Shown here piece after piece: positions 1 to 64,000 of a DNA stretch of 64,000 nt; position 1 is the stretch's first letter; the number at the start of each line of letters is the position of its first letter. The notes beneath the pieces were generated by a model that saw only the letters and a program-made list of their open reading frames with translations, was not told where the DNA came from and did no database searches. The DNA is from an uncultured Bacteroidota bacterium (GTDB lineage: Bacteria; Bacteroidota; Bacteroidia; B-17B0; Aurantibacillaceae). Position numbers and translations under genes: made by a program. The stretch covers positions 62,001-126,000 of the forward strand of contig CAILKE010000055.1 in assembly GCA_903834765.1 (NCBI GenBank), in the 5' to 3' direction.

Positions 1-738
1 TTTCTATTATCACCTTATACTTGGCTATTTGCTGGTATTATATATTTACTAAAAAAATTATGGCATACTCCTTATAAAAAATGGATGTTAGGCTTTACAA
101 TTTTTGTCTATATTATTTCAAATTCATTTTTAGTTGACGAAGTGGTAAGAGCATGGGAATATAGCGACGACAATATTTATTTAAAAAATACAAAATATGA
201 TATAGCTATTGTTTTAGGTGGTATGGGAAGGATCGATGAACGTCAGCAACGGTTTGATTTTACTTATTCAGGTGATAGATTGTTTCAAACTCTTCCATTG
301 TATTTTCAAAAAAGGGTAGATAAAATATTAATAACAGGCGGTTCTGGCATTATAAATAAGCCAAACCAACGGGAAGCCATTTATATAAAAAAGTATTTGA
401 AATCTATTTCAATTCCTGATAGCAGTATTATCATTGAAAATAATTCAAAGAATACTTTTGAAAATGCGCTATTTTCCAAACAAATACTAGACAGTTTGAA
501 ATTTAAAGGTTCTATATTATTGGTTACCTCATCATTTCATATGCGGAGGTCATTAGCAATTTTTAAAAAAGTAGGATATAAAAATGTAACACCATTTGTT
601 ACCAATAAAATTTCTGGTTTACGAAAGTATGAATTCGATCATTGTTTAATTCCAAATGTTGAAGCTGTTGTTACATTAAATATTATACTTCATGAAATGA
701 TTGGCTATGTCACTTATAAACTCAAAGGATATTTATAA
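1..738 (+). CDS. DUF218 (YdcF/ElyC/SanA-like) membrane protein, 5' end missing
   Basis: The reading frame is open from the first base of the window, so the true start lies upstream; 245 residues are visible. The first visible segment and the stretch around bases 85-150 are hydrophobic, giving one or two N-terminal membrane helices. The rest matches the DUF218 fold: AIVLGGM near the start of the domain, ITGGSG, NTFENALFSKQIL, and LLVTSSFHMRRS, the last being the family's typical conserved motif. E. coli ElyC and SanA of this family influence cell-envelope integrity, but the biochemical activity is not established. The next gene is about 100 bp downstream, with no clear operon link. The family call is firm; the function is not. 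Confidence 0.85.
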   Translation, partial: FLLSPYTWLFAGIIYLLKKLWHTPYKKWMLGFTIFVYIISNSFLVDEVVRAWEYSDDNIYLKNTKYDIAIVLGGMGRIDERQQRFDFTYSGDRLFQTLPLYFQKRVDKILITGGSGIINKPNQREAIYIKKYLKSISIPDSSIIIENNSKNTFENALFSKQILDSLKFKGSILLVTSSFHMRRSLAIFKKVGYKNVTPFVTNKISGLRKYEFDHCLIPNVEAVVTLNIILHEMIGYVTYKLKGYL

Positions 739-836
739 ACCTTGCAAAAAACAAATATTACTATATCCAATGATGATTAAATTAATGTTAATTTTACATC
801 AAATTTAGTAGTTTTGATTATATAGATATTAATATT

Positions 837-1241
837 ATGGCAATAACAATTAAACAACTTTTAGATAAAAATAAAAAATCATTTGATAATCAGTTCTTTA
901 TTGAGTCCATTAACCTCTCATATATTCTTACAAATAAAGCTTTAAAACAAATTGTAAAAGATGAGTTAAATCAAGAAGTGATTGAACAAAAAATAAAAAC
1001 AACAAATTTAATTAGTCATATTAAAAAAGAATTTGTTGCTAACCCTGCAATAAAAAGTAAATTATCAAAAAAAGTAGTAAAAGATATCGAGCTCTTCATA
1101 AAACTATACAAAGCGATTGGTAAAGAATTGAAATATCAATATCCTGAAAAGAAGATTGCTGAAACCGCACAACTAGGTATTAATTGTATTATTATATTAA
1201 ATACAAGTTTAATAAAGATTAAGAATAATACAGTTGATTAA
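837..1241 (+). CDS. Hypothetical protein, helical and lysine-rich
   Basis: I do not recognise this 134-residue protein. It is rich in Lys, Ile and Asn, has no signal peptide, and a hydrophobic stretch near the C-terminus (INCIIILNTSLI) is too short and polar to call a membrane helix with confidence. The spacing of hydrophobic residues suggests helices. It stands alone between a DUF218 gene and a SpoIIE phosphatase, all on the same strand with intergenic gaps of about 100 and 165 bp. It begins with ATG after an AT-rich leader with no Shine-Dalgarno sequence, which is normal for this phylum. Its codon use resembles its neighbours. Confidence 0.55.
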   Translation: MAITIKQLLDKNKKSFDNQFFIESINLSYILTNKALKQIVKDELNQEVIEQKIKTTNLISHIKKEFVANPAIKSKLSKKVVKDIELFIKLYKAIGKELKYQYPEKKIAETAQLGINCIIILNTSLIKIKNNTVD

Positions 1242-1406
1242 CTAACTATGTTATTAATTTGTTTATTCGACCATTAAAGAATAGCTCACTTTGAAATTAA
1301 TTATATAAGAAGATGAATCTTAAATAAATTCTATAATAGATTTGTAGATACTTCTCTTTAATAATAATTAGTTAATATTAGCTTACCGCGGACTTAATTT
1401 TAGGTA

Positions 1407-2213
1407 ATGACCTTTGTCCCCATGAAAATTTCATCTATGTTACAGCCTATTATTACAAAACAAGAAAACAGTTTAATATACGCTCAAACAATTCAAAATG
1501 GTTTATTACCTAAGCCAAGACATTTCGAGAAATTTTTCAATAAGCATTTTGTTGTTTACAAACCTCAAGATAAAATCGGGGGTGATTTTTATTGGTTAAC
1601 AAAAAAAAATGATGTTATTTTTTTTGCTTTAGCAGATTGCACTGGGCATGGTGTATCTGGTGCTATGCTGTCTGTATTAGGTATTAGTTTGTTAAATTAC
1701 GTGATTCAAAAAAACTTTGATAACGTAGGCGATTACTTGACGGAATTAGATAAAAAATGGATAGAAACATTTAATAATGAAATAACGGATTCTTTTTATA
1801 ATAATGATTGGTTAGAAATTACACTTATATCATTTAATACTAAAACGCGTGAATTTCAATATTCATGCGGTGGAGGTGAGTTCGCAATCTATCAAAATAA
1901 CAATATAAAAATTTATAAAGGCAATAGTTATCCCATTGGAGGATGGCAAATCGAAAAGAATAGAAAGTTTGATACTTATAATTTAAGGTTGGAAGAAGAA
2001 GCAAAATTATATTTCTTTTCTGATGGAGTCAAGCATCAATTCGATTCTACTAATACCAAAAAATTTAGTCGTAAACGGTTGTTAAATGTGTTAGAGCATT
2101 ATAATACCTCTTCGATGAGTGAACAAAAAGATTTATTTGAGTTTGTATTAAATACATGGCAGGAAAGAACAACGCAAACTGATGATATAACTTTAATAGG
2201 TATAGAATTTTAA
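1407..2213 (+). CDS. Stand-alone SpoIIE/PP2C-type serine phosphatase
   Basis: This 268-residue protein is almost entirely one SpoIIE-type phosphatase domain. The metal-binding motifs are present: GGDFYW, ADCTGHGVSGAMLS and, at the C-terminus, TDDITLIGIEF. Such enzymes dephosphorylate serine or threonine, classically on anti-sigma-factor antagonists, using Mn or Mg. The short N-terminal part (YAQTIQNGLLP) is the linker helix seen just before the catalytic domain in larger sensors; it matches the junction in the 695-residue TPR phosphatase at 7018-9105. This gene therefore looks like the output half without its own sensor. ATG codons at 1407 and 1422 are both possible starts. No partner anti-sigma factor is encoded nearby. 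Confidence 0.85.
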   Translation: MTFVPMKISSMLQPIITKQENSLIYAQTIQNGLLPKPRHFEKFFNKHFVVYKPQDKIGGDFYWLTKKNDVIFFALADCTGHGVSGAMLSVLGISLLNYVIQKNFDNVGDYLTELDKKWIETFNNEITDSFYNNDWLEITLISFNTKTREFQYSCGGGEFAIYQNNNIKIYKGNSYPIGGWQIEKNRKFDTYNLRLEEEAKLYFFSDGVKHQFDSTNTKKFSRKRLLNVLEHYNTSSMSEQKDLFEFVLNTWQERTTQTDDITLIGIEF

Positions 2214-2338
2214 TTTACAATGTTAATTTAATATTAATATTATTAATAATCCGTGTATTATTTTTAATGTTAAGTTAACACAAAATTAATGTAAACCTTA
2301 AGTAGCCGTCGTTTTTTTGCACCTTATAATTTAAGATC

Positions 2339-2446
2339 ATGTTCAGACAAATTACTTTCATTCTATCAATAATAGTTCTTACATCGTCAATTTCTAAAGC
2401 TCAAACAGGTAAAATTTCAGGTAAAATTATTGATGCAACTATATGA
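2339..2446 (+). pseudogene. 35-codon remnant of a CarboxypepD_reg-type receptor gene, overlapping the next start codon
   Basis: An ATG at 2339 opens a 35-residue peptide: a good signal peptide (FILSIIVLTSSISKAQ) followed by TGKISGKIIDA, the usual first strand of the CarboxypepD_reg-like domain at the N-terminus of Bacteroidota TonB-dependent receptors. It then stops at TGA 2444-2446. That stop overlaps the ATG of the regulator at 2443 (ATGA arrangement). The seen facts are the peptide and the overlap. The inference is that a deletion joined the start of a receptor gene to the regulator, or that the short reading frame now works as a translationally coupled leader. A promoter-like TTTGC lies at 2316-2320. 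Confidence 0.6.
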
Positions 2447-3135
2447 CTCACTCATTTAATATTGTTTTTTGCTCTAATCAAGAATCAGCTGTTTTAAAAG
2501 CAATCGATTATTTGAAAGAAAGATCTTACACCGTTTTTTATACGGAAACAGAGAACGATTTGTTGAGCTTATTACATAGTCATGAAATACATTTAGTAAT
2601 AGTTGAACTTGATTTTAAAAGTAAGGACGGTATTAGCATAACAAATGAGATTCGTAATTTAAAAACGATTGAACAACCTTATATTGTTATTTTTACAAAT
2701 AAAGATGATGATTATATTCAAATTACTGCCTTAAATGCTGGTGCTGATGATTTTATTATAACCCCCATAAAGCCTGCACTTCTTGAACTTCGAATTGCTA
2801 TGCTTAAAAAAAGATTATTATCTAAAAAAAGTACTGATATAGAAAACATATCTACTAAAAAATTTCATGTTGATAAAGAACAATATCTTATTATTACTGA
2901 AAACGGAAAAATAGCGCTACCTCGTAAAGAGTTTGAAATGATTAGTCTTATGTATTTCAATTCTAATAAAACATTTACACGCCAAGATTTTGCTAAACAA
3001 ATATGGGATTCTATCGAAGTTGCAAAAAGTAGAACCATTGATATACATATTCGTAATATTAGAAGAATACTCGGAAATAATGTAATCAAAACCACAAAAG
3101 GTATTGGTTATACAATCAATAAAGATATTCTTTAA
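2443..3135 (+). CDS. OmpR/PhoB-family response regulator with degenerate receiver
   Basis: This 230-residue protein has an N-terminal receiver-like domain (about residues 5-120) and a C-terminal winged-helix DNA-binding domain (about 137-226, with RTIDIHIRNIRRIL and KGIGYTINKD). The receiver lacks the usual active site. The acidic pair after strand 1 is replaced by Cys-Ser-Asn (residues 10-12). The position that aligns with the phosphoacceptor Asp is Glu55 (LVIVELDF), and the conserved Lys is Thr107 (DDFIITP). Thr85 is kept. It is probably phosphorylation-independent or locked in an active-like state; Asp57 is an unlikely alternative acceptor. No histidine kinase is adjacent. The start overlaps the stop of the 35-codon remnant. 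Confidence 0.85.
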   Translation: MTHSFNIVFCSNQESAVLKAIDYLKERSYTVFYTETENDLLSLLHSHEIHLVIVELDFKSKDGISITNEIRNLKTIEQPYIVIFTNKDDDYIQITALNAGADDFIITPIKPALLELRIAMLKKRLLSKKSTDIENISTKKFHVDKEQYLIITENGKIALPRKEFEMISLMYFNSNKTFTRQDFAKQIWDSIEVAKSRTIDIHIRNIRRILGNNVIKTTKGIGYTINKDIL

Positions 3136-3253
3136 AAATCTTCACTTTTTTATTTAAAACAGTAATTATAGCTTTTTTTGGCCTGAATATTTTAAGTATT
3201 CTAAGCTTCAAAATGGCTCAAAATTGTTATATTCGCAAGGTAAATTGTGAAAA

Positions 3254-4393
3254 ATGACGACTTTGACTAAAAAGATCCAAATGGTTGACTTAAAAGGTCA
3301 ATACGAAAAAATAAAAGCCGAAGTAGATGCAGGAATTCAAGAGGTATTAAATACATCTGCATTTATTAATGGCCCAGCTGTAAAAGAATTCCAATCAGAT
3401 TTAGAAAAGTACTTACATGTTAAATATGTTATTCCTTGCGCTAATGGAACGGATGCATTACAAATTGCAATGATGGCATTAGATTTAAAACCAGGCGATG
3501 AAGTTATTACTGCTAGTTTTACATATGTAGCAACTGCTGAAGTTATTGGTTTATTGGGTTTAACGCCAGTTTTGGTTGATGTGTATCCTGATACATTTGA
3601 CATCGACATCGAGGCCATTGAAAAAGCTATTACTCCAAAAACAAAAGCAATTGTTCCTGTGCATTTATTTGGGCAATGTGCCGACATGGAGCGCATTATG
3701 GCTTTAGCAAAAAAACATAATTTATATGTGATTGAAGATGTGGCTCAAGCTATTGGCGCAGATTATACATTTTCTGACGGTAAAAAAGCAAAAGCTGGAA
3801 CAATAGGAACAGTTGGTTGCACTTCATTTTTTCCAAGTAAAAATTTAGGTTGTTATGGAGATGGTGGTGCTATGTATACAAACAATGATGAGTTAGCAAA
3901 GAAATTACGAATGGTAGCTCATCACGGACAAAGCGTACAATATGTGCATGATGTATTAGGCGTAAATTCTCGGTTAGATACTATACAAGCTGTAGTATTA
4001 AAAGCAAAATTAAAGCATTTGGATGAGTATGCAACTGCTAGAAATAAAGCCGCCGATTATTATGATAAAGCTTTAGCTAATCATCCAAAATTAAAAACAC
4101 CTGCAAGAGCAAAAAACTCGACTCATGTATTTCATCAATATACATTGCTATTAAATGGAGTTGATAGAGCTAAATTAAGGGAACAATTATCTGAACGCGG
4201 TATACCCGCAATGATTTACTACCCAATTCCATTGCATGAACAAAATGCCTATAAAAGCGATCGATTTAAAAAAGGTGATTTTCCAGTTACAGAAAAATTA
4301 TGTGCAACTGTTTTATCATTACCTATGCATACCGAAATGGACGAGGAAACATTAAAATACATTACAGATAACTTATTAGAATTAGTAAAATAA
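3254..4393 (+). CDS. DegT/DnrJ/EryC1 family nucleotide-sugar aminotransferase
   Basis: This 379-residue protein is a PLP-dependent aminotransferase of the DegT/DnrJ/EryC1 (AHBA synthase) family, which aminates keto-sugar nucleotides for surface glycans. The motifs seen are IPCANGTDALQIAMMALD for cofactor binding, IEDVAQAIGA, and SFFPSKNLGCYGDGGAM, where the Lys near residue 196 forms the Schiff base. The length is normal. It is followed after 5 bp by the UDP-glucose dehydrogenase and then by UDP-glucuronate decarboxylase, so the three genes form an operon. The likely substrate is a UDP-linked keto-sugar such as a 3-keto-GlcNAcA-type or 4-keto derivative, but the sequence alone does not settle which. 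Confidence 0.92.
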   Translation: MTTLTKKIQMVDLKGQYEKIKAEVDAGIQEVLNTSAFINGPAVKEFQSDLEKYLHVKYVIPCANGTDALQIAMMALDLKPGDEVITASFTYVATAEVIGLLGLTPVLVDVYPDTFDIDIEAIEKAITPKTKAIVPVHLFGQCADMERIMALAKKHNLYVIEDVAQAIGADYTFSDGKKAKAGTIGTVGCTSFFPSKNLGCYGDGGAMYTNNDELAKKLRMVAHHGQSVQYVHDVLGVNSRLDTIQAVVLKAKLKHLDEYATARNKAADYYDKALANHPKLKTPARAKNSTHVFHQYTLLLNGVDRAKLREQLSERGIPAMIYYPIPLHEQNAYKSDRFKKGDFPVTEKLCATVLSLPMHTEMDEETLKYITDNLLELVK

Positions 4394-4398
4394 ATAGT

Positions 4399-5721
4399 AT
4401 GAAAGTTGCAATTGTAGGAACAGGATACGTAGGATTAGTTACAGGTACATGCTTTGCGGAAGTAGGCATGGATGTTACTTGCGTTGATATTGATCAAAAT
4501 AAAATTGATAATTTACATAAAGGTATATTACCAATATATGAGCCAGGCTTAGATGAAATGGTAACACGTAACGTTCAAAAAAAACGTTTACATTTTTCCA
4601 CATCATTAAAAGAAAGTATTCAAGGAGCTGAAGTTGTTTTTATTGCTGTTGGTACTCCACCTGATGAAGATGGCTCTGCAGATTTGAAATATGTATTAGC
4701 GGTTGCTTCAAGCGTAGGAGAACACATGCAACACCCTTTAGTAATTGTTACTAAAAGTACAGTTCCAGTTAGTACTGCTGAAAAAGTTAGAAAGGCCTTA
4801 CAAACTCAATTAGATAAGCGTGGATCTAAATTAGATTTTTACGTAGCATCAAATCCGGAATTCTTGAAGGAAGGCGCTGCTATTGAAGATTTCATGAAAC
4901 CCGATAGAATTGTAGTTGGAGTAGATAGACATGAAGCTGAAGATTTGATGCGTAAATTATACAAACCATTTTTAATGAATGGACATCCTATTTATTTTAT
5001 GGATATCCCTTCTGCCGAAATGACTAAATATGCGGCGAATGCAATGCTAGCTACTAAAATTAGTTTTATGAATGATATTGCCAATCTTTGTGAAATTATG
5101 GGCGCAGATGTGAACATGGTGCGTAAAGGAATAGGAAGCGATACACGTATTGGAACGAAGTTTATTTATCCTGGTGTTGGATATGGTGGAAGTTGTTTTC
5201 CGAAAGATGTAAAAGCACTAATTAAAACAGCTAAAGAAAATAAATACAACATGCGTATTTTAAATGCTGTGGAAGAAGTGAATGAAAGCCAAAAAGAAGT
5301 TTTATTTGACAAAGTAAAAGCACATTTTAAAGGAGATTTGAAAGGAAAGAAATTTGCTTTATGGGGATTATCCTTTAAACCGAAAACTGATGATATGCGC
5401 GAAGCACCATCATTGGTTATCATCGAAAAATTATTAAATGAAGGAGCAAGCGTTGTCGCCTACGATCCTGTAGCTATGCATGAAGCAGAGCGTACCTTAG
5501 GTAAAACCATTGAGTATTCAACAGATATGTATGATAGCTTAAATGGACAAGACGCATTATTAATAGTAACGGAATGGCCAGAATTTAGAGCCCCTGATTT
5601 TAACGAATTAAATAAACGTTTAACTCAAAAAACATTATTTGACGGAAGAAATATTTTCGATCCTCAGGATATGAAAAAATTAGGTTATAACTATTATTGT
5701 ATTGGAGTAAGAACAAACTAG
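4399..5721 (+). CDS. ugd: UDP-glucose 6-dehydrogenase family protein
   Basis: The 440-residue protein catalyses NAD-dependent oxidation of UDP-glucose to UDP-glucuronate. It shows the N-terminal dinucleotide motif GTGYVGLVTG, the NPEFLKEGAAI motif, and the catalytic GVGYGGSCFPKD motif with Cys266 and the nearby Lys. The C-terminal domain contains FKPKTDDMREAPS, typical of UDP-glucose/GDP-mannose dehydrogenases. It lies 5 bp after the aminotransferase and 15 bp before the UDP-glucuronate decarboxylase, which would use its product. Related enzymes oxidise UDP-GlcNAc or UDP-ManNAc, but the neighbouring decarboxylase favours UDP-glucose. Confidence 0.94.
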   Translation: MKVAIVGTGYVGLVTGTCFAEVGMDVTCVDIDQNKIDNLHKGILPIYEPGLDEMVTRNVQKKRLHFSTSLKESIQGAEVVFIAVGTPPDEDGSADLKYVLAVASSVGEHMQHPLVIVTKSTVPVSTAEKVRKALQTQLDKRGSKLDFYVASNPEFLKEGAAIEDFMKPDRIVVGVDRHEAEDLMRKLYKPFLMNGHPIYFMDIPSAEMTKYAANAMLATKISFMNDIANLCEIMGADVNMVRKGIGSDTRIGTKFIYPGVGYGGSCFPKDVKALIKTAKENKYNMRILNAVEEVNESQKEVLFDKVKAHFKGDLKGKKFALWGLSFKPKTDDMREAPSLVIIEKLLNEGASVVAYDPVAMHEAERTLGKTIEYSTDMYDSLNGQDALLIVTEWPEFRAPDFNELNKRLTQKTLFDGRNIFDPQDMKKLGYNYYCIGVRTN

Positions 5722-5736
5722 TAAGAAAAGGACATT

Positions 5737-6723
5737 ATGCAAAAAAGAATATTAATAACAGGGGCAGCTGGTTTTTTAGGATCACATTTATGTGACCGTT
5801 TCATTAAAGAAGGTATGCAGGTTGTGGCAATGGATAACCTCGTTACAGGAGATTTAAAAAATATCGAACATTTATTTAAACTACCTCAATTTGAATTTTA
5901 TCATCACGATGTCAGTAAATTTATTCATGTGCCTGGGAACATCGATTACATCTTACATTTTGCATCTCCTGCAAGTCCGATTGATTATTTGAAAATTCCT
6001 ATTCAAACATTAAAAGTTTCTTCCTTAGGAACACATAACGTTTTAGGATTTGCACGTGTAAAAAAAGCAAGAGTATTAGTTGCTTCCACAAGCGAAGTAT
6101 ACGGAGATCCTACAGTTCATCCTCAAACAGAAGAATATTGGGGAAATGTTAATCCTGTTGGACCACGCGGTTGTTATGATGAAGCTAAACGTTTTATGGA
6201 AGCTTTAACAATGGCTTATCATGAAACACATGGATTAGAAACTCGTATCATTCGTATCTTTAATACATATGGGCCTAAAATGCGATTAAACGATGGTCGT
6301 GTATTGCCTGCTTTTATTGGTCAAGCATTGCGTGGTGAAGATTTAACGATGTTTGGCGATGGTAGTCAAACACGTAGTTTTTGTTTTGTAGATGATTTGG
6401 TTGAAGGTATTTACCGATTATTAATGAGCGATTATCATTTGCCTGTAAACATTGGTAACCCTGATGAAATTAGTATTAAAGATTTTGCTGATGAAATTTT
6501 AAAATTAACTGGATCAAATCAAAAATTAATTTCGTTGGCTTTACCAAAAGATGATCCAAAACAACGTAAACCAGATATTACAAAAGCAAAAGCGTTGTTA
6601 GGTTGGGAGCCAAAAGTAAACAGAGCGGAAGGTTTAAAAATTACGTACGAATATTTTAAAACCTTAAGTCAAGACGAATTAAATAAAACTGAACACCGTA
6701 ATTTAGAAACTTTAAACAAATAA
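5737..6723 (+). CDS. UDP-glucuronate decarboxylase (UDP-xylose synthase), extended SDR
   Basis: This 328-residue extended short-chain dehydrogenase carries the NAD motif [12 protein letters not shown] at its N-terminus and the catalytic [12 protein letters not shown] with Tyr147 and Lys151. The GDP segment of [12 protein letters not shown] and the [11 protein letters not shown] segment are typical of UDP-xylose synthases. It converts UDP-glucuronate to UDP-xylose with internal NAD recycling. It follows ugd directly, so the pair makes UDP-xylose from UDP-glucose. A UDP-4-keto-xylose intermediate could also be a substrate for the aminotransferase two genes upstream; this is inference. The acylphosphatase frame begins 2 bp after its stop. 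Confidence 0.92.
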
Positions 6724-6725
6724 TT

Positions 6726-6998
6726 CTGTTACGCCACTATAATATAATTGTAAAAGGAAAAGTTCAGCGAGTATCTTATCGCTTTTGCACACACGCGAAA
6801 GCTTTAAAGTGTAACCTAACGGGTTATGTAAAAAACTTGCATAGCGGTGAAGTATTAATAGAGGCCGAAGGATTAGAGGACGATATCAATAAACTCATTG
6901 ATTGGTGCTATGTAGGGTCTCCCTTATCTAAAGTAACTGAAGTTATTGCCGAAGAAGGAGAAGTCAGGAATTTTGAAACATTTGAGGTGAAGAAGTAG
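6726..6998 (+). CDS. acyP: Acylphosphatase, non-ATG start and altered active-site loop
   Basis: An open frame of 90 codons from 6726 encodes a full-length acylphosphatase, a small cytosolic enzyme that hydrolyses acyl phosphates. The motif region reads IIVKGKVQRVSYRF followed by LTGYVKNLHSGEVLIEAEG. The catalytic Arg19 and Asn37 are present, counting CTG as residue 1. No ATG, GTG or TTG precedes the conserved part: relatives usually begin Met-x-His-Tyr just where this frame has CTG TTA CGC CAC TAT. CTG 6726 (2 bp after the upstream stop) is the best guess; ATT 6723 is another. The normally invariant Gly of VQGV is Arg15. It may be translated by coupling, or be an early pseudogene. Confidence 0.75.
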   Translation: MLRHYNIIVKGKVQRVSYRFCTHAKALKCNLTGYVKNLHSGEVLIEAEGLEDDINKLIDWCYVGSPLSKVTEVIAEEGEVRNFETFEVKK

Positions 6999-7017
6999 GT
7001 TTAAAAGAATATCTCAT

Positions 7018-9105
7018 TTAAACCCTAATACCTATTAAAGTAACATCATCAACCTGTTCCAAATTACCTAGCCAATTTTTAAAAGTTGCTTCTAAAATTT
7101 GCTTTTGTTCATTCATTGATAAGTGTGCATTAGCAAAGATAAGTTCTCGTAAATTTTTTATCATAAATTTTTTACCTTTCTCACCACCAAACTGATCAGG
7201 GAAACCATCAGTTAATGTATAAATAACATTGCCTGTTTGTAATTCAAATTCTTGCTGAGAGAAAGGAACATTTTGTTTATCATGTTTACCTATTGGCATT
7301 TTATCGGGCCTGATCTCAATAATCTCTTTTTCTCTAACAATCCAAATTGGATTATTTGCCGCCGCAATTATTATTTTTTTATTCTTAAAATCATAAACCG
7401 TTATGCTTGCATCCATTCCGTCTTTACCACCTTCTGCGCTTCCATCATTTTTCAATCGCTCAATAATTGTTTTCCGGGTAGCATCAAAAATTTCTGCAGG
7501 CTGGCTTAATTCTTCTACTGCCTTTTCTAAACTTGTAACATTTAATAAACTCATAATGGCGCCAGGTACTCCGTGCCCTGTACTATCAGCTGTTACTAAA
7601 GCAAAATTTCCATTCAAAAGTTTTGCTGCCCAATAAAAATCTCCACTAACAATATCTTTGGGTTTAAATAAAATAAAGTAATCGTTTAAATTATTATCTA
7701 ACAACTCCTTTGTAGCTATAAAACTTCGCTGAATTCGTTCAGCGTAATTTATGCTATCAGTTATTTCTTTATGTTTTTCTTCAACTAGATTCTTCTGTAA
7801 TTCTATAATAGTATTTTGCTTACGCGTCAATCTAAGAGTTCTGAAAACAAAAACAGTGAATATAATTACTAATAATAATACACCAGAAACCAAAAATAAA
7901 ACAGTTTTCTGCCGTTTTTTATCTGTAGTTACAACAGCGTCTTTTATTTTTTGATTGGCTTTAGTTTCAACTTCTTTTTTTTCAAAGATATATTGCATTT
8001 GTTGCTCTACCGATTTCTTTGTTGTTTCTACATTGTTTATACTATCTCGGTAAGCTATATAAAGTTTGTTATGCTCAAACGCATCCTTATAATTTTCCAA
8101 TGAACTATCTACTACTGCTAAACCTTGGTAACCATCACGTATTTCTATTAACCCCCCAACTTCTTTAGCTAAAAAAATAGAACTTTCAAAATTCTTTTTC
8201 GCATCTATGTTTTTATCCATTAAAGTTTCTACAACACCTAGACTACCGTATGCTCTTGCAATACCTAACTTATCACCTATTTCTTCGCAAATTTTCATAA
8301 CCTTTACAAAATAATTTAAAGCCTCTTTATAATTACCTTGTCTAAAAAAAGTTGTTCCAATACCATCATATGAAATAGACATGGCATTTGCATCGTTTAA
8401 CTCAGTCGATATTACTAATGCTTTATGATAATTTTCAATTGCTTCAGGGTAATTACTTTGATCGGAAAGAATAGACCCTATGCAATTATAGGATGTACTC
8501 ATTCCTAATTTATCTCCTTGTTTTTCTCTTATTTTTAAAGCCGACAAATGATACTTCAATGCGGCTTTATAATCTCCTTGCAGTGCACATATATTACCAA
8601 TATTATTATAGTTATTTGAAGCCCAACTATCATTACCTATTTCTTCATTTATTTTTAAAGCTAAAAAATAATTTTTTAAAGCTTCAGGAAAATTTCCTTT
8701 TTCATTATAAATCAAACCAATATTATTGTATGATCCAGCCTTTCCTTTTTTATCGCCCAATTCATTTCTAATTACTAAAGCTGCTTCATGGTTTTCGATA
8801 GCTGAAGGATAATTCCCTTGGTACCAATAAATAATTCCCAAATTACTATAAGCGTTAGCAATCCCCGCTTTATAAGTTATTTTTTTAGCAAATGTTTTTG
8901 CCTTTTCAGCATAAGTTATAGAGGTATCGTAATTTCCTGTTCGCCATAAATGTTTAGTGATTTCAAGTAAAGCCTTAACTTTATTAGTATCTTCTTTGCT
9001 TGTTTTGAATACAATTTTCAAGGAGTCTATTGTTTTGTCTTGAGAATAACAGACAAATACAGAAAGTGTAAATATTAAAAAAAAAGTTGTAAATATTTTT
9101 TTCAT
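7018..9105 (-). CDS. TPR-repeat sensor with C-terminal SpoIIE phosphatase
   Basis: A 695-residue protein with a signal peptide (ends near VCYSQD), about seven tetratricopeptide repeats of the NIGxIY/GDYxxALKYH type (about residues 40-350), one membrane helix (LFLVSGVLLLVIIFTVFVF, near residues 403-422), a short coiled coil, and a C-terminal SpoIIE phosphatase domain with SGDFYWA, ADSTGHGVPGAIMS and DDVTLIGIRV. The TPRs lie on the periplasmic side and the phosphatase inside the cell, so it probably converts an envelope signal into serine/threonine dephosphorylation. This architecture is common in Bacteroidota. It is convergent with the acylphosphatase, 19 bp apart. The ligand is unknown. Confidence 0.9.
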   Translation of the reverse strand: MKKIFTTFFLIFTLSVFVCYSQDKTIDSLKIVFKTSKEDTNKVKALLEITKHLWRTGNYDTSITYAEKAKTFAKKITYKAGIANAYSNLGIIYWYQGNYPSAIENHEAALVIRNELGDKKGKAGSYNNIGLIYNEKGNFPEALKNYFLALKINEEIGNDSWASNNYNNIGNICALQGDYKAALKYHLSALKIREKQGDKLGMSTSYNCIGSILSDQSNYPEAIENYHKALVISTELNDANAMSISYDGIGTTFFRQGNYKEALNYFVKVMKICEEIGDKLGIARAYGSLGVVETLMDKNIDAKKNFESSIFLAKEVGGLIEIRDGYQGLAVVDSSLENYKDAFEHNKLYIAYRDSINNVETTKKSVEQQMQYIFEKKEVETKANQKIKDAVVTTDKKRQKTVLFLVSGVLLLVIIFTVFVFRTLRLTRKQNTIIELQKNLVEEKHKEITDSINYAERIQRSFIATKELLDNNLNDYFILFKPKDIVSGDFYWAAKLLNGNFALVTADSTGHGVPGAIMSLLNVTSLEKAVEELSQPAEIFDATRKTIIERLKNDGSAEGGKDGMDASITVYDFKNKKIIIAAANNPIWIVREKEIIEIRPDKMPIGKHDKQNVPFSQQEFELQTGNVIYTLTDGFPDQFGGEKGKKFMIKNLRELIFANAHLSMNEQKQILEATFKNWLGNLEQVDDVTLIGIRV

Positions 9106-9132
9106 TCCAAAATCATATTAAGTATTAATAAA

Positions 9133-9882
9133 TCACTTTCTAAATAACTGAATTATTTTTCGTAAAGGTTTTAAGTATAAGGTGTGAAATTTTGGTTTTA
9201 AGCCATTCATCAACCACGCTTTTCGGTCTTCTTTATTAGCTCTTATCCTGTTTGATAATGATGCATTACTAAGTCCTCCGACTCTCATTTTTATAATGAA
9301 TTCAGGTAAATACGCTAATTTGATTTGATGCTTATGAACGAAGCGCAGCATTAATTCATAATCAGCCGCTGATACTAAATCTAAATTAAAGTTTCCGTAT
9401 TTTTCATAGCAATGTCTTCTCACAAAAAAAGTTGGATGCGGTGGCATCCATCCATTTACAAACATACCATGTTTGTAGCTCCCCGATTTCCACTTACGTA
9501 ATATTTTATCCACGTTCGTTTTGTCTACGTAAAATAAATCGGCATATACAGCATCTGCGTGGTTTAACTTAAATGTTTGAACGACTTTTTCAATCACTTG
9601 ATGATTGGTGTAAAAATCATCGCTATGCAAAACCCCAATAACATCGCCAGTAGCCATTGCAATGCCTTTGTTTAAAGCATCATACAAGCCATTGTCTTTT
9701 TCGGAAATGAATTTCGAGATTTTATCTTTATAAGAATGAATGATTGAAAGTGTGCTATCTGTTGATTTACCATCTATGATAATGTATTCAATATCCTTAT
9801 ACGTTTGGTTTAAAACAGAATCAATCGTATCAATTAAGGTCGATTCGCTGTTATAGGTGATGGTTATAATGGATACTTTCAA
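9133..9882 (-). CDS. Family 2 glycosyltransferase
   Basis: The 249-residue protein is a GT-A fold, family 2 glycosyltransferase. It begins with MKVSIITITYNSESTLIDT, followed by the IIIDGKSTDST donor-binding segment, EKDNGLYDALNKGI, and a DXD-type metal site in LHSDDFY near residue 90. An acceptor-side WMPPHPTFFVRR motif is also present. The size and motifs resemble WcaA/WfgS-type enzymes that add sugars to lipopolysaccharide or exopolysaccharide. It is cytosolic or peripheral, without a membrane segment. It lies 27 bp upstream of nothing obvious in its own pathway; the nucleotide-sugar operon 3 kb away is a possible donor source. The sugar is not determinable. Confidence 0.92.
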   Translation of the reverse strand: MKVSIITITYNSESTLIDTIDSVLNQTYKDIEYIIIDGKSTDSTLSIIHSYKDKISKFISEKDNGLYDALNKGIAMATGDVIGVLHSDDFYTNHQVIEKVVQTFKLNHADAVYADLFYVDKTNVDKILRKWKSGSYKHGMFVNGWMPPHPTFFVRRHCYEKYGNFNLDLVSAADYELMLRFVHKHQIKLAYLPEFIIKMRVGGLSNASLSNRIRANKEDRKAWLMNGLKPKFHTLYLKPLRKIIQLFRK

Positions 9883-9980
9883 AATTGTATACTTTAAATA
9901 TTATTAAAGATACTTGATTTATTTGAAATAATTCAGACTCATTTTTACAACTTAATTTTTAATCGTACCTTTACTAACCT

Positions 9981-10130
9981 GTGATAAAAACAACCCGTAT
10001 ACATTTGATACTTCTCGTTATTGTAAGTTCTACAATACTTTCGGGATGTTTTATATTTAAAGGAAAAAACAAATGTGACACTTGTCCAAACATTGGACAT
10101 CAAACTAAACACAAAAAAAAGCATAAATAA
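9981..10130 (+). CDS. Small lipoprotein, 49 residues
   Basis: A GTG at 9981 opens a 49-codon frame with a lipoprotein signal: basic start, hydrophobic LILLVIVSSTIL and the lipobox LSGC with Cys23. The mature part is only 27 residues, contains CDTCP, and ends in a Lys/His-rich tail. Tiny lipoproteins of this style, with a short Cys/Pro segment and a basic end, are frequent in Bacteroidota genomes, and their function is unknown. The frame is followed within 2 bp by a strong hairpin terminator, which supports a real transcript. The start is uncertain since no ATG is available in frame. Confidence 0.6.
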   Translation: MIKTTRIHLILLVIVSSTILSGCFIFKGKNKCDTCPNIGHQTKHKKKHK

Positions 10131-10163
10131 AAAAGAGCCTGTTTAATTTAAACAGGCTCTTTT
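10131..10163. terminator. Bidirectional intrinsic terminator
   Basis: A near-perfect inverted repeat, AAAAGAGCCTGTTTAA paired with TTAAACAGGCTCTTTT, lies between the small lipoprotein gene (+) and the slyD gene (-). It has A and T runs on both sides and can end transcription from both directions. Confidence 0.85.
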
Positions 10164-10181
10164 ATATGAATCAAATATTGA

Positions 10182-10697
10182 TTAGTGGTGGTGATGTCCT
10201 CCTGGTCCGTGAACATGGCCGTGATCAAGCTCTTCAGCAGAAGCATCTCTAATACTTAATACTTCACCTATAAAATGTAAAGTATGATCAGCTAAAGGAT
10301 GATTGAAATCCATAATGACATAATCATCACCAATTTCTTCTACGTAACCCATTAATTGATTTCCTTCTTCATCATTCATGGCTAGTTCTTCACCTTCTTT
10401 CACTCGTTCCGAATCGAAAGCTCCATCCACATAAAATGCTTCTTTAGGTATTTTTGTAATCATTTCAACATCAGATACACCGTATCCGTTTGCTGGCGCT
10501 ACTAGAAAATCGAAAGAATCACCTACTTTTTTATTTAATAAGTTTTTTTCGAAATCAGGAATTAATTGCCCTGTTCCAAAAATAAACACAAAAGGTTTTT
10601 CTTTAGATGTTTGTTCAATTAATTCAGGAGCATCATTATCTACATGAGCTGATAAATGGTAGTTTACTGTTACTACTTTGTTTTTTGAAATTGTCAT
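10182..10697 (-). CDS. slyD: SlyD-type FKBP peptidyl-prolyl isomerase
   Basis: This 171-residue protein has the FKBP core of SlyD: an N-terminal strand with NYHLSAHVDN, FIFGTGQLIPDFEKNL, and GDSFDFLVAPANGYG, with an inserted IF chaperone domain in the middle. Its C-terminus is rich in histidine (HGHVHGPGGHHHH), as in metal-binding SlyD proteins involved in nickel handling. It catalyses prolyl cis-trans isomerisation and acts as a cytosolic chaperone. No hydrogenase or urease genes are nearby, so a specific metal role is not indicated. The terminator immediately downstream is shared with the lipoprotein gene. Confidence 0.93.
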   Translation of the reverse strand: MTISKNKVVTVNYHLSAHVDNDAPELIEQTSKEKPFVFIFGTGQLIPDFEKNLLNKKVGDSFDFLVAPANGYGVSDVEMITKIPKEAFYVDGAFDSERVKEGEELAMNDEEGNQLMGYVEEIGDDYVIMDFNHPLADHTLHFIGEVLSIRDASAEELDHGHVHGPGGHHHH

Positions 10698-10715
10698 ATT
10701 CTTTGTTTTTGTTTC

Positions 10716-10811
10716 TCATGCTGAACTTGTTTCAGCATCTGTTTTTATTTATAATCAAAACCTTTTACAATAGACCCTGAAACATACCGATAGTTATCGG
10801 TATCAGGGTGA
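10716..10811. repeat. Paired-hairpin intergenic repeat (REP/MITE-like)
   Basis: The gap between slyD and the aldehyde dehydrogenase gene holds two hairpins: ATGCTGAA-cttg-TTTCAGCAT (10718-10738), and CCCTGA with TACCGATA-gt-TATCGGTA inside and TCAGGG closing (10775-10808). The outer ends TCATGCTGA and TCAGGGTGA are imperfect inverted copies. This is the form of a small non-autonomous palindromic repeat. Only one copy occurs in the window, so the mobile nature is inferred from structure alone. Confidence 0.5.
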
Positions 10812-10826
10812 CTATCTCTATTTTAT

Positions 10827-12350
10827 TTAAAAATCGAATTTAATACCTTGCGCTAAGGTTAATTTTGTTCCGTAGTTAATGGTATTCGTTTGACGGCGCA
10901 TATACGCTTTCCAAGCGTCAGATCCGCTTTCACGACCGCCACCTGTTTCTTTTTCACCACCAAAAGCACCACCAATTTCAGCACCACTAGTTCCAATGTT
11001 TACATTAGCAATACCACAATCACTACCAGCTGCTGATAAGAATTCTTCAGCTTCACGCATATTTAATGTCATGATAGAAGATGATAAACCTTGAGGAACA
11101 CCATTTTGTAAAGCAATCGCTTCATCGATGGTTTTATATTTCATGATATATAAAATCGGAGCAAAAGTTTCATGTTGCACAATTTCAAAATCATTATTGG
11201 CTTCAGCAATACAAGGTTTTACATAGCAACCACTTTCATAGCCTTTACCTTCTAATACGCCACCTGGGATTAATATTTTTCCACCTTCAGCAATTACTCT
11301 TTCAATAGAAACTAAGTAATCTTTTACAGCACCTTTATCAATTAATGGTCCAACGTGATTGTTTTCATTCAATGGATCACCAATACGTAATTGTTTGTAT
11401 GCTGAAATTAATTTTTGTTTAACATCTTCGTAAATATCTTCATGGATAATTAAACGACGTGTAGAAGTACAACGTTGTCCAGCAGTTCCAACAGAGCCAA
11501 ATACGATGCCCGGTAAAACTGTTGGTAAATCAGCATTTTGAGAAATGATAACCGCATTGTTTCCACCTAATTCTAAAATAGAACGTCCAAAACGACTTGC
11601 TACTTTTGTCCCCACAATTCTTCCAACACGTGTAGAGCCTGTAGCAGATACTAATGGCACACGAGGATCTTCACACATTTTCTCGCCGATAGATCCTGGG
11701 CTTACTAATAAACAAGAAATTCCTTCAGGTAAATTGTTTGCAGCAGCAACTTCGTTCCAAATATTATGACAAGCAACGGCGCATAAAGGCACTTTACTTG
11801 ATGGTTTCCAGATACACACATCGCCACAGATCCAAGCCAAGGCTGTGTTCCAATTCCAAACAGCCACAGGGAAATTAAAAGCAGAGATGATACCTACAAT
11901 TCCTAATGGATGCCATTGCTCATACATACGGTGGCTTTCACGTTCAGAGTGCATTGTTAAACCATATAACTGACGAGATACACCCACTGCGAAATCACAG
12001 ATGTCAATCATTTCTTGAACTTCACCTAAACCTTCTTGCAAAGATTTACCCATTTCGTATGAAACTAATTTACCAAGATCATTTTTCTTAGCACGTAATT
12101 TTTCTCCGTATTGACGAACAATTTCGCCACGCTTTGGAGCTGGCACTAAGCGCCAAGTTTTAAAAGCTTCAGAAGCAACTTGTACTACTTTTTCGTAATC
12201 AGCAGCATTAGCAACTTGTACTTTTGCAATTAATTTTCCATCAACAGGACTATATGATTCTAAAATATCGCCATTAGCAAAATAATTTTTTCCAGTAGCA
12301 CAGCCTATGTTTAAGTCTTTTATTCCTAGAGATTTTAATACGTTTTCCAT
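10827..12350 (-). CDS. Aldehyde dehydrogenase, antiquitin-like (ALDH7 type)
   Basis: A 507-residue NAD(P)-dependent aldehyde dehydrogenase. It shows the ILELGGNNAVI motif with the catalytic Glu, GTAGQRCTSTRRLI with the nucleophile Cys near residue 293, and HETFAPILYIMKY in the C-terminal part. The GNNA and GQRCTSTRR segments are typical of the ALDH7 (antiquitin) group, whose members oxidise alpha-aminoadipate semialdehyde/piperideine-6-carboxylate in lysine catabolism. No other lysine-degradation gene lies next to it, so the substrate is inferred from family resemblance only. The protein is cytosolic and of normal length. Confidence 0.9.
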   Translation of the reverse strand: MENVLKSLGIKDLNIGCATGKNYFANGDILESYSPVDGKLIAKVQVANAADYEKVVQVASEAFKTWRLVPAPKRGEIVRQYGEKLRAKKNDLGKLVSYEMGKSLQEGLGEVQEMIDICDFAVGVSRQLYGLTMHSERESHRMYEQWHPLGIVGIISAFNFPVAVWNWNTALAWICGDVCIWKPSSKVPLCAVACHNIWNEVAAANNLPEGISCLLVSPGSIGEKMCEDPRVPLVSATGSTRVGRIVGTKVASRFGRSILELGGNNAVIISQNADLPTVLPGIVFGSVGTAGQRCTSTRRLIIHEDIYEDVKQKLISAYKQLRIGDPLNENNHVGPLIDKGAVKDYLVSIERVIAEGGKILIPGGVLEGKGYESGCYVKPCIAEANNDFEIVQHETFAPILYIMKYKTIDEAIALQNGVPQGLSSSIMTLNMREAEEFLSAAGSDCGIANVNIGTSGAEIGGAFGGEKETGGGRESGSDAWKAYMRRQTNTINYGTKLTLAQGIKFDF

Positions 12351-12441
12351 TTAATTATTGTTTTGTTGTGTTTGTTTTTTCAGCGTTAAATATACTGATT
12401 TTAAAGCTATAATTCTATTTTATCTTTGATTAATTATTTCA

Positions 12442-15099
12442 TTAAAACATTCCTTTTGCCCTATCAATGGCTGGTTTCAGTCCTTCTAATTTAGAGCCTC
12501 CGGCTTGCGCATAAAAAGGTTGGCCACCGCCACCGCCATTAATTTCTTTTGCTAAATCTTTAATAATAGTTCCTGCATTCAGGTTTTTATCTTTCACTAA
12601 ACTGTCGCTAATAATAACAGATATACTTGGTTTGCCTTTTACTTCGGCACCAATAATGCAAACGCAATTTTCTGTTTGATTGCGAATTTCAAACAACATA
12701 TTTTTAAGTTCTTCAGCACTATCAAATACAACTAACTCACAAATGAAATTGATGCCATTAGTAGATTTAATTTTAGACAATAGATCACGTTTGATCGTTT
12801 GTGCTTTTTCTCGCATTAATCCTTGAACTTGTTTTTGAAGTTCAGTGTTCTCTTCAAGCACATTGCTCAAACTTTTCACTACATCTTTATTGTTTTTTAA
12901 TAAGGCTTTTACTTCATTTAATAATAACGTTTGGTTATCAAAAAACTCTTCTGCTTTAAGAGCTGTTACAGCTTCAATACGACGGATACCTGCAGCTACA
13001 GCACTTTCAGAAGTGACCTTGAAATAACCGATTTGTCCGGTCGCTTTTACGTGTGTGCCACCACATAATTCAATCGAATAGTTTTTATCAAATTCTACCA
13101 CACGAACTACGTCGCCATATTTTTCCCCAAACAAAGCCATGGCCCCTGTTTTTTTAGCATCATCAATGGTCATTTGTTGAATGTTACTGGCAATATTTTC
13201 ACGAATTTTTGTATTTACTATTTTTTCAATTTCGTATAATTCTTCATCAGTAATTTTTGAGAAGTGCGAAAAGTCAAAACGTAAATGTTCGTCATTTACC
13301 AAACTACCTTTTTGTTCTACATGCGTACCTAATACCATGCGTAAAGCGGCGTGGAGTAGGTGAGTGGCGCTATGGTTGTTTTCTGTATAACTACGTTGGT
13401 GTTTATTTACTTTAGCCGTAAATGTTGCAGAAATATTATCAGGTAATTTATCACAGAAATGAATTGTTAATCCGTTTTCTTTTTTTGTATCAGTGATAGT
13501 AATGTTTTCGTTAATGTTTTCAAGAGTTCCTGTATCGCCTACTTGCCCACCACTTTCAGCATAGAAAGGTGTTTTGCTTAATACCAATTGAAACTGTTCT
13601 TTATTTTTTGCTTTTACTTTTCGGTAACGAACAATGGTTGTTTCGCATTCTAATTCATCATAACCAACAAAATTTGTTTGCTTATCATCAATAGCCTTTT
13701 TTTCTACAACCATCCAATCATCAGTATCTACAATTGATGAGGCGCGTGAACGATTTTTTTGTTCATCTAACAAACGGTTAAATTCTGTTTCATCAATACT
13801 TAAATCGTAACCACGAGCAATAAGAGACGTTAAGTCTAATGGAAACCCAAAAGTATCATACAATTCAAATACAATTTTTCCATCAATTACTTTGCTTGTG
13901 TGTTTGGATGTCAAATCAATACACACCTGATCAATTCGTTTTAAGCCTATCTCAAGAGTTTTGTAAAAAGATATTTCTTCTTCTTTAATAACTTTTTCGA
14001 TTAATAACTTTTGAGACTTTAATTCAGGAAACTGCTCGCCTAATTGATGTGCTAATGTAGGCACAATGCGGTACATAAATGGTTCTTTGATATTCAATGA
14101 TTGATATCCGTAACGAATGGCACGGCGTAAAATACGACGAATAACATAGCCAGCCCCTGTATTGCTTGGTAATTGACCATCTGCAATAGAAAAAGAAATC
14201 GTACGAATATGATCTGCAATCACGCGCATCGCAATATTGACTATCTGTTGTTTTTTATGATTATCTTCATCTTCTGGTTTATAACGTAGGCCGCTTAACT
14301 CTTCAATTTTATTTAATAAAGGTGTAAATACATCTGTATCGTAATTAGATTGCTTGCCTTGTAATACACGCACCAAGCGCTCAAAGCCCATGCCTGTATC
14401 AACGTGTTGCGCTGGTAATTTTTCAAGGCTTTTATCTGCTTTACGCATGAACTCCATAAAAACATTATTCCAAACTTCAATTACCTGATCGTTATCACCG
14501 TTTACAAGTGTTGCTCCATCTACTTTAGCACGCTCTTCATCACTTCTTCCGTCGTAATGAATTTCAGTACATGGTCCACAAGGACCAGTATCACCCATTT
14601 CCCAGAAGTTGTCTTTTTTATTTCCGTTTATGATTCTGCTTTCAGGAACAAATAATTTCCAAGTATCATAAGCTTCTTGATCAAAAGGAACATTCTCTTC
14701 TACGCTTCCTTCAAATACAGTAACGTATAAACGTTCTTTATCAATTTTATAAACATCAGTCAATAATTCCCAAGCCCAAGTAATGGCATCTTTTTTAAAA
14801 TAGTCGCCAAAGCTCCAGTTACCAAGCATTTCGAACATAGTGTGGTGGTATGTATCAACTCCTACCTCTTCCAAGTCGTTATGTTTTCCGCTCACGCGTA
14901 GGCATTTTTGTGTATCAGTTACACGAGGAAATTTAATAGGCGCATTACCTAAAAATATATCTTTAAAAGGAGCCATCCCACTGTTATTAAACATAAGTGT
15001 AGGATCGCCTTTGACCACCATAGGCGCCGATGGTACAATTTGATGACCTTTTGATTTGAAAAATTCTAAAAATGTTGAACGTACTTTATTTGATTCCAT
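12442..15099 (-). CDS. alaS: Alanine-tRNA ligase
   Basis: An 885-residue AlaS with the full domain order: N-terminal class II aminoacylation domain (starting VRSTFLEFFKSKGH, with HHTMFEMLGNWSFGDYF), tRNA-recognition helices, the editing domain with the zinc motifs NHSATHLLHAALR (near residue 575) and CGGTHVKATG (near 677), and the C-terminal DHHA1 domain ending with GGGGGQPFYAQAGG. It charges tRNA-Ala and hydrolyses mischarged Ser and Gly. The length and motifs are normal. It is monocistronic as far as can be seen; the 358-bp region upstream carries a dispersed structured repeat. Confidence 0.98.
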   Translation of the reverse strand: MESNKVRSTFLEFFKSKGHQIVPSAPMVVKGDPTLMFNNSGMAPFKDIFLGNAPIKFPRVTDTQKCLRVSGKHNDLEEVGVDTYHHTMFEMLGNWSFGDYFKKDAITWAWELLTDVYKIDKERLYVTVFEGSVEENVPFDQEAYDTWKLFVPESRIINGNKKDNFWEMGDTGPCGPCTEIHYDGRSDEERAKVDGATLVNGDNDQVIEVWNNVFMEFMRKADKSLEKLPAQHVDTGMGFERLVRVLQGKQSNYDTDVFTPLLNKIEELSGLRYKPEDEDNHKKQQIVNIAMRVIADHIRTISFSIADGQLPSNTGAGYVIRRILRRAIRYGYQSLNIKEPFMYRIVPTLAHQLGEQFPELKSQKLLIEKVIKEEEISFYKTLEIGLKRIDQVCIDLTSKHTSKVIDGKIVFELYDTFGFPLDLTSLIARGYDLSIDETEFNRLLDEQKNRSRASSIVDTDDWMVVEKKAIDDKQTNFVGYDELECETTIVRYRKVKAKNKEQFQLVLSKTPFYAESGGQVGDTGTLENINENITITDTKKENGLTIHFCDKLPDNISATFTAKVNKHQRSYTENNHSATHLLHAALRMVLGTHVEQKGSLVNDEHLRFDFSHFSKITDEELYEIEKIVNTKIRENIASNIQQMTIDDAKKTGAMALFGEKYGDVVRVVEFDKNYSIELCGGTHVKATGQIGYFKVTSESAVAAGIRRIEAVTALKAEEFFDNQTLLLNEVKALLKNNKDVVKSLSNVLEENTELQKQVQGLMREKAQTIKRDLLSKIKSTNGINFICELVVFDSAEELKNMLFEIRNQTENCVCIIGAEVKGKPSISVIISDSLVKDKNLNAGTIIKDLAKEINGGGGGQPFYAQAGGSKLEGLKPAIDRAKGMF

Positions 15100-15281
15100 A
15101 GTGATTTAAAAAATAGAGAACGAATATAATAAAAACAGCCCATTCAGACGGATATAATTTATCCACTTTCGGGATGATTTTTAAGTAACCGCAGAGGCGC
15201 AGAGCAAGGAATGTTTTTCGTGGAAATTAGTTTAATTCGTTTTTCAATAATTTTAGTGTAATTGAGGTTTATAAATTAGCG

Positions 15282-15434
15282 CATACGTTGGTAAGAGTGC
15301 GGTGCTCGTGGACGAACGGAGCGAAATTTTGTTTTTACAGCAAATAGTGGGCAGGCTTTTGGAGTGTGTAAAAATAAAATATGGCGTTCGTCCTTGAATT
15401 TTGTTTCTTTTTGTCAAGCAAAAGAAAATAAAAA
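15282..15434 (+). repeat. Structured dispersed element, copy C (divergent)
   Basis: Between alaS and the TonB receptor gene (both minus strand). It starts CATACGTTGGTAA like copy A (32771-32932). It folds into the same long hairpin: GGACGAAC (15310-15317) pairs with GTTCGTCC (15386-15393), with AAATTTT/AAAATAT and GTTTTTAC/GTAAAAAT segments inside. A second A/T-rich hairpin follows with TCAAG in its loop, complementary to CTTGA next to the first hairpin. Stem sequences differ from copies A and B but remain paired. The remaining part of this gap (15100-15281) holds no gene. Confidence 0.6.
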
Positions 15435-15457
15435 AGAATAACTTTTTTGAGTGAACT

Positions 15458-17932
15458 TTATTTAATCTTCTCTTTCAATTTTATTTCCAAAGGAAAGCTT
15501 AGTTTGAAACTAAAGTTTCTTCCCATACTATATATGCCCGAACGCCCCGTACCATTATTTGGGTAAGAGTCGAAATACTTTAAACGACTCATATTGGATT
15601 GGTATGCCACATCTGTAAGGTTGGTAACAAATATGCCCAGAGTGCATATCGTGTTTCCTTTTTTGGAACAAACATCTGTTCCAAAACCTGCATCAAATAA
15701 GGTATATCCGGGAGTCTTTGTTTCTGTTTGATAAGCTAAAAAAGCACGATTTTGATCGGCATAGTATTGCATACCAACTTTGATATACATGTGATGAAAG
15801 CAGCCTATTTTTTTTCTGAATTCAGCTCGTAATTCGGAGGTTGTATGAATAGGAGGAATGAAAGGCAAATATTTATTACTATCATTAATGACGGCACCGT
15901 TTCCGCCTTTATTGATTGCATATACCAATGATATGGAATTTTCAAAATGCAACCAATCGAGTGGATGCGGGTGTATATCAATGCGTGCTTCGCCCCCAAA
16001 TAACTGCGCTTTTGTTTGTTTGAATTTATATACGGGATAATTATTTCCTGCTTCAGAGTATATAGAATCGCCACCTATAAGGCTTTGTAGCTTTTGATTA
16101 AATATATAATTATCAATGGTGTTGCTAAAAAATTCTGCGCTAATGGATACGTGATGTGTATCGAAAAATAAGCCGATATCTTCTTGTAAATTAAATTCTG
16201 GTTTAAAATTGGCATCGCCAAGCTGTTCAAAGCCTGTACCGGGATGTATGCCCTTAGCAGAAATTTCAGAAATATTAGGTGCTCTGAAGCCACGTGCCAC
16301 GTTTATTTTGATTAATAGCTTATTGTTGATATTATAGGTTAGGCCTAAACTGCCTGAAAAACCTGAGAATATATGATTATAATTTTCAAACTGTTTCGTA
16401 GCTCCTAATGTATCGCTTGTTTTGGTTTCAAAACCAGTTATAGGATTTGTCGTGGTATAAAGCGCTGTGTTTCGAAACGACCGTGTATCATAGCGTCCAC
16501 CAAAAGCAATGTCGAATTTCTTAATTTCTTTTTTAATAAATAAGAAAGGTGCAAAGTCAAATAAAGTATAGCTTGGAATGACGAATTCAGTGCCCGCATC
16601 GCAGCTATTGACTTGATACATACCATTAATGCCTATAGTAGTTTCCCAACCTTTTTTTTCAGGTAAATAATATTTTAAGTCGTAAGTAGCAGTTTGCATT
16701 TGAAGATATAAACCAGCTATATCGGGGTTTTGAGGATGCGCATATTCTCGTCGGATACTTTGTTGGTAGCCTAATTTCAGGGCTAATTTACTTTGTCCTA
16801 TAATAAATTGATTGATGGAAAATAAACGATAATGTTGTACTCGTTGATGAATTGCGCTAATAGCGTATGCATTTAACTCTGCATCACTCACAATTGGACG
16901 AATAGTATCGGCTTCGGAAATTTGTTTAGTAAATTTACGAGTTACCGAATCGCGACTTCCATCAGGGATTTCCTGCATGTTATCATAAATACTAAAATTA
17001 AGGTGCGAGTATCCCCATTTTCTATTAAAGCCTATATAGGCATTAAAATCTGTTTCCTTAAAACCCGTGTTATACACTCTACCATCATATTTATTTTTAA
17101 AATTAGTAGCTTCTTTATATGAAGCACGCATACCATATACTATATTTTTGATATTACCCGCTAAGGCTAAAGATCCTGCATATAAGCCGTTATTGGATTG
17201 GTAATTTGTTTGGATACTTCCTTTTAAGGTGCCTTCAGGAACAGTGTTTGCTGGAATTAAATTAACAACACCCGCTAAAGCATCGGAACCATAAATTAAA
17301 CTCGCTGGGCCTTTAATTACTTCAATGCGATCAATCATAAACTGATCTACCTCAATACCATGCTCATCGCCCCATTGTTGACCTTCTTGACGAACACCAT
17401 CAAATAAAGTTAAAATACGATTGAACCCAAGTCCTCTGATGTATGGTTTGGATACGTTAGGTCCTGTGCTTAATACATTTACGCCAGGGACTTTAATGAT
17501 AGCGTCAATGGCATTGGTAGCAGTGTTTTGTTCCAGGTATTTTTGATCAATAGACACCATTGGTATAGGATTTCGTTTAATTTCGGTAGCCTTGGAAACT
17601 CCTGTTACTACTACCTCATTGGCTTCAATATGCGATTGTTCCATTTCTATAACAAGAGGGATGTGCAATGCTAAATCAATGGTTTTAATAACTGTTTGAT
17701 AACCCAATAAACGTATTTGCAACAAGGTTTTAATATGAGGTAAATTATTGATTTCGAAAGTGCCGTCTGCCTTGGAAATGCTTGAACTTTTTAAATCAGG
17801 AAAGTATAAAATAGCGCCAGGTAATGCATCGTTGGTTGCTTTATCTTTAACAATACCATTTATTTGAATTTGAGAAAATATATTACACGATATAAACAAT
17901 GCCACTGAGCACAGAATTTTTTTTATTGACAT
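15458..17932 (-). CDS. TonB-dependent outer-membrane receptor with CarboxypepD_reg domain
   Basis: An 824-residue receptor: signal peptide (ends near NIFSQ), a CarboxypepD_reg-like domain (QINGIVKDKATNDALPGAI, about residues 22-105), a plug domain (VLSTGPNVSKPYIRGLGFNR; DRIEVIKGPASLIYGSDALAGVVNL), and a C-terminal beta-barrel ending in an aromatic-rich strand. It moves a ligand across the outer membrane using TonB-ExbBD energy. There is no SusD partner, so it is probably not a glycan receptor; small metal complexes, haem or cobalamin are likelier. It follows yidD by 38 bp and a small Cys/His protein gene before that, apparently one operon. The ligand is not determined. Confidence 0.92.
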   Translation of the reverse strand: MSIKKILCSVALFISCNIFSQIQINGIVKDKATNDALPGAILYFPDLKSSSISKADGTFEINNLPHIKTLLQIRLLGYQTVIKTIDLALHIPLVIEMEQSHIEANEVVVTGVSKATEIKRNPIPMVSIDQKYLEQNTATNAIDAIIKVPGVNVLSTGPNVSKPYIRGLGFNRILTLFDGVRQEGQQWGDEHGIEVDQFMIDRIEVIKGPASLIYGSDALAGVVNLIPANTVPEGTLKGSIQTNYQSNNGLYAGSLALAGNIKNIVYGMRASYKEATNFKNKYDGRVYNTGFKETDFNAYIGFNRKWGYSHLNFSIYDNMQEIPDGSRDSVTRKFTKQISEADTIRPIVSDAELNAYAISAIHQRVQHYRLFSINQFIIGQSKLALKLGYQQSIRREYAHPQNPDIAGLYLQMQTATYDLKYYLPEKKGWETTIGINGMYQVNSCDAGTEFVIPSYTLFDFAPFLFIKKEIKKFDIAFGGRYDTRSFRNTALYTTTNPITGFETKTSDTLGATKQFENYNHIFSGFSGSLGLTYNINNKLLIKINVARGFRAPNISEISAKGIHPGTGFEQLGDANFKPEFNLQEDIGLFFDTHHVSISAEFFSNTIDNYIFNQKLQSLIGGDSIYSEAGNNYPVYKFKQTKAQLFGGEARIDIHPHPLDWLHFENSISLVYAINKGGNGAVINDSNKYLPFIPPIHTTSELRAEFRKKIGCFHHMYIKVGMQYYADQNRAFLAYQTETKTPGYTLFDAGFGTDVCSKKGNTICTLGIFVTNLTDVAYQSNMSRLKYFDSYPNNGTGRSGIYSMGRNFSFKLSFPLEIKLKEKIK

Positions 17933-17970
17933 ATAGATTGTTTTTTAGGAAAAAAATTATCCTTTACCTT

Positions 17971-18180
17971 TTATTTCACTGGATCATAGCCACTACCACC
18001 CCAAGGGTGGCAACGCATGATGCGTTTGATTGTCATCCAACTACCTTTAATTGCTCCGTATTTGTTAACCGCATCAATACCGTATTGAGAACATGAAGGT
18101 TCATAACGGCAGGATGGTTTTAATAAGGGCGAGATAGCGTATTGATAAAAGCGGATAATCGCTAAAGGAATAAATTTCAA
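17971..18180 (-). CDS. yidD: Membrane protein insertion efficiency factor YidD
   Basis: A 69-residue protein with the YidD signature: [33 protein letters not shown] and [13 protein letters not shown]. YidD is a small amphipathic, membrane-associated factor that helps insertion of proteins by YidC. The usual neighbours (rnpA, yidC, rpmH) are absent; here the gene lies between a small exported protein and a TonB receptor, 45 and 38 bp away, in an apparent operon. The length and the three conserved cysteines are normal for the family. Confidence 0.95.
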
Positions 18181-18225
18181 TTGATTTAATTAATAGATTA
18201 ATAACTCATTTATTTAATCAATAAA

Positions 18226-18555
18226 TTAAGCTATTGGTGGACCTCTTAAAAGAGCTGTATTATATTGAAATTTAGGAACTGATAATTCATTAAAGTAAAA
18301 AGATGTTTCTTTTGTTTCTTTTAATGGTAGAAAATTTAATATGAATTTGAAAACACTATAATAAACGGGTGTGTCATATTTTTGAAAGTTACAATCTTGA
18401 GTGTCACCATTTTCGCTAACAGTAGCGTCGGTAGAAGATTGAATGGCTTTATGAACATGTCCTAATAATGAATGAATGTATACTTTAGGAATTGAGGCAA
18501 ATAAAATAACTGCTAATAAAGAAACAGAACATATTATTTTAAATTTAGGTTTCAT
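18226..18555 (-). CDS. Small exported protein with C-terminal LRGPP motif
   Basis: A 109-residue protein with an N-terminal hydrophobic segment (ICSVSLLAVILFASI), then a His/Cys-containing part (HSLLGHVH, TQDCNF) and a C-terminus ending ALLRGPPIA. I have a general memory of short Bacteroidota proteins with this LRGPP end next to TonB receptors, possibly in metal traffic, but no established function. It is the first gene of the set with yidD and the TonB receptor. A promoter-like TATATTTG sits only 5 bp before its ATG, so the mRNA may be leaderless. Confidence 0.65.
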   Translation of the reverse strand: MKPKFKIICSVSLLAVILFASIPKVYIHSLLGHVHKAIQSSTDATVSENGDTQDCNFQKYDTPVYYSVFKFILNFLPLKETKETSFYFNELSVPKFQYNTALLRGPPIA

Positions 18556-18560
18556 CCTCG

Positions 18561-18568
18561 CAAATATA
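18561..18568 (-). promoter_or_regulatory. Bacteroidota -7 promoter box for the small-protein/yidD/TonB-receptor operon
   Basis: On the minus strand the sequence reads TATATTTG, an exact match to the TAnnTTTG box, followed by CGAGG and the ATG at 18555. A start site 5-8 bp after the box would fall at or within the start codon. The -33 TTG is weak (spacing 16). Confidence 0.5.
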
Positions 18569-18945
18569 AGATTTATTTTAAAATCAAGTATAATTCTCCT
18601 ATCATTAACAGAAAACTTATATGGCTCAAATTCATAAATTTTATTAAAAAGACCACTTTTTAACGATAGATTTCATTAGCCCACTTTTAGTTACTCATTT
18701 TAAAATAAGACTTAAGTATTAAAATTGTATTTGAACTTTGACTTAGTAAACTCTAAAATAATTCTTATACAATCTGCACATTAATATAAATATTTATTAC
18801 CTTTAAACAAGAATTTTTTTAATTATTTGGATTATAACAAAAATAACATCAACTATTACTACCAACAAATGAGCAATTATAATTTATGCTTAGGTAAAAT
18901 TAATATCATAAAATAATTTAACTATAATTATTCAATAATAATATT
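18569..18945. other. Intergenic region between divergent genes, no gene seen
   Basis: About 380 bp of AT-rich DNA between the minus-strand operon starting at 18555 and the plus-strand receiver gene at 18946. I see no open frame with coding character, no strong inverted repeat and no copy of the window's repeats. It presumably holds promoters for both directions. Confidence 0.6.
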
Positions 18946-19362
18946 ATGAAAAGAAAAGAGTTGGCCTATTCATATAACTACGTTATGCTAGTTGATGATA
19001 ATGAATTAGATAATTTCATAAATCAAAAAACTATTGAGGTAAATTATTTTGCAAAGAAAGTATATATAAATACCGGCAGTAAAAGTGCTTTAGAGTTTTT
19101 GAAAAATTTAGAAATTTCTGGTAAAGAAACTTCTAGCTTTTTTCCCGAAGTTATTTTTGTAGATATTAATATGCCAATGATTGATGGATTTCAATTTATT
19201 GAAAATCTCAAAGCGCAATTACCTAATAATTTTAATTCGCTTAAGATAGTATTTTTGACATCCTCAATTATTCCAACTGATAAAGCGAGAGCTAATAAAA
19301 TATCAAAAAATATTTTGTTTTTGAATAAGCCTCTTAATAAAGAAATGCTGAATCAAATTTGA
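18946..19362 (+). CDS. Single-domain response regulator (CheY-like receiver)
   Basis: A 138-residue protein made of one receiver domain. All active-site residues are present: acidic pair Asp17-Asp18 in LVDDNE, phosphoacceptor Asp73 in FVDINMPMIDG, Thr105 in FLTSS, and Lys128 in FLNKPL. There is no output domain, so it acts by protein-protein contact or as a phosphate relay. A PAS histidine kinase is encoded 1.7 kb away on the other strand and could be its partner; this is inference from position. Its last 10 bp overlap the 3' end of the convergent gene at 19353. Confidence 0.92.
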   Translation: MKRKELAYSYNYVMLVDDNELDNFINQKTIEVNYFAKKVYINTGSKSALEFLKNLEISGKETSSFFPEVIFVDINMPMIDGFQFIENLKAQLPNNFNSLKIVFLTSSIIPTDKARANKISKNILFLNKPLNKEMLNQI

Positions 19363-20786
19363 TATTTTCTTTTTAATTCTGGAATTAAATGGGTGAAAAA
19401 TTCGTTATTCTTATTGTTGTTGGCAATAAAAAGAATGATGAAATCTCTTTGTTTAAATCTGTTTTTAGGAGATGATTCCTTGCTAATAATTAAATTAAAA
19501 GCTTTTAATAAATAGGAAATGTGATTGCAATTATCTGCAGATAAGGCTTTAATTTTCCGACTAATAATACTGGTTACTGTTTTTAAGTTTATTAAAGCTT
19601 TATCATAATCTTTTGTTACAATGTAATAGTAAATGAGTGTTAATTTAATATTTAGGTATAAATGGCTATAATTTTTTAAAACAAATTCGTTATGAATATT
19701 AGCTAACATACTTATAGCATCTTTATATTTTCCTTGATGATAGTAAATCATCGAGTGGTATAAACAAATAGAAATTTTTGTATATTCATCTAAAGGGTCA
19801 TAAAGAATGGCGTCTTTATTGGTATCTAAATATAAAGTTTCCATTTTGCCCTGCTCTTCACAATACTTTATTTTAGAGATTAAAAAACGAGAAACAAAAC
19901 AAATATGATTGTATAATAGTAAACTTGAAAATTTAGCATTCACCTTATCATAATAGAAATTAGTTTCTTGATAAGAATTAATTGAATAGTAATATTCGAA
20001 GCTTAAATAGTCAAGCACTAATTCCCATTTTTTTTGAATGATAGCAACCGGTAAGTCGTCAAAAATTATTCTGGTTTGCTGAATTAAGTCAGTTGCACTT
20101 TGTTTATTAGTTGAATTGTATGGACAAAAAATAACTAGTTGTAATTCAATTAAATTTTTTATTAATTCGATTTGCCTTGAATGACATAAATTATAAATAG
20201 ATGTAATTTCAGTTTTTATGAAATTTAATTTTTCTAATATTTCATTTGATTTGGATACATCATATTGAGCTAATAAGCGACAAAAATTCCCTAATAGTTC
20301 TTCCGATTTTTCTAAAGAAAGACCATAAGAAACTTGTTTATTATAGAGTTGAGAGTAATGATAGTATTTATCTGAATACATATTCATTTTTTTTAGAGCA
20401 CTGTATATAATCAGTAACTCATTGTGCATATCAAATCTATTAAGTTCTTTTTCTAATTTTTCTAAATAAGCAATAGCTGTTTCGCGAGGGCTATTGAGGC
20501 AAACTTCTGGAACCTTTAATAATAATTTAATGGATTCTTCTTGATCTATATATAAATCACACGATAATGATTCTTGAATCTTATCATATAATCTAGATTT
20601 TAAAACATAAAATGCATTAGCAGTTACTCCTAAATGATTCTTGATATCTTTATCAGAAAGAGTTGTGTTTTTATATGATTGTAAGAGATAAAGAAATCTA
20701 TCTGCCTTATTTTTTATTAAGGTTTTTTCAATTTCTATGTAGTTATCTTTTCCTAACTGAATAATTACTTCCTTTAGTTTAATCAT
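19353..20786 (-). CDS. Helical-repeat (TPR-like) protein, unknown function
   Basis: A 477-residue, all-helical protein without signal peptide. The N-terminal 70 residues (KADRFLYLLQSYKN, DIKNHLGVTANAFYVLKSRL) resemble a helical domain with a helix-turn-helix look, and the rest reads like degenerate TPR helices. The style matches the paired 513- and 515-residue proteins at 26912-30130: an N-terminal segment on a short theme ending in LYDKI/LYNFI, then a helical solenoid. The function is unknown; a regulatory or scaffold role is only a guess. It lies between a receiver gene (overlapping by 10 bp) and a histidine kinase on the same strand. Confidence 0.65.
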   Translation of the reverse strand: MIKLKEVIIQLGKDNYIEIEKTLIKNKADRFLYLLQSYKNTTLSDKDIKNHLGVTANAFYVLKSRLYDKIQESLSCDLYIDQEESIKLLLKVPEVCLNSPRETAIAYLEKLEKELNRFDMHNELLIIYSALKKMNMYSDKYYHYSQLYNKQVSYGLSLEKSEELLGNFCRLLAQYDVSKSNEILEKLNFIKTEITSIYNLCHSRQIELIKNLIELQLVIFCPYNSTNKQSATDLIQQTRIIFDDLPVAIIQKKWELVLDYLSFEYYYSINSYQETNFYYDKVNAKFSSLLLYNHICFVSRFLISKIKYCEEQGKMETLYLDTNKDAILYDPLDEYTKISICLYHSMIYYHQGKYKDAISMLANIHNEFVLKNYSHLYLNIKLTLIYYYIVTKDYDKALINLKTVTSIISRKIKALSADNCNHISYLLKAFNLIISKESSPKNRFKQRDFIILFIANNNKNNEFFTHLIPELKRKYQI

Positions 20787-21088
20787 AATTATTTTTATTC
20801 ATTAAAAAACTTACATTATATTTTACAAATGTAGGAATTTTTAATTTAACGTTACAATGATAATTCGCATCACTTTATCTTTATAATTAATTAGATTATA
20901 AAGTTAGTTATGCTTAAAAAGCGTAATTTTTTCTGAAATATAGGTTTTATTAAAAAAATCTTACATATTAAAAAATTTTCTATTTTTCTTGTAAACCACA
21001 ATTTTTTAATATTTTATTGCATATACTTTGTTATCGAGTTTTTTAATTAAAAATTTCGATGTAAGTAAATTATTATTGATTTTATGTT
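20787..21088. other. Intergenic region, no gene seen
   Basis: About 300 bp, strongly AT-rich, between the kinase gene stop and the helical-repeat gene start, both on the minus strand. No open frame with coding character and no clear hairpin or repeat copy. It probably carries the promoter of the helical-repeat gene. Confidence 0.55.
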
Positions 21089-22966
21089 CTATTTTTTAAA
21101 TTTAATGGTAAAAGTGGTGCTTATGTCTACTTTACTTTCTATGTCTATTGTGCCACCTAATGCCATTATTTGAGATTTAATTAAATATAGCCCTAATCCT
21201 TTCCCGTCAGGATTATCATGAAATCTTTGATATAGTTTAAATAATTTCTCTTTATAACGTTCAGTGTCTATGCCAATCCCATTATCTTTATATTTTAGAA
21301 TAATAAAGTCATTTGTCGTAATAGTGGATATATTAATTTTTAATTTACGATTTGGTGATTTATATTTAATGGAATTGGTGAATAAATTCTGAAATACGCT
21401 TTCTAGGTATGCTGAAGTGAAATTAACTTCTGGAGCTTGTTTATAATTGAAATCTACTTTTATATCATTTTTATTAAGAGATATGCTTAATTGAGAAATG
21501 ACTTTATTAGTAATTTCAGTAAATGAAATTTTTTCTTTTACAATGTTAGTTTGATCCTTTATAATTAAAACCTTTGTTAAATCTTTTATGGTATCATCAA
21601 ACATATGTGCAGATTTCTTGATACCATCTAATAACTGTTTTAAAGTTTTATCTGGAATTTTATAATGGTCAATAAGTGATGTTAAACCTAGTAAATTAGC
21701 TATGGGAGCTCTTAAGTTATGAGATGTGACATAAGAAAATTGTTTTAGGTCTTTAACGTTTTGAGATAATTCTGAAATCATTAATTCTTTTTCTATTTCG
21801 CGATGCTTACGTTCGGTAACATCTTTTTCAATTGTTATAAAATGGGTTGTGTTTCCTATTTTATTAATTACAGGAGAAATAGACATGTTGACCCAAAATT
21901 CTTCTCCATTTTTTTTATAATTAATGATTTCAGTTTCGCATTCTTTTTTATTTAAAATGGCTTTATTTATTTTTTGAAATTCTTTTTTATCAGTTTTTGG
22001 ACCTATAAACATTCTAATTGACTTACCAATAACTTCTGCCATTTGATAGCCTGTCATTTCAGTAAAAGCATTATTTACAAAGATGATTAACTGATTACCT
22101 GTTTTAGCATCTTGCTCTGTAATTACAACCGAATCACTTGTGTTTGTAATTGCAGACTCTAAAAGCTTTAAGCGCAATTCTTCGTTTTTTTGACTCGTAA
22201 CATCTTGCATGGCACCAATCATTTTTTGTGTCATACCATTTTCATTAATGATTAAATACCCTTTGTCAAGAACGTATTTATAGGTATTATCGGCACATAA
22301 AAAACGGTATTCGTCTTCCCATCTTTTTTCTTTATTTGCTAAACATTTTTCTGCCTTTAATTTTACTCTTTGTAAATCGTCTGGATGAATTTTACTATAC
22401 CACCAAGAGATGTGATTTATAGTTTCGTCGTTATAATTATAGCCATACGCTCGGGAAATTCCTTTATTCCATATTATGTTTAATGTATTATAATCTAATT
22501 CCCAGATAGTATCATTGGTTGCTTTTTCTATAATATCATAACGGTTATTTGATTCTTGAATTTTTGTATTATATATATTTCGATCTGTAATATCAACTAA
22601 TATGGTACTAGTTATTATATCACTGTTATCTAGTTTAAGGTTTGTTGAAATAAACTCGCAAGGAAATCGTTCTCCATTTTTTCGAATGCCAATTATTTCA
22701 CCTTTCGCTTTTCCTTCTTTTTTCATGCTTTTTAGAGCAAAAATCATTTCTGGGTTCGAAATATCAAAAATGGAGCTTCTTTTAAGTGAGCGTAATTCTT
22801 TTATACTGTAACCAAACATTTTTGATGCTGCGGCATTTGCTTCTAAAATTAAGCCATCATCAGGTGTACCTAGAAGTATTGCATTAAATGAGTTTTCGAA
22901 AATTGCATGAAACCTACTATCATTTTGATTTTTCATAAGCTTAGGATTTTTTGTAGTTTTACTCAT
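21089..22966 (-). CDS. PAS-domain sensor histidine kinase
   Basis: A 625-residue soluble histidine kinase with no membrane helix. Three PAS/PAC modules can be seen: about residues 15-130 (FENSFNAILLGTPDDGLIL), 140-258 (TNDTIWELDYNTLNIIW) and 262-390 (DSVVITEQDAKTGNQLIIF). Then follow the dimerisation helix with the phosphoryl His in VTSHNLRAPIANLLGL (near residue 415) and the ATP-binding domain with N-box NSIKYK, LKYKDNGIGID and GKGLGLYLIK. It autophosphorylates and would signal through a response regulator; the single-domain receiver at 18946 is the nearest candidate. The cytosolic PAS domains suggest an internal redox, ligand or energy signal. Confidence 0.93.
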   Translation of the reverse strand: MSKTTKNPKLMKNQNDSRFHAIFENSFNAILLGTPDDGLILEANAAASKMFGYSIKELRSLKRSSIFDISNPEMIFALKSMKKEGKAKGEIIGIRKNGERFPCEFISTNLKLDNSDIITSTILVDITDRNIYNTKIQESNNRYDIIEKATNDTIWELDYNTLNIIWNKGISRAYGYNYNDETINHISWWYSKIHPDDLQRVKLKAEKCLANKEKRWEDEYRFLCADNTYKYVLDKGYLIINENGMTQKMIGAMQDVTSQKNEELRLKLLESAITNTSDSVVITEQDAKTGNQLIIFVNNAFTEMTGYQMAEVIGKSIRMFIGPKTDKKEFQKINKAILNKKECETEIINYKKNGEEFWVNMSISPVINKIGNTTHFITIEKDVTERKHREIEKELMISELSQNVKDLKQFSYVTSHNLRAPIANLLGLTSLIDHYKIPDKTLKQLLDGIKKSAHMFDDTIKDLTKVLIIKDQTNIVKEKISFTEITNKVISQLSISLNKNDIKVDFNYKQAPEVNFTSAYLESVFQNLFTNSIKYKSPNRKLKINISTITTNDFIILKYKDNGIGIDTERYKEKLFKLYQRFHDNPDGKGLGLYLIKSQIMALGGTIDIESKVDISTTFTIKFKK

Positions 22967-23126
22967 ACTATTAAATGGTATTTTTTACTATTTAAAAAAT
23001 AGTTAACAAAGATTATTGGGATATACAATTATAATAATATTTATGTAAGATTATTAATAAATGTAGGTTATTTCATACAATGGTAATTGTTTATAGTTGA
23101 TTTAAATAGAGAGCTTTAAGATTATA

Positions 23127-25394
23127 TTAGATTTTTTTTCTTTTTTTACCCAATATCCAAAAAAGTAATATTGGTAATAGAAAAATATCTGCAATTACAG
23201 CTATGATAATGGTTATGCATATTAAAAATCCAAAATAAAAGGTGCTTTGAAAGTCGCTAATCATTAAACTTACAAAGCCTCCCATTAAAATAAAAGTAGT
23301 TAGTAAAATTGGTTTACCTGTTTCAAAATACGTTCGTTTAAAAGCATATAATAATGATTTGCCATAACCTAGTTCTATTTTAAGTCGAGAAATAAAATGA
23401 ATAGTGTCATCAGTTGCTACACCAAAGGCAATGCTAAATACTAAAGATGTTGCTGCTTTTAGTTCAATCCCTGCAAAGCCCATAATACCAGCTATTATGA
23501 GCAAGGGAATAACGTTTGGTAATATAAATACGATTACCATTTTCCAACTACGATGTAAAAAATAGGTGAGTATACCTATAACTAATAATGAAAATAAGAA
23601 TCCTTGTATCATATTATTTACCATATACTCATTATTTCTGTCAATTAAATGAGCAGCCCCAGTAATTTTTATTTCTATGTCTTGCTGATTAATATGTTGT
23701 TTCAGGAACTCTTCAAATTTTTTATTTCGTTCGTTAATAACAATACTTCCTACATCTGCTATTTTTCCGTTAATACGAGCAAAATGCCCATCAACAGTTA
23801 TTATTCGCTTAATGTCTTTATTTTTTTTATTGGACATTAATTGCTTTTTAATAGGCTCATAATCTTCTTGATTAGGAAAAACGCCTTCTCCTGATGTTTC
23901 ATCATTTATAGCTTTATTAATGGTTTTAGTAAGCATTGCAGGAGAATACATAAATCCAGCTTGATATTCTTTTTTCAAAAATGCATCAACCGAATTGAGC
24001 TGTTTCATGATGTCATAATCCCAAACAGTTTTATTTTTATTTTTTATTTCAACTGCTAATTCTAATGGACGCACTCCGCTGTAGTGTTTTTCAAAGAAAT
24101 AAAAATCTTGTTTTATCTTAACTCTATCTGATAAATCTTCTAATAAAATGTTATTCACTTTAATATTGTATATACCTACAATTGATAAAGCTACCAGCAA
24201 ACATGATGTTACAAAAATTGTTTTTTGATGACGAAGTATCCAAAACAACACATTACGCATAATATTGTATGTTTTATTATCATGGCCGTGTATTGCAACT
24301 AGTTTCTTTGGTGTAAATAAATATAATAATGCAGGAAGTAAGGTATAGCTTAGTATAAATGCGATAACTATTCCTATAGATGTATATATTCCAAAATCTT
24401 TAATAGGTTTTATAGATGAAAATAATAATGATAAAAACCCTACAACAGTTGTGACAAGGGTGAGGAATGTAGGAAAGCCTACTTCTTTTAAAATTAGCGG
24501 ATAAATTTTTAAACGTTCAGTTCCTTTAGATAGTTCTTCAAAATATTTCGAAAAGAAGTGAACGACGTCACTCATTCCTGCAATAAATATCATGGTTGGT
24601 AGCATCACGGTCATAATATCAAGGGATTTTCCAAGCATAGCCATAATCCCTAAAGTCCAAAAAATAGAAATAATAACTATGGTCATTGGTACTAAAACAC
24701 CATATATAGAGCGGAAAGACAACCATAAAAAAAACATGACTAATCCAAAAGAGATGGCTAAAAAATACACAAATTCGCTTTGTAAATTTTTCAGATAAAC
24801 ATCTTGAGCTACAATTCTCCCAACAAAATGGACTTCATCAAAATGATATTTGTTAAACGTTTGCTCTATGTTGCGAGCAAGACTATCACATTTCGCTTTA
24901 GATAAACCTTCATCTGTTTTTATAAAAATAGAAAGCGATTTAGCGTCTTTTGGAAAAAATGAACCAATTAATTCAGGAGTGTTATAAATATTGGAGCTGT
25001 CTTCTTTATATAAGCTCTCATCTTCAATATGTATCAAGCGCTTTTGAACAGGAGCTAAGCCGCTTAATGATATATTTTTAATGTTAGTAGGCGATATAAT
25101 TCGATCTGCATACCGTATGGTTTTTAAATCATTTGAAAATGATTCCACTTTTTGCAAAAAATCTTTTTTGAAAATACCTGCTTTATTTTCAATGCCAATT
25201 AATACAAATTCATTATCCCATTCAAATCTATTTCGGTGAGTTTGATATACCTCTAGTTCATTGTCTTCATTAGGAAAAAAAGCTTCAAAGTCATAATTGA
25301 ATTGTATTTTTTTTACTTGAAAAGCGCATAAAATTGTAAAACCAATAACAAATGCAAGCGTGATATAACTGATTGTTTTTTGAGAGAATTTCAT
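23127..25394 (-). CDS. RND-superfamily exporter (MMPL/HAE3-like)
   Basis: A 755-residue membrane protein with the RND duplicated plan: one N-terminal helix, a large periplasmic loop (about residues 30-200), five to six helices, a second helix-loop (about 400-580), and a last set of helices. The conserved segments are IFIAGMSDVVHFFSKY in the first half and AFGVATDDTIHFISRL in the second, each with the acidic residue expected in the proton path. It belongs to the single-chain MMPL/patched-like group, which moves lipids, hopanoids or hydrophobic compounds rather than forming tripartite AcrB pumps. The M28 peptidase gene lies 69 bp upstream on the same strand. The substrate is unknown. Confidence 0.88.
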   Translation of the reverse strand: MKFSQKTISYITLAFVIGFTILCAFQVKKIQFNYDFEAFFPNEDNELEVYQTHRNRFEWDNEFVLIGIENKAGIFKKDFLQKVESFSNDLKTIRYADRIISPTNIKNISLSGLAPVQKRLIHIEDESLYKEDSSNIYNTPELIGSFFPKDAKSLSIFIKTDEGLSKAKCDSLARNIEQTFNKYHFDEVHFVGRIVAQDVYLKNLQSEFVYFLAISFGLVMFFLWLSFRSIYGVLVPMTIVIISIFWTLGIMAMLGKSLDIMTVMLPTMIFIAGMSDVVHFFSKYFEELSKGTERLKIYPLILKEVGFPTFLTLVTTVVGFLSLLFSSIKPIKDFGIYTSIGIVIAFILSYTLLPALLYLFTPKKLVAIHGHDNKTYNIMRNVLFWILRHQKTIFVTSCLLVALSIVGIYNIKVNNILLEDLSDRVKIKQDFYFFEKHYSGVRPLELAVEIKNKNKTVWDYDIMKQLNSVDAFLKKEYQAGFMYSPAMLTKTINKAINDETSGEGVFPNQEDYEPIKKQLMSNKKNKDIKRIITVDGHFARINGKIADVGSIVINERNKKFEEFLKQHINQQDIEIKITGAAHLIDRNNEYMVNNMIQGFLFSLLVIGILTYFLHRSWKMVIVFILPNVIPLLIIAGIMGFAGIELKAATSLVFSIAFGVATDDTIHFISRLKIELGYGKSLLYAFKRTYFETGKPILLTTFILMGGFVSLMISDFQSTFYFGFLICITIIIAVIADIFLLPILLFWILGKKRKKI

Positions 25395-25463
25395 TTTTAG
25401 ATTTTTTTTAGTTGCTTATCAATTGTTTGCAACAAACAGTATGTTAATGTGGCTATTTAATTT

Positions 25464-26849
25464 TTACCATTGTTTATCTATTAAGTATATAATAGAACCA
25501 ATAACACCCGCACTTAGTTCGAGCTCACGTTTATTTATTTTATCAAAAGTATCGTCTGCTGTATGGTGGAAATCAAAATATTTTTGCCCATCAGGTTCAA
25601 ATCCAATTAAAGGTACTCCAATATCTTGCAAATATTCGATATCAGCTCCGTGACCACCTTTTTTTATATAATGAAGAAAATAGGGGTCTAATAAATTTTT
25701 CCATTTTACTATTTTTTCATAAGCATTCATCGTTGTATCCACACTGATTCCTCTTGGTGAAAAGCCACCGGCATCACTTTCTAAAGCAGCTATATGTTTC
25801 AAATTATTTTTTTTAGTATCGGCAAAGTAAGCCTTACCGCCTCTGCCTCCATTTTCTTCATTCATAAAAGCTACAGCTCTTATGGTGTGTATTGGTTTTA
25901 TGTTTTGTTTTTTAAATAATGATAGTATCTCTATGCTTTGCACAACACCAGCGCCATCATCATGAGCACCTTGCCCATTGTCCCATGCATCTAAATGCCC
26001 TCCACTTAATATAATTTCGTTTGGTTTCTCAGTGCCTTTAATTTCGCCAACAACATTAAAGGAAGGCTCGTCTTTTAATGTTTGACAAGTCATTTTTAAA
26101 TTTAGTTTAAGCTTAGGGTTATGTTTTAATTCATTTACAAGGATATCTGCACCAATATAACTGATAGCGCAACAAGGAATTTTTCTCTGACAAATACTTG
26201 TATCATACCCCATTGCGCCAGTATGCGGAAAATCATTATTTATAGAACTCATACTGCGTACAATTGTGGCAAGAGCTCCATACTTTGCAGCCTTGCTTGG
26301 ACCAGCCCAGCGGTATTTTACGGTTTCACCATAACAACTACCTGTGCTTAAATGTTTATGATCAAAAAATACATTGTAAAATACAATTTTTCCTTTTATG
26401 TTTTTTTCGCCTAATGCATCTAATTCTTCAAAACTTTTTACTTCTATAACTTCAGCATAAATTCCGTTTATTGGAGTGGCAACAGAACCTCCTAAAGCGC
26501 AAATGGAATAATTTGTTTTTTGTTTGTTCTTAATATTTGTGGTTGAACATATTTCTTTTTCGCCCCTTACCCAATGTGGTACCATACAAGGTTGCAAATA
26601 TACAGTATCAGCGCCTGCTTCATACATTGCTTTTTTTGCCCAAATTACTGCTTTAGCTGCTTGAGGAGAACCACTTAATCTGCCACCAATTTTTGTAGTT
26701 AAGTATTCTAAATTTTTGTAGCATTTACTTTCTGTCAAATAATAATCAAAAATCTTACGTAATTGTATGCTATCAGCATTTTGAGATTTTAAAATAGAAC
26801 TTAATAATAAGATACTAACGATTAAGGATTTAGAGTAGTGTGAGTTCAT
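25464..26849 (-). CDS. M28 family metallopeptidase, carboxypeptidase Q-like
   Basis: A 461-residue exported protein with a signal peptide (LIVSILLLSSILKS). It resembles plasma glutamate carboxypeptidase (carboxypeptidase Q): GGRLSGSPQAAKAV and MVPHWVRGEKE in the N-terminal part. The M28 zinc ligands follow in GGHLDAWDNGQGAHDDGAG, FMNEENGGRGG, ESDAGGFSPRG and FDFHHTADDTFDKIN. A PA-like insert lies between about residues 120 and 260. It would remove amino acids from peptides in the periplasm or outside the cell. There is no sorting domain at its C-terminus, so it is not a type IX substrate. It is upstream of the RND exporter, possibly cotranscribed. Confidence 0.92.
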   Translation of the reverse strand: MNSHYSKSLIVSILLLSSILKSQNADSIQLRKIFDYYLTESKCYKNLEYLTTKIGGRLSGSPQAAKAVIWAKKAMYEAGADTVYLQPCMVPHWVRGEKEICSTTNIKNKQKTNYSICALGGSVATPINGIYAEVIEVKSFEELDALGEKNIKGKIVFYNVFFDHKHLSTGSCYGETVKYRWAGPSKAAKYGALATIVRSMSSINNDFPHTGAMGYDTSICQRKIPCCAISYIGADILVNELKHNPKLKLNLKMTCQTLKDEPSFNVVGEIKGTEKPNEIILSGGHLDAWDNGQGAHDDGAGVVQSIEILSLFKKQNIKPIHTIRAVAFMNEENGGRGGKAYFADTKKNNLKHIAALESDAGGFSPRGISVDTTMNAYEKIVKWKNLLDPYFLHYIKKGGHGADIEYLQDIGVPLIGFEPDGQKYFDFHHTADDTFDKINKRELELSAGVIGSIIYLIDKQW

Positions 26850-26911
26850 ATTGATGATGAATTATTTAATTAAATTTAAAGTTAAATTATATTGAAATGA
26901 TTGAATATTTA

Positions 26912-28453
26912 TTAAACGTTTTGTCGCCTTATTTTAATAGCTTCTGCAAATGTTATATTGTGAATTTTAGAATCTACCCAAGCGTAAAAATTAAAAAACT
27001 CTAAAGCATTTTTCTCGTACTTATTCTTAAATACTATGTCTAACTCTTGTTTAAATTTAATATAAGTTTCTTTTTGCTTCCCTTCTTTTTTAGATAATGC
27101 TATTTTTTTATAATAATCTAAAAATACCATTTCAAATTTATATTGTTTTTCTTGCTGGTTAAAAAAACGTAATGTTGATTTATAGATGTATGTAATTAAA
27201 TCATCATTACCTAATTCAAAATGAATAATTAAATTAATTAATTTACAAATACGAATATTGTCCTCTCGCAAATCTTCATAGTTGGTGTTGAGTATTTTAT
27301 TTAGCCAATGTAAAGCTTTGTTGAAATCGCCTACACCAAAATATACCATGCTAATAGTATGATATATCATTACTAAATCCTCGTCATTTATTTTTGTATC
27401 GTATTTATCTAATCCATTAATAACATTAGGAATAACCTTTGTTGCTTGCTGATGTTGCCCGATGTATGCGTACAAAACCATTTCGGTATTATAGGATTGG
27501 GTGAAAATGGAAATCTGTAAATCGATAGCGCTAAACATTTTGTTTAAAGAAAGTGATCTCAATTTGTCAATCATTTTAAAACCATCGTTATACTGTTTTT
27601 TTGTTGTGAAGCAGCGTATCAAATAACCATGTGCAAGAATATAAAAATTGGGTAATTCGGTAATTAATTCAGGATTGTTTTCCATTTCAATAATGAGTTC
27701 CGAAAAAGAAGCGTTTACTTCGTCCATTTCGTTTAATAATCGATTACCCAAACCAATAGTAAATAAATATATAATATTGGCTTTGTTTGATAAAAACTTG
27801 GTCGTAGTTTTTAGTTTTTTAGTTTCTTTAATTATTTCAGTTATTTCTTTTACGTCTTCTTTTCCTCTGGCGATCATTAGTTTGGAAGATAATCTATTCA
27901 ATTTTGATAATTGAACTTCATAAGCAGCGTAATTTTCAATTTTACTAAAAATCGAATTTTCTTCATTAATTAGCTCATCAATAGTTCTGTAATTGATATC
28001 GCCAAAATGAGCTTCCATATCAATCAGTACTTTTTCTAATTCAACTATTTCTAGTAAACTATAAAATAATTCATAATCTTGAGCCCGTTTTTTTAATAAG
28101 CTCAATTGTTTTCGTGATTGTTTGTATAGCGATTTGTTATATAAGAGTTGAATGTTTTTAATTTCCTCGTCAATCATTGCACTAGTAATGGTTTCTTGGC
28201 GATAAGAGCGCAAACTTTTTAAAATATGGTGCAGCAGTTGATTCTTCTCAGAAGCAAAATGTTGTACAAATAAATCTTTACTAAAATGATTTTTTACATT
28301 TTCCTCATCATAAACTTCCTGTTTTTGTATGTAATTATAAAGTTTAATGTAATTTTTTTCGCCTTGCTGTAATGAGGATAATAATTTAAATTTCTTTTCC
28401 TCATCTCGTGACAAGGATTTTATGAGGTCAAATAATTGATTGGTAGGTTTCAT
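26912..28453 (-). CDS. Helical-repeat protein, paralog 1 of a tandem pair
   Basis: A 513-residue all-helical cytosolic-looking protein without a recognised domain. Its start (LFDLIKSLSRDEEKKFKLLS) and the following segment with LYNYI, LKSLRSYRQE and QSRKQLSLLKKRAQ match the next gene upstream (28583-30130) throughout, so the two are tandem paralogs. The repeated helix pairs of the YGVGDFNKALHWLNKIL type point to a degenerate TPR solenoid. Proteins of this style are frequent in Bacteroidota and are not characterised. The gap to its paralog is 129 bp. The function is unknown. Confidence 0.7.
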   Translation of the reverse strand: MKPTNQLFDLIKSLSRDEEKKFKLLSSLQQGEKNYIKLYNYIQKQEVYDEENVKNHFSKDLFVQHFASEKNQLLHHILKSLRSYRQETITSAMIDEEIKNIQLLYNKSLYKQSRKQLSLLKKRAQDYELFYSLLEIVELEKVLIDMEAHFGDINYRTIDELINEENSIFSKIENYAAYEVQLSKLNRLSSKLMIARGKEDVKEITEIIKETKKLKTTTKFLSNKANIIYLFTIGLGNRLLNEMDEVNASFSELIIEMENNPELITELPNFYILAHGYLIRCFTTKKQYNDGFKMIDKLRSLSLNKMFSAIDLQISIFTQSYNTEMVLYAYIGQHQQATKVIPNVINGLDKYDTKINDEDLVMIYHTISMVYFGVGDFNKALHWLNKILNTNYEDLREDNIRICKLINLIIHFELGNDDLITYIYKSTLRFFNQQEKQYKFEMVFLDYYKKIALSKKEGKQKETYIKFKQELDIVFKNKYEKNALEFFNFYAWVDSKIHNITFAEAIKIRRQNV

Positions 28454-28582
28454 GTTTAGAAATTATTTTATTTATTATCATAAGCTTTATTCATCATTTT
28501 ATTTACGCTAATATCTTGGAAAGATTAATATTTCAAGTATAATATTTAGTTTTTTAATTAGAATTAGATTTACTGTTTTTTA

Positions 28583-30130
28583 TTATATCAACCAAGCATT
28601 AGCATATTTTTTTTGCATCAATGTTGCCATTGGAGTGCCAGTAATTTTTGATTCAATGTATACTTCTATTTCGAAATAAAAAGTGACATTTTTTTCATGA
28701 GGGTCTTTCATGATTTCCTCTAAGTCTTTTTTAAAACTTAAAAATATATCTTTCTCCGTTCCTTTATATTTTGAAAGTTGATCAAAATAGGCGACAATTA
28801 ATTTTTCTGTTTTGAAAAATGAAACGGGTGTTTTATAATAATTCTTGATAGTTGTAATAATATATTCTAATTGTTTGAAATTACCTAATTCATAATGTAA
28901 TCCAATATTTATAATTCTTGAAAATGATTGTAAATCCTCACGAAGCAAGTTATTTCCTTCATTTAAAATCAATGATATGTAATGCTGTGCTTTTATATAA
29001 TTACCAAAATAGGTATTCATAATAGCTATATTATAATAAAAAATCAGTTCTTCTTCTTTATTAATTTTCCCTTTAAATTCACTTAGACTAGATTCAATAG
29101 AATTTACATTTTCTTGAGCTTCTTTTAAACGCCCACTATTTGTATTAATTGTAAGCTGAGCATTTAATGTAGAAGTTAATATTTTTAATTGAAGATCAGT
29201 AGCATTGAATGCTTTAAGGTTTGATTTTTCTTTTAATTGATTAATGAGTGTGGCACACGTTTTATATTTTTTTTCCTCAAAGGCAATATTTATTAAATTA
29301 TTAAGAGTCGTTAAATAGCGATTTGGCATTTCCTCAATAAACTCAGGTTGCTTGTCCATTAAGTCCAATAAAAAGAGACATTCAGCCTCTCTGCTTTGGT
29401 TATCCTGACATCTGCAATATAAGATAGATCGGCAGTGATGAAAAATAATAAGTGCTTTAGTTGATTTGGCTGATTTTTCATTTTTCAGAAGAGGGGAGTT
29501 TAGATAAGAGTTTATAGCATCTAAATCTTGTTGTGTTTTTGCTTTATTTTTTTGTCTAGTATTTAAATTAATTTTAGAAAATAATAAAGTATAAGTTCCA
29601 AGATTTTTTGATTTTTCTATTACATCTTGCTCTTCTTTAACTAAATTCTCGATAGTATTGTTTTTGATGTTAAATTGAATCTCGATCGTAATCAATAGCT
29701 TTTCTAAACCTATTAATTCTAGCACAGAATGAAATCGTTCGAAGCGATAAGCTTCTTGTTTTTGTTTATTTAATATTTTACGACATTGCTTGTATTGAGC
29801 CTTATCAAATAGATTTAAGATATTTGTGATTTCATCTTTTATTAAAAAAGAAGCACTACTCTCGGCATAAAAAGAACGTAAACATTTTAAAATAAAATTA
29901 TATAATCTTTCTGATAATTGACTTTTGACTTCATGCGTTTCTATTTTATGTTTTATTGATTTTGCCGAAAAATCTTCTTTAAATCCACTTGCTAACTCTA
30001 TAGAATTAAATAAGGTTATTAAACTAGACTCTTCATTATTGGCTGCAGCATGAAGTTTTAAAAATCGTTTTTCTGATTTTGAAAGTGATTTTACTAAATC
30101 AAATAAGTCCCTATTGGAGATTAAATTCAT
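28583..30130 (-). CDS. Helical-repeat protein, paralog 2 of a tandem pair
   Basis: A 515-residue homolog of the downstream 26912-28453 protein. The shared elements, in the same order, are LFDLVKSLSKSEKRFLKL, LKCLRSFYAES, KQCRKILNKQKQEAYRFERF and YFGNYIKAQHYISLIL. The N-terminal 60 residues are the best conserved, which suggests a defined domain there, followed by a faster-evolving TPR-like solenoid. There is no signal peptide or membrane helix. The two genes are in tandem on the same strand and may be cotranscribed. The divergently placed neighbour is a secreted M1 peptidase. The function is unknown. Confidence 0.7.
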   Translation of the reverse strand: MNLISNRDLFDLVKSLSKSEKRFLKLHAAANNEESSLITLFNSIELASGFKEDFSAKSIKHKIETHEVKSQLSERLYNFILKCLRSFYAESSASFLIKDEITNILNLFDKAQYKQCRKILNKQKQEAYRFERFHSVLELIGLEKLLITIEIQFNIKNNTIENLVKEEQDVIEKSKNLGTYTLLFSKINLNTRQKNKAKTQQDLDAINSYLNSPLLKNEKSAKSTKALIIFHHCRSILYCRCQDNQSREAECLFLLDLMDKQPEFIEEMPNRYLTTLNNLINIAFEEKKYKTCATLINQLKEKSNLKAFNATDLQLKILTSTLNAQLTINTNSGRLKEAQENVNSIESSLSEFKGKINKEEELIFYYNIAIMNTYFGNYIKAQHYISLILNEGNNLLREDLQSFSRIINIGLHYELGNFKQLEYIITTIKNYYKTPVSFFKTEKLIVAYFDQLSKYKGTEKDIFLSFKKDLEEIMKDPHEKNVTFYFEIEVYIESKITGTPMATLMQKKYANAWLI

Positions 30131-30225
30131 AATTAAGAATACTATTGTGTGTTTGTGATTATATAATTCCTAAAATACTATTACTAAGTAAGTAATTTTA
30201 TTTAACTTTAATAAAAAATATCTCT

Positions 30226-32643
30226 ATGAAAGTTAGTTATTCTTCTCTTTTTATTGGTTTTCTAATGATGACTAACTTTACGTATAGTCAAACTATAAAT
30301 TGTCAAATCCTTAAAACGTCTGGTATTAGCTCAACTCCAATTTATTATTCTCCCGAAAATCTTCGTAGTGATACGATAGATATTTTGAAATATACTATCA
30401 ATCTAGATGTTACAGATTTTACAAATCATATAATTAAGGGAAATACTGTAGTTCGATTTGCCCCAAAAATTAATAATCAAACTCGATTACGCTTAGATCT
30501 ATTGAAGTTGCAAATTGATAGTGTTAAACAAAATACAACTATTTTAACCTATAATTACAATGATACTTTGTTAAAAATTAATTTGCCATCTTCACTAAAT
30601 ACGATTGATACAAGCGAGGTTACCGTATATTACCATGGAACACCGCAAGGCGATCCATCTGGTTGGGGCGGCTTTTCATTTAACGGAAATTATGCTTACA
30701 ATTTAGGCGTTGGGTTTGGCGCTAAGCCACATAATTATGGAAGAGTATGGTTTCCATGCTTTGACAATTTCGTGGAAAAGTCAAAGTATGAATTTAACAT
30801 TACTACCGATACTGCTAAACGTTCTTATTGCAATGGATTGCTTATAAGTGATGTAAAGATTGGTAACAAGCGAACACGCCAATGGCTTTTAAACAAAGAA
30901 ATCCCATCATATTTAGCATCAGTAGCTGTTGCTGATTACACTCAGGTAAATTGGACAGTTAATGCGGCTAATGGTCCATTACCAATTGTTTTGGCAGCTC
31001 GTTCAAGTGATACTACTGCTCTTAAAAATGGATTTATGCATTTACCAAATGCTATTTTAGGTTACGAAAATTATTATGGCCCTTATGTTTGGAATAGAGT
31101 AGGGTATTGCTTAGTGCCATTTAGCAGTGGTGCTATGGAGCATGCTACTAATATAGCTTATCCTCAGTCGGCTACAAGCATTGCTTATGAGTCACAAATT
31201 ATGGCACACGAATTATCTCATCATTGGTGGGGAGATTTAATGACCTGCGAAACTCAAGAAGATATGTGGTTAAACGAAGGTATGGCGAGCTACAGCGAAC
31301 GTCTATTTTTAGAGTGGACATATAACTACGTAAAATATTTAGCTGAAGTAAAACTAATTCATGATGATTTAATTAAATACGTGCATCTTAAAGAAAAAGG
31401 ATTTAGAGCTATATCTGGAGTTCCTTTTGAATACACTTATGGCGATCACGTTTACAAAAAAGGGTCTGATGTAGCACACACTTTGCGAACATATATGGGA
31501 GATGCGGCTTTCTTTACAGGTTTAAAATATGTGCTTCAACAAAAAGCATATAAAAACATGAATAGTTTAGAATTTAGAAATTTATTACAAACTTCCTCCG
31601 GACAGAATTTAACTGATTTTTTTGATAATTGGGTGTTTAGTGGTGGATGGCCCCATTTTTCAATCGATTCAGTAAAAACTTCGGGGACCTCCGCACCTTA
31701 TACGCATATTGTTTACGTTAAACAAAAATTACACGGTGCGCAAACATTATATTCTAATGTGCCTCTAGAATTAACATTTATGAATAGTGCGTGGAATAAA
31801 GAAATAAAAAATATAGTGATGTCTGGTGCAACAAAATCATTTACTATGCAAACTAATATATTACCTTTGTTTACTGGAATTAACGTTGATTCAAAAATCT
31901 CTGATGCTATTTCTTCAGAGTATAAAACAATTAAAACTGCATCAACAATTAGTTACACCTTAGGCAAAGCTATGTTAATCGTATCTAACAAAGGTGCAGA
32001 TTCGTCTTATATTAGGATAGAGCATAATTTAGCTAAAGCCGATGTTATAAAAAATAATAGTCATAATTTCAGATTAAACACACAGCATTATTGGAAAATA
32101 GATGGCATTTTATCTTCTGGATTTACCAGTAAATTAAGGTTAAATTATGATGGAAATAAAAACACATCTGGCATTAGCTATTTAGATACTTGTTTAACAG
32201 CCATTAATGGGGATAGTCTTATTTTATTATACCGTAAAAATGCAGAAGATGATTGGAAAGAAGTGAATAGTTATACGAAGTTCAAAAGTGCAAGTAAAAC
32301 TGGGTTCTTAACCGTTGATACGTTTAAGTTAGGCGAATACGTATTTGCTAATGGTAAAAGTTCCGTTCTAATAGGATTAAACGAAAAAAATAAATCGAAT
32401 GTTGAAATGGAAATATTTCCTAATCCTGTCTCGCATCAATTAATGGTTAATTTTATTAATTATAGTATTACTTCTTCTCATTTTATTGATATTGTTGATA
32501 TACAGGGTAAGGTTGTTAAGCACATTCAAAATATTACTAATGAAAATTTAATTACAATTTCTGATTTACCGAAAGGTCAATACATGATTGATTTAGTAGA
32601 TAAAAACAAAGTAATATCGAGTAAGTCCGTTATTATTGAGTAA
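30226..32643 (+). CDS. Secreted M1 aminopeptidase with type IX sorting domain
   Basis: An 805-residue exported metallopeptidase. It has a signal peptide (ends near NFTYSQ), an N-terminal beta domain, the exopeptidase motif GAMEH, the zinc site HELSH (His328, Glu329, His332) followed by Glu351 in WLNEGMAS, and a C-terminal type A sorting domain (IFPNPVSHQLMVNF; DLPKGQYMIDLVDKNK). The spacing of HEXXH-18-E fits the M1 family. It would be exported by Sec, then by the type IX system encoded at 36-42 kb, and anchored or released outside the cell, where it trims peptides for nutrition. It starts 95 bp from the divergent helical-repeat gene. Confidence 0.95.
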   Translation: MKVSYSSLFIGFLMMTNFTYSQTINCQILKTSGISSTPIYYSPENLRSDTIDILKYTINLDVTDFTNHIIKGNTVVRFAPKINNQTRLRLDLLKLQIDSVKQNTTILTYNYNDTLLKINLPSSLNTIDTSEVTVYYHGTPQGDPSGWGGFSFNGNYAYNLGVGFGAKPHNYGRVWFPCFDNFVEKSKYEFNITTDTAKRSYCNGLLISDVKIGNKRTRQWLLNKEIPSYLASVAVADYTQVNWTVNAANGPLPIVLAARSSDTTALKNGFMHLPNAILGYENYYGPYVWNRVGYCLVPFSSGAMEHATNIAYPQSATSIAYESQIMAHELSHHWWGDLMTCETQEDMWLNEGMASYSERLFLEWTYNYVKYLAEVKLIHDDLIKYVHLKEKGFRAISGVPFEYTYGDHVYKKGSDVAHTLRTYMGDAAFFTGLKYVLQQKAYKNMNSLEFRNLLQTSSGQNLTDFFDNWVFSGGWPHFSIDSVKTSGTSAPYTHIVYVKQKLHGAQTLYSNVPLELTFMNSAWNKEIKNIVMSGATKSFTMQTNILPLFTGINVDSKISDAISSEYKTIKTASTISYTLGKAMLIVSNKGADSSYIRIEHNLAKADVIKNNSHNFRLNTQHYWKIDGILSSGFTSKLRLNYDGNKNTSGISYLDTCLTAINGDSLILLYRKNAEDDWKEVNSYTKFKSASKTGFLTVDTFKLGEYVFANGKSSVLIGLNEKNKSNVEMEIFPNPVSHQLMVNFINYSITSSHFIDIVDIQGKVVKHIQNITNENLITISDLPKGQYMIDLVDKNKVISSKSVIIE

Positions 32644-32770
32644 TTAAAGTTTCCACAGAAATAATAAATATCAATAAAACAATATTTAAAGCTTAATTTG
32701 ATTTTTTGATAATAGAACAACGTCATTATTTAGTAATAATATTAACTAAGAGTCTTTTATTTAAATTACT

Positions 32771-32932
32771 CATACGTTGGTAATTGTGCGGCGGATTTTG
32801 CCAAAACAGTGGGAAATCCTAGTTTTTCTGGCGGAGCTGAAGCGAGGAATGTGTGAGGAAAAACGGATTTGGTGTTTTGGCTTGTCACGCCAAGGCGTGA
32901 TTGTTACTTTTTTTCGTCAAGGAAAAAAATGT
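32771..32932 (+). repeat. Structured dispersed element, copy A, with palindrome insertion
   Basis: It lies between the M1 peptidase gene and galE. The three nested stems are GCCAAAAC (32800-32807) with GTTTTGGC (32874-32881), AAATCC (32814-32819) with GGATTT (32865-32870), and GTTTTTC (32822-32828) with GAAAAAC (32858-32864). A second hairpin near 32907-32931 has TCAAG in its loop, complementary to the CTTG after the first stem. Between CTTG and the second hairpin sits a perfect 16-bp palindrome, 32885-32900, absent from copies B and C. Over 85 core bases it matches copy B at 78 positions, and all seven differences are unpaired. The rest of the gap up to galE shows nothing. Confidence 0.75.
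32885..32900. repeat. 16-bp palindrome TCACGCCAAGGCGTGA inside copy A
   Basis: A perfect self-complementary 16-mer (apart from the central AA) located where copies B and C of the dispersed element have no counterpart. It differs in only one central base from the palindrome in the leader of the first ORF6N gene (54895-54910). The identity suggests a shared recognition or insertion sequence. Confidence 0.6.
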
Positions 32933-33020
32933 AAAAATATATCTGAGTTTTTGAATAGACTCTAATTAGTATATACAAAAAACTCATTATATTTAGTCGT
33001 ATTTTCAAATAACATTTTCT

Positions 33021-34043
33021 ATGCAAACAATTATTGTAACAGGCGGGGCAGGTTATATAGGTTCCCACACAATTATTGAACTAATTAATCAAACAACATA
33101 TGATATTGTTTCTATTGATAATTTCTCAAATTCTACTCCTCAAACTTTTGATAGAATCGAAGCTATTACTGGGAAACGAATTCGAAATTTAAATGTTGAC
33201 ATTTGTAACCTCGAAGCCCTTGAATTTGCTATTAGTTCAATAAAATTCCCAATAATAGGCATTATTCATTTCGCAGCATTCAAAGCAGTTGGAGATTCTG
33301 TTTTAAATCCGTTGAGTTATTATCACAATAATTTAGAGTCGTTAATTAATGTGTTGAAAATTTGTAAATTAAAAAACATACACAATTTTATTTTTTCTTC
33401 TTCTTGCTCCGTATATGGAAATGTCGACCAATTGCCAGTTACAGAAGAAACTCCTTTTGCACCTGCCGAATCACCTTATGCACATACTAAACAAATTGGA
33501 GAAGATATCTTAATTAACGTTACTAAAAGTGAACATACATTTAAATCGGTCTTGCTACGTTATTTTAATCCCGTAGGAGCCCATTTATCTGGTCTTAATG
33601 GCGAATTATCCAAAGATAAACCTAATAATTTAGTGCCGTTTATTACTCAATCAGCTGCCGGCATTTTACCTCCGCTTACGGTGTTTGGTGGTGATTATGA
33701 TACGCGCGATGGTTCATGTATCAGAGATTATATCCACGTGAGCGATATTGCAGATGCGCATGTAAAAGCATTGAATTATTTGATTGAAAACAAACAAAAA
33801 CAATCAACCTCTATTTTTAATTTAGGTACAGGTAATGGCGTCAGTGTTTTTGAGGCTATTCATTCATTTGAAAAGGTTACTAATCAAAAATTAAATTATT
33901 CGGTAGGTCCTCGTCGCTCTGGTGACGTTATTAAAATATACGCCAATAATAATTTTGCTATGCAGGAGTTGCATTGGGTGCCAAAATATAATTTAGATGA
34001 TATGATGCTTAGTGCTTGGAAATGGCAATTAAATTGTATCTAA
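33021..34043 (+). CDS. galE: UDP-glucose 4-epimerase
   Basis: A 340-residue extended SDR with the NAD motif VTGGAGYIGSH at the N-terminus, the SSSCSVYG serine region, catalytic Tyr153 and Lys157 in SPYAHTKQIGED, and the GGDYDTRDGSCIRDYIHV segment diagnostic of GalE. It interconverts UDP-glucose and UDP-galactose, in the cytosol, for surface polysaccharides or galactose use. No galactose-catabolic gene is adjacent, so a role in glycan precursor supply is more likely. The structured element copy A lies just upstream, in the gap after the M1 peptidase gene. Confidence 0.96.
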   Translation: MQTIIVTGGAGYIGSHTIIELINQTTYDIVSIDNFSNSTPQTFDRIEAITGKRIRNLNVDICNLEALEFAISSIKFPIIGIIHFAAFKAVGDSVLNPLSYYHNNLESLINVLKICKLKNIHNFIFSSSCSVYGNVDQLPVTEETPFAPAESPYAHTKQIGEDILINVTKSEHTFKSVLLRYFNPVGAHLSGLNGELSKDKPNNLVPFITQSAAGILPPLTVFGGDYDTRDGSCIRDYIHVSDIADAHVKALNYLIENKQKQSTSIFNLGTGNGVSVFEAIHSFEKVTNQKLNYSVGPRRSGDVIKIYANNNFAMQELHWVPKYNLDDMMLSAWKWQLNCI

Positions 34044-34165
34044 TTATTTTTATTTAGAGGTTTGTTGACAAACATTTTTAAAAATACTTCTTAAATTATT
34101 TCACTTATTTATTAAACAATTGTGAATAAATCTTCGATTTACTCATTAAAATTGATGCGCTAAGA

Positions 34166-35732
<1,567 letters not shown>

Positions 35733-35746
35733 TTATATTATTTCTA

Positions 35747-35784
35747 GTTTAAAGTTTCAGGTTTTTGAACTTGGAACTTTAAAC
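35747..35784. repeat. Inverted repeat between atpD and atpC
   Basis: GTTTAAAGTT (35747-35756) and AACTTTAAAC (35775-35784) are exact inverted copies with an 18-bp loop, in the 74-bp gap between the two genes. The mRNA could form a weak hairpin here that sets the beta/epsilon ratio or protects the message end; this is inference. Confidence 0.5.
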
Positions 35785-35806
35785 TTTAAACCAGAAACTG
35801 AAAATA

Positions 35807-36043
35807 ATGAAATTAGAAATAATTACACCCGATAAAAAAGTATTTGAAGGACAAGTGAAATCAGCGGTATTTCCTGGATCCGAAGGTTCCTTTGGATTAT
35901 TAAATAATCATGCTGCCATGATCGCTACTCTTAAAAGTGGTACAATTGAATTAGTTGAAGAGAATAATACTACACATTCATTTGCAGTTAAAGGTGGTGT
36001 AGTTGAAGTACTTAAGAATTCAGTAATTGTTTTAGCAGAGTAA
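35807..36043 (+). CDS. atpC: F1 ATP synthase epsilon subunit, short form
   Basis: A 78-residue protein consisting only of the N-terminal beta-sandwich of AtpC: MKLEIITPDKKVFEG, FPGSEGSFGLLNNHAAMI and FAVKGGVVEVLKNSVIVLAE. The C-terminal two-helix domain, which inhibits ATP hydrolysis in many bacteria, is absent, giving a protein about 55-60 residues shorter than the E. coli one. The short form is common in Bacteroidota. It lies 74 bp after atpD and is followed by a strong terminator, so these two genes form a complete transcription unit. Confidence 0.95.
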   Translation: MKLEIITPDKKVFEGQVKSAVFPGSEGSFGLLNNHAAMIATLKSGTIELVEENNTTHSFAVKGGVVEVLKNSVIVLAE

Positions 36044-36067
36044 TATAAATTATTGTGTATAAAATTG

Positions 36068-36099
36068 AACTCCTATATATTTTTTATAGGAGTTTTTTT
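36068..36099 (+). terminator. Intrinsic terminator after atpC
   Basis: AACTCCTATA and TATAGGAGTT form a stem with an A/T loop, followed by a run of seven T, 25 bp after the atpC stop. Confidence 0.85.
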
Positions 36100-36179
36100 A
36101 TGTGCATTCCAATTTCCATTCTTTCTTTTTAATAATTTCAATTATTTTTTTTTAAAACATAATACTAATAGATTCAAAA

Positions 36180-36212
36180 AAAAATCCCCTGATTACTCAG
36201 AGGATTTTAAAA
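36180..36212 (-). terminator. Intrinsic terminator after gldN
   Basis: On the minus strand AAAATCCTCTGA pairs with TCAGGGGATTTT, leaving a GTAA loop and one mismatch, followed by a T-rich run (T9 read on the minus strand). It sits 15 bp after the gldN stop and closes the secretion operon. Confidence 0.8.
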
Positions 36213-36226
36213 TTTAATGAATTAAT

Positions 36227-37087
36227 TTAGAAATGCCATAAATCATGCTCCCATCTAAATATATCATTTTTGATACGATCAGATTCTAATAAGGCATCTA
36301 TACCTCTACTATAACGTTCAATATCTCTATCAAATACGTTCGTTTCTTTATATGCAGTACTTGAAAATTGTCTTTTCCAAAAGATGTCTTCAAAAGTTCT
36401 TCTTTCAGCATCATTTTTTGAATTAAATACTTCATGTTTTGCAAAATAAGGACGACAGTTTGGGAAGTATACCCAAAATTGATTTATTGGACCCATCTCT
36501 TCCTTTTCAGGTTTCAGTGCATTTATTCCTAAACCTAAAATACGAACTTCTAATACTGACTTTTGTTTATCAAAAAACCAATCTTCTTTTATATCCATAG
36601 TAACAAAGTTTGAATAAATCCAAGTAGAGTCAATAAATCCAGGCTTCTTTACCATGTATTCATTTCCCTTATCATCATATTCTGGCACTTCAGAAGAATC
36701 TTTTTGAATCACTAATTTTTTTCTTACTTCAGATAATTCTAGAGGGGTTGAAAATTCTTCATCTTTAAAAGCTTTGATTTCACCAATTAAAATATATTTT
36801 AATAATACTTGTATCAAAGAAATACGGCTAACAACAATCTCTGTAGGATAATATAATTGTTGGTTTTGTTTTTCACGCATATCTATTCTTCGCCATACAC
36901 GTTTTTCCCAAGAAACATCAGCTTCTCTCAGGTGAGTGTACGGTATAAATCGTCTATTAGTTGAATTTTCTTTGTCATAAATACCGTCTCTATAATCACC
37001 TGGTTGAAATACGCCTGGCTGAGCATGAATATTAATAGCTGTAAAAGCTATAATTGCTACAAATATTAGACTTTTTAAATTTTTCAT
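36227..37087 (-). CDS. gldN: Type IX secretion/gliding protein GldN
   Basis: A 286-residue exported protein with a signal peptide (ends near NIHAQ) that matches GldN/PorN in size, position and sequence features: YRDGIYDKENSTNRRFIPYTHLREADV, split here as a long conserved N-terminal stretch, and the RILGLGINALKPEKEE region. With the lipoprotein GldK it forms the periplasmic ring attached to the outer membrane. It is the last gene of porP-gldK-gldL-gldM-gldN and is followed by a terminator. The gap from gldM is 25 bp. Confidence 0.95.
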   Translation of the reverse strand: MKNLKSLIFVAIIAFTAINIHAQPGVFQPGDYRDGIYDKENSTNRRFIPYTHLREADVSWEKRVWRRIDMREKQNQQLYYPTEIVVSRISLIQVLLKYILIGEIKAFKDEEFSTPLELSEVRKKLVIQKDSSEVPEYDDKGNEYMVKKPGFIDSTWIYSNFVTMDIKEDWFFDKQKSVLEVRILGLGINALKPEKEEMGPINQFWVYFPNCRPYFAKHEVFNSKNDAERRTFEDIFWKRQFSSTAYKETNVFDRDIERYSRGIDALLESDRIKNDIFRWEHDLWHF

Positions 37088-37112
37088 GGTTCCTTTTTTT
37101 TAATTAACGTAA

Positions 37113-38762
37113 TTACATTACTTTAAATGCACAGGTAACTTGATTTGTTTTACCATCTGGCCCTTTCACTTTGGCATCAATAAATACTTTGGAGCCCTTA
37201 TCTGCATTTCTAACAATATCTAATGCTTCTCCAGCCAAATTATTTCCTGTACCTTCAGCTTGACTAGCTTTACCTTTTCTTTTTCCAGCTACTTCATAGG
37301 ATTGTACAATGAAATTAGCTTGAAATTCAAAGCCATTAGCACCTGCACCTAAACCTCCTAAAGAAGATAATTGTGCTTTTGTTAATGTTTGAGGAGAAAA
37401 AACACCTGCTAGTTTTAATTCAGGCTTAGGTAAAGGTTTTACTTTAAATTTAGAAGTTCCTTGAGGTTTTCCTTTTGCAGAAGCAGAAATAGTACATTCC
37501 CCGGGTGTTGTAAATACACCTTCAAATTTTCCACCACCTTTTGGAGTCAAACGAGCGCCACCACCACTAGCTGTAACTTGTAAGTCTGTTGGAGAAACTC
37601 CTGCCGCTGAAACTAATATAGGGTTTGGTACACCAACATAAAATACTTTCATTTGTTCTGCTGATACTGCTAAAGCAGGTGCTGCAACCATATATGTGCC
37701 ACCAAATGGATAAAATTTAAAGGTTCCATCAGGGTTTTTGTATTTAATAACACCTTTATATGTTTGTTCTCCTTGACCACCAGTACCTACAGAATATTTA
37801 CCTTCACCAGACACAATCGGAACCAAAGATCCTTTTGATCCTCCCGCAGCAGCTGCTGAATCAACACCAATAATAATTTCCATATCACCACTAGCTAATT
37901 TTGATGAAGATGCTGCTAAGAAGATATCTGCTTCGTAAGGTTGGCCAGCTTGAATATATGAAGATGGAGCAACAACACGAGCTTTAATAGCGTCAAATTT
38001 AATAGCTAATTTTCCACTTGCTCCGGAGAACACTTGTAAAATATCAGCTTCCACGTTTTTTAAATCAGCTTGCATTTTATTTAATGTTGTAACTACTGCT
38101 GCTTCGGGTAAATGATAAAAGTTTTTTGCTTCCCATCCAAATTTAACATTACCCTCCATAAATGGTGTTTCATCGGGTTCGATGGATTTTAACTTCTTTT
38201 TCAAAGCATCGTAATCATCCTGAGGCAATTTAATTTTAGTATCTTTTTGCATCCCATCAACAATTCCAATTAATTTATCATATAAGCCTTTTAATTTAGT
38301 TTTTAATTCATTAGCAGTAAATTCACCAGTTTTTGGAGAAGCTGCTTCTGACCCAATTAAAAAACCACTAGGTGCATCGTAATTATCAATTTGCCCTGTT
38401 TTCTCCATGAATTCTAAATGCATGGTGTCAGCTGTTTTTTCATCTTTCTTTTCAGTATGGGCAATTACTTTAGTTTTAACTAAACCAATATATTTATATG
38501 TTTCTATAATTTCTTTTTGAGCTAAAATTGCCTTTTCTAAATATGGTTTTGCTGCAGCTGTATTAGCCGCCATATCTTCAAATGCCTTAAAAACACGTTC
38601 ATTATTTTCGTGCATGTTTTCTTTTGCTTTTTCGATACTTTCATTCACTGCAACATACCCGTGCAAAATTTGTTTTGATACGTTCATTGCCAAAAGTGCT
38701 GTTAGTACAAGGTACATCATACCAATCATCTTTTGTCTAGGTGTTTCTTTACCGCCTCCCAT
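37113..38762 (-). CDS. gldM: Type IX secretion/gliding motor protein GldM
   Basis: A 549-residue protein starting with GGGKETPRQKMIGMMYLV, the typical GldM opening, and one inner-membrane helix (MIGMMYLVLTALLAMNVS, about residues 14-31). The rest is a periplasmic stack of domains: a helical domain to about residue 230, then Ig-like domains, and a C-terminal domain that contacts the GldK-GldN ring. With GldL it forms the proton-driven motor that powers secretion and gliding. The length is usual for the family. It sits between gldL and gldN. Confidence 0.96.
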   Translation of the reverse strand: MGGGKETPRQKMIGMMYLVLTALLAMNVSKQILHGYVAVNESIEKAKENMHENNERVFKAFEDMAANTAAAKPYLEKAILAQKEIIETYKYIGLVKTKVIAHTEKKDEKTADTMHLEFMEKTGQIDNYDAPSGFLIGSEAASPKTGEFTANELKTKLKGLYDKLIGIVDGMQKDTKIKLPQDDYDALKKKLKSIEPDETPFMEGNVKFGWEAKNFYHLPEAAVVTTLNKMQADLKNVEADILQVFSGASGKLAIKFDAIKARVVAPSSYIQAGQPYEADIFLAASSSKLASGDMEIIIGVDSAAAAGGSKGSLVPIVSGEGKYSVGTGGQGEQTYKGVIKYKNPDGTFKFYPFGGTYMVAAPALAVSAEQMKVFYVGVPNPILVSAAGVSPTDLQVTASGGGARLTPKGGGKFEGVFTTPGECTISASAKGKPQGTSKFKVKPLPKPELKLAGVFSPQTLTKAQLSSLGGLGAGANGFEFQANFIVQSYEVAGKRKGKASQAEGTGNNLAGEALDIVRNADKGSKVFIDAKVKGPDGKTNQVTCAFKVM

Positions 38763-38859
38763 AGTGCTATAATATTATTTTAAGTTTATTTTAAGTTTAT
38801 TTTTTATTAAGTTGAGCTAAGAGTTATCTTAGCTCAACTTAGCATTAAGTGGGTGATGA

Positions 38860-39654
38860 TTATTTATTATAATTCATTGCACCTAACATATTTCCATAAA
38901 TACTGTTAAGAGCTGATAAATTAGTTGATAACGTAGACATTTCTGCACGATACTTTTTAGTATCTTCAACTGAGTCATGAAGGTTTTTCATTAAATCAGC
39001 TAATCCACCATAAAATTTCTCAGTAGCATCTAAATGACCTCTTGAGCCTTGTAATTGTAATTCATAAGTTGCATTTAATGCAGATAAATTTTTAGAAACT
39101 GAATTTAATGATTCACCAATTGAATGACTAGCATCATTTGATCCAGCTAAGCTAGACATTGCATCAGCTGCTTTAATGTATGTATCAGCTAAATGAGATA
39201 CATTTTTTGAAGCACTTTGTACACTTGAAACATATTCATTTGTTGCAACTGTTGCATTACTAATATCACCAATTTTAGAGGCGCTATCACTTAAAGAACG
39301 CATTCCTGAACCTAAACTTTCAATTAATTCAGGACCAATTTTAGCTTCAGCTAACATTGTATCTAATTGATTTGAAACAGGTAATCCACTATCAGCCTGA
39401 GATTCCTCTTCATGACTTCCCATTCCACCTAATTCAGGATAAGCTAAAGTCCAATCATACTCTTCATGAGGAATATCTAATCCAAACATAATAAACAAAA
39501 TCGCTTCAGTTCCTAAACCCGCAATAATCGCAATATCTGAACCTGGCCAGTGTTGAATTTTAAATAGTGCGCCAACAATAACAATAGAAGCGCCAAAACA
39601 AGAAGCTAAGTGTAACATTTTTTTCGCTCCGGTAATTTTAGGTAATTTACTCAT
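38860..39654 (-). CDS. gldL: Type IX secretion/gliding motor protein GldL
   Basis: A 264-residue protein with two N-terminal membrane helices: MLHLASCFGASIVIVGALFK and IAIIAGLGTEAILFIMFGL. The acidic residue in the second helix (Glu in GTEAI) is the conserved charge placed in the membrane by known GldL. Between the helices is KIQHWPGSD, a typical GldL motif. The C-terminal region is cytoplasmic, helical and rich in Ser and Asn. It forms a pentamer around two GldM in the proton-driven motor. The gap to gldM is 97 bp. Confidence 0.96.
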   Translation of the reverse strand: MSKLPKITGAKKMLHLASCFGASIVIVGALFKIQHWPGSDIAIIAGLGTEAILFIMFGLDIPHEEYDWTLAYPELGGMGSHEEESQADSGLPVSNQLDTMLAEAKIGPELIESLGSGMRSLSDSASKIGDISNATVATNEYVSSVQSASKNVSHLADTYIKAADAMSSLAGSNDASHSIGESLNSVSKNLSALNATYELQLQGSRGHLDATEKFYGGLADLMKNLHDSVEDTKKYRAEMSTLSTNLSALNSIYGNMLGAMNYNK

Positions 39655-39754
39655 GATTTTAGGTTGTTTAGTTAGTGATTTTTTGTTTAGTTAATTGTGT
39701 TTATTTGTTTGTGTTTATTTTTATTTGGATAATATAAATTTAGGAGCTTAATGA

Positions 39755-41299
39755 TTAAAATTCATCATTTTTATCACGTCCTAAATAAGTCATAACGTTA
39801 CGGAATCCAATGTAACATTTTGCAGTATCTTGGTATTCATATGTTCTTGAACTTACTTGTAAATAATAACCTACATCTTTCCAAGAACCTCCACGTATAA
39901 CTTTACGTTTTAATACGTTTGCTTCTTTATCTTGAGCTTCATAAACGTAATCAGGATTTAAGTCATGTGCAAAATCATAAGATGACTCATCAAATGCATT
40001 GCTTGTCCACTCAGCTACATTACCAGCCATACAGTATAATCCATAATCGTTAGGATTGTATGCATAAACATATAAAGAATGGAATCCACCGTCATCAATA
40101 TAAGAACCACGTAATGGTTTAAAGTTACCTAAGAAACAACCTCTAGCATTACGAATGTATGGACCACCCCAAGGATATGGAGATAAATCATTCCCACCAC
40201 GAGCAGCATATTCCCATTCTGACTCAGTAGGTAAACGGAAATCATTTACAATTGATTGATCAGTTCCAATTAAATAATTATTTAATAAGTTGGAACGCCA
40301 AATACTAAATGCTCGGGCTTGTTTCCAAGTTACCCCAACAACTGGATAATCATCGTAAGCCGGATGCCAAAAATACATATTAGTCATTGGTTCGTTAAAG
40401 GAGTATGTAAAATCATGCACCCAAGCTAATGTATCAGGATAAACATTAATAATGTCTTTTAAAATAAATACTGAACGATCAACACCTTTACGTTCACGAG
40501 GAACATAATTACCTTGTCCAACAGCTACTTGATCAGACACATTATATGTACCTAATGTTTTTGGGTCTTTACCAGGATCTGCAACCGGGGTTGAAGGTGT
40601 ACCTGGCACGCCGTTAACACCGTCACTTAAATTAACACCATTGATATAATCTGCTTTTTTGTATTCGTGAGCAGCATCTTGAATATCTGGCGACTTTTGT
40701 GGAATAAAACGATTTGATTTAGACGCTGCTAAACGAATATCAATTCTATAGTATTCATAATTTAACTTGCGTGAATCTATTTCTTTACGATTATAAAAAC
40801 GTTCTCCTTCAGGCAAGTACATTGGCTGTAAATCTAATCGATAATCTTCATTATCGCTATCCCATTTTATTTTAGAATCCCAATTAATATAGGGGTCTTG
40901 TAGATTATTATCACCGGTATAAATAGGGTGCATAGCTAAATAATCAGCTTGCTCTATTTTAAATTCTTCTGCATCTGGGCCTCCACCGTTTGCTAATAAT
41001 TTTCTTGCTATTGAGTCACGAACCCAAAACACAAACTGACGATATTCATTATTAGAAATTTCAGAATCGTCAATATAGAAAGCTTGAACCGATACCATTT
41101 TAGAGTGAGCAGTGTGTGCCATCGTTACTTCTTCATCACTTGGACCCATATGATAAGATCCCATCGGAATATACATTGTACCAAATGGATCCGGTTGAAA
41201 CCATTTTTCTCTGCCTTGAACTCCAATTAACTCACCGACACGTTTGTTACAGCCTGTAACAATTGCAATAAACGAAGCTAACAAAATTAGTTTTTTCAT
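39755..41299 (-). CDS. gldK: Type IX secretion/gliding lipoprotein GldK
   Basis: A 514-residue outer-membrane lipoprotein: the signal ends in IVTGC, the lipobox, with the Cys near residue 17. The body is a formylglycine-generating-enzyme-like (FGE-sulfatase) fold with GSYHMGPSDEE, DDSEISNNEYRQFVFW, FRLPTESEWEYAARGG and KRKVIRGGSWKDVGYYLQ. It is not an enzyme in this context but forms the ring with GldN under the outer membrane. It is longer than non-gliding FGE proteins because of a middle insertion (about residues 150-280). It is the second gene of the secretion operon. Confidence 0.96.
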   Translation of the reverse strand: MKKLILLASFIAIVTGCNKRVGELIGVQGREKWFQPDPFGTMYIPMGSYHMGPSDEEVTMAHTAHSKMVSVQAFYIDDSEISNNEYRQFVFWVRDSIARKLLANGGGPDAEEFKIEQADYLAMHPIYTGDNNLQDPYINWDSKIKWDSDNEDYRLDLQPMYLPEGERFYNRKEIDSRKLNYEYYRIDIRLAASKSNRFIPQKSPDIQDAAHEYKKADYINGVNLSDGVNGVPGTPSTPVADPGKDPKTLGTYNVSDQVAVGQGNYVPRERKGVDRSVFILKDIINVYPDTLAWVHDFTYSFNEPMTNMYFWHPAYDDYPVVGVTWKQARAFSIWRSNLLNNYLIGTDQSIVNDFRLPTESEWEYAARGGNDLSPYPWGGPYIRNARGCFLGNFKPLRGSYIDDGGFHSLYVYAYNPNDYGLYCMAGNVAEWTSNAFDESSYDFAHDLNPDYVYEAQDKEANVLKRKVIRGGSWKDVGYYLQVSSRTYEYQDTAKCYIGFRNVMTYLGRDKNDEF

Positions 41300-41478
41300 A
41301 GTGCTGTTTGTTTAGTTTTTTTGCTAAATAAAATTTATGTTTAATTTTATGTCGCGTTCTTGTTGTTTATAATCCCTAACTTCTGAATTAGTTACATTTT
41401 ATCTTATTAACACTTTATTAACAATTTAAAATATAAGTTGTAAGGGACTTTAACGTACTTTTTTTTTAAAGGTTACAA

Positions 41479-42450
41479 TTAATCTAAAAATCTTGGATTT
41501 TGATAAGTACTTACTTTAGGTTCTTTTTTAGGTTTAAAGCAGAAGCCTAGTAAAATCTCATGAGTGCCAGCGCTATATCCTTTGATTTTAGATAAGGTAA
41601 TATCATAAGAGTAACCAATTCGAAGACCCATTGGGAATTTATAACCTATCATTGGAGCAATCGCATCTTGCATGCGGTAAGTTAAACCAACTGATAATGC
41701 TCTGTTATATATATATGTTAAGTTAATATCTAATTGCGTAGAAGCGGCGTCTGATTTAACTTTTACATTTGGATTGATTCCATGTTTTCCACCCTCTCCT
41801 AATTCGAACGTATAACCTCCAACTAAATAATAGTGACGAGCTATTTGATATTTAATAGTACTGCTTTGTGCTATATCTTGCGCTGTTAAGTGAGAAGAAG
41901 ATATCCCTACGTACATTTTATTAGCAATACCATAATAAACTCCAAACCCTAAATCATAAGTTGCTTTAGCTATACCTACATTTAAAGTTGTTGAAGTATT
42001 TGATTGATACCCTGGAATATTTGGATCTTGAGCGGTATTACCGTCTGGCGTTATCCAATTATTAGTAAATTGTTGGTTAATTACCCCAGCATCAATTCCT
42101 ACACCTAACACACCTGCACCAATGTGGCGGTTATAAGCTAATGCTAATCGACCAAAGAAAGTTTTAGAAGCACCTATTTGATCACTCATTACGTTAATAC
42201 CGATTGCAATTGGTAAACGACCAATTGGCATATCAAAACTTAATAAACCTGTTTTTGGTGCACCTGGGAAATTAACCCATTGCTGACGCCCTAGCACATT
42301 AGCGCAAATTGCCTCACTTGTACCTGCATAACCAGGGTTATAAATCAATTTACTGTGCATAAACTGAGTGAATTGCGGGTCTTGCTGAGCGAACGAAACG
42401 CTTGTAATTGCTGCTAATGCAACAGTTAAAGTGGTGAAAATTTTCTTCAT
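41479..42450 (-). CDS. Type IX secretion PorP/SprF family outer-membrane protein
   Basis: A 323-residue exported beta-barrel protein. It has a signal peptide (SVSFAQ) and the standard PorP/SprF opening QQDPQFTQFMHSKLIYNPGY, then AGTSEAICANVLGRQQWV and the C-terminal IGYSYDITLSKI segment. Members of this family are outer-membrane partners of the type IX system, and some anchor the product of a neighbouring gene. This one heads the operon, so it is probably the core copy (PorP in Porphyromonas) rather than a substrate-specific SprF. The gap to gldK is 179 bp, which could hold a second promoter. Confidence 0.94.
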   Translation of the reverse strand: MKKIFTTLTVALAAITSVSFAQQDPQFTQFMHSKLIYNPGYAGTSEAICANVLGRQQWVNFPGAPKTGLLSFDMPIGRLPIAIGINVMSDQIGASKTFFGRLALAYNRHIGAGVLGVGIDAGVINQQFTNNWITPDGNTAQDPNIPGYQSNTSTTLNVGIAKATYDLGFGVYYGIANKMYVGISSSHLTAQDIAQSSTIKYQIARHYYLVGGYTFELGEGGKHGINPNVKVKSDAASTQLDINLTYIYNRALSVGLTYRMQDAIAPMIGYKFPMGLRIGYSYDITLSKIKGYSAGTHEILLGFCFKPKKEPKVSTYQNPRFLD

Positions 42451-42758
42451 AATAATACCAATTTTATTTTAGGTTTAATATAGTGCAATATACTTAGGGG
42501 ACTAAGATATAGCTAAATTTTAAAAAATCAAACTTTTCGAACTTTTTTTTGTTAAAAACAACTCAATATCATTATTAGGAGGTTTAATTCTGTATTTTTT
42601 TTGTAAAACAATGAGTGTGATTTTATGTTAACATTCGTAATTAAATATCGAACTTAGTTTTTTTATAAATTATGGAAATCCTTTCTTTAAAAAAAATGAA
42701 ATTTCTCTAAAAGAGAAATGAAACAGTTAGTACATTTATACGATTTAAAATACAAATA
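42451..42758. other. Divergent intergenic region with a small inverted repeat
   Basis: About 308 bp between the secretion operon (minus) and the cyclase-family gene (plus). It holds no gene. ATTTCTCT (42701-42708) and AGAGAAAT (42712-42719) form an exact inverted repeat with an AAA loop, 40 bp before the cyclase-family start; it may be an operator or a short hairpin. Confidence 0.55.
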
Positions 42759-43508
42759 ATGATAGGTTCTATTTTCCATAAAGGTAAAGATTATAAAATT
42801 GATTTTTATAAACCCATTGATATATCAATGCCATTAAGTACAGATAAAAATAGTGCAAGTGCATGGTATGTGGAGCCTATGAAATTAGAATCGTTAACTT
42901 ATGGAAATACGATTTGTGATGTAAGTAAAGGTGGCTGCACAAATTTCAGAAAAGTGTCATTTAATCCTCATGGAAATGGCACTCATACTGAGTGTGTAGG
43001 TCATATTAGTAAAGAGTTTATAACAATCAATAAATGTTTAAAACAGTTTATGTTTTTGGCAGAGGTTGTGACCATTATGCCTACATTATTAGAGAATGGA
43101 GATTATGTGATTACTAAAAAACAATTAGAAGAATCGTTGGATAATTTGAAACCCGAAGCAATTGTTATTAGAACATTATCCAACGGTTTGAATAAATTAA
43201 CGATGCAGTATTCAAATACCAATCCTCCATATATGTTAGAAGATGCTATTCTATTTTTGAACTCAATTGGAATAGAGCATTTGCTTATAGATATGCCATC
43301 CATTGATAGGGAAAATGATGATGGTAAATTATTAGCGCATCATGCGTTTTGGCAATACCCATCAAATACACAATTTCATAAAACTATTACTGAATTTATT
43401 TATGTGCCTAATGAAATAGTTGACGGGACTTATATTTTAAATTTGCAAATTGCAAGTTTTGAAAATGATGCAAGTCCGAGTAAGCCACTTTTATATAAAC
43501 TGTTTTAG
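42759..43508 (+). CDS. Cyclase-family metalloprotein (kynurenine formamidase-like fold)
   Basis: A 249-residue cytosolic protein of the cyclase family (PF04199 type). It has the family's metal-binding motif in the form NPHGNGTHTECVGHIS, which matches H-x-G-T-H-x-D/E-x-P/x-x-H, and a C-terminal HLLIDMPSIDRENDDGKLLAHHAFW segment with further ligands. Relatives hydrolyse N-formylkynurenine, cyclic imides or other amides; the exact substrate is not readable here. No tryptophan-catabolic gene is near. It is followed after 123 bp by ispG on the same strand. Confidence 0.85.
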   Translation: MIGSIFHKGKDYKIDFYKPIDISMPLSTDKNSASAWYVEPMKLESLTYGNTICDVSKGGCTNFRKVSFNPHGNGTHTECVGHISKEFITINKCLKQFMFLAEVVTIMPTLLENGDYVITKKQLEESLDNLKPEAIVIRTLSNGLNKLTMQYSNTNPPYMLEDAILFLNSIGIEHLLIDMPSIDRENDDGKLLAHHAFWQYPSNTQFHKTITEFIYVPNEIVDGTYILNLQIASFENDASPSKPLLYKLF

Positions 43509-43631
43509 TGGAAGAGAGAGATTGAAGATATGACATAGAAAGAGGAGAAGTAAAATAAAAAGTATAACAACCACTCCCTAGTGATCAGCTTAAAAATGGT
43601 GGAATGGAGATAAAAAATAAAACCTAAAACG

Positions 43632-45584
43632 ATGAAATTATATTTACCTTACAGTAATAGTTTAACTCAGTATAAACGATTTTTAACACGCGAAGTGATG
43701 TGTGGTAATATTGGTATCGGCGGTGCAAATCCTATTCGTGTTCAAAGTATGACAACTACAGACACAATGGATACAAAGGCAACTGTTTCCCAAAGTATTA
43801 GAATGATTGAGGCTGGTTGTGAGTTAGTAAGGATTACGGCACCGAGTATGAATGAAGCAAAGAATTTAGAAGTTATAAAAAAAGAATTACGAGCAGCCGG
43901 TTTTGATACACCACTTGTAGCTGATATTCATTTTACACCAAACGCTGCGGAATATGCTGCACGAGTGATTGAGAAGGTTCGTGTAAACCCTGGTAACTAT
44001 GCTGATAAAAAGAAATTTGAAGAAATAGAATATACTGATTCTGCATATGAAAAAGAATTGGAACGCATCAGAAATCGATTTACACCTTTAGTAAATATTT
44101 GTAAAGAATATGGAACTGCTATGCGAATAGGCACTAATCATGGTAGTTTGAGTGATCGTATTTTAAGTAGGTATGGTGATACGCCGTTAGGAATGGTAGA
44201 ATCTGCTTTTGAATTTTTACGAATTTGCGAAGACTTGAATTATCAAAATATTGTAATTTCGATGAAGGCAAGTAACACGCAGGTGATGGTGGAAGCTTAT
44301 CGTTTGTTGGTGCAAAAAATGATTGAAACCAATCGTAATTACCCATTGCATTTAGGTGTAACAGAGGCTGGTGATGGAGAGGATGGCCGCATCAAATCAG
44401 CAGTTGGAATAGGTGCATTGTTAGAAGACGGATTAGGCGATACAGTTCGTGTATCTTTGACGGAAGATCCTGAATTTGAAATGCCTGTGGCTAGAGATTT
44501 AATTAAACGATACGAGCATAGAAGTTCGCACGACACTATAGAACCTTTAAAAATAGAACAAGGGAAAATCCAATTGTCTTATAATCCATATGAATATGAA
44601 AGACGTGAAAGTACTCTTGTATCAAATATCGGTGGACATAACGTACCACGCGTGATTGCTGATTATAGTAAGAGGGACTCAATTTCTGCAGCTAGTTTAT
44701 TTGCAGTTGGTTATAATTATTCTATTCCGTTAGATAAATGGAATCTGACTGATATGGCTTGTGATTATATTTTTGCAGGTGATCATCAACCTGATTTTGA
44801 AATACCCGGAACCCTTGGCATCATTAATAATGCAGATGTTTGGGAATTAATTGCAAAACCAGTTAGACAATATCCTTTATTTATTGGAGAACAATTTTTT
44901 GAAAGTGAAAAAAAGTCTTCAGAAATAAATTTTGTGGTAGTTACTAAACAACTTTTAACGGTTGATTTTTTAACGAGGTTGAAATCAGTCACTAATGTTG
45001 TACTGGTCTTTGACACCCTAAATTCTCACGCTATGGCTGAATTACGAAGGTTATTTGTGACGCTTGCTGAGCATGACATAAAATTACCAGTAATTATCAA
45101 ACGCAACTATAATAATATTAGTGAAGAAGATTTTCAGTTGGGTTCATCGGCGGAAGTTGGTGCTTTATTGTTAGATGGTTTAGGAGATGGTATTTGGCTA
45201 AAGCAACAACATTGCACATCGCCACAAATAGTTAATTCAACTTCATTTGGGATATTACAAGCTACGCGCACTCGAATTAGTAAAACGGAATATATATCTT
45301 GTCCGAGCTGTGGAAGAACGTTATTTGATTTACAAGAAACAACTGCTAAAATCCGCACGGTTACTGATCATTTAAAAGGTATCAAAATAGGTATCATGGG
45401 TTGTATTGTTAACGGTCCAGGAGAAATGGCAGACGCAGATTATGGTTACGTAGGTGTTGGTGTTGGTAAAATATCTTTATATAAAGGTAAAGAGGTAGTG
45501 AAGAAAAACGTACCCAGTGAAAATGCTGTTAACGAATTGATAGAGCTAATAAAAGAAAATGGGGATTGGGTAGAGAGAAATTAA
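43632..45584 (+). CDS. ispG: 4-hydroxy-3-methylbut-2-enyl diphosphate synthase, long form
   Basis: A 650-residue IspG (GcpE), the penultimate enzyme of the MEP isoprenoid pathway, acting with ferredoxin or flavodoxin. The N-terminal TIM barrel has IRVQSMTTTDTMDTKATV and VADIHFTPNAA; the C-terminal iron-sulfur domain has Cys ligands in CPSCGRTLFD (about residues 556-559) and GIMGCIVNGPGEMADADYG (about 590). The middle domain of about 250 residues between them is absent from the 370-residue enterobacterial form and is typical of Bacteroidota, Chlamydiae and plants. It shows the organism makes isoprenoids by the MEP route. Confidence 0.97.
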   Translation: MKLYLPYSNSLTQYKRFLTREVMCGNIGIGGANPIRVQSMTTTDTMDTKATVSQSIRMIEAGCELVRITAPSMNEAKNLEVIKKELRAAGFDTPLVADIHFTPNAAEYAARVIEKVRVNPGNYADKKKFEEIEYTDSAYEKELERIRNRFTPLVNICKEYGTAMRIGTNHGSLSDRILSRYGDTPLGMVESAFEFLRICEDLNYQNIVISMKASNTQVMVEAYRLLVQKMIETNRNYPLHLGVTEAGDGEDGRIKSAVGIGALLEDGLGDTVRVSLTEDPEFEMPVARDLIKRYEHRSSHDTIEPLKIEQGKIQLSYNPYEYERRESTLVSNIGGHNVPRVIADYSKRDSISAASLFAVGYNYSIPLDKWNLTDMACDYIFAGDHQPDFEIPGTLGIINNADVWELIAKPVRQYPLFIGEQFFESEKKSSEINFVVVTKQLLTVDFLTRLKSVTNVVLVFDTLNSHAMAELRRLFVTLAEHDIKLPVIIKRNYNNISEEDFQLGSSAEVGALLLDGLGDGIWLKQQHCTSPQIVNSTSFGILQATRTRISKTEYISCPSCGRTLFDLQETTAKIRTVTDHLKGIKIGIMGCIVNGPGEMADADYGYVGVGVGKISLYKGKEVVKKNVPSENAVNELIELIKENGDWVERN

Positions 45585-45611
45585 TATTTATTATATTTAA
45601 TAAATGCGAAT

Positions 45612-45770
45612 CATTTTCGTCTTCTTTTTCCTTGATGAAAAAGAAGAAAAAAATCAAGCCAAAACGCCAAATCCGTTTTTCTTCACACATTCCACGCTTC
45701 AGCTCCAACAGAAAAACTAGGATTTCGCACCGTTTTGGCAAAACCCACCGCACACTTACTAAGGTAAATG
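45612..45770 (-). repeat. Structured dispersed element, copy B
   Basis: A minus-strand copy in the gap between ispG and dnaE. GCCAAAAC (minus strand, 45732-45739) pairs with GTTTTGGC (45658-45665), with nested AAATCC/GGATTT and GTTTTTC/GAAAAAC stems. It continues with CTTGA, a perfect 10-bp hairpin CTTCTTTTTC/GAAAAAGAAG, and loop ATCAAG that can pair with CTTGAT. This copy has no palindrome insertion. The rest of the gap up to dnaE holds no gene. Confidence 0.75.
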
Positions 45771-45889
45771 ATAGTTTGTTAAAATAGGTTTAATGATATT
45801 TTAATAATCCAAACTTTTCAACATACTTCCTTTAGAGTTTTTAAATTCTTTAACTTTAAGGAATACATTTTACTCTGATCTACAACACT

Positions 45890-48800
45890 ATGTTTTTAAT
45901 TTTTGATACCGAAACTACTGGCTTACCTCGTGACTATAAAGCTCCGTTAACAGACTCTGATAATTGGCCTCGCATGGTACAAGTAGCTTGGCAATTGCAC
46001 GACTTTAATGGTAATTTAATTAAGAGTAATTCTATTATTATTAAACCAGAAGGATACACTATTCCCTTTAATGCTGTTCAAATACATGGCATTACAAATG
46101 AACGTGCTATTGAGGAAGGACAAGATTTAAAAACTGTTTTAAATGAATTTGTTGAGGTAGTAAATCAAACACAGTATTTGTGTGGACATAATATTGAGTT
46201 TGATATTAATATTATTGGTGCTGAATTATTGCGTTGTGGTTTGCCTGAAATATTAACGGAAAAACTTTTTATTGATACTAAGAATGATGAAACAACAGCG
46301 TATTGTGCTATTCCAGGCGGTAGAGGTGGTAAATTTAAATGGCCAACGTTAACTGAGTTATATGCAAAATTATTTAACGAATCGTTTGCAGAAGCTCACA
46401 ATGCTGCATTTGACGTAACAGCTACAGCGAAAGCATTTTTTGAAATCATTAAACGCGGGATTACAAAAGTTAAAGAGATTGCACCAACAGATTTGCAAAT
46501 CATTAATTATGTAGCACCTGATTTAACAGCTCTATATCAACACGAACAAAATTGGAAAGATCGTAAAAATCAAAAAGTAGAAGTTAAGACTCAGAAAGGT
46601 GAAGCAAAAACCTCTACTGTTGAAGTTGAGAAATTAAATTTTACACATCTTCATAATCACACCCAGTTCTCCGTTCTCCAATCTACCAGTGATGTTAAAG
46701 ACTTAGTTAAAAAAGCGATCACTTATAATATGCCGGCCGTTGCATTAACGGATCATGGAAATATGTATGGTGCATTTTTATTTTGGCAAGCAATTGATAA
46801 ACACAATAAAAGTGTAAAGGATGCTAATGCCGAAATATCTAAAGGCGAAAAAGAAGGTGATTTACAAAATGAATTAAAATGTATTATAGGTTGTGAATTA
46901 TTTATATGTAAAGATCATAAAGATAAATCAAAACAAGATAATGGCTACACGCAAGTATTCATAGCTAAAAACAGAGTAGGGTACCAAAATTTATCAAAAT
47001 TAAGTTCGGTTGGATTAATAGATGGATTTTATTACGTACCTCGAATTGATAAAGATTTATTACTTCAATATAAAGACGGATTAATTGCAACAACTGGCTC
47101 TTTACAAGCTGAAATTCCTTCCTTGATTTTAAATGTTGGTGAAGAACAAGCAGAAGAAGTTTTTTTATGGTATAAGGAATTATTTGGAGATGATTTTTAT
47201 GTCGAGTTAAATCGTCATGATTTGCAAGAAGAAGATCATGTGAATTCAGTTTTGCTAAAATTTGCAGAAAAGCACAACGTGAAATATTTTGCTGCCAATA
47301 GCAATTATTATTTAGATAAAAAAGGATTTGATGCGCATGATATTTTATTATGTGTGAAAGATGGCGAGAAGAAAGCGAATCCTGTTGGACGAGGAAGAGG
47401 TTTTAGATACGGCTTACCAACGAAAGAGTTTTATTTTAAATCACCAAAAGAAATGATTGCGTTGTTTAAAGATATGCCAGAGGCTATTGAAACAACGAAT
47501 GAGATTGTAGCAAAAATAGAACAGTTTAAATTAGGACGAGACATCTTATTACCTAAGTTTGAAATTGCAGACAATTTTATTGAAGCAAACGTTTTGGAGA
47601 TAGATGCTTCGCATGAGCGCATTATTGCGTTAAAAGAAAAAGGTTGGGCAGATAAAAACTTTTCTCTTGAAGCAATTGAAATTCAGAAAGCTGAGATGCG
47701 TGTAATTGCAGAGCAATTTATTTACATGTCGCATTTAACATGGGAAGGCGCTCGTAAACGTTATCCAGAAATGAATGACGAAACGAAAGATCGTATTGCA
47801 TTTGAGTTAACAACGATTGAGCGAATGGGTTATCCCGGTTACTTTTTAATTGTAGCTGACTTCATCGCGGAAGCTCGTAAAATGGGAGTAGCTGTAGGTC
47901 CGGGACGTGGTTCTGCTGCGGGTTCCGCTATTGCATATTGTTTATGGATCACCAATGTTGACCCAATTAAATTTGATCTCCTCTTCGAGCGTTTTTTAAA
48001 TCCTGATCGTATCAGTATGCCTGATATAGATATTGACTTTGACGACGAAGGTCGAGATAAAGTAATTGATTATGTTATTAATAAATACGGTGCCAATCAA
48101 GTAGCTCAAATTATTACTTACGGTACAATGGGCGGTAAATCGGCAATTAGAGACACAGCGCGTGTTTTGGATTTACCATTGCCAGACGCCGATCGATTAG
48201 CGAAGTTGTTCCCTGATAGTTTAGATGCTAAGCTAAAAGCTTTATTAAAGCCTGAAGGCATTGATCCGAAATATTTAGAAAAGATAAAAGACAAACGCGA
48301 GGTTATAGACCAATCGTATAGTTTTAGAAAATTATCGGAAGAAAAAACACCAGAAGCAGATGTTTTAAAACAAGCTTATGAATTAGAAGGTTGCTTAAGA
48401 AACACTGGTATCCATGCTTGTGGGGTTATCATCACGCCAGATGATATGGTAAAGTTTGTTCCGGTTACTAAAGCAAAAGATAGTCAGATGCTCGTAACGC
48501 AATTTGATAACTCCGTTGCGGAAAGCGCAGGTCTACTGAAAATGGACTTCTTGGGTTTACGCACCTTAACCATTATAAAAGATGCTTTAAAATATATCAA
48601 AGAAAATCATGGAGTCGATATTGATATTGATGCGATTCCATTAGATGATAAAAAAACATACGAGTTATTTCAACGAGGAGAAACCAACGGTGTGTTTCAA
48701 TATGAGAGTGCAGGTATGCAAAAATCGTTGAAGGATTTGAAACCAGATTCTTTTAATGATTTAATTGCAATGAATGCCTTATATCGACCCGGACCAATTG

Positions 48801-50356
48801 CATATATTCCTAATTACATTAATCGTAAACATGGCAGAGAGCCTGTTGTGATGGATTTGGAGGGAATGGATGAATTCTTAGGAGAAACTTATGGTATCAC
48901 AGTTTATCAAGAACAGGTAATGCGTTTGTCTCAAAAATTAGCAAACTTTACAAAAGGTGATGCCGATACGTTGCGAAAAGCAATGGGAAAAAAAGATCGT
49001 TACACATTGGATAAAATGAAAGGTAAGTTCATTGACAATTGTAAAGCAAATGGGCATGATCCTATTGTTTCTGAAAAAGTTTGGAAAGATTGGGAAGCTT
49101 TTGCTAGTTACGCTTTTAATAAATCTCATTCTACCTGTTATGCTTATGTAGCTTTTCAAACGGCCTATATTAAAGCGCATTACCCTTCCGAGTTTATGGC
49201 TTCTGTTTTAAATCATGCAGGTAGTATTGATGCCATTTCATTTTTAATGGAAGAGTGTAAACGAATGGGTGTAAAAGTATTAGGTCCAGATATTAATGAA
49301 GGTTTCGCTAAATTTGCAGTAATACCAGGTGGTACAGACATTCGTTTTGGAATGGGCGCTATTAAAGGAGTAGGAGAGAATACAGTAAATAATATTATAG
49401 AAGAACGAAATGCCAATGGAAAATTTGTTTCTGTTTTTGATCTAGCAAAACGTTTGGATAGTAAATGCGTTAATAAAAAATCGTTAGAAGGTTTAGCATT
49501 AGCCGGTGGATTTGATGCAATGGAAGGTATGCATCGCGCCATGTTTTTTACGCTTGATATGGATGGCCAAACATTGACAGATAAACTCATTAAATATAGT
49601 AATCAAATGGCTTTAGGGAATGATACAGCTCAAGCAAGTTTATTTGGTGGGGATGATGAAGTGGAAATTACAGAGCCTCAATTACCTACAAAAATTGAGC
49701 CTTGGAGCAAATTAGAAGAATTAGCGCGTGAAAAAGAAGTGGTAGGATTTTTTATTTCTGGACATCCCTTAGATCCATTCAAGTTAGTTATTAATCATAA
49801 ATGCAATGCGAATTGTGCTCAATTAAAAGCAGGCTTGGAACCATTTAAAGGCAAAGAAGTCACTTTTGGTGGTATTGTTACAGGCTCGGAACAGCGCACT
49901 AGTAAAACGGGTAATGCCTTTGGTAAATTAATTATTGAAGATTACCATGGTGCTTTGGAACTGATGTTGTTTGGAAAAGATTTTGTTGAGTTCAATAAAT
50001 TTATGGTGAAATCTTTATTTGTGTTTGTAAAAGCGAAAGTGCAAGAACGTTATGGTCAACCGGGTAGTTTAGAAATTAAAGTCCAAAAGATAGAATTATT
50101 AGAAACTGTTAAAGAAACAATCTTCACTAATATGAAATTAAAGATGGATATTAACGCGATTAATGAAGAAATGATTGCTAATATTGACGCTATTTTTAGC
50201 GCATCGCAAGGCAAATGTAATGTAGAGTTTTTTATAGAAGATGCTGTTGAAAATTTAAGCGTGAAGTTGCCTTCTAAAAGTCGTAAAATAGGAATTACAA
50301 GTGACTTAACGGCGGCATTAGATAAGATAGGAAACTTAAAGTATGAGTTAATTTAA
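45890..50356 (+). CDS. dnaE: DNA polymerase III alpha subunit with N-terminal proofreading exonuclease
   Basis: A 1488-residue fusion. Residues 1-195 are a DEDDh 3'-5' exonuclease of the DnaQ type: FDTETTG with Asp6 and Glu8, CGHNIEFDINIIGAELLR, and AHNAAFDVTATAKAFF. After a linker comes the PHP domain (HLHNHTQFSVLQS near residue 252). The C-family polymerase core follows, with GPGRGSAAGS, the catalytic PDIDIDFDDEGR near residue 710, and NALYRPGPIAYIPNYI. The C-terminus has an OB-fold segment (EVTFGGIVTG). It would replicate and proofread in one chain. It is read as a single uninterrupted frame, so the fusion is genuine and not an assembly artefact. Confidence 0.95.
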   Translation: MFLIFDTETTGLPRDYKAPLTDSDNWPRMVQVAWQLHDFNGNLIKSNSIIIKPEGYTIPFNAVQIHGITNERAIEEGQDLKTVLNEFVEVVNQTQYLCGHNIEFDINIIGAELLRCGLPEILTEKLFIDTKNDETTAYCAIPGGRGGKFKWPTLTELYAKLFNESFAEAHNAAFDVTATAKAFFEIIKRGITKVKEIAPTDLQIINYVAPDLTALYQHEQNWKDRKNQKVEVKTQKGEAKTSTVEVEKLNFTHLHNHTQFSVLQSTSDVKDLVKKAITYNMPAVALTDHGNMYGAFLFWQAIDKHNKSVKDANAEISKGEKEGDLQNELKCIIGCELFICKDHKDKSKQDNGYTQVFIAKNRVGYQNLSKLSSVGLIDGFYYVPRIDKDLLLQYKDGLIATTGSLQAEIPSLILNVGEEQAEEVFLWYKELFGDDFYVELNRHDLQEEDHVNSVLLKFAEKHNVKYFAANSNYYLDKKGFDAHDILLCVKDGEKKANPVGRGRGFRYGLPTKEFYFKSPKEMIALFKDMPEAIETTNEIVAKIEQFKLGRDILLPKFEIADNFIEANVLEIDASHERIIALKEKGWADKNFSLEAIEIQKAEMRVIAEQFIYMSHLTWEGARKRYPEMNDETKDRIAFELTTIERMGYPGYFLIVADFIAEARKMGVAVGPGRGSAAGSAIAYCLWITNVDPIKFDLLFERFLNPDRISMPDIDIDFDDEGRDKVIDYVINKYGANQVAQIITYGTMGGKSAIRDTARVLDLPLPDADRLAKLFPDSLDAKLKALLKPEGIDPKYLEKIKDKREVIDQSYSFRKLSEEKTPEADVLKQAYELEGCLRNTGIHACGVIITPDDMVKFVPVTKAKDSQMLVTQFDNSVAESAGLLKMDFLGLRTLTIIKDALKYIKENHGVDIDIDAIPLDDKKTYELFQRGETNGVFQYESAGMQKSLKDLKPDSFNDLIAMNALYRPGPIAYIPNYINRKHGREPVVMDLEGMDEFLGETYGITVYQEQVMRLSQKLANFTKGDADTLRKAMGKKDRYTLDKMKGKFIDNCKANGHDPIVSEKVWKDWEAFASYAFNKSHSTCYAYVAFQTAYIKAHYPSEFMASVLNHAGSIDAISFLMEECKRMGVKVLGPDINEGFAKFAVIPGGTDIRFGMGAIKGVGENTVNNIIEERNANGKFVSVFDLAKRLDSKCVNKKSLEGLALAGGFDAMEGMHRAMFFTLDMDGQTLTDKLIKYSNQMALGNDTAQASLFGGDDEVEITEPQLPTKIEPWSKLEELAREKEVVGFFISGHPLDPFKLVINHKCNANCAQLKAGLEPFKGKEVTFGGIVTGSEQRTSKTGNAFGKLIIEDYHGALELMLFGKDFVEFNKFMVKSLFVFVKAKVQERYGQPGSLEIKVQKIELLETVKETIFTNMKLKMDINAINEEMIANIDAIFSASQGKCNVEFFIEDAVENLSVKLPSKSRKIGITSDLTAALDKIGNLKYELI

Positions 50357-50423
50357 AAAACATCAATTTATTATCAAATAAATCAACAAAAGTGGTTAAA
50401 ATGGCCTTTTAGAAAATTAATTA

Positions 50424-51011
50424 TTATTCAATAATCAATTTTTTAGTTTCTAAAGAATTATCAGATTTAAAAGTGACAAAATATAAACCTGACTTTAATT
50501 TTTCTGTATTATAATATTTTGAGTAGTCACCAATATTAGCAGCCTTATTAGTTTCTATTTCATCAACGATTCGTCCTGTGACATCAAATAACGATACGCT
50601 TACTTTAGAGAACTGGGTAACTGAATAATCTAAATTTACAGAAGTTGTTGCTGGATTCGGACTAATACTGATTTTATTAATATGTTTAGCGATTTCGTTT
50701 AGACCAACAGTTGTTATTGTAATATTTTGACAAACTTGAGTTGTGCATGGAGGCAGCACTGATATATAAGTTAAACAAACCGAATATGTACCATCTGCTG
50801 AATAGGTATGAGATGTGTTTTGTCCAGTTCCAACACCCGTAGGACCATCACCCCATTGCCATCCATATAAGGATGTTGTGCCACTAGAGCCAATTGCAGA
50901 TACAGATACCGTTCCCGCTGATACAGTATAAGTGAATGATGCAGTACATTGTGCTTTTAAAAATGAAATATTTAAAAAGCATACAAAAATGAATAGTAAT
51001 TTATTTTTCAT
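50424..51011 (-). CDS. Small secreted protein: PKD domain plus type IX sorting domain
   Basis: A 195-residue exported protein with a signal peptide (ends near FLKAQ), one PKD domain (about residues 22-100; WQWGDGPTGVG, HTYSADGTYSVCLTY) and a type A sorting domain (ISISPNPATTSVNLDYS; KLKSGLYFVTFKSDNS). It is a candidate for secretion by the type IX machinery at 36-42 kb, with attachment to the cell surface. The PKD domain provides protein or glycan contacts, and no enzymatic domain is present. It is followed on the minus strand by dnaE in opposite direction, 67 bp apart. Confidence 0.88.
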   Translation of the reverse strand: MKNKLLFIFVCFLNISFLKAQCTASFTYTVSAGTVSVSAIGSSGTTSLYGWQWGDGPTGVGTGQNTSHTYSADGTYSVCLTYISVLPPCTTQVCQNITITTVGLNEIAKHINKISISPNPATTSVNLDYSVTQFSKVSVSLFDVTGRIVDEIETNKAANIGDYSKYYNTEKLKSGLYFVTFKSDNSLETKKLIIE

Positions 51012-51054
51012 AGATTGTTTTAAAGTTTATCAAATTTAATTTATTAATATTAAT

Positions 51055-52545
51055 TTACAAAGTATTTAATTTTAATTCAAAAGAAGTATGCTCTATATTG
51101 TTAGTAAAACTTATAAAAGTTGTCATCTTGGTAAAATAAATGTTTCCTTTTTGATCTTTGGCGCAATCTAAAAGTACGTTGTTTTCTAATCCTTTTTTGC
51201 CAACAAATACATAGTTGTAGCTTTTGTTTCCTATTAAAATATCTGTTTTTTTAACAACAAAAAAAGTATTACCAATATCGTCAATTGCCGTTTTAATGAC
51301 AACGGGATTTAATGGTTTTTTGAACATGAATGCATCAAAGTTACTAATGTTATCTAGGATAAATTTACCATAGGTATCACCTTTGGTGTAGCTAATAAAT
51401 TTCGGAATTGCTTTAGTCGCAATTAAAAAACGAGAAGGTATGATATCGTAATCTAATTCGTTGCGAGTAATGTCAATATGCCACGAACTATAGTAAACAA
51501 AGGTATTAGGAAGAGTTTGTTCATACATATCTGTCCACACATCAAATCCCGTTTCTGTTTTTTTGAAATCGCGAATTTTTAAATGATAAGAGTTTGTGAA
51601 CTTTTGGTTATTTGTTTGCAAGGGCAAAGCAATTAATTTTTCTGTCTTTGTAATCACTTCGCCTAAACTATCCATACAAATTAAAAATAGTTGATGGCGT
51701 TTAGAAAGGTTGATGAAATTGGACGTGTTATTTTTAAAGTCGATCATCTCTTTTTCATAGATACTTCCAATAACTGCAATACTCTTTGTTTTTTGGTCAT
51801 AGTTGGAATTGGAGTATAAATAATTTTTAGCATCGAGTTTTGAACCAAGGCGAGTGCCTTTAATTAGTTTTCCAGTAATTGCATTAATGCGCAGCATCCA
51901 TTGACCTTTTTTTGCCCCATCACTCACATTAACATAAACCATGAGGTAATTACTGTCAGCATAAACAACCGTTGCAAGATTGATGAATTCCCGCTCGAAA
52001 GCAAATTGCCATTTATCATCATATTCAAAGGGCTTTAGTAGAGACTTTAATTGATATTTATTCAAATAAAATTGAGTGCCACTTGTATCTTTACTCGTTC
52101 GAATTACATATAACGCTTGCTTATAAATATAAGTTTCATCGTTAAAAGCAAGGATTGAATTAATATGATTCGCATCATAATTATTAGTACTACATATTTT
52201 TCCTAAGGTATCATTTAAACGCAAAAGGGTAACTACATTTTTTTCGTCAGCTAATTGAAAATAAAAATTAATGACATCATGAACAGTGTCAACAGATGTT
52301 TCTAAATAGTCCATAGGCTTGTGTTTGCCTAAATTGAAATCTATACTATCTTTCAGATGCAGTGTTTGGTCAAACGCAAAGCATTTGAAAAGTAATTCAC
52401 TTTTTTGTTGCTCATAGCCATACACATATATTGTATGATGAAAATGTAATGAATTTGCAGATAATAAATTCTTCTTAAAACTTTGGGCTTTAGAAGTACC
52501 GCACAATATTAATAGAATATATAATATAAGTTGTTTAACATTCAT
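51055..52545 (-). CDS. Exported protein of unknown function
   Basis: A 496-residue protein with a signal peptide (LILYILLILCGTSKAQ) and no recognised domain. The remainder is strand-rich with aromatic repeats (HFHHTIYVYGYEQQKSELLF; YVNVSDGAKKGQWMLRINA), which suggests a beta-propeller or beta-rich fold, but I see no clear blade repeat. There is no C-terminal sorting domain, so it is likely periplasmic or outer-membrane associated. It shares a strand and a 43-bp gap with the small PKD protein gene and may be cotranscribed with it. Confidence 0.6.
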   Translation of the reverse strand: MNVKQLILYILLILCGTSKAQSFKKNLLSANSLHFHHTIYVYGYEQQKSELLFKCFAFDQTLHLKDSIDFNLGKHKPMDYLETSVDTVHDVINFYFQLADEKNVVTLLRLNDTLGKICSTNNYDANHINSILAFNDETYIYKQALYVIRTSKDTSGTQFYLNKYQLKSLLKPFEYDDKWQFAFEREFINLATVVYADSNYLMVYVNVSDGAKKGQWMLRINAITGKLIKGTRLGSKLDAKNYLYSNSNYDQKTKSIAVIGSIYEKEMIDFKNNTSNFINLSKRHQLFLICMDSLGEVITKTEKLIALPLQTNNQKFTNSYHLKIRDFKKTETGFDVWTDMYEQTLPNTFVYYSSWHIDITRNELDYDIIPSRFLIATKAIPKFISYTKGDTYGKFILDNISNFDAFMFKKPLNPVVIKTAIDDIGNTFFVVKKTDILIGNKSYNYVFVGKKGLENNVLLDCAKDQKGNIYFTKMTTFISFTNNIEHTSFELKLNTL

Positions 52546-52635
52546 CTAAACAAATATAATTAATTAAACAGAATGCTAAAACTACTTGCAAAAGCTTATT
52601 AAATTGGTTATTCTTGTAAACAAAAAAATCATAAT

Positions 52636-54726
52636 ATGAATTCTAAACTTTTTTTCATCCCTATTACAGCAGCCTTAGCATTAAGCGCTTGCAAATCTAA
52701 TCAGTCAGATTATAACAGTACTATCACTAAAACTAATCAAGACACTATTAAGAGTGATACATCTAAGCCATTTGAGTATGTAAGTGAACAGTTCGCTGAT
52801 CTAAGAATTTTGCGTTATGAAATTCCTGGATTTGATCAATTGTCTCTTCAACAAAAAGAGTTGTTGTATTATTTATCAGAAGCAGCATTATGCGGACGAG
52901 ACATTACATGGGATCAAAATTATAAATTCAATTTAACAGTTCGCAAAACTATTGACGCCATTGTTAATGGTTACAAAGGAGATGTGAATTCAGAAGACTA
53001 TAAAAAGTTTTTGGTATACTCTAAACGCGTGTGGTTTAGCAGAGGCATTCATCATCATTATGGTAGTGAGAAGTTCTTTCCAGAATGTTCTCAAGAATTT
53101 TTTGCACAACTAATTGCTTCTACTGAAGCATCTCAGTTGCCATTAAAATCAGGTGAGTCAATAAAAGATTTTGAAGCTCGTATATTGCCTATTATCTATG
53201 ATCCGAAAATAGCCCCTAAAAAAGTAAGTTTAGATGCCAGTAAAGATTTGATAACAAGTTCGGCTGTCAATTTTTACGAGGGAGTCAATCAAAAAGAAGC
53301 GATAGCTTTTTATGAAAAGCTAACCAATAAGACTGATACTATGCCTGTAATGATTGGTTTAAACAGCAAATTAATTAAAGAGAATGGTGTGATAAAAGAA
53401 AAAACTTGGAAAGTAGGAGGGATGTACACACAAGCTATTGAGAAAATTGTGTATTGGTTAGAGAAAGCATCTACTGTTGCAGAAAATCCTGAACAAAAAT
53501 TAGCCATCGATAAATTGGTGCAATTTTATAAATCAGGTTCTTTAAAAGATTTTGATGATTATAATATTGCTTGGGTAAAAGATACACAAAGTGCTATTGA
53601 TGTCACTAATGGGTTTATTGAAGTATACGAAGATCCATTAGGAAAAAAGGGTTCTTTTGAATCTGTTGTTTCGGTAAAAGATTTTGAAGCTTCTAAACGT
53701 ATTGCTACTATTGGTGCTAACGCTCAATGGTTTGAAGATAATTCAACATTGTTGCCACAGCATAAAAAGAAAAATGTGAAAGGAATCTCTGCAAAAGTAA
53801 TTAATGCAGTAATGGAAAGTGGCGATGCAGCGCCTTCTACACCAATTGGTATTAATTTACCAAACAATGAATGGATCAGAGAAACGCATGGTTCTAAATC
53901 TGTAAACTTAGGAAACATTGTGGAGGCTTATGAAAAAGCAGCTGGTGGAAGTGTTGTGAATGAATTTTATTACAATGATGCTATCAAGAAAAATGTATTG
54001 GAATATGCTGGTTTAGCAGATAAATTGCATACTGATATGCACGAAGTAATCGGTCACGCAAGCGGACAAATAGAACCAGGTATTGGCCAGCCTCACGAAA
54101 CATTAAAAAATTATGCATCTGCTTTAGAAGAAGGACGTGCCGATTTAGTTGCTTTGTATTATTTGATGGATCAAAAATTAGTTGAGTTAGGAGTGATGCC
54201 ATCACTCGATTATGGTAAAGCTTCTTACGATGAATACATCACAAAAGGATTAATGGTTCAATTATCTCGCTTAAAATTAGGCGATAACATTGAAGAAGCA
54301 CACATGCGTAATCGTCAAATGATTGCCAAATGGGCATTAGAAAAAGGCAAGAAAGACAAAGTGATTGAGAAAAAAGTAGAAAACGGTAAAACATTTTTTG
54401 TAATCAACGATTACTTAAAATTACGCGTGTTGTTTGGCGAATTATTAAAAGAATTACAGCGCATTAAATCTCAAGGAGATTACAAAGCCGGTAAAGATTT
54501 AATTGAAAATTACGGCGTAAAAGTAGATTTAGCGTTACACAAAGAAGTGTTGGAACGTTATAAAAAACTAGCAATGGCACCGTATCAAGGTTTTATTCAA
54601 CCAAAATTAGTACCTACTATGAAAGACGGAAAGATTGTAGATGTGAAAGTAGAATATCCTTCTAACTTCACCAATCAAATGTTGGAGTATAGTAAGAACT
54701 ATAGTTATTTACCTGCTATTAATTAA
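52636..54726 (+). CDS. Lipoprotein dipeptidyl-peptidase III family (M49) metallopeptidase
   Basis: A 696-residue lipoprotein: the signal LALSACKSNQ has the lipobox with Cys19. The M49 zinc site is HEVIGH (His469, Glu470, His474), and the third ligand is in EEGRADLVALYY near residue 498 (family consensus EECRAE; here Gly replaces Cys). M49 enzymes cleave dipeptides from the N-terminus of oligopeptides. It lies on the outside of the cytosol, attached to a membrane, unlike cytosolic eukaryotic DPP III. A terminator follows 24 bp after the stop. The gene borders the ORF6N array. Confidence 0.92.
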   Translation: MNSKLFFIPITAALALSACKSNQSDYNSTITKTNQDTIKSDTSKPFEYVSEQFADLRILRYEIPGFDQLSLQQKELLYYLSEAALCGRDITWDQNYKFNLTVRKTIDAIVNGYKGDVNSEDYKKFLVYSKRVWFSRGIHHHYGSEKFFPECSQEFFAQLIASTEASQLPLKSGESIKDFEARILPIIYDPKIAPKKVSLDASKDLITSSAVNFYEGVNQKEAIAFYEKLTNKTDTMPVMIGLNSKLIKENGVIKEKTWKVGGMYTQAIEKIVYWLEKASTVAENPEQKLAIDKLVQFYKSGSLKDFDDYNIAWVKDTQSAIDVTNGFIEVYEDPLGKKGSFESVVSVKDFEASKRIATIGANAQWFEDNSTLLPQHKKKNVKGISAKVINAVMESGDAAPSTPIGINLPNNEWIRETHGSKSVNLGNIVEAYEKAAGGSVVNEFYYNDAIKKNVLEYAGLADKLHTDMHEVIGHASGQIEPGIGQPHETLKNYASALEEGRADLVALYYLMDQKLVELGVMPSLDYGKASYDEYITKGLMVQLSRLKLGDNIEEAHMRNRQMIAKWALEKGKKDKVIEKKVENGKTFFVINDYLKLRVLFGELLKELQRIKSQGDYKAGKDLIENYGVKVDLALHKEVLERYKKLAMAPYQGFIQPKLVPTMKDGKIVDVKVEYPSNFTNQMLEYSKNYSYLPAIN

Positions 54727-54749
54727 GATATTAGTTTACAAATAATTTA

Positions 54750-54783
54750 AAAGCTCCTGCTATAACAGCAGGAGCTTTTTTTG
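54750..54783 (+). terminator. Intrinsic terminator after the M49 peptidase gene
   Basis: AAAGCTCCTGCT and AGCAGGAGCTTT form a 12-bp stem with a TATAA-type loop and a T run. It ends three bases before the start of leader A1 of the ORF6N array. Confidence 0.85.
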
Positions 54784-54836
54784 TGCTTGTTGTTAATAAC
54801 ACCGACAAGGGCAGAAAAATTAAGTGTTTTACAAAT

Positions 54837-54851
54837 GCTACAAATTGTAGC
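54837..54851. promoter_or_regulatory. Operator-like palindrome GCTACAAATTGTAGC upstream of ORF6N gene 1
   Basis: A perfect 15-bp palindrome located 23 bp before the -7 box; the corresponding site in gene 2 is GCTACAATTTGTAGC at 55606-55620, changed only at the central base. The position over the -33 region suits a repressor or activator site. Confidence 0.55.
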
Positions 54852-54873
54852 AGAAACCAACTATAAAATAAAT

Positions 54874-54881
54874 TATTTTTG
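54874..54881 (+). promoter_or_regulatory. Promoter box TATTTTTG for ORF6N gene 1
   Basis: An exact TAnnTTTG match, conserved in gene 2 at 55643-55650. No clear TTG lies at the ideal -33 spacing, so an activator may be needed. The transcript would begin about 35-40 bp before the ATG and include the 16-bp palindrome. Confidence 0.6.
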
Positions 54882-54894
54882 CTCCAAGAGAAAC

Positions 54895-54910
54895 TCACGC
54901 CATGGCGTGA
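54895..54910. repeat. Leader palindrome TCACGCCATGGCGTGA, ORF6N gene 1
   Basis: A perfect 16-bp palindrome, 14 bp before the ATG at 54925 and after the -7 box, so it would lie in the mRNA leader. The closest relative is 32885-32900 inside structured element A, which differs at one central base. At the same position in gene 2 is a different palindrome, 55662-55680. Confidence 0.6.
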
Positions 54911-54924
54911 TAATTTATAGAAAG

Positions 54925-55431
54925 ATGCAATTACAAGTGATTCAAACAAAAATTTATGAAGTAAGAGGACAAAAAGTTATGCTAGATTTTGATTTAGCGG
55001 AACTGTATGAAACTGAAACAAGACTTCTAAAAAGAGCAGTACGTAGAAATATCAAGCGTTTTCCTGATGATTTCATGTTTCAGATAACAAAGGAGGAATG
55101 TCAGCTTATCCCAAATTGGGATAACCTCCCAGGACGATTTAGCCCGTCAAGTCCTTTTGCCTTTACTGAACAAGGCGTGGCCATGTTAAGCGGCATATTA
55201 AATAGCGACAAAGCCATTGATGTAAATATTGCTATTATGAGAGCTTTTATTGCTTTAAAACAATTTGCTTTAACAAACACTGAATTAAATAATAAACTCA
55301 AAGAGCTTGAAAAAACATACAATAAACAGTTTAAAGATGTTTACGAAGCCATTAATTATTTACTGCAAAAAGATAAACAGGAAACAAGCCAAAAAGAGCG
55401 AAAGCAAATTGGCTATAAAAAAAATAGTTAG
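54925..55431 (+). CDS. ORF6N-domain protein 1
   Basis: A 168-residue protein starting at ATG 54925. An upstream in-frame extension to TTG 54781 runs through the promoter and leader repeat and is rejected. Residues 4-100 are an ORF6N/KilA-N-like domain: IYEVRGQKVMLDFDLAELYE, RAVRRNIKRFPDDFMFQIT, and the C-terminal SPFAFTEQGVAMLSGIL and VNIAIMRAFIALKQF. A helical, probably coiled tail follows. ORF6N proteins are found in phages and mobile elements and are thought to bind DNA; the target is unknown. The variable loop (residues about 60-72, QLIPNWDNLPG) is encoded by a DNA palindrome at 55106-55124. Confidence 0.88.
   Translation: MQLQVIQTKIYEVRGQKVMLDFDLAELYETETRLLKRAVRRNIKRFPDDFMFQITKEECQLIPNWDNLPGRFSPSSPFAFTEQGVAMLSGILNSDKAIDVNIAIMRAFIALKQFALTNTELNNKLKELEKTYNKQFKDVYEAINYLLQKDKQETSQKERKQIGYKKNS
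55106..55124. repeat. Coding-internal palindrome in ORF6N gene 1
   Basis: TTATCCCAAATTGGGATAA, a 19-bp palindrome with a single central base, falls in the codons for the loop just before the SPFAFTEQGV motif. Gene 2 has a palindrome of different sequence at the equivalent place. Confidence 0.6.
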
Positions 55432-55439
55432 TATAAAAT

Positions 55440-55482
55440 AATTTATAGCCACTGTCGGTGTTTTCACCAACAGCTATTTTTT
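55440..55482 (+). terminator. ORF6N cassette trailer B1, terminator-like hairpin
   Basis: CTGTCGGTG (55452-55460) and CACCAACAG (55465-55473) form a stem with TTTT loop, flanked by TAGC/CTA, then a T run, 8 bp after the gene 1 stop. The 43 bp are identical to B2 (56312-56354). Confidence 0.7.
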
Positions 55483-55554
55483 TCATCAGTTAATTTTGAT
55501 CTCCCACTACTTGGATATTACCGCCAGCAGTAGATGTATTAAATTGTTATTCTT
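55483..55554 (+). other. Linker between ORF6N cassettes
   Basis: About 70 bp between trailer B1 and leader A2. It resembles the linker after B2 (56355-56422), sharing a CTCC...ACCGCCAGCAG/ACCAGCAGCAG stretch and an AATTG end, so the trailer-linker-leader unit is repeated as a whole. No gene is seen here. Confidence 0.5.
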
Positions 55555-55652
55555 CTTGTTGGTGATAACACCAACAAGGGCAGAAAAATTAAGCAATTTA
55601 CAAATGCTACAATTTGTAGCAGTAGCCCACTATAAAATAAATTATTTTTGCT
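55555..55652 (+). repeat. ORF6N cassette leader A2 (98 bp)
   Basis: The counterpart of A1 with 10 differences in 98 bp. The 5' part forms CTTGTTGGTGATAACACCAA with its complement, a perfect inverted repeat. It includes operator-like GCTACAATTTGTAGC (55606-55620) and the box TATTTTTG (55643-55650). Confidence 0.8.
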
Positions 55653-55661
55653 TTAAACTGA

Positions 55662-55680
55662 TATCACAAAATGTGATACC
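55662..55680. repeat. Leader palindrome TATCACAAAATGTGATA of ORF6N gene 2
   Basis: A 17-bp palindrome followed by CC, in the mRNA leader 16 bp before the ATG at 55697. The 19 bases 55662-55680 are repeated exactly inside the coding sequence of the same gene (55911-55929). Confidence 0.7.
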
Positions 55681-55696
55681 ATATAATTGAGTTAAT

Positions 55697-56245
55697 ATGA
55701 AGCAAATAAAATCAGAACTACTAATACCCGAAGAAACCATAATAAAAAAGATTCTAGTTTTAAGGGGTGAAAAAATAATGCTTGATGTACATTTAGCGGA
55801 AATTTATGGAGTGGAAAACAGGGCTTTAAAACAGGCGGTAAGAAGAAATTTAGATTTATTTCCTCATGATTTTATGTTTATACTATCGGAGCAGGAGATC
55901 GAAATGGTGGTATCACAAAATGTGATACCTTCCAAGCAATCTTTAGGAGGAGCCAATCCTTTTGCGTTTACCGAAACGGGAGTTGCAATGTTATCAAGTG
56001 TTTTGAAAAGTAAAAGAGCCAGAGAAATAAATATTGCAATAATGAGAGCCTTTATTGCACTTCGTAAAATGATTTTAAGTAATACTGAGTTGAAATTAGA
56101 AATAGAATATATTAAAAAGAAAGTCATTAATCATGACAAAAACATCGAACTTGTTTTTCAGTATTTAGATGAATTATTAGAGAAAAAAACTATCAAAAAA
56201 CCTCGCACGAAAATAGGTTACAAAATCCCGAAGAAAACAAAATAA
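55697..56245 (+). CDS. ORF6N-domain protein 2
   Basis: A 182-residue protein, homologous to ORF6N protein 1 with roughly half of the residues identical by eye: VLRGEKIMLDVHLAEIYGVE, QAVRRNLDLFPHDFMFILS, NPFAFTETGVAMLSSVL, INIAIMRAFIALRKM. The first 15 residues are an extension that protein 1 lacks. A coiled-coil tail (EIEYIKKKVINHDKNIELV) ends it. The loop MVVSQNVIPSKQ is encoded by DNA carrying the palindrome that is also in the leader. It may recognise this DNA and regulate its own expression; this is a hypothesis. The gene is flanked by leader A2 and trailer B2. Confidence 0.88.
   Translation: MKQIKSELLIPEETIIKKILVLRGEKIMLDVHLAEIYGVENRALKQAVRRNLDLFPHDFMFILSEQEIEMVVSQNVIPSKQSLGGANPFAFTETGVAMLSSVLKSKRAREINIAIMRAFIALRKMILSNTELKLEIEYIKKKVINHDKNIELVFQYLDELLEKKTIKKPRTKIGYKIPKKTK
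55909..55929. repeat. Coding-internal palindrome in ORF6N gene 2
   Basis: A perfect 21-bp palindrome (GG + TATCACAAAATGTGATA + CC) in the codons for the variable loop of the ORF6N domain. Its last 19 bases are identical to 55662-55680 in the leader of the same gene. Confidence 0.75.
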
Positions 56246-56255
56246 ATATTTTTTC

Positions 56256-56287
56256 CACTTTTGGTTTTATCACCAACAGTGTTTTTA
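56256..56287 (+). terminator. Hairpin with T-rich tail after ORF6N gene 2
   Basis: CACTTTTGGT and ATCACCAACAGTG form an imperfect stem (CACT/AGTG and TTGGT/ACCAA), followed by TTTTTAT. It belongs to the same GTTGGTG/CACCAAC hairpin family as the leaders and trailers of this array. Confidence 0.55.
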
Positions 56288-56311
56288 TATCACATAGGCT
56301 TGTGGGAAAGT

Positions 56312-56354
56312 AATTTATAGCCACTGTCGGTGTTTTCACCAACAGCTATTTTTT
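56312..56354 (+). repeat. ORF6N cassette trailer B2, identical to B1
   Basis: 43 bp identical to 55440-55482, with the same stem CTGTCGGTG/CACCAACAG and T run. The following 68 bp (56355-56422) resemble the linker after B1 and hold no gene. Confidence 0.75.
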
Positions 56355-56422
56355 GATTAATTATTTCTACTCTCCTGCCACTGATTATGTTACCAGCAGC
56401 AGTTTATGTTATACAATTGTGA

Positions 56423-56454
56423 TTGTTATTAATAACACCGACAAGGGCAGAAAA
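56423..56454 (+). repeat. Truncated third cassette leader A3
   Basis: 32 bp matching leader A1 with one difference (GTTATTAATAACACCGACAA, then GGGCAGAAAA). The homology ends there, 5 bp before the stop codon of the convergent gene at 56460. No third ORF6N gene follows, so the array ends in an empty leader. Confidence 0.75.
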
Positions 56455-56459
56455 TATTT

Positions 56460-58172
56460 TTACTTTATGATAATCTTTCTTACGCATACTTGTTCATTTA
56501 CGCTAAGTTTAAGAAGGTATATTCCTGAAGTAAGGAAAGAAAGATCTAAAGTATTTGAATTAAATTTAATGTTTGAATATAACTTTTCTCCAAATAAATT
56601 ATATACATCTAAACTTTGAACATGATTTTGTTTCCCTTTAATATCTATATTCAAATGTCCATCTAAAGAAGGATTTGGAAAGACATTTAAAGCATTATCG
56701 TCTGATTTAATATCGTTAACACTACTCAAGCTTTCTGAATATTTTATGATATAACTATCGATTGCCCCGTTAGCTAGTAGATAGTAAAATCCGTTACCAA
56801 AAAGACAAGACATACCATATGTATTATCGAAATTATCATTGAAATAAGTGCCCCAAATCCTATTACCACTATTGTCATATTTCACCAAGAAAGCATTGGA
56901 GTTTGTCCAGGGGGGGTTAACACTTAAGTTTGGTTGGGGGCCATTTGGTGTTGAAATATTGTTTGTAGAGGAAGTATTTCCACAAACTAATAAATCCCCA
57001 TTTGTATTAGTTTCACACGAAAATATACCTTCATCACCATTTCCTCCAAGGTAAGTGCCCCATATAGGAGCGCCATTGGTGTTAAATTTAATAATAAAAC
57101 CGTCGGATGCAACGGAAAGATTTGGCTGTGGTGCATTTGACGAAGATACCAAAGTATTAGATCTTGTTTGGCCAAATACGACAATATTGTTTTGGTTGTC
57201 AGTTTGACAACCATATGTCTCTCCAGGTAAATACGTGCACCAAACTCTATTCCCATTTGTGTCAAATTTCACCAAAAAACACGCAGAAGAATGAGTTATA
57301 GAATAATCATAATTTGGAAAAAATGAACCTGGTGTCGAAAGAACTAAATTACCGACGATTGCATAGTTATTTTCTTGGTAGCCAATAATAAAAACATTCC
57401 CGTTATTGTCGACTGCAATACTTTTGCCTTCTCCTCCTCCATTAACATATCCACCATAACCTTGCGTTTCATCCATCTTAGAACCGAAATAGGTACTCCA
57501 TTGCAGTACTCCAAATGAATTAAATTTAGCGGCAAATAATTCACACCCATAATTTCCATAAGCCGATGTTATGGTGTCAGTGTTATTTTGAGTTTGAAAA
57601 GCACCTGGACTTGCAATGCCTTGAAAACTTCTAGTTACACCCGTAATGTATACATTGCCATTAACATCTGTGCAGCAGGATGAAATTTCCTCGATATTTG
57701 GACCACCAAAAAAAGTTGACCACAATATTTGATTTGTATTATTTACTACTTCAATAAATCCATCATATAAACCTCCACCAAAAGCAGATTGGTAGCAACC
57801 AGCAGATGGATTGAAATTTCCAGTCGTGTGCCCCACTATAACTCGGTTCCCATTATTATCTATGGCCATAGAAGTCATTTTAAAATCATTGGCGCCTCCG
57901 GAAATTATGGTGCTGAAAGTACTGGAAAGGCTACCGCCCCCATCATATTTAGAACATTGATATGGAGCACTAGTTGCAGATGAACCATGTGTTATAGCAT
58001 GTATATGGTTATTGGAATCAATAGTACTTTTATAATCTACAAACATTTCTGAATGATTTACCTCCCATGTTTTAACAATCGTCTGAGAAAAAGACGAAAA
58101 GGGAATTAACATTAATACAAATGGAAAAATTATTTGAACTATTGAGTTCATGTATGTCTTTAAAATTTTCAT
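56460..58172 (-). CDS. Secreted SBBP-repeat protein with type IX sorting domain
   Basis: A 570-residue exported protein: signal peptide (IIFPFVLMLIPFSSFSQ; the ATG at 58172 or the one at 58151), a series of beta-propeller-like repeats of the SBBP style, each with a form of GVLQWSTYFGG / VWCTYLPG / IWGTYLGGNGDEG about every 50-60 residues, and a C-terminal type A sorting domain (VFPNPSLDGHLNIDIKG; FLTSGIYLLKLSVNEQ). It is probably a cell-surface protein exported by the type IX system. No enzymatic domain is visible. Its stop lies 5 bp from the end of the ORF6N array, on the opposite strand. Confidence 0.88.
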   Translation of the reverse strand: MKILKTYMNSIVQIIFPFVLMLIPFSSFSQTIVKTWEVNHSEMFVDYKSTIDSNNHIHAITHGSSATSAPYQCSKYDGGGSLSSTFSTIISGGANDFKMTSMAIDNNGNRVIVGHTTGNFNPSAGCYQSAFGGGLYDGFIEVVNNTNQILWSTFFGGPNIEEISSCCTDVNGNVYITGVTRSFQGIASPGAFQTQNNTDTITSAYGNYGCELFAAKFNSFGVLQWSTYFGSKMDETQGYGGYVNGGGEGKSIAVDNNGNVFIIGYQENNYAIVGNLVLSTPGSFFPNYDYSITHSSACFLVKFDTNGNRVWCTYLPGETYGCQTDNQNNIVVFGQTRSNTLVSSSNAPQPNLSVASDGFIIKFNTNGAPIWGTYLGGNGDEGIFSCETNTNGDLLVCGNTSSTNNISTPNGPQPNLSVNPPWTNSNAFLVKYDNSGNRIWGTYFNDNFDNTYGMSCLFGNGFYYLLANGAIDSYIIKYSESLSSVNDIKSDDNALNVFPNPSLDGHLNIDIKGKQNHVQSLDVYNLFGEKLYSNIKFNSNTLDLSFLTSGIYLLKLSVNEQVCVRKIIIK

Positions 58173-58311
58173 GCCAAAAACTATTTATTTAACTAATTAA
58201 TCAAATGTATAAAATAAATCTTAAAATCAATATATGTATTGTAAAACATATTTTGTAATCCCCCACCTCTCTCCCCTCCGTTTTAATGTTACGGAATAAT
58301 CACACTAATTA

Positions 58312-61152
58312 TTAATGCGCCTCTAACCAATTTACACCAACTCCCATTCCCACCTCTACAGGTACTTTCAAAGGCAAGGCATCTTTCATGTGTTTTTCTA
58401 CCATAGGCTTAATCAAATCAAGTTCTGGTTTATACACGTCAAATATTAATTCATCATGTACTTGCAAAATCATTTTTGATTTCACATTCATTGTTTTTAA
58501 TTCATTATGTATATTAACCATCGCTACTTTTATCATATCAGCAGCAGAACCTTGTATAGGCGCATTAATAGCGTTCCGTTCTGCATAAGAACGAACAGTT
58601 GCATTATTTGAGTTAATGTCTTTGAGCCAACGTTTACGGCCTAATAAAGTTTGCACATAACCATGTTCCTTCGCAAATTCTATTTCGGTATCCATATAAG
58701 TTTTAATAGAACCATATTGCGCAAAATAATTATCAATCAACTGCTTCGCTTCAACACGAGGAATATTTAAATTTTCGGCTAAGCCAAAAGCACCTTGCCC
58801 ATAGATGATACCAAAGTTGACACTCTTTGCTTTGTAGCGCATTTCTTTAGTCACATCTGCTTCTTCAATGCCATATACTTTTGCGGCAGTAGCCGTATGA
58901 ATGTCTTTCCCCGAATTAAAGGCCTCACACATATTAGGATCACCACTTATGGAAGCAACGATGCGCAATTCTATTTGAGAATAATCGGCACTTAGTAAAA
59001 CGTAGTCTTCGTTACGAGGAATAAAGGCTTTACGTATTTGCCTGCCACGTTCGGTTCTAATCGGAATATTTTGTAAGTTAGGATTATCACTGCTCAAACG
59101 CCCTGTAACCGCTACTACCTGATTAAATGTGGTGTGTATGCGATTTGTTTTTTCGTTTACCAATAATGGTAGTGTATCGACATAGGTCGATTTTAATTTT
59201 ACTAACTCTCGGTAATCTAAAATTTTTGAAATGATAGGATGCTTGCCTTCGAGCTTAGATAAAATGTCTTCACCGGTAGCGTATTGCCCTGTTTTTGTTT
59301 TCTTAGGTTTATCAACAATCTTCAGGTATTCAAATAAAATTTCCCCAACTTGTTTTGGAGATGAAATATTAAATTTAGTACCGGCTAGTTCCTGAATTTC
59401 CGCATCTACCTTAGCTATATCATCCTTTAGTTGTGCCGAAAATTCGTTGAGTCCAGCCACATCAATGTTAATGCCTTCTCGTTCCATACCTGCTAAAGCC
59501 TCTATTAACGGTAGTTCTACGTCGTGAAATAGTTTTTCGGTACCGGCTTCTTTTAATTTTGGCTCAAAAGCTTCTTTTAATTGAAAGGTGATATCAGCAT
59601 CTTCTGCTGCATAATTGGTAATGATATCAAGAGGAACAGAGCGCATGCTTATTTGATCTTTCCCTTTTTTGCCGATTAATTCTTCTATGCTAATGGGTTG
59701 GTAATCTAAATAGGTTTCCGCTAATATGTTCATATTATGGCGCATTTCAGGCATAAACAGAAAGTGAGCTACCATGGTATCCCACAATTTATTTTTGATT
59801 GTTACTCCATAATTTTTTAATACTTGTAAATCGTATTTGATGTTTTGTCCAATGAGCGTTTTTGTTTCATCTTCAAATAATGATTTAAATAAATTCATGG
59901 TGTGTAGTGCCAAACCGTTATCTTCCGAAATGGGAACATAATAAGCTTCTTTAGACTTCACTGCAAATGATAAACCAACTAATTCTGCATTCAAGGTATT
60001 CAAATCAGTAGTTTCTGAATCAAAACAAAATTCTGAATGACTATTTAAAACAGAAATTAATTGAGAGATTTTTTCTTCTGTATCGCATAAGATGTAATTG
60101 GGATTTATGTCTTTAATGGTTTTAAATACTTTGGCGTCAGCCTCTGCCACAGCTTCTAAATGCTCTTCACTAAATAAATCACCCGAATTAAATAAATCAG
60201 GTTTTGCTTTTGCGGTTTCCTTTGGTTTGCTTCCAAAATTTGTGGATTCCTTAACACCTCCAATATCTTCGCCTAATAGTTTTTGGGCGATGCCTCTAAA
60301 TTCTAATTCAGAGAATAGTTCGCGTAAAGTTTCTTTATTTATTTCTTTTAAGGTCAGTTCAGTTTCGTTGAACTCAACCGGAACATCTAAAATAATAGTG
60401 GCCAACCATTTTGATTGTATGGCTTTTTCTTTATTATTCTCAACTTTTTCCTTAAGCTTTCCTTTGAGTTTATCTGTATTATTCAATAAATTTTCAATAG
60501 TACCAAAATCTTTTACAAGCTGAATGGCAGTCTTTTCACCAACACCTGGAATTCCTGGAATGTTATCTGCCTTATCGCCCATTAGACCTAATATGTCAAT
60601 CAGCTGGCCCACATGTGTGATTTCCCATTTTTTACAGATCTCCGGAACGCCTAGTATTTCTGCACCATTCCCTAAACGAGCAGGTTTGTATATAAATGTG
60701 TTTTCATCAACTAGTTGTCCATAATCCTTATCGGGAGTCATCATGTAGGTTGTAAAACCTTGTTGTTCGGCTATTTTTGCTAAAGTACCAATGGCATCAT
60801 CGGCTTCGTAACCAGGTGTTTTAATAATTTGAATATTAAAGCCCTCTATTAGCTGATAAATATAGGGGATACACGTCCGCAAATCTTCAGGCATTTCTTC
60901 ACGATGTGCTTTATAATCTTCAAATTCCGTGTGCCGTTGCGTTAACTCAGGTGTATCAAATACCACGGCTATATGTGTGGGTTTTTCTTTATTTAAAATT
61001 TCCAACAAGGTATTCGTAAAGCCAAAAATAGCAGACGTATTTAAACCTTTAGAGCTTACACGCGGATTGCTGCTAAAGGCGAAATAAGCTCGATATATCA
61101 ATGCAAACGCATCAAGTAAAAATAATTTTTTAGGAGTGTCTTTGGTTATCAT
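58312..61152 (-). CDS. polA: DNA polymerase I
   Basis: A 946-residue PolA with three domains: the 5'-3' exonuclease (residues 1-290; KLFLLDAFALIYRAYFAF, TPDKDYGQLV, GIPGVGEKTA), the 3'-5' proofreading exonuclease (about 360-545; FCFDSETTDLN, YAAEDADITFQL, so the acidic residues are intact), and the family A polymerase (about 570-946; LLSADYSQIELRIVASISGD, KSVNFGIIYGQGAFGLAEN, LQVHDELIFDVYKPE). It removes primers and fills gaps in replication and repair. The intact proofreading site is noteworthy because many bacteria have lost it. The gene appears monocistronic. Confidence 0.97.
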   Translation of the reverse strand: MITKDTPKKLFLLDAFALIYRAYFAFSSNPRVSSKGLNTSAIFGFTNTLLEILNKEKPTHIAVVFDTPELTQRHTEFEDYKAHREEMPEDLRTCIPYIYQLIEGFNIQIIKTPGYEADDAIGTLAKIAEQQGFTTYMMTPDKDYGQLVDENTFIYKPARLGNGAEILGVPEICKKWEITHVGQLIDILGLMGDKADNIPGIPGVGEKTAIQLVKDFGTIENLLNNTDKLKGKLKEKVENNKEKAIQSKWLATIILDVPVEFNETELTLKEINKETLRELFSELEFRGIAQKLLGEDIGGVKESTNFGSKPKETAKAKPDLFNSGDLFSEEHLEAVAEADAKVFKTIKDINPNYILCDTEEKISQLISVLNSHSEFCFDSETTDLNTLNAELVGLSFAVKSKEAYYVPISEDNGLALHTMNLFKSLFEDETKTLIGQNIKYDLQVLKNYGVTIKNKLWDTMVAHFLFMPEMRHNMNILAETYLDYQPISIEELIGKKGKDQISMRSVPLDIITNYAAEDADITFQLKEAFEPKLKEAGTEKLFHDVELPLIEALAGMEREGINIDVAGLNEFSAQLKDDIAKVDAEIQELAGTKFNISSPKQVGEILFEYLKIVDKPKKTKTGQYATGEDILSKLEGKHPIISKILDYRELVKLKSTYVDTLPLLVNEKTNRIHTTFNQVVAVTGRLSSDNPNLQNIPIRTERGRQIRKAFIPRNEDYVLLSADYSQIELRIVASISGDPNMCEAFNSGKDIHTATAAKVYGIEEADVTKEMRYKAKSVNFGIIYGQGAFGLAENLNIPRVEAKQLIDNYFAQYGSIKTYMDTEIEFAKEHGYVQTLLGRKRWLKDINSNNATVRSYAERNAINAPIQGSAADMIKVAMVNIHNELKTMNVKSKMILQVHDELIFDVYKPELDLIKPMVEKHMKDALPLKVPVEVGMGVGVNWLEAH

Positions 61153-61498
61153 TATGGTATTTGGATCTAAAAATCTATAGTCTTTATTATAATTACAGAA
61201 GTGTTGTTTCTATCGCCTAAATGTATAATTAATTGATAAAATACTTGAGTTTATAGTTTGCTAACATATAAACATAATCCAAACAAAAGGACAATGTTAC
61301 TTAATCAATTAACTTATTTTTGGTTAAAATGCAATGTTAAAATGTTAAGCTTTTTAGTCTTAATTATGCACCAAATAGTCAATTGTAAAGGTTTTTTAAA
61401 GATAAAGGTTATTCATATTAGTTATAATATTTTTAAAATTGGTGTTAATATTCAATTAGTTATCTGTAATTTTGAGTTATAATATTAAATCAACCATA
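61153..61498. other. Divergent intergenic region, no gene seen
   Basis: About 345 bp of AT-rich DNA between polA (minus) and the secreted-protein gene (plus). A 74-codon open frame at 61258-61482 has no coding character and is not accepted. No clear hairpin or repeat copy was seen. Confidence 0.55.
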
Positions 61499-62959
61499 AT
61501 GAAAACAATCAAACTAACACTTTTAGGATTTACACTATGTGTACTTTCTATTTCGGCAGTAGCTCAATGCTCAACATCCATGAGTGTAACCGTAGTATCA
61601 AATACGAGCAATGGTGTATTAACCGTTTCACAATTATTTAATGTGCCAACTAGTACAACAAGTGCAATACATAATGCTTACTCACTATATGGAAGCAGCT
61701 CGAGCTATTACGCTAATAGTAATGGAGCAAACGGAATTGGTACATTTAATAATATTCCAAGTGGCACTTATACACTTTGTGTTAATGATTCTATTTACTG
61801 TGGTGGATTAATATCAAACCTATATGATTGTACCACAGTTATTATAACAAATACAGTTGTTGCTCCTCCATCTTCATGCAGTGCATCTTTTAGTTATTAT
61901 TTAGATTCAACGTGTGCTACTCATTTTTTAAATACATCTACTGGATCTAACTTAAGTTATAATTGGTTTATTAATGGTGTTAATTATTCAGCTTCAAATC
62001 CTATAGTTAATTTATCAAATGGCTCATACATGATAATTCTTGCTAATTATTCATCTGGTTCATTTTGTGATTCAGTGTCACAACTTGTTACAATAACTTG
62101 TAATGGTAGTGGCACAGCTACCCCATTACCATGTTCTGCATCATTTAGTTCATCTACCGATTCACTATGTAATACTTATTTTACAAACACATCTTCGGGA
62201 AGTAACATAAATAGTTACTGGTCTATCAATGGAAGTTATTATTCAGGATATAATCAAATGTTACAATTACCAAACGGAAGTTATAACGTGTCTTTATTTA
62301 ATTATTCAGGAGGTTCTTTTTGTGATTCAACTTCTCAATGGGTAACTATAGCATGCAATAGCGGAACTATTAATCCAGCGCCTTGTCAAGCAAATTCATC
62401 TTTCCTTATTTTTGCTGATTCAACAAATTCAGGTAATTATTTTGCATATAATATGTCTACTGGAACTGGAACTACATCTTATCTTTGGAATTTTGGTGAT
62501 GGATCAACATCTACCCAACAATATCCTTTCCACCAATACGTAACACCCGGGCATTATATCGTTTGTTTAACTGTAACTGCAACTAACGGAACAACTACTT
62601 GTACTGATTCGTATTGCGATTCTTCTAGCGTACAAAGAATAGCTTCTGGTTTTTTAATGCATCAAATAAATGTGATACCTCAAATTACTAATGGTGTAAA
62701 AGAAAACACATTAGCAAACGGAATAATAACATATCCAAATCCAATAGTTGATGAATTAACCATTGAAATTGAATTATCATCTTCTATAGTTAATTATAAT
62801 TATACATTGACAGATGCCTTAGGAAAAGTAGTTATGAAAAATAATATTAAAGACTCTAAAACAGTTATTAATACGAGCGACTTAGAGAAAGGCTTTTATT
62901 TTCTATCTATCTCCTCTGATGATATAAAAATAAAGAAAACAAGTAAGTTAGTGAAGTAA
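61499..62959 (+). CDS. Secreted PKD-domain protein with duplicated Cys-rich module and sorting domain
   Basis: A 486-residue exported protein from ATG 61499, preferred over an in-frame ATG at 61472 because the signal peptide (LTLLGFTLCVLSISAVAQ) then begins at the proper place. Two adjacent Ser/Asn/Cys-rich modules of about 80 residues are related: each opens CSASFS, includes LSNGSYM or LPNGSYN, and closes SGSFCDSVSQLVTITC or GGSFCDSTSQWVTIAC. A PKD domain (YLWNFGDGSTSTQQYPFHQY) and a type A sorting domain (ITYPNPIVDELTIEIELSS) follow. It is a likely type IX substrate with an adhesin-like or structural role. A terminator follows. Confidence 0.85.
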   Translation: MKTIKLTLLGFTLCVLSISAVAQCSTSMSVTVVSNTSNGVLTVSQLFNVPTSTTSAIHNAYSLYGSSSSYYANSNGANGIGTFNNIPSGTYTLCVNDSIYCGGLISNLYDCTTVIITNTVVAPPSSCSASFSYYLDSTCATHFLNTSTGSNLSYNWFINGVNYSASNPIVNLSNGSYMIILANYSSGSFCDSVSQLVTITCNGSGTATPLPCSASFSSSTDSLCNTYFTNTSSGSNINSYWSINGSYYSGYNQMLQLPNGSYNVSLFNYSGGSFCDSTSQWVTIACNSGTINPAPCQANSSFLIFADSTNSGNYFAYNMSTGTGTTSYLWNFGDGSTSTQQYPFHQYVTPGHYIVCLTVTATNGTTTCTDSYCDSSSVQRIASGFLMHQINVIPQITNGVKENTLANGIITYPNPIVDELTIEIELSSSIVNYNYTLTDALGKVVMKNNIKDSKTVINTSDLEKGFYFLSISSDDIKIKKTSKLVK

Positions 62960-62982
62960 GTTAGTTTAGCATGTTTGTATTG

Positions 62983-63012
62983 AAACGCTTGTAATTTTTT
63001 TTACAAGCGTTT
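62983..63012. terminator. Bidirectional intrinsic terminator
   Basis: AAACGCTTGTAA and TTACAAGCGTTT are exact inverted copies with a T6 loop and a T run, between the secreted-protein gene (+) and the convergent flavoprotein gene (-). Confidence 0.88.
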
Positions 63013-63014
63013 TT

Positions 63015-64000
63015 TTATTTATCTAAACAGTGTTTGGCCGCTACCCACGAGGTGCTCCAGGCATTTTGGAAATTAAAACCACCAGTTATCCCATCTATGT
63101 TAAGCACTTCGCCACAAAAAAATAAATGTGGCATAAGTTTACTTTCCATCGTTTTAAAATTAACTTCTTTTAAATTGATGCCACCAGCAGTGACAAACTC
63201 TTCTTTAAAAGTTGTTTTACCTTGCATAGAATAAACATCGTTTATCAGAATTTGAGCTAGTTTTTGTAATTGTTTTTTTCCTAATTCAACCCATGGTTTT
63301 GAAAGAGAAATATCTGCCTTCAAAATTAAATATTCCCATAAACGCTTAGGTATATCAAGCAATGGAGCATTTACAATTAATGCTTTAGATGATAAATTAA
63401 ATGAAAGTAAATTTTTCACTTCCTCTTCATTCAAGTTCCCCGTCCAGTTTACAGAGATACCAGCATGATAATTTAATTTAAAAAAATCTGCTGCTGCAAA
63501 AGCTGATAATTTTAAAACAGCAGGTCCGCTTAATCCCCAATGTGTAATTAAAACAGGACCAGTATACTGATGTTTAGTGCCAATAACTTTTACCGTACCA
63601 TTTTTAACACTTAATCCCATCAGCTCTTTAATGCTACTTTGGGGTAAATTCAAGGTAAATAAACTTGGAATCAACTCATCAATTGTGTGCCCACATTTTT
63701 TTAAAAACTCATAATTTTTTTGTTGATGATGTCCGCCAATACTGCATATAACGACATCAAAAATTGTTGTTTGATTCGAAGTCTCCACAACGAGTTTTTT
63801 ATCAATTGATTTATGAATCGATAAAACCTCTTCGCTTAATTTAATTGATATATTATGTTTTTGAGCTTCAGATAAAAAACAATTAATAATCGTTTCACTA
63901 TTATTACTTTCAGGAAACATTCTTCCATCAGCTTCAGTTTTAAGTTTCACACCTCTTTCAGCAAACCATTCGATAGTATCAATTACAGAAAATTGCGAAA
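63015..64000 (-). CDS. HI0933-family NAD(P)/FAD-dependent oxidoreductase, 5' end missing
   Basis: The minus-strand frame is open to the right end of the window (VIDTIEWFAERGVKLKTEADGRMFP is its visible start, read here in two parts: VIDTIEWFAERGVKLK and TEADGRMFPESNN), so the true start lies outside. The protein belongs to the HI0933/YhiN family of flavoproteins (BaiN-like): DVVICSIGG for the FAD domain, GPVLITHWGLSGPAVLKLSAF in the middle domain, and FVTAGGINLKEVNFKTMESK with FCGEVLNIDGITGGFNFQNA near the C-terminus. Members are annotated as NAD(P)/FAD oxidoreductases; one gut relative takes part in bile-acid reduction. Its physiological substrate here is unknown. Confidence 0.9.
   Translation of the reverse strand, partial: SQFSVIDTIEWFAERGVKLKTEADGRMFPESNNSETIINCFLSEAQKHNISIKLSEEVLSIHKSIDKKLVVETSNQTTIFDVVICSIGGHHQQKNYEFLKKCGHTIDELIPSLFTLNLPQSSIKELMGLSVKNGTVKVIGTKHQYTGPVLITHWGLSGPAVLKLSAFAAADFFKLNYHAGISVNWTGNLNEEEVKNLLSFNLSSKALIVNAPLLDIPKRLWEYLILKADISLSKPWVELGKKQLQKLAQILINDVYSMQGKTTFKEEFVTAGGINLKEVNFKTMESKLMPHLFFCGEVLNIDGITGGFNFQNAWSTSWVAAKHCLDK

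Follow-up and report, generated by a model that had tools for sequence, protein, structure and literature searches.

Palindromes in the loop codons of ORF6N genes covary with the predicted recognition helix of the encoded proteins

Based on the covariation between a palindrome in coding DNA and one residue of the encoded protein, a self-encoded binding site is proposed for ORF6N genes. At the level of sequence the link is shown: the palindromic word of a gene can be read from the predicted recognition helix of the protein that it encodes. That the palindrome is a site read by the ORF6N protein of the same gene is likely (probability about 0.85), a view that rests on covariation only, with binding being inferred. 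DNA binding, dimerisation and repression by ORF6N proteins are all inferences from sequence alone.

The loop palindrome in the window and across ORF6N genes

The window, a 64,000-nucleotide stretch of a contig from an uncultured Bacteroidota bacterium, contains two ORF6N genes (Table 1), which belong to PF10543 with scores of 107.6 and 96.3 bits for genes 1 and 2, respectively, against a curated cut-off of 27.8. A sequence-only reading of the window had claimed that one identical 19-bp palindromic word occurs in the leader and in the loop codons of gene 2, and that gene 1 carries palindromes of other sequences in its leader and loop. Both claims held. Exact copies of TATCACAAAATGTGATACC lie at 55662-55680 and 55911-55929, of which the loop copy extends to GGTATCACAAAATGTGATACC, and both palindromes of gene 1 were re-found and are unrelated to each other (TCACGCCATGGCGTGA in the leader, TTATCCCAAATTGGGATAA in the loop). 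When the window was scanned for TATCACAAAATGTGATACC with up to 3 mismatches, three matches were obtained against 0.07 expected, the third being the loop copy on the other strand, and the whole genome (G000) holds 2 exact matches and one place with 2 mismatches. Six ORF6N matches are present in this genome. Five have a stop-free matched domain and all of these are palindromic in the same loop, with differing words of 19, 21, 27, 29 and 29 bp; L005, which belongs to these five, is an ORF6N gene interrupted upstream of the loop, before the helix. The sixth gene is broken and its loop palindrome has decayed. A search of the genome contigs with gene 2 returned only two loci.

Two further observations concern these loci. 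The interruption in L005 lies at another small palindrome, TCCCGATATCTATCGGGA (1487-1504). Repeated flanks of the form TAACACC[GA]ACAAGGGCAGAAAA surround genes 1 and 2 in the window (54790-54819, 55560-55589 and 56430-56455) and look as if the unit had been duplicated in tandem, which is no more than a possibility.

Table 1. Positions of the ORF6N genes, palindromes, predicted recognition helices and SOS-like boxes in the window
Feature	Position	Strand	Evidence or remark
SOS-like box TGCTACAAATTGTAGCA upstream of gene 1	54836..54852	+	pattern census
Gene 1 leader palindrome TCACGCCATGGCGTGA, differs from loop word	54895..54910	.	re-found in palindrome scan
ORF6N gene 1, 168 aa from ATG	54925..55431	+	PF10543, E 3.9e-31
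Gene 1 predicted recognition helix codons, RLLKRAVRR, key residue R37	55021..55047	+	mutual information and code table
Gene 1 loop palindrome TTATCCCAAATTGGGATAA, second reading frame (IPNWDN)	55106..55124	.	R agrees with k4 = C but not with k5 = C
SOS-like box TGCTACAATTTGTAGCA upstream of gene 2	55605..55621	+	pattern census
Gene 2 leader copy TATCACAAAATGTGATACC, proposed operator	55662..55680	.	exact match and leader-loop pairing test
ORF6N gene 2, 182 aa	55697..56245	+	PF10543, E 1.4e-27; AlphaFold model
Gene 2 predicted recognition helix codons, RALKQAVRR, key residue Q46	55820..55846	+	model helix 41-50; Q with CA half-sites
Gene 2 loop palindrome GGTATCACAAAATGTGATACC, encodes VSQNVIP	55909..55929	.	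proposed intragenic binding site of own product

ORF6N genes were gathered from the genus, the family, the phylum, viral contigs and plasmids; 6 of the 21 matching plasmid records and none of the 5 matching phage records were taken. The loop pattern missed several ORF6N loci, which were left uncounted, as well as L299 and L300, which were later read by eye. Merging of loops at least 85% identical reduced 143 loops to 130 non-redundant ones. A palindrome arm score of at least 9 was reached in 114 of these 130 loops, compared with 11 of 259 equal windows from the same genes, and the mean score was 11.5 in the observed loops and 4.8 after synonymous shuffling; surveyed across the family, the loop DNA is thus palindromic far above chance. 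As a rule, each loop contains one palindrome. The frame analysis was confined to loops whose odd palindrome scores at least 8, which are 122 of the 130. Among 115 loops selected for a palindrome in the main frame, pairs k=3 to k=12 are complementary in 86-98% (99 to 113 of 115) and pair k=13 in 80% (92/115); three or four types of base pair are seen at eight of the ten positions from k=3 to k=12. In seven other loops, that of window gene 1 among them, a word of this kind is read in a different frame. When loops were placed by a protein anchor blind to the palindrome, which succeeded for 128 of 137, complementarity was 0.891, versus 0.12-0.26 when the partner was slid by up to 4 bases and at most 0.616 when columns were shuffled.

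Furthermore, the Ser codon before Gln predicts the residue two after Gln in 92 of 94 loops: TCA goes with Val (53/55), TCG with Ala (34/34) and AGC with Gly (5/5). Selection on the protein alone does not yield such a link between synonymous Ser codons and a residue.

A hairpin in the coding part of the mRNA, read by the protein or by RNases, is one rival explanation. With arms of 9-15 bp around a short centre, the transcript would be expected to fold, although no fold was computed. The mismatched arm pairs, which are small in number, comprise 14 G.T and 23 A.C; since G.T mismatches are not commoner than A.C, the constraint looks like one on DNA and no mRNA stem is indicated. The stem was disfavoured on this count, the criterion of G.U tolerance being unmet. 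In addition, the leader copies and the helix-base preferences described below resemble readout of double-stranded DNA, and the mRNA reading is considered very unlikely.

The helix-to-base code

The key helix residue lies outside the palindrome-coded loop and shares 1.49 bits of mutual information with the inner bases of the word (115 genes, covering the three commonest word classes), which is nearly all the information available about the word. This residue, q, is found within the segment x-x-L-x-q-x-V-x-R-N. An AlphaFold model of gene 2 (pLDDT 72.8, moderate confidence) contains helices at 30-37 and 41-50, and the model predicts that the q segment is the second helix of a helix-turn-helix. 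Foldseek, run with this model, retrieved no PDB structure at E<=0.001; Ski/Dachshund proteins came closest, at E of about 0.1, and the title of one of these entries speaks of revealing a DNA-binding motif. When the PDB was searched by sequence with the ORF6N and KilA-N profiles, no useful match was obtained.

In the code table, 140 of 150 distinct genes were scored, those unscored being six without a clear odd palindrome and four without a helix in frame; the helix pattern used was looser than the earlier one, which 14 genes failed. The code fits 133 of the 136 genes with Q, E, R or K at the key residue when a match on either arm is counted. Q is found with CA (59/61), E with CG (44/44), R with GC (23/24) and K with TC (7/7), and four genes with L have TG or TA half-sites. 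At the residue three before q, R occurs with CG in 44 of 45 genes; V, A, T, I or S occur mostly with CA, Q, H or Y mostly with GC, and N or D often with TC. Contacts of Gln with A, Arg with G and Glu with C are textbook residue-base preferences. Frame-shifted palindromes also follow the code (eight genes), two of them, in window gene 1 and L163, only in part; gene 1 departs from it at k5. All five non-Bacteroidota plasmid genes examined fit, namely those of Haliovirga, Butyrivibrio and Legionella oakridgensis in the code table and those of Sulfuricurvum and Treponema saccharophilum (L299 and L300), read by eye.

Common descent of helix and word is an evident objection. Gene pairs 40-69% alike carry the same word in only 31-41% of cases, and pairs of at least 70% identity do so in 58-100%. 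A tree built without the helix and the loop contains at least 39 word changes and at least 46 changes of q. On its supported branches, seven independent pairs bear on CA/Q, of which 6.9 on average go the same way and 0 the opposite way, and six of six pairs go the same way for CG/E; only two pairs bear on GC/R, and few independent pairs overall rest on well-supported branches. Because pairs 40-69% alike share a word in the minority of cases, and because of the tree pairs, descent alone is insufficient to account for the code.

The code was then frozen and tested on 62 loops not used before, taken from another order in which 91 genomes were searched. The 69 held-out loci consist of 29 given directly and 40 fetched and do not include every match in the searched genomes. 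An arm score of at least 9 was reached in 58 of the 62 loops, and none of the 58 genes with Q, E, R or K departs from the code, whereas random pairing of helix and word would fit about 35% of the held-out genes by simple arithmetic from the counts. The remaining loops comprise one with L and TT, two without a palindrome and one without a readable helix. The held-out genes are related to the first set, and their independence therefore rests on the tree analysis. The criterion for a self-encoded site is met by helix-palindrome covariation only, at 133/136 in the sample and 58/58 held out.

Loop palindromes were also found in KilA-N and Bro-N genes. The loop pattern took 35 distinct KilA-N loci of 81 scanned and 16 distinct Bro-N loci of 43. 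After removal of redundancy, a palindrome is present in 26 of 27 KilA-N loops (control 1/81) and in 10 of 15 Bro-N loops (control 0/45), the latter family having been tested for palindromes only. In KilA-N, too, a helix residue tracks the palindrome: across 35 sequences, near-clones included, the residue before the conserved Trp tracks k5 fully (N with T in 26, K with C in 3, D with G in 3, S with T in 2 and T with A in 1), and the residue two after this Trp goes with k4 (R with C in 25, Q with G in 9 and S with C in 1). The k4 link is confounded by descent, because another, distant column tracks k4 equally well. A leader palindrome resembling that of the gene's own loop is present in 1 of 27 KilA-N genes (L141) and 1 of 15 Bro-N genes (L406). 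As a separate observation, L099 and L100, apparently one syntenic locus, have a near-identical ORF6N C-terminus, leader and upstream gene and differ in their N-terminal domains; a domain swap is inferred here, from the sequences only.

Leader sites and the proposed autoregulation

A leader palindrome of the loop-word class was found in only 27 of the 136 genes with usable upstream sequence. Among 36 leader palindromes, 12 are on average no more than 1 base per nine-base arm from the word of their own loop, the others being further away. For a pairing test, identical leader-loop pairs were merged and a common box was dropped, leaving 33 pairs. The mean leader-loop distance in these pairs is 2.39, versus 3.73 after permutation, with none of 20,000 permutations as low, and 11 pairs lie within distance 1 versus 2.3 permuted. 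Leader and loop words are hence related in genes other than gene 2. As a general rule, the match between leader and loop seen in gene 2 held only in part: most genes are without a leader palindrome, and many leader words are not the gene's own. The matching cases include phage contigs and a Butyrivibrio plasmid, in which the leader copy lies about 30 bases ahead of the start codon. In several genes the leader copy is perfect and the coding copy imperfect, and the leaders of L052 and L021 hold their own word plus another word. The leader word of gene 1, TCACGCCATGGCGTGA, recurs in the leader of L023, and L048 and L055 carry it within the reading frame of their C-terminal linkers, as TCACGCCAAG[G/A]CGTGA. 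A second kind of palindrome, identical or close to TCACGCCAWGGCGTGA, is thereby represented at four places: L048 1945-1960, L055 1801-1816, L023 1255-1270 and positions 54895-54910 of the window.

Eight genes, six from the first set and two held out, have no clear loop palindrome. Five of these (L033, L045, L115, L451 and L461) possess a leader palindrome of exactly the class predicted by the helix, about 190-250 bases ahead of the loop start. Four of the five share the loop kind ..F.HL..LKFS, so that fewer independent events may be represented. As for the other three, L160 has a matching palindrome further along the loop region, L304 a shorter one in the loop, and L187 a short CA-type dyad only. 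That the site is kept in either the loop or the leader is the strongest sign that it serves as an operator for the gene.

Another element of the leaders is an SOS-like box, TGCTAYANWNYRTAGCA, which gives 17 forward matches in the genome with at most 1 mismatch, versus 2 for the reversed pattern. Genes interpreted as ruvB, recA, radA, a Y-family polymerase (with one mismatch in the box) and a comM-like gene have it upstream, as do a RAYT, an integrase, the interrupted ORF6N gene of L005 and the four intact ones of the genome; a few matches stand ahead of other genes or of none to which a name could be given. The box loci are the two window positions in Table 1 and L216-L232. The leader box TGCTACA-TGTAGCA was considered as the ORF6N operator and dropped, the box being also present ahead of recA, ruvB, radA and others. 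Its CTAC-N5-GTAG layout upstream of DNA-repair genes is similar to that of the Bacteroidetes LexA-like SOS regulon, the motif of which is CTAA-N5-TTAG (PMC8565304). In contrast to the boxes described here, ORF6N and KilA are absent from the main text of that study (PMC8565304).

In the proposed mechanism, the ORF6N protein would bind the palindrome as a dimer, and the second helix of the helix-turn-helix (R42-R50 in gene 2, with key residue Q46) would read the inner half-site. The site would be located in the surface-loop codons, and a minority of the genes, gene 2 among them, would have a second site in the leader. The bound protein may then repress its own SOS-like promoter, either through obstruction at the leader copy or through a roadblock or loop that involves the coding copy. 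Autorepression is the likeliest use of such a self-site and is favoured by a modest margin, the effect on expression being inferred. Three options had been offered by the sequence-only reading. The first, that coding DNA houses an autoregulatory operator, has the strongest support, because the helix residue predicts the bases and a matching leader site is present in five of the eight genes lacking a clear loop palindrome; regulation itself remains an inference. The other two, an in-frame mobile palindrome and a self/non-self tag, are taken up below.

Neutral upkeep of the palindrome through template switching between the hairpin arms during replication is an alternative. Template switching would copy changes in one arm to the other arm without selection. 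It predicts neither the helix residue, nor the leader-loop pairing, nor the leader sites that replace loop sites, and can be almost entirely ruled out.

Dispersed copies, integrases and known systems

Another conceivable source is a short mobile palindrome, resembling REP or Rickettsia palindromes, whose copies spread and enter genes in frame. Of 68 core words found in 65 genomes, 29 are outside ORF6N domains, and 19 of the 68 are more than 0.9 kb away from such domains; 11 of these 19 are perfect palindromes and one is in a Bro-N gene. Intergenic arrays mix different words of the ORF6N and KilA-N types, and the occurrence of TCACGCCAWGGCGTGA not only in ORF6N leaders but also within the reading frame of a C-terminal linker suits a mobile palindrome. 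Against this explanation, the word tracks the helix residue gene by gene, and in the window's own genome the GGT-type word GGTNNCAAWTTGNNACC is exact only in three ORF6N genes, on which ground genome-wide dispersal there was rejected. The REP/RAYT-type criterion of many dispersed copies is unmet in this genome, scattered copies being present in some others. The mobile option held in part, for the dispersed intergenic copies and TCACGCCAWGGCGTGA. For the loop word it leaves the helix-to-base code unexplained, and as a general account it is judged highly improbable. On the other hand, a self-only operator leaves the 19 distant core words, some of them in intergenic arrays, unexplained. Such arrays were observed at L137 (636-1147), L134 (1015-2471) and L142 (1536-1769), with many words 30-80 bp apart; the L137 array includes AGCTTATCCCAAATTGGGATAAGCT, which resembles the loop word of window gene 1.

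The palindrome might primarily be an attachment site of elements with a tyrosine recombinase, the genes keeping the word as members of the element. Some truncated ORF6N matches start or stop at the palindrome, with a tyrosine recombinase gene adjoining; the integrases have the Pfam domains Arm-DNA-bind_5, Phage_int_SAM_5 and Phage_integrase. A survey of integrases gave 20 matches in 81 genomes. All seven integrases at least 73% identical to that of L270, itself included, are at an ORF6N-type palindrome at one end of the element; the ORF6N half was located by script at five of the seven loci, at L281 by a contig-end overlap with L278 and at L280 by eye. Membership of this kind, with the element joined exactly at the word, is thus met at seven loci of one integrase clade. 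Five of the seven loci had led to the clade, so that 7/7 is not an independent count. Insertions were found in both orientations, and at L272 and L273 different ORF6N left arms run into the same element right arm, which places the crossover in the CAAWTTG centre. In G064, about 42 kb separates the ORF6N N-half from the C-half. In contrast, none of nine integrases at 46-62% identity is at a palindrome, nor is either of the two inspected among four at 36-40%. Moreover, insertion breaks the ORF6N gene, few palindromes are occupied by elements, and an attachment role leaves the prediction of bases by the helix residue unexplained. Attachment as the main function was demoted by the helix code and appears unlikely; the integrase clade probably exploits a conserved palindrome. 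The insert of about 42 kb in G064 (L269 and L267; contig C26, about 42-85 kb) has an integrase at one end and, as judged by eye, carries efflux and metal-resistance-like genes.

A bolder reading, which can be held only as a possibility, is that of self-targeting alleles, in which the main or only site of an ORF6N, KilA-N or Bro-N protein would be its own loop DNA. If this were true, an incoming copy of the same allele would be recognised and silenced whatever its promoter, other alleles being spared; the word and the helix residue would switch together, resulting in compatibility groups like plasmid incompatibility groups; and some integrases would use the tags as landing sites. The third option of the sequence-only reading, the self/non-self tag, is accordingly not excluded. 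Within genomes, words are not shared significantly less often than expected (the inner arm is common to 4 of 84 pairs versus 7.9 expected, P 0.09), and distinct words per genome were rejected as evidence of insulation.

Under the preferred reading, a site read by the protein of the same gene, the DNA targets of a large group of poorly understood phage-type regulator domains could be read from the helix letters and the gene's palindrome. Two codes would share one DNA stretch, a synonymous codon being tied to a distant amino acid through the binding site. The palindrome would also explain the insertion place of one mobile-element clade, and self/non-self regulation by mobile regulators becomes directly testable.

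In the open-access literature searched, with subscription papers mostly outside the search, no description of a coding palindrome in ORF6N or KilA-N genes was recognised. The Bro network of domain-swapping DNA-interactive proteins comprises the same domains, Bro-N, KilA-N and ORF6N, and occurs in phage satellites; the relevant sections of that paper make no mention of a coding palindrome or self-site (PMC10111431). Palindromes within reading frames are known as Rickettsia palindromic elements, which are longer mobile inserts in unrelated genes; the ORF6N word differs from these in tracking the helix of the encoded protein. The local-operator code of the LacI family was likewise derived as a residue-to-base code from regulators and nearby sites, whereas the ORF6N site is within the regulator's own codons (PMC2978694). 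By analogy, the nearest precedent may be phage lambda O and its origin, since lambda O is also a DNA-binding protein with sites inside its own coding sequence; gene O, however, contains four 19-bp iterons and a replication origin (PMC4488673), whereas ORF6N genes have as a rule one palindrome, which varies gene by gene with the recognition helix. As far as can be inferred from sequence alone, the self-encoded binding site is of an already known kind, and for the family-wide helix-to-base code no earlier description was recognised in the literature searched.
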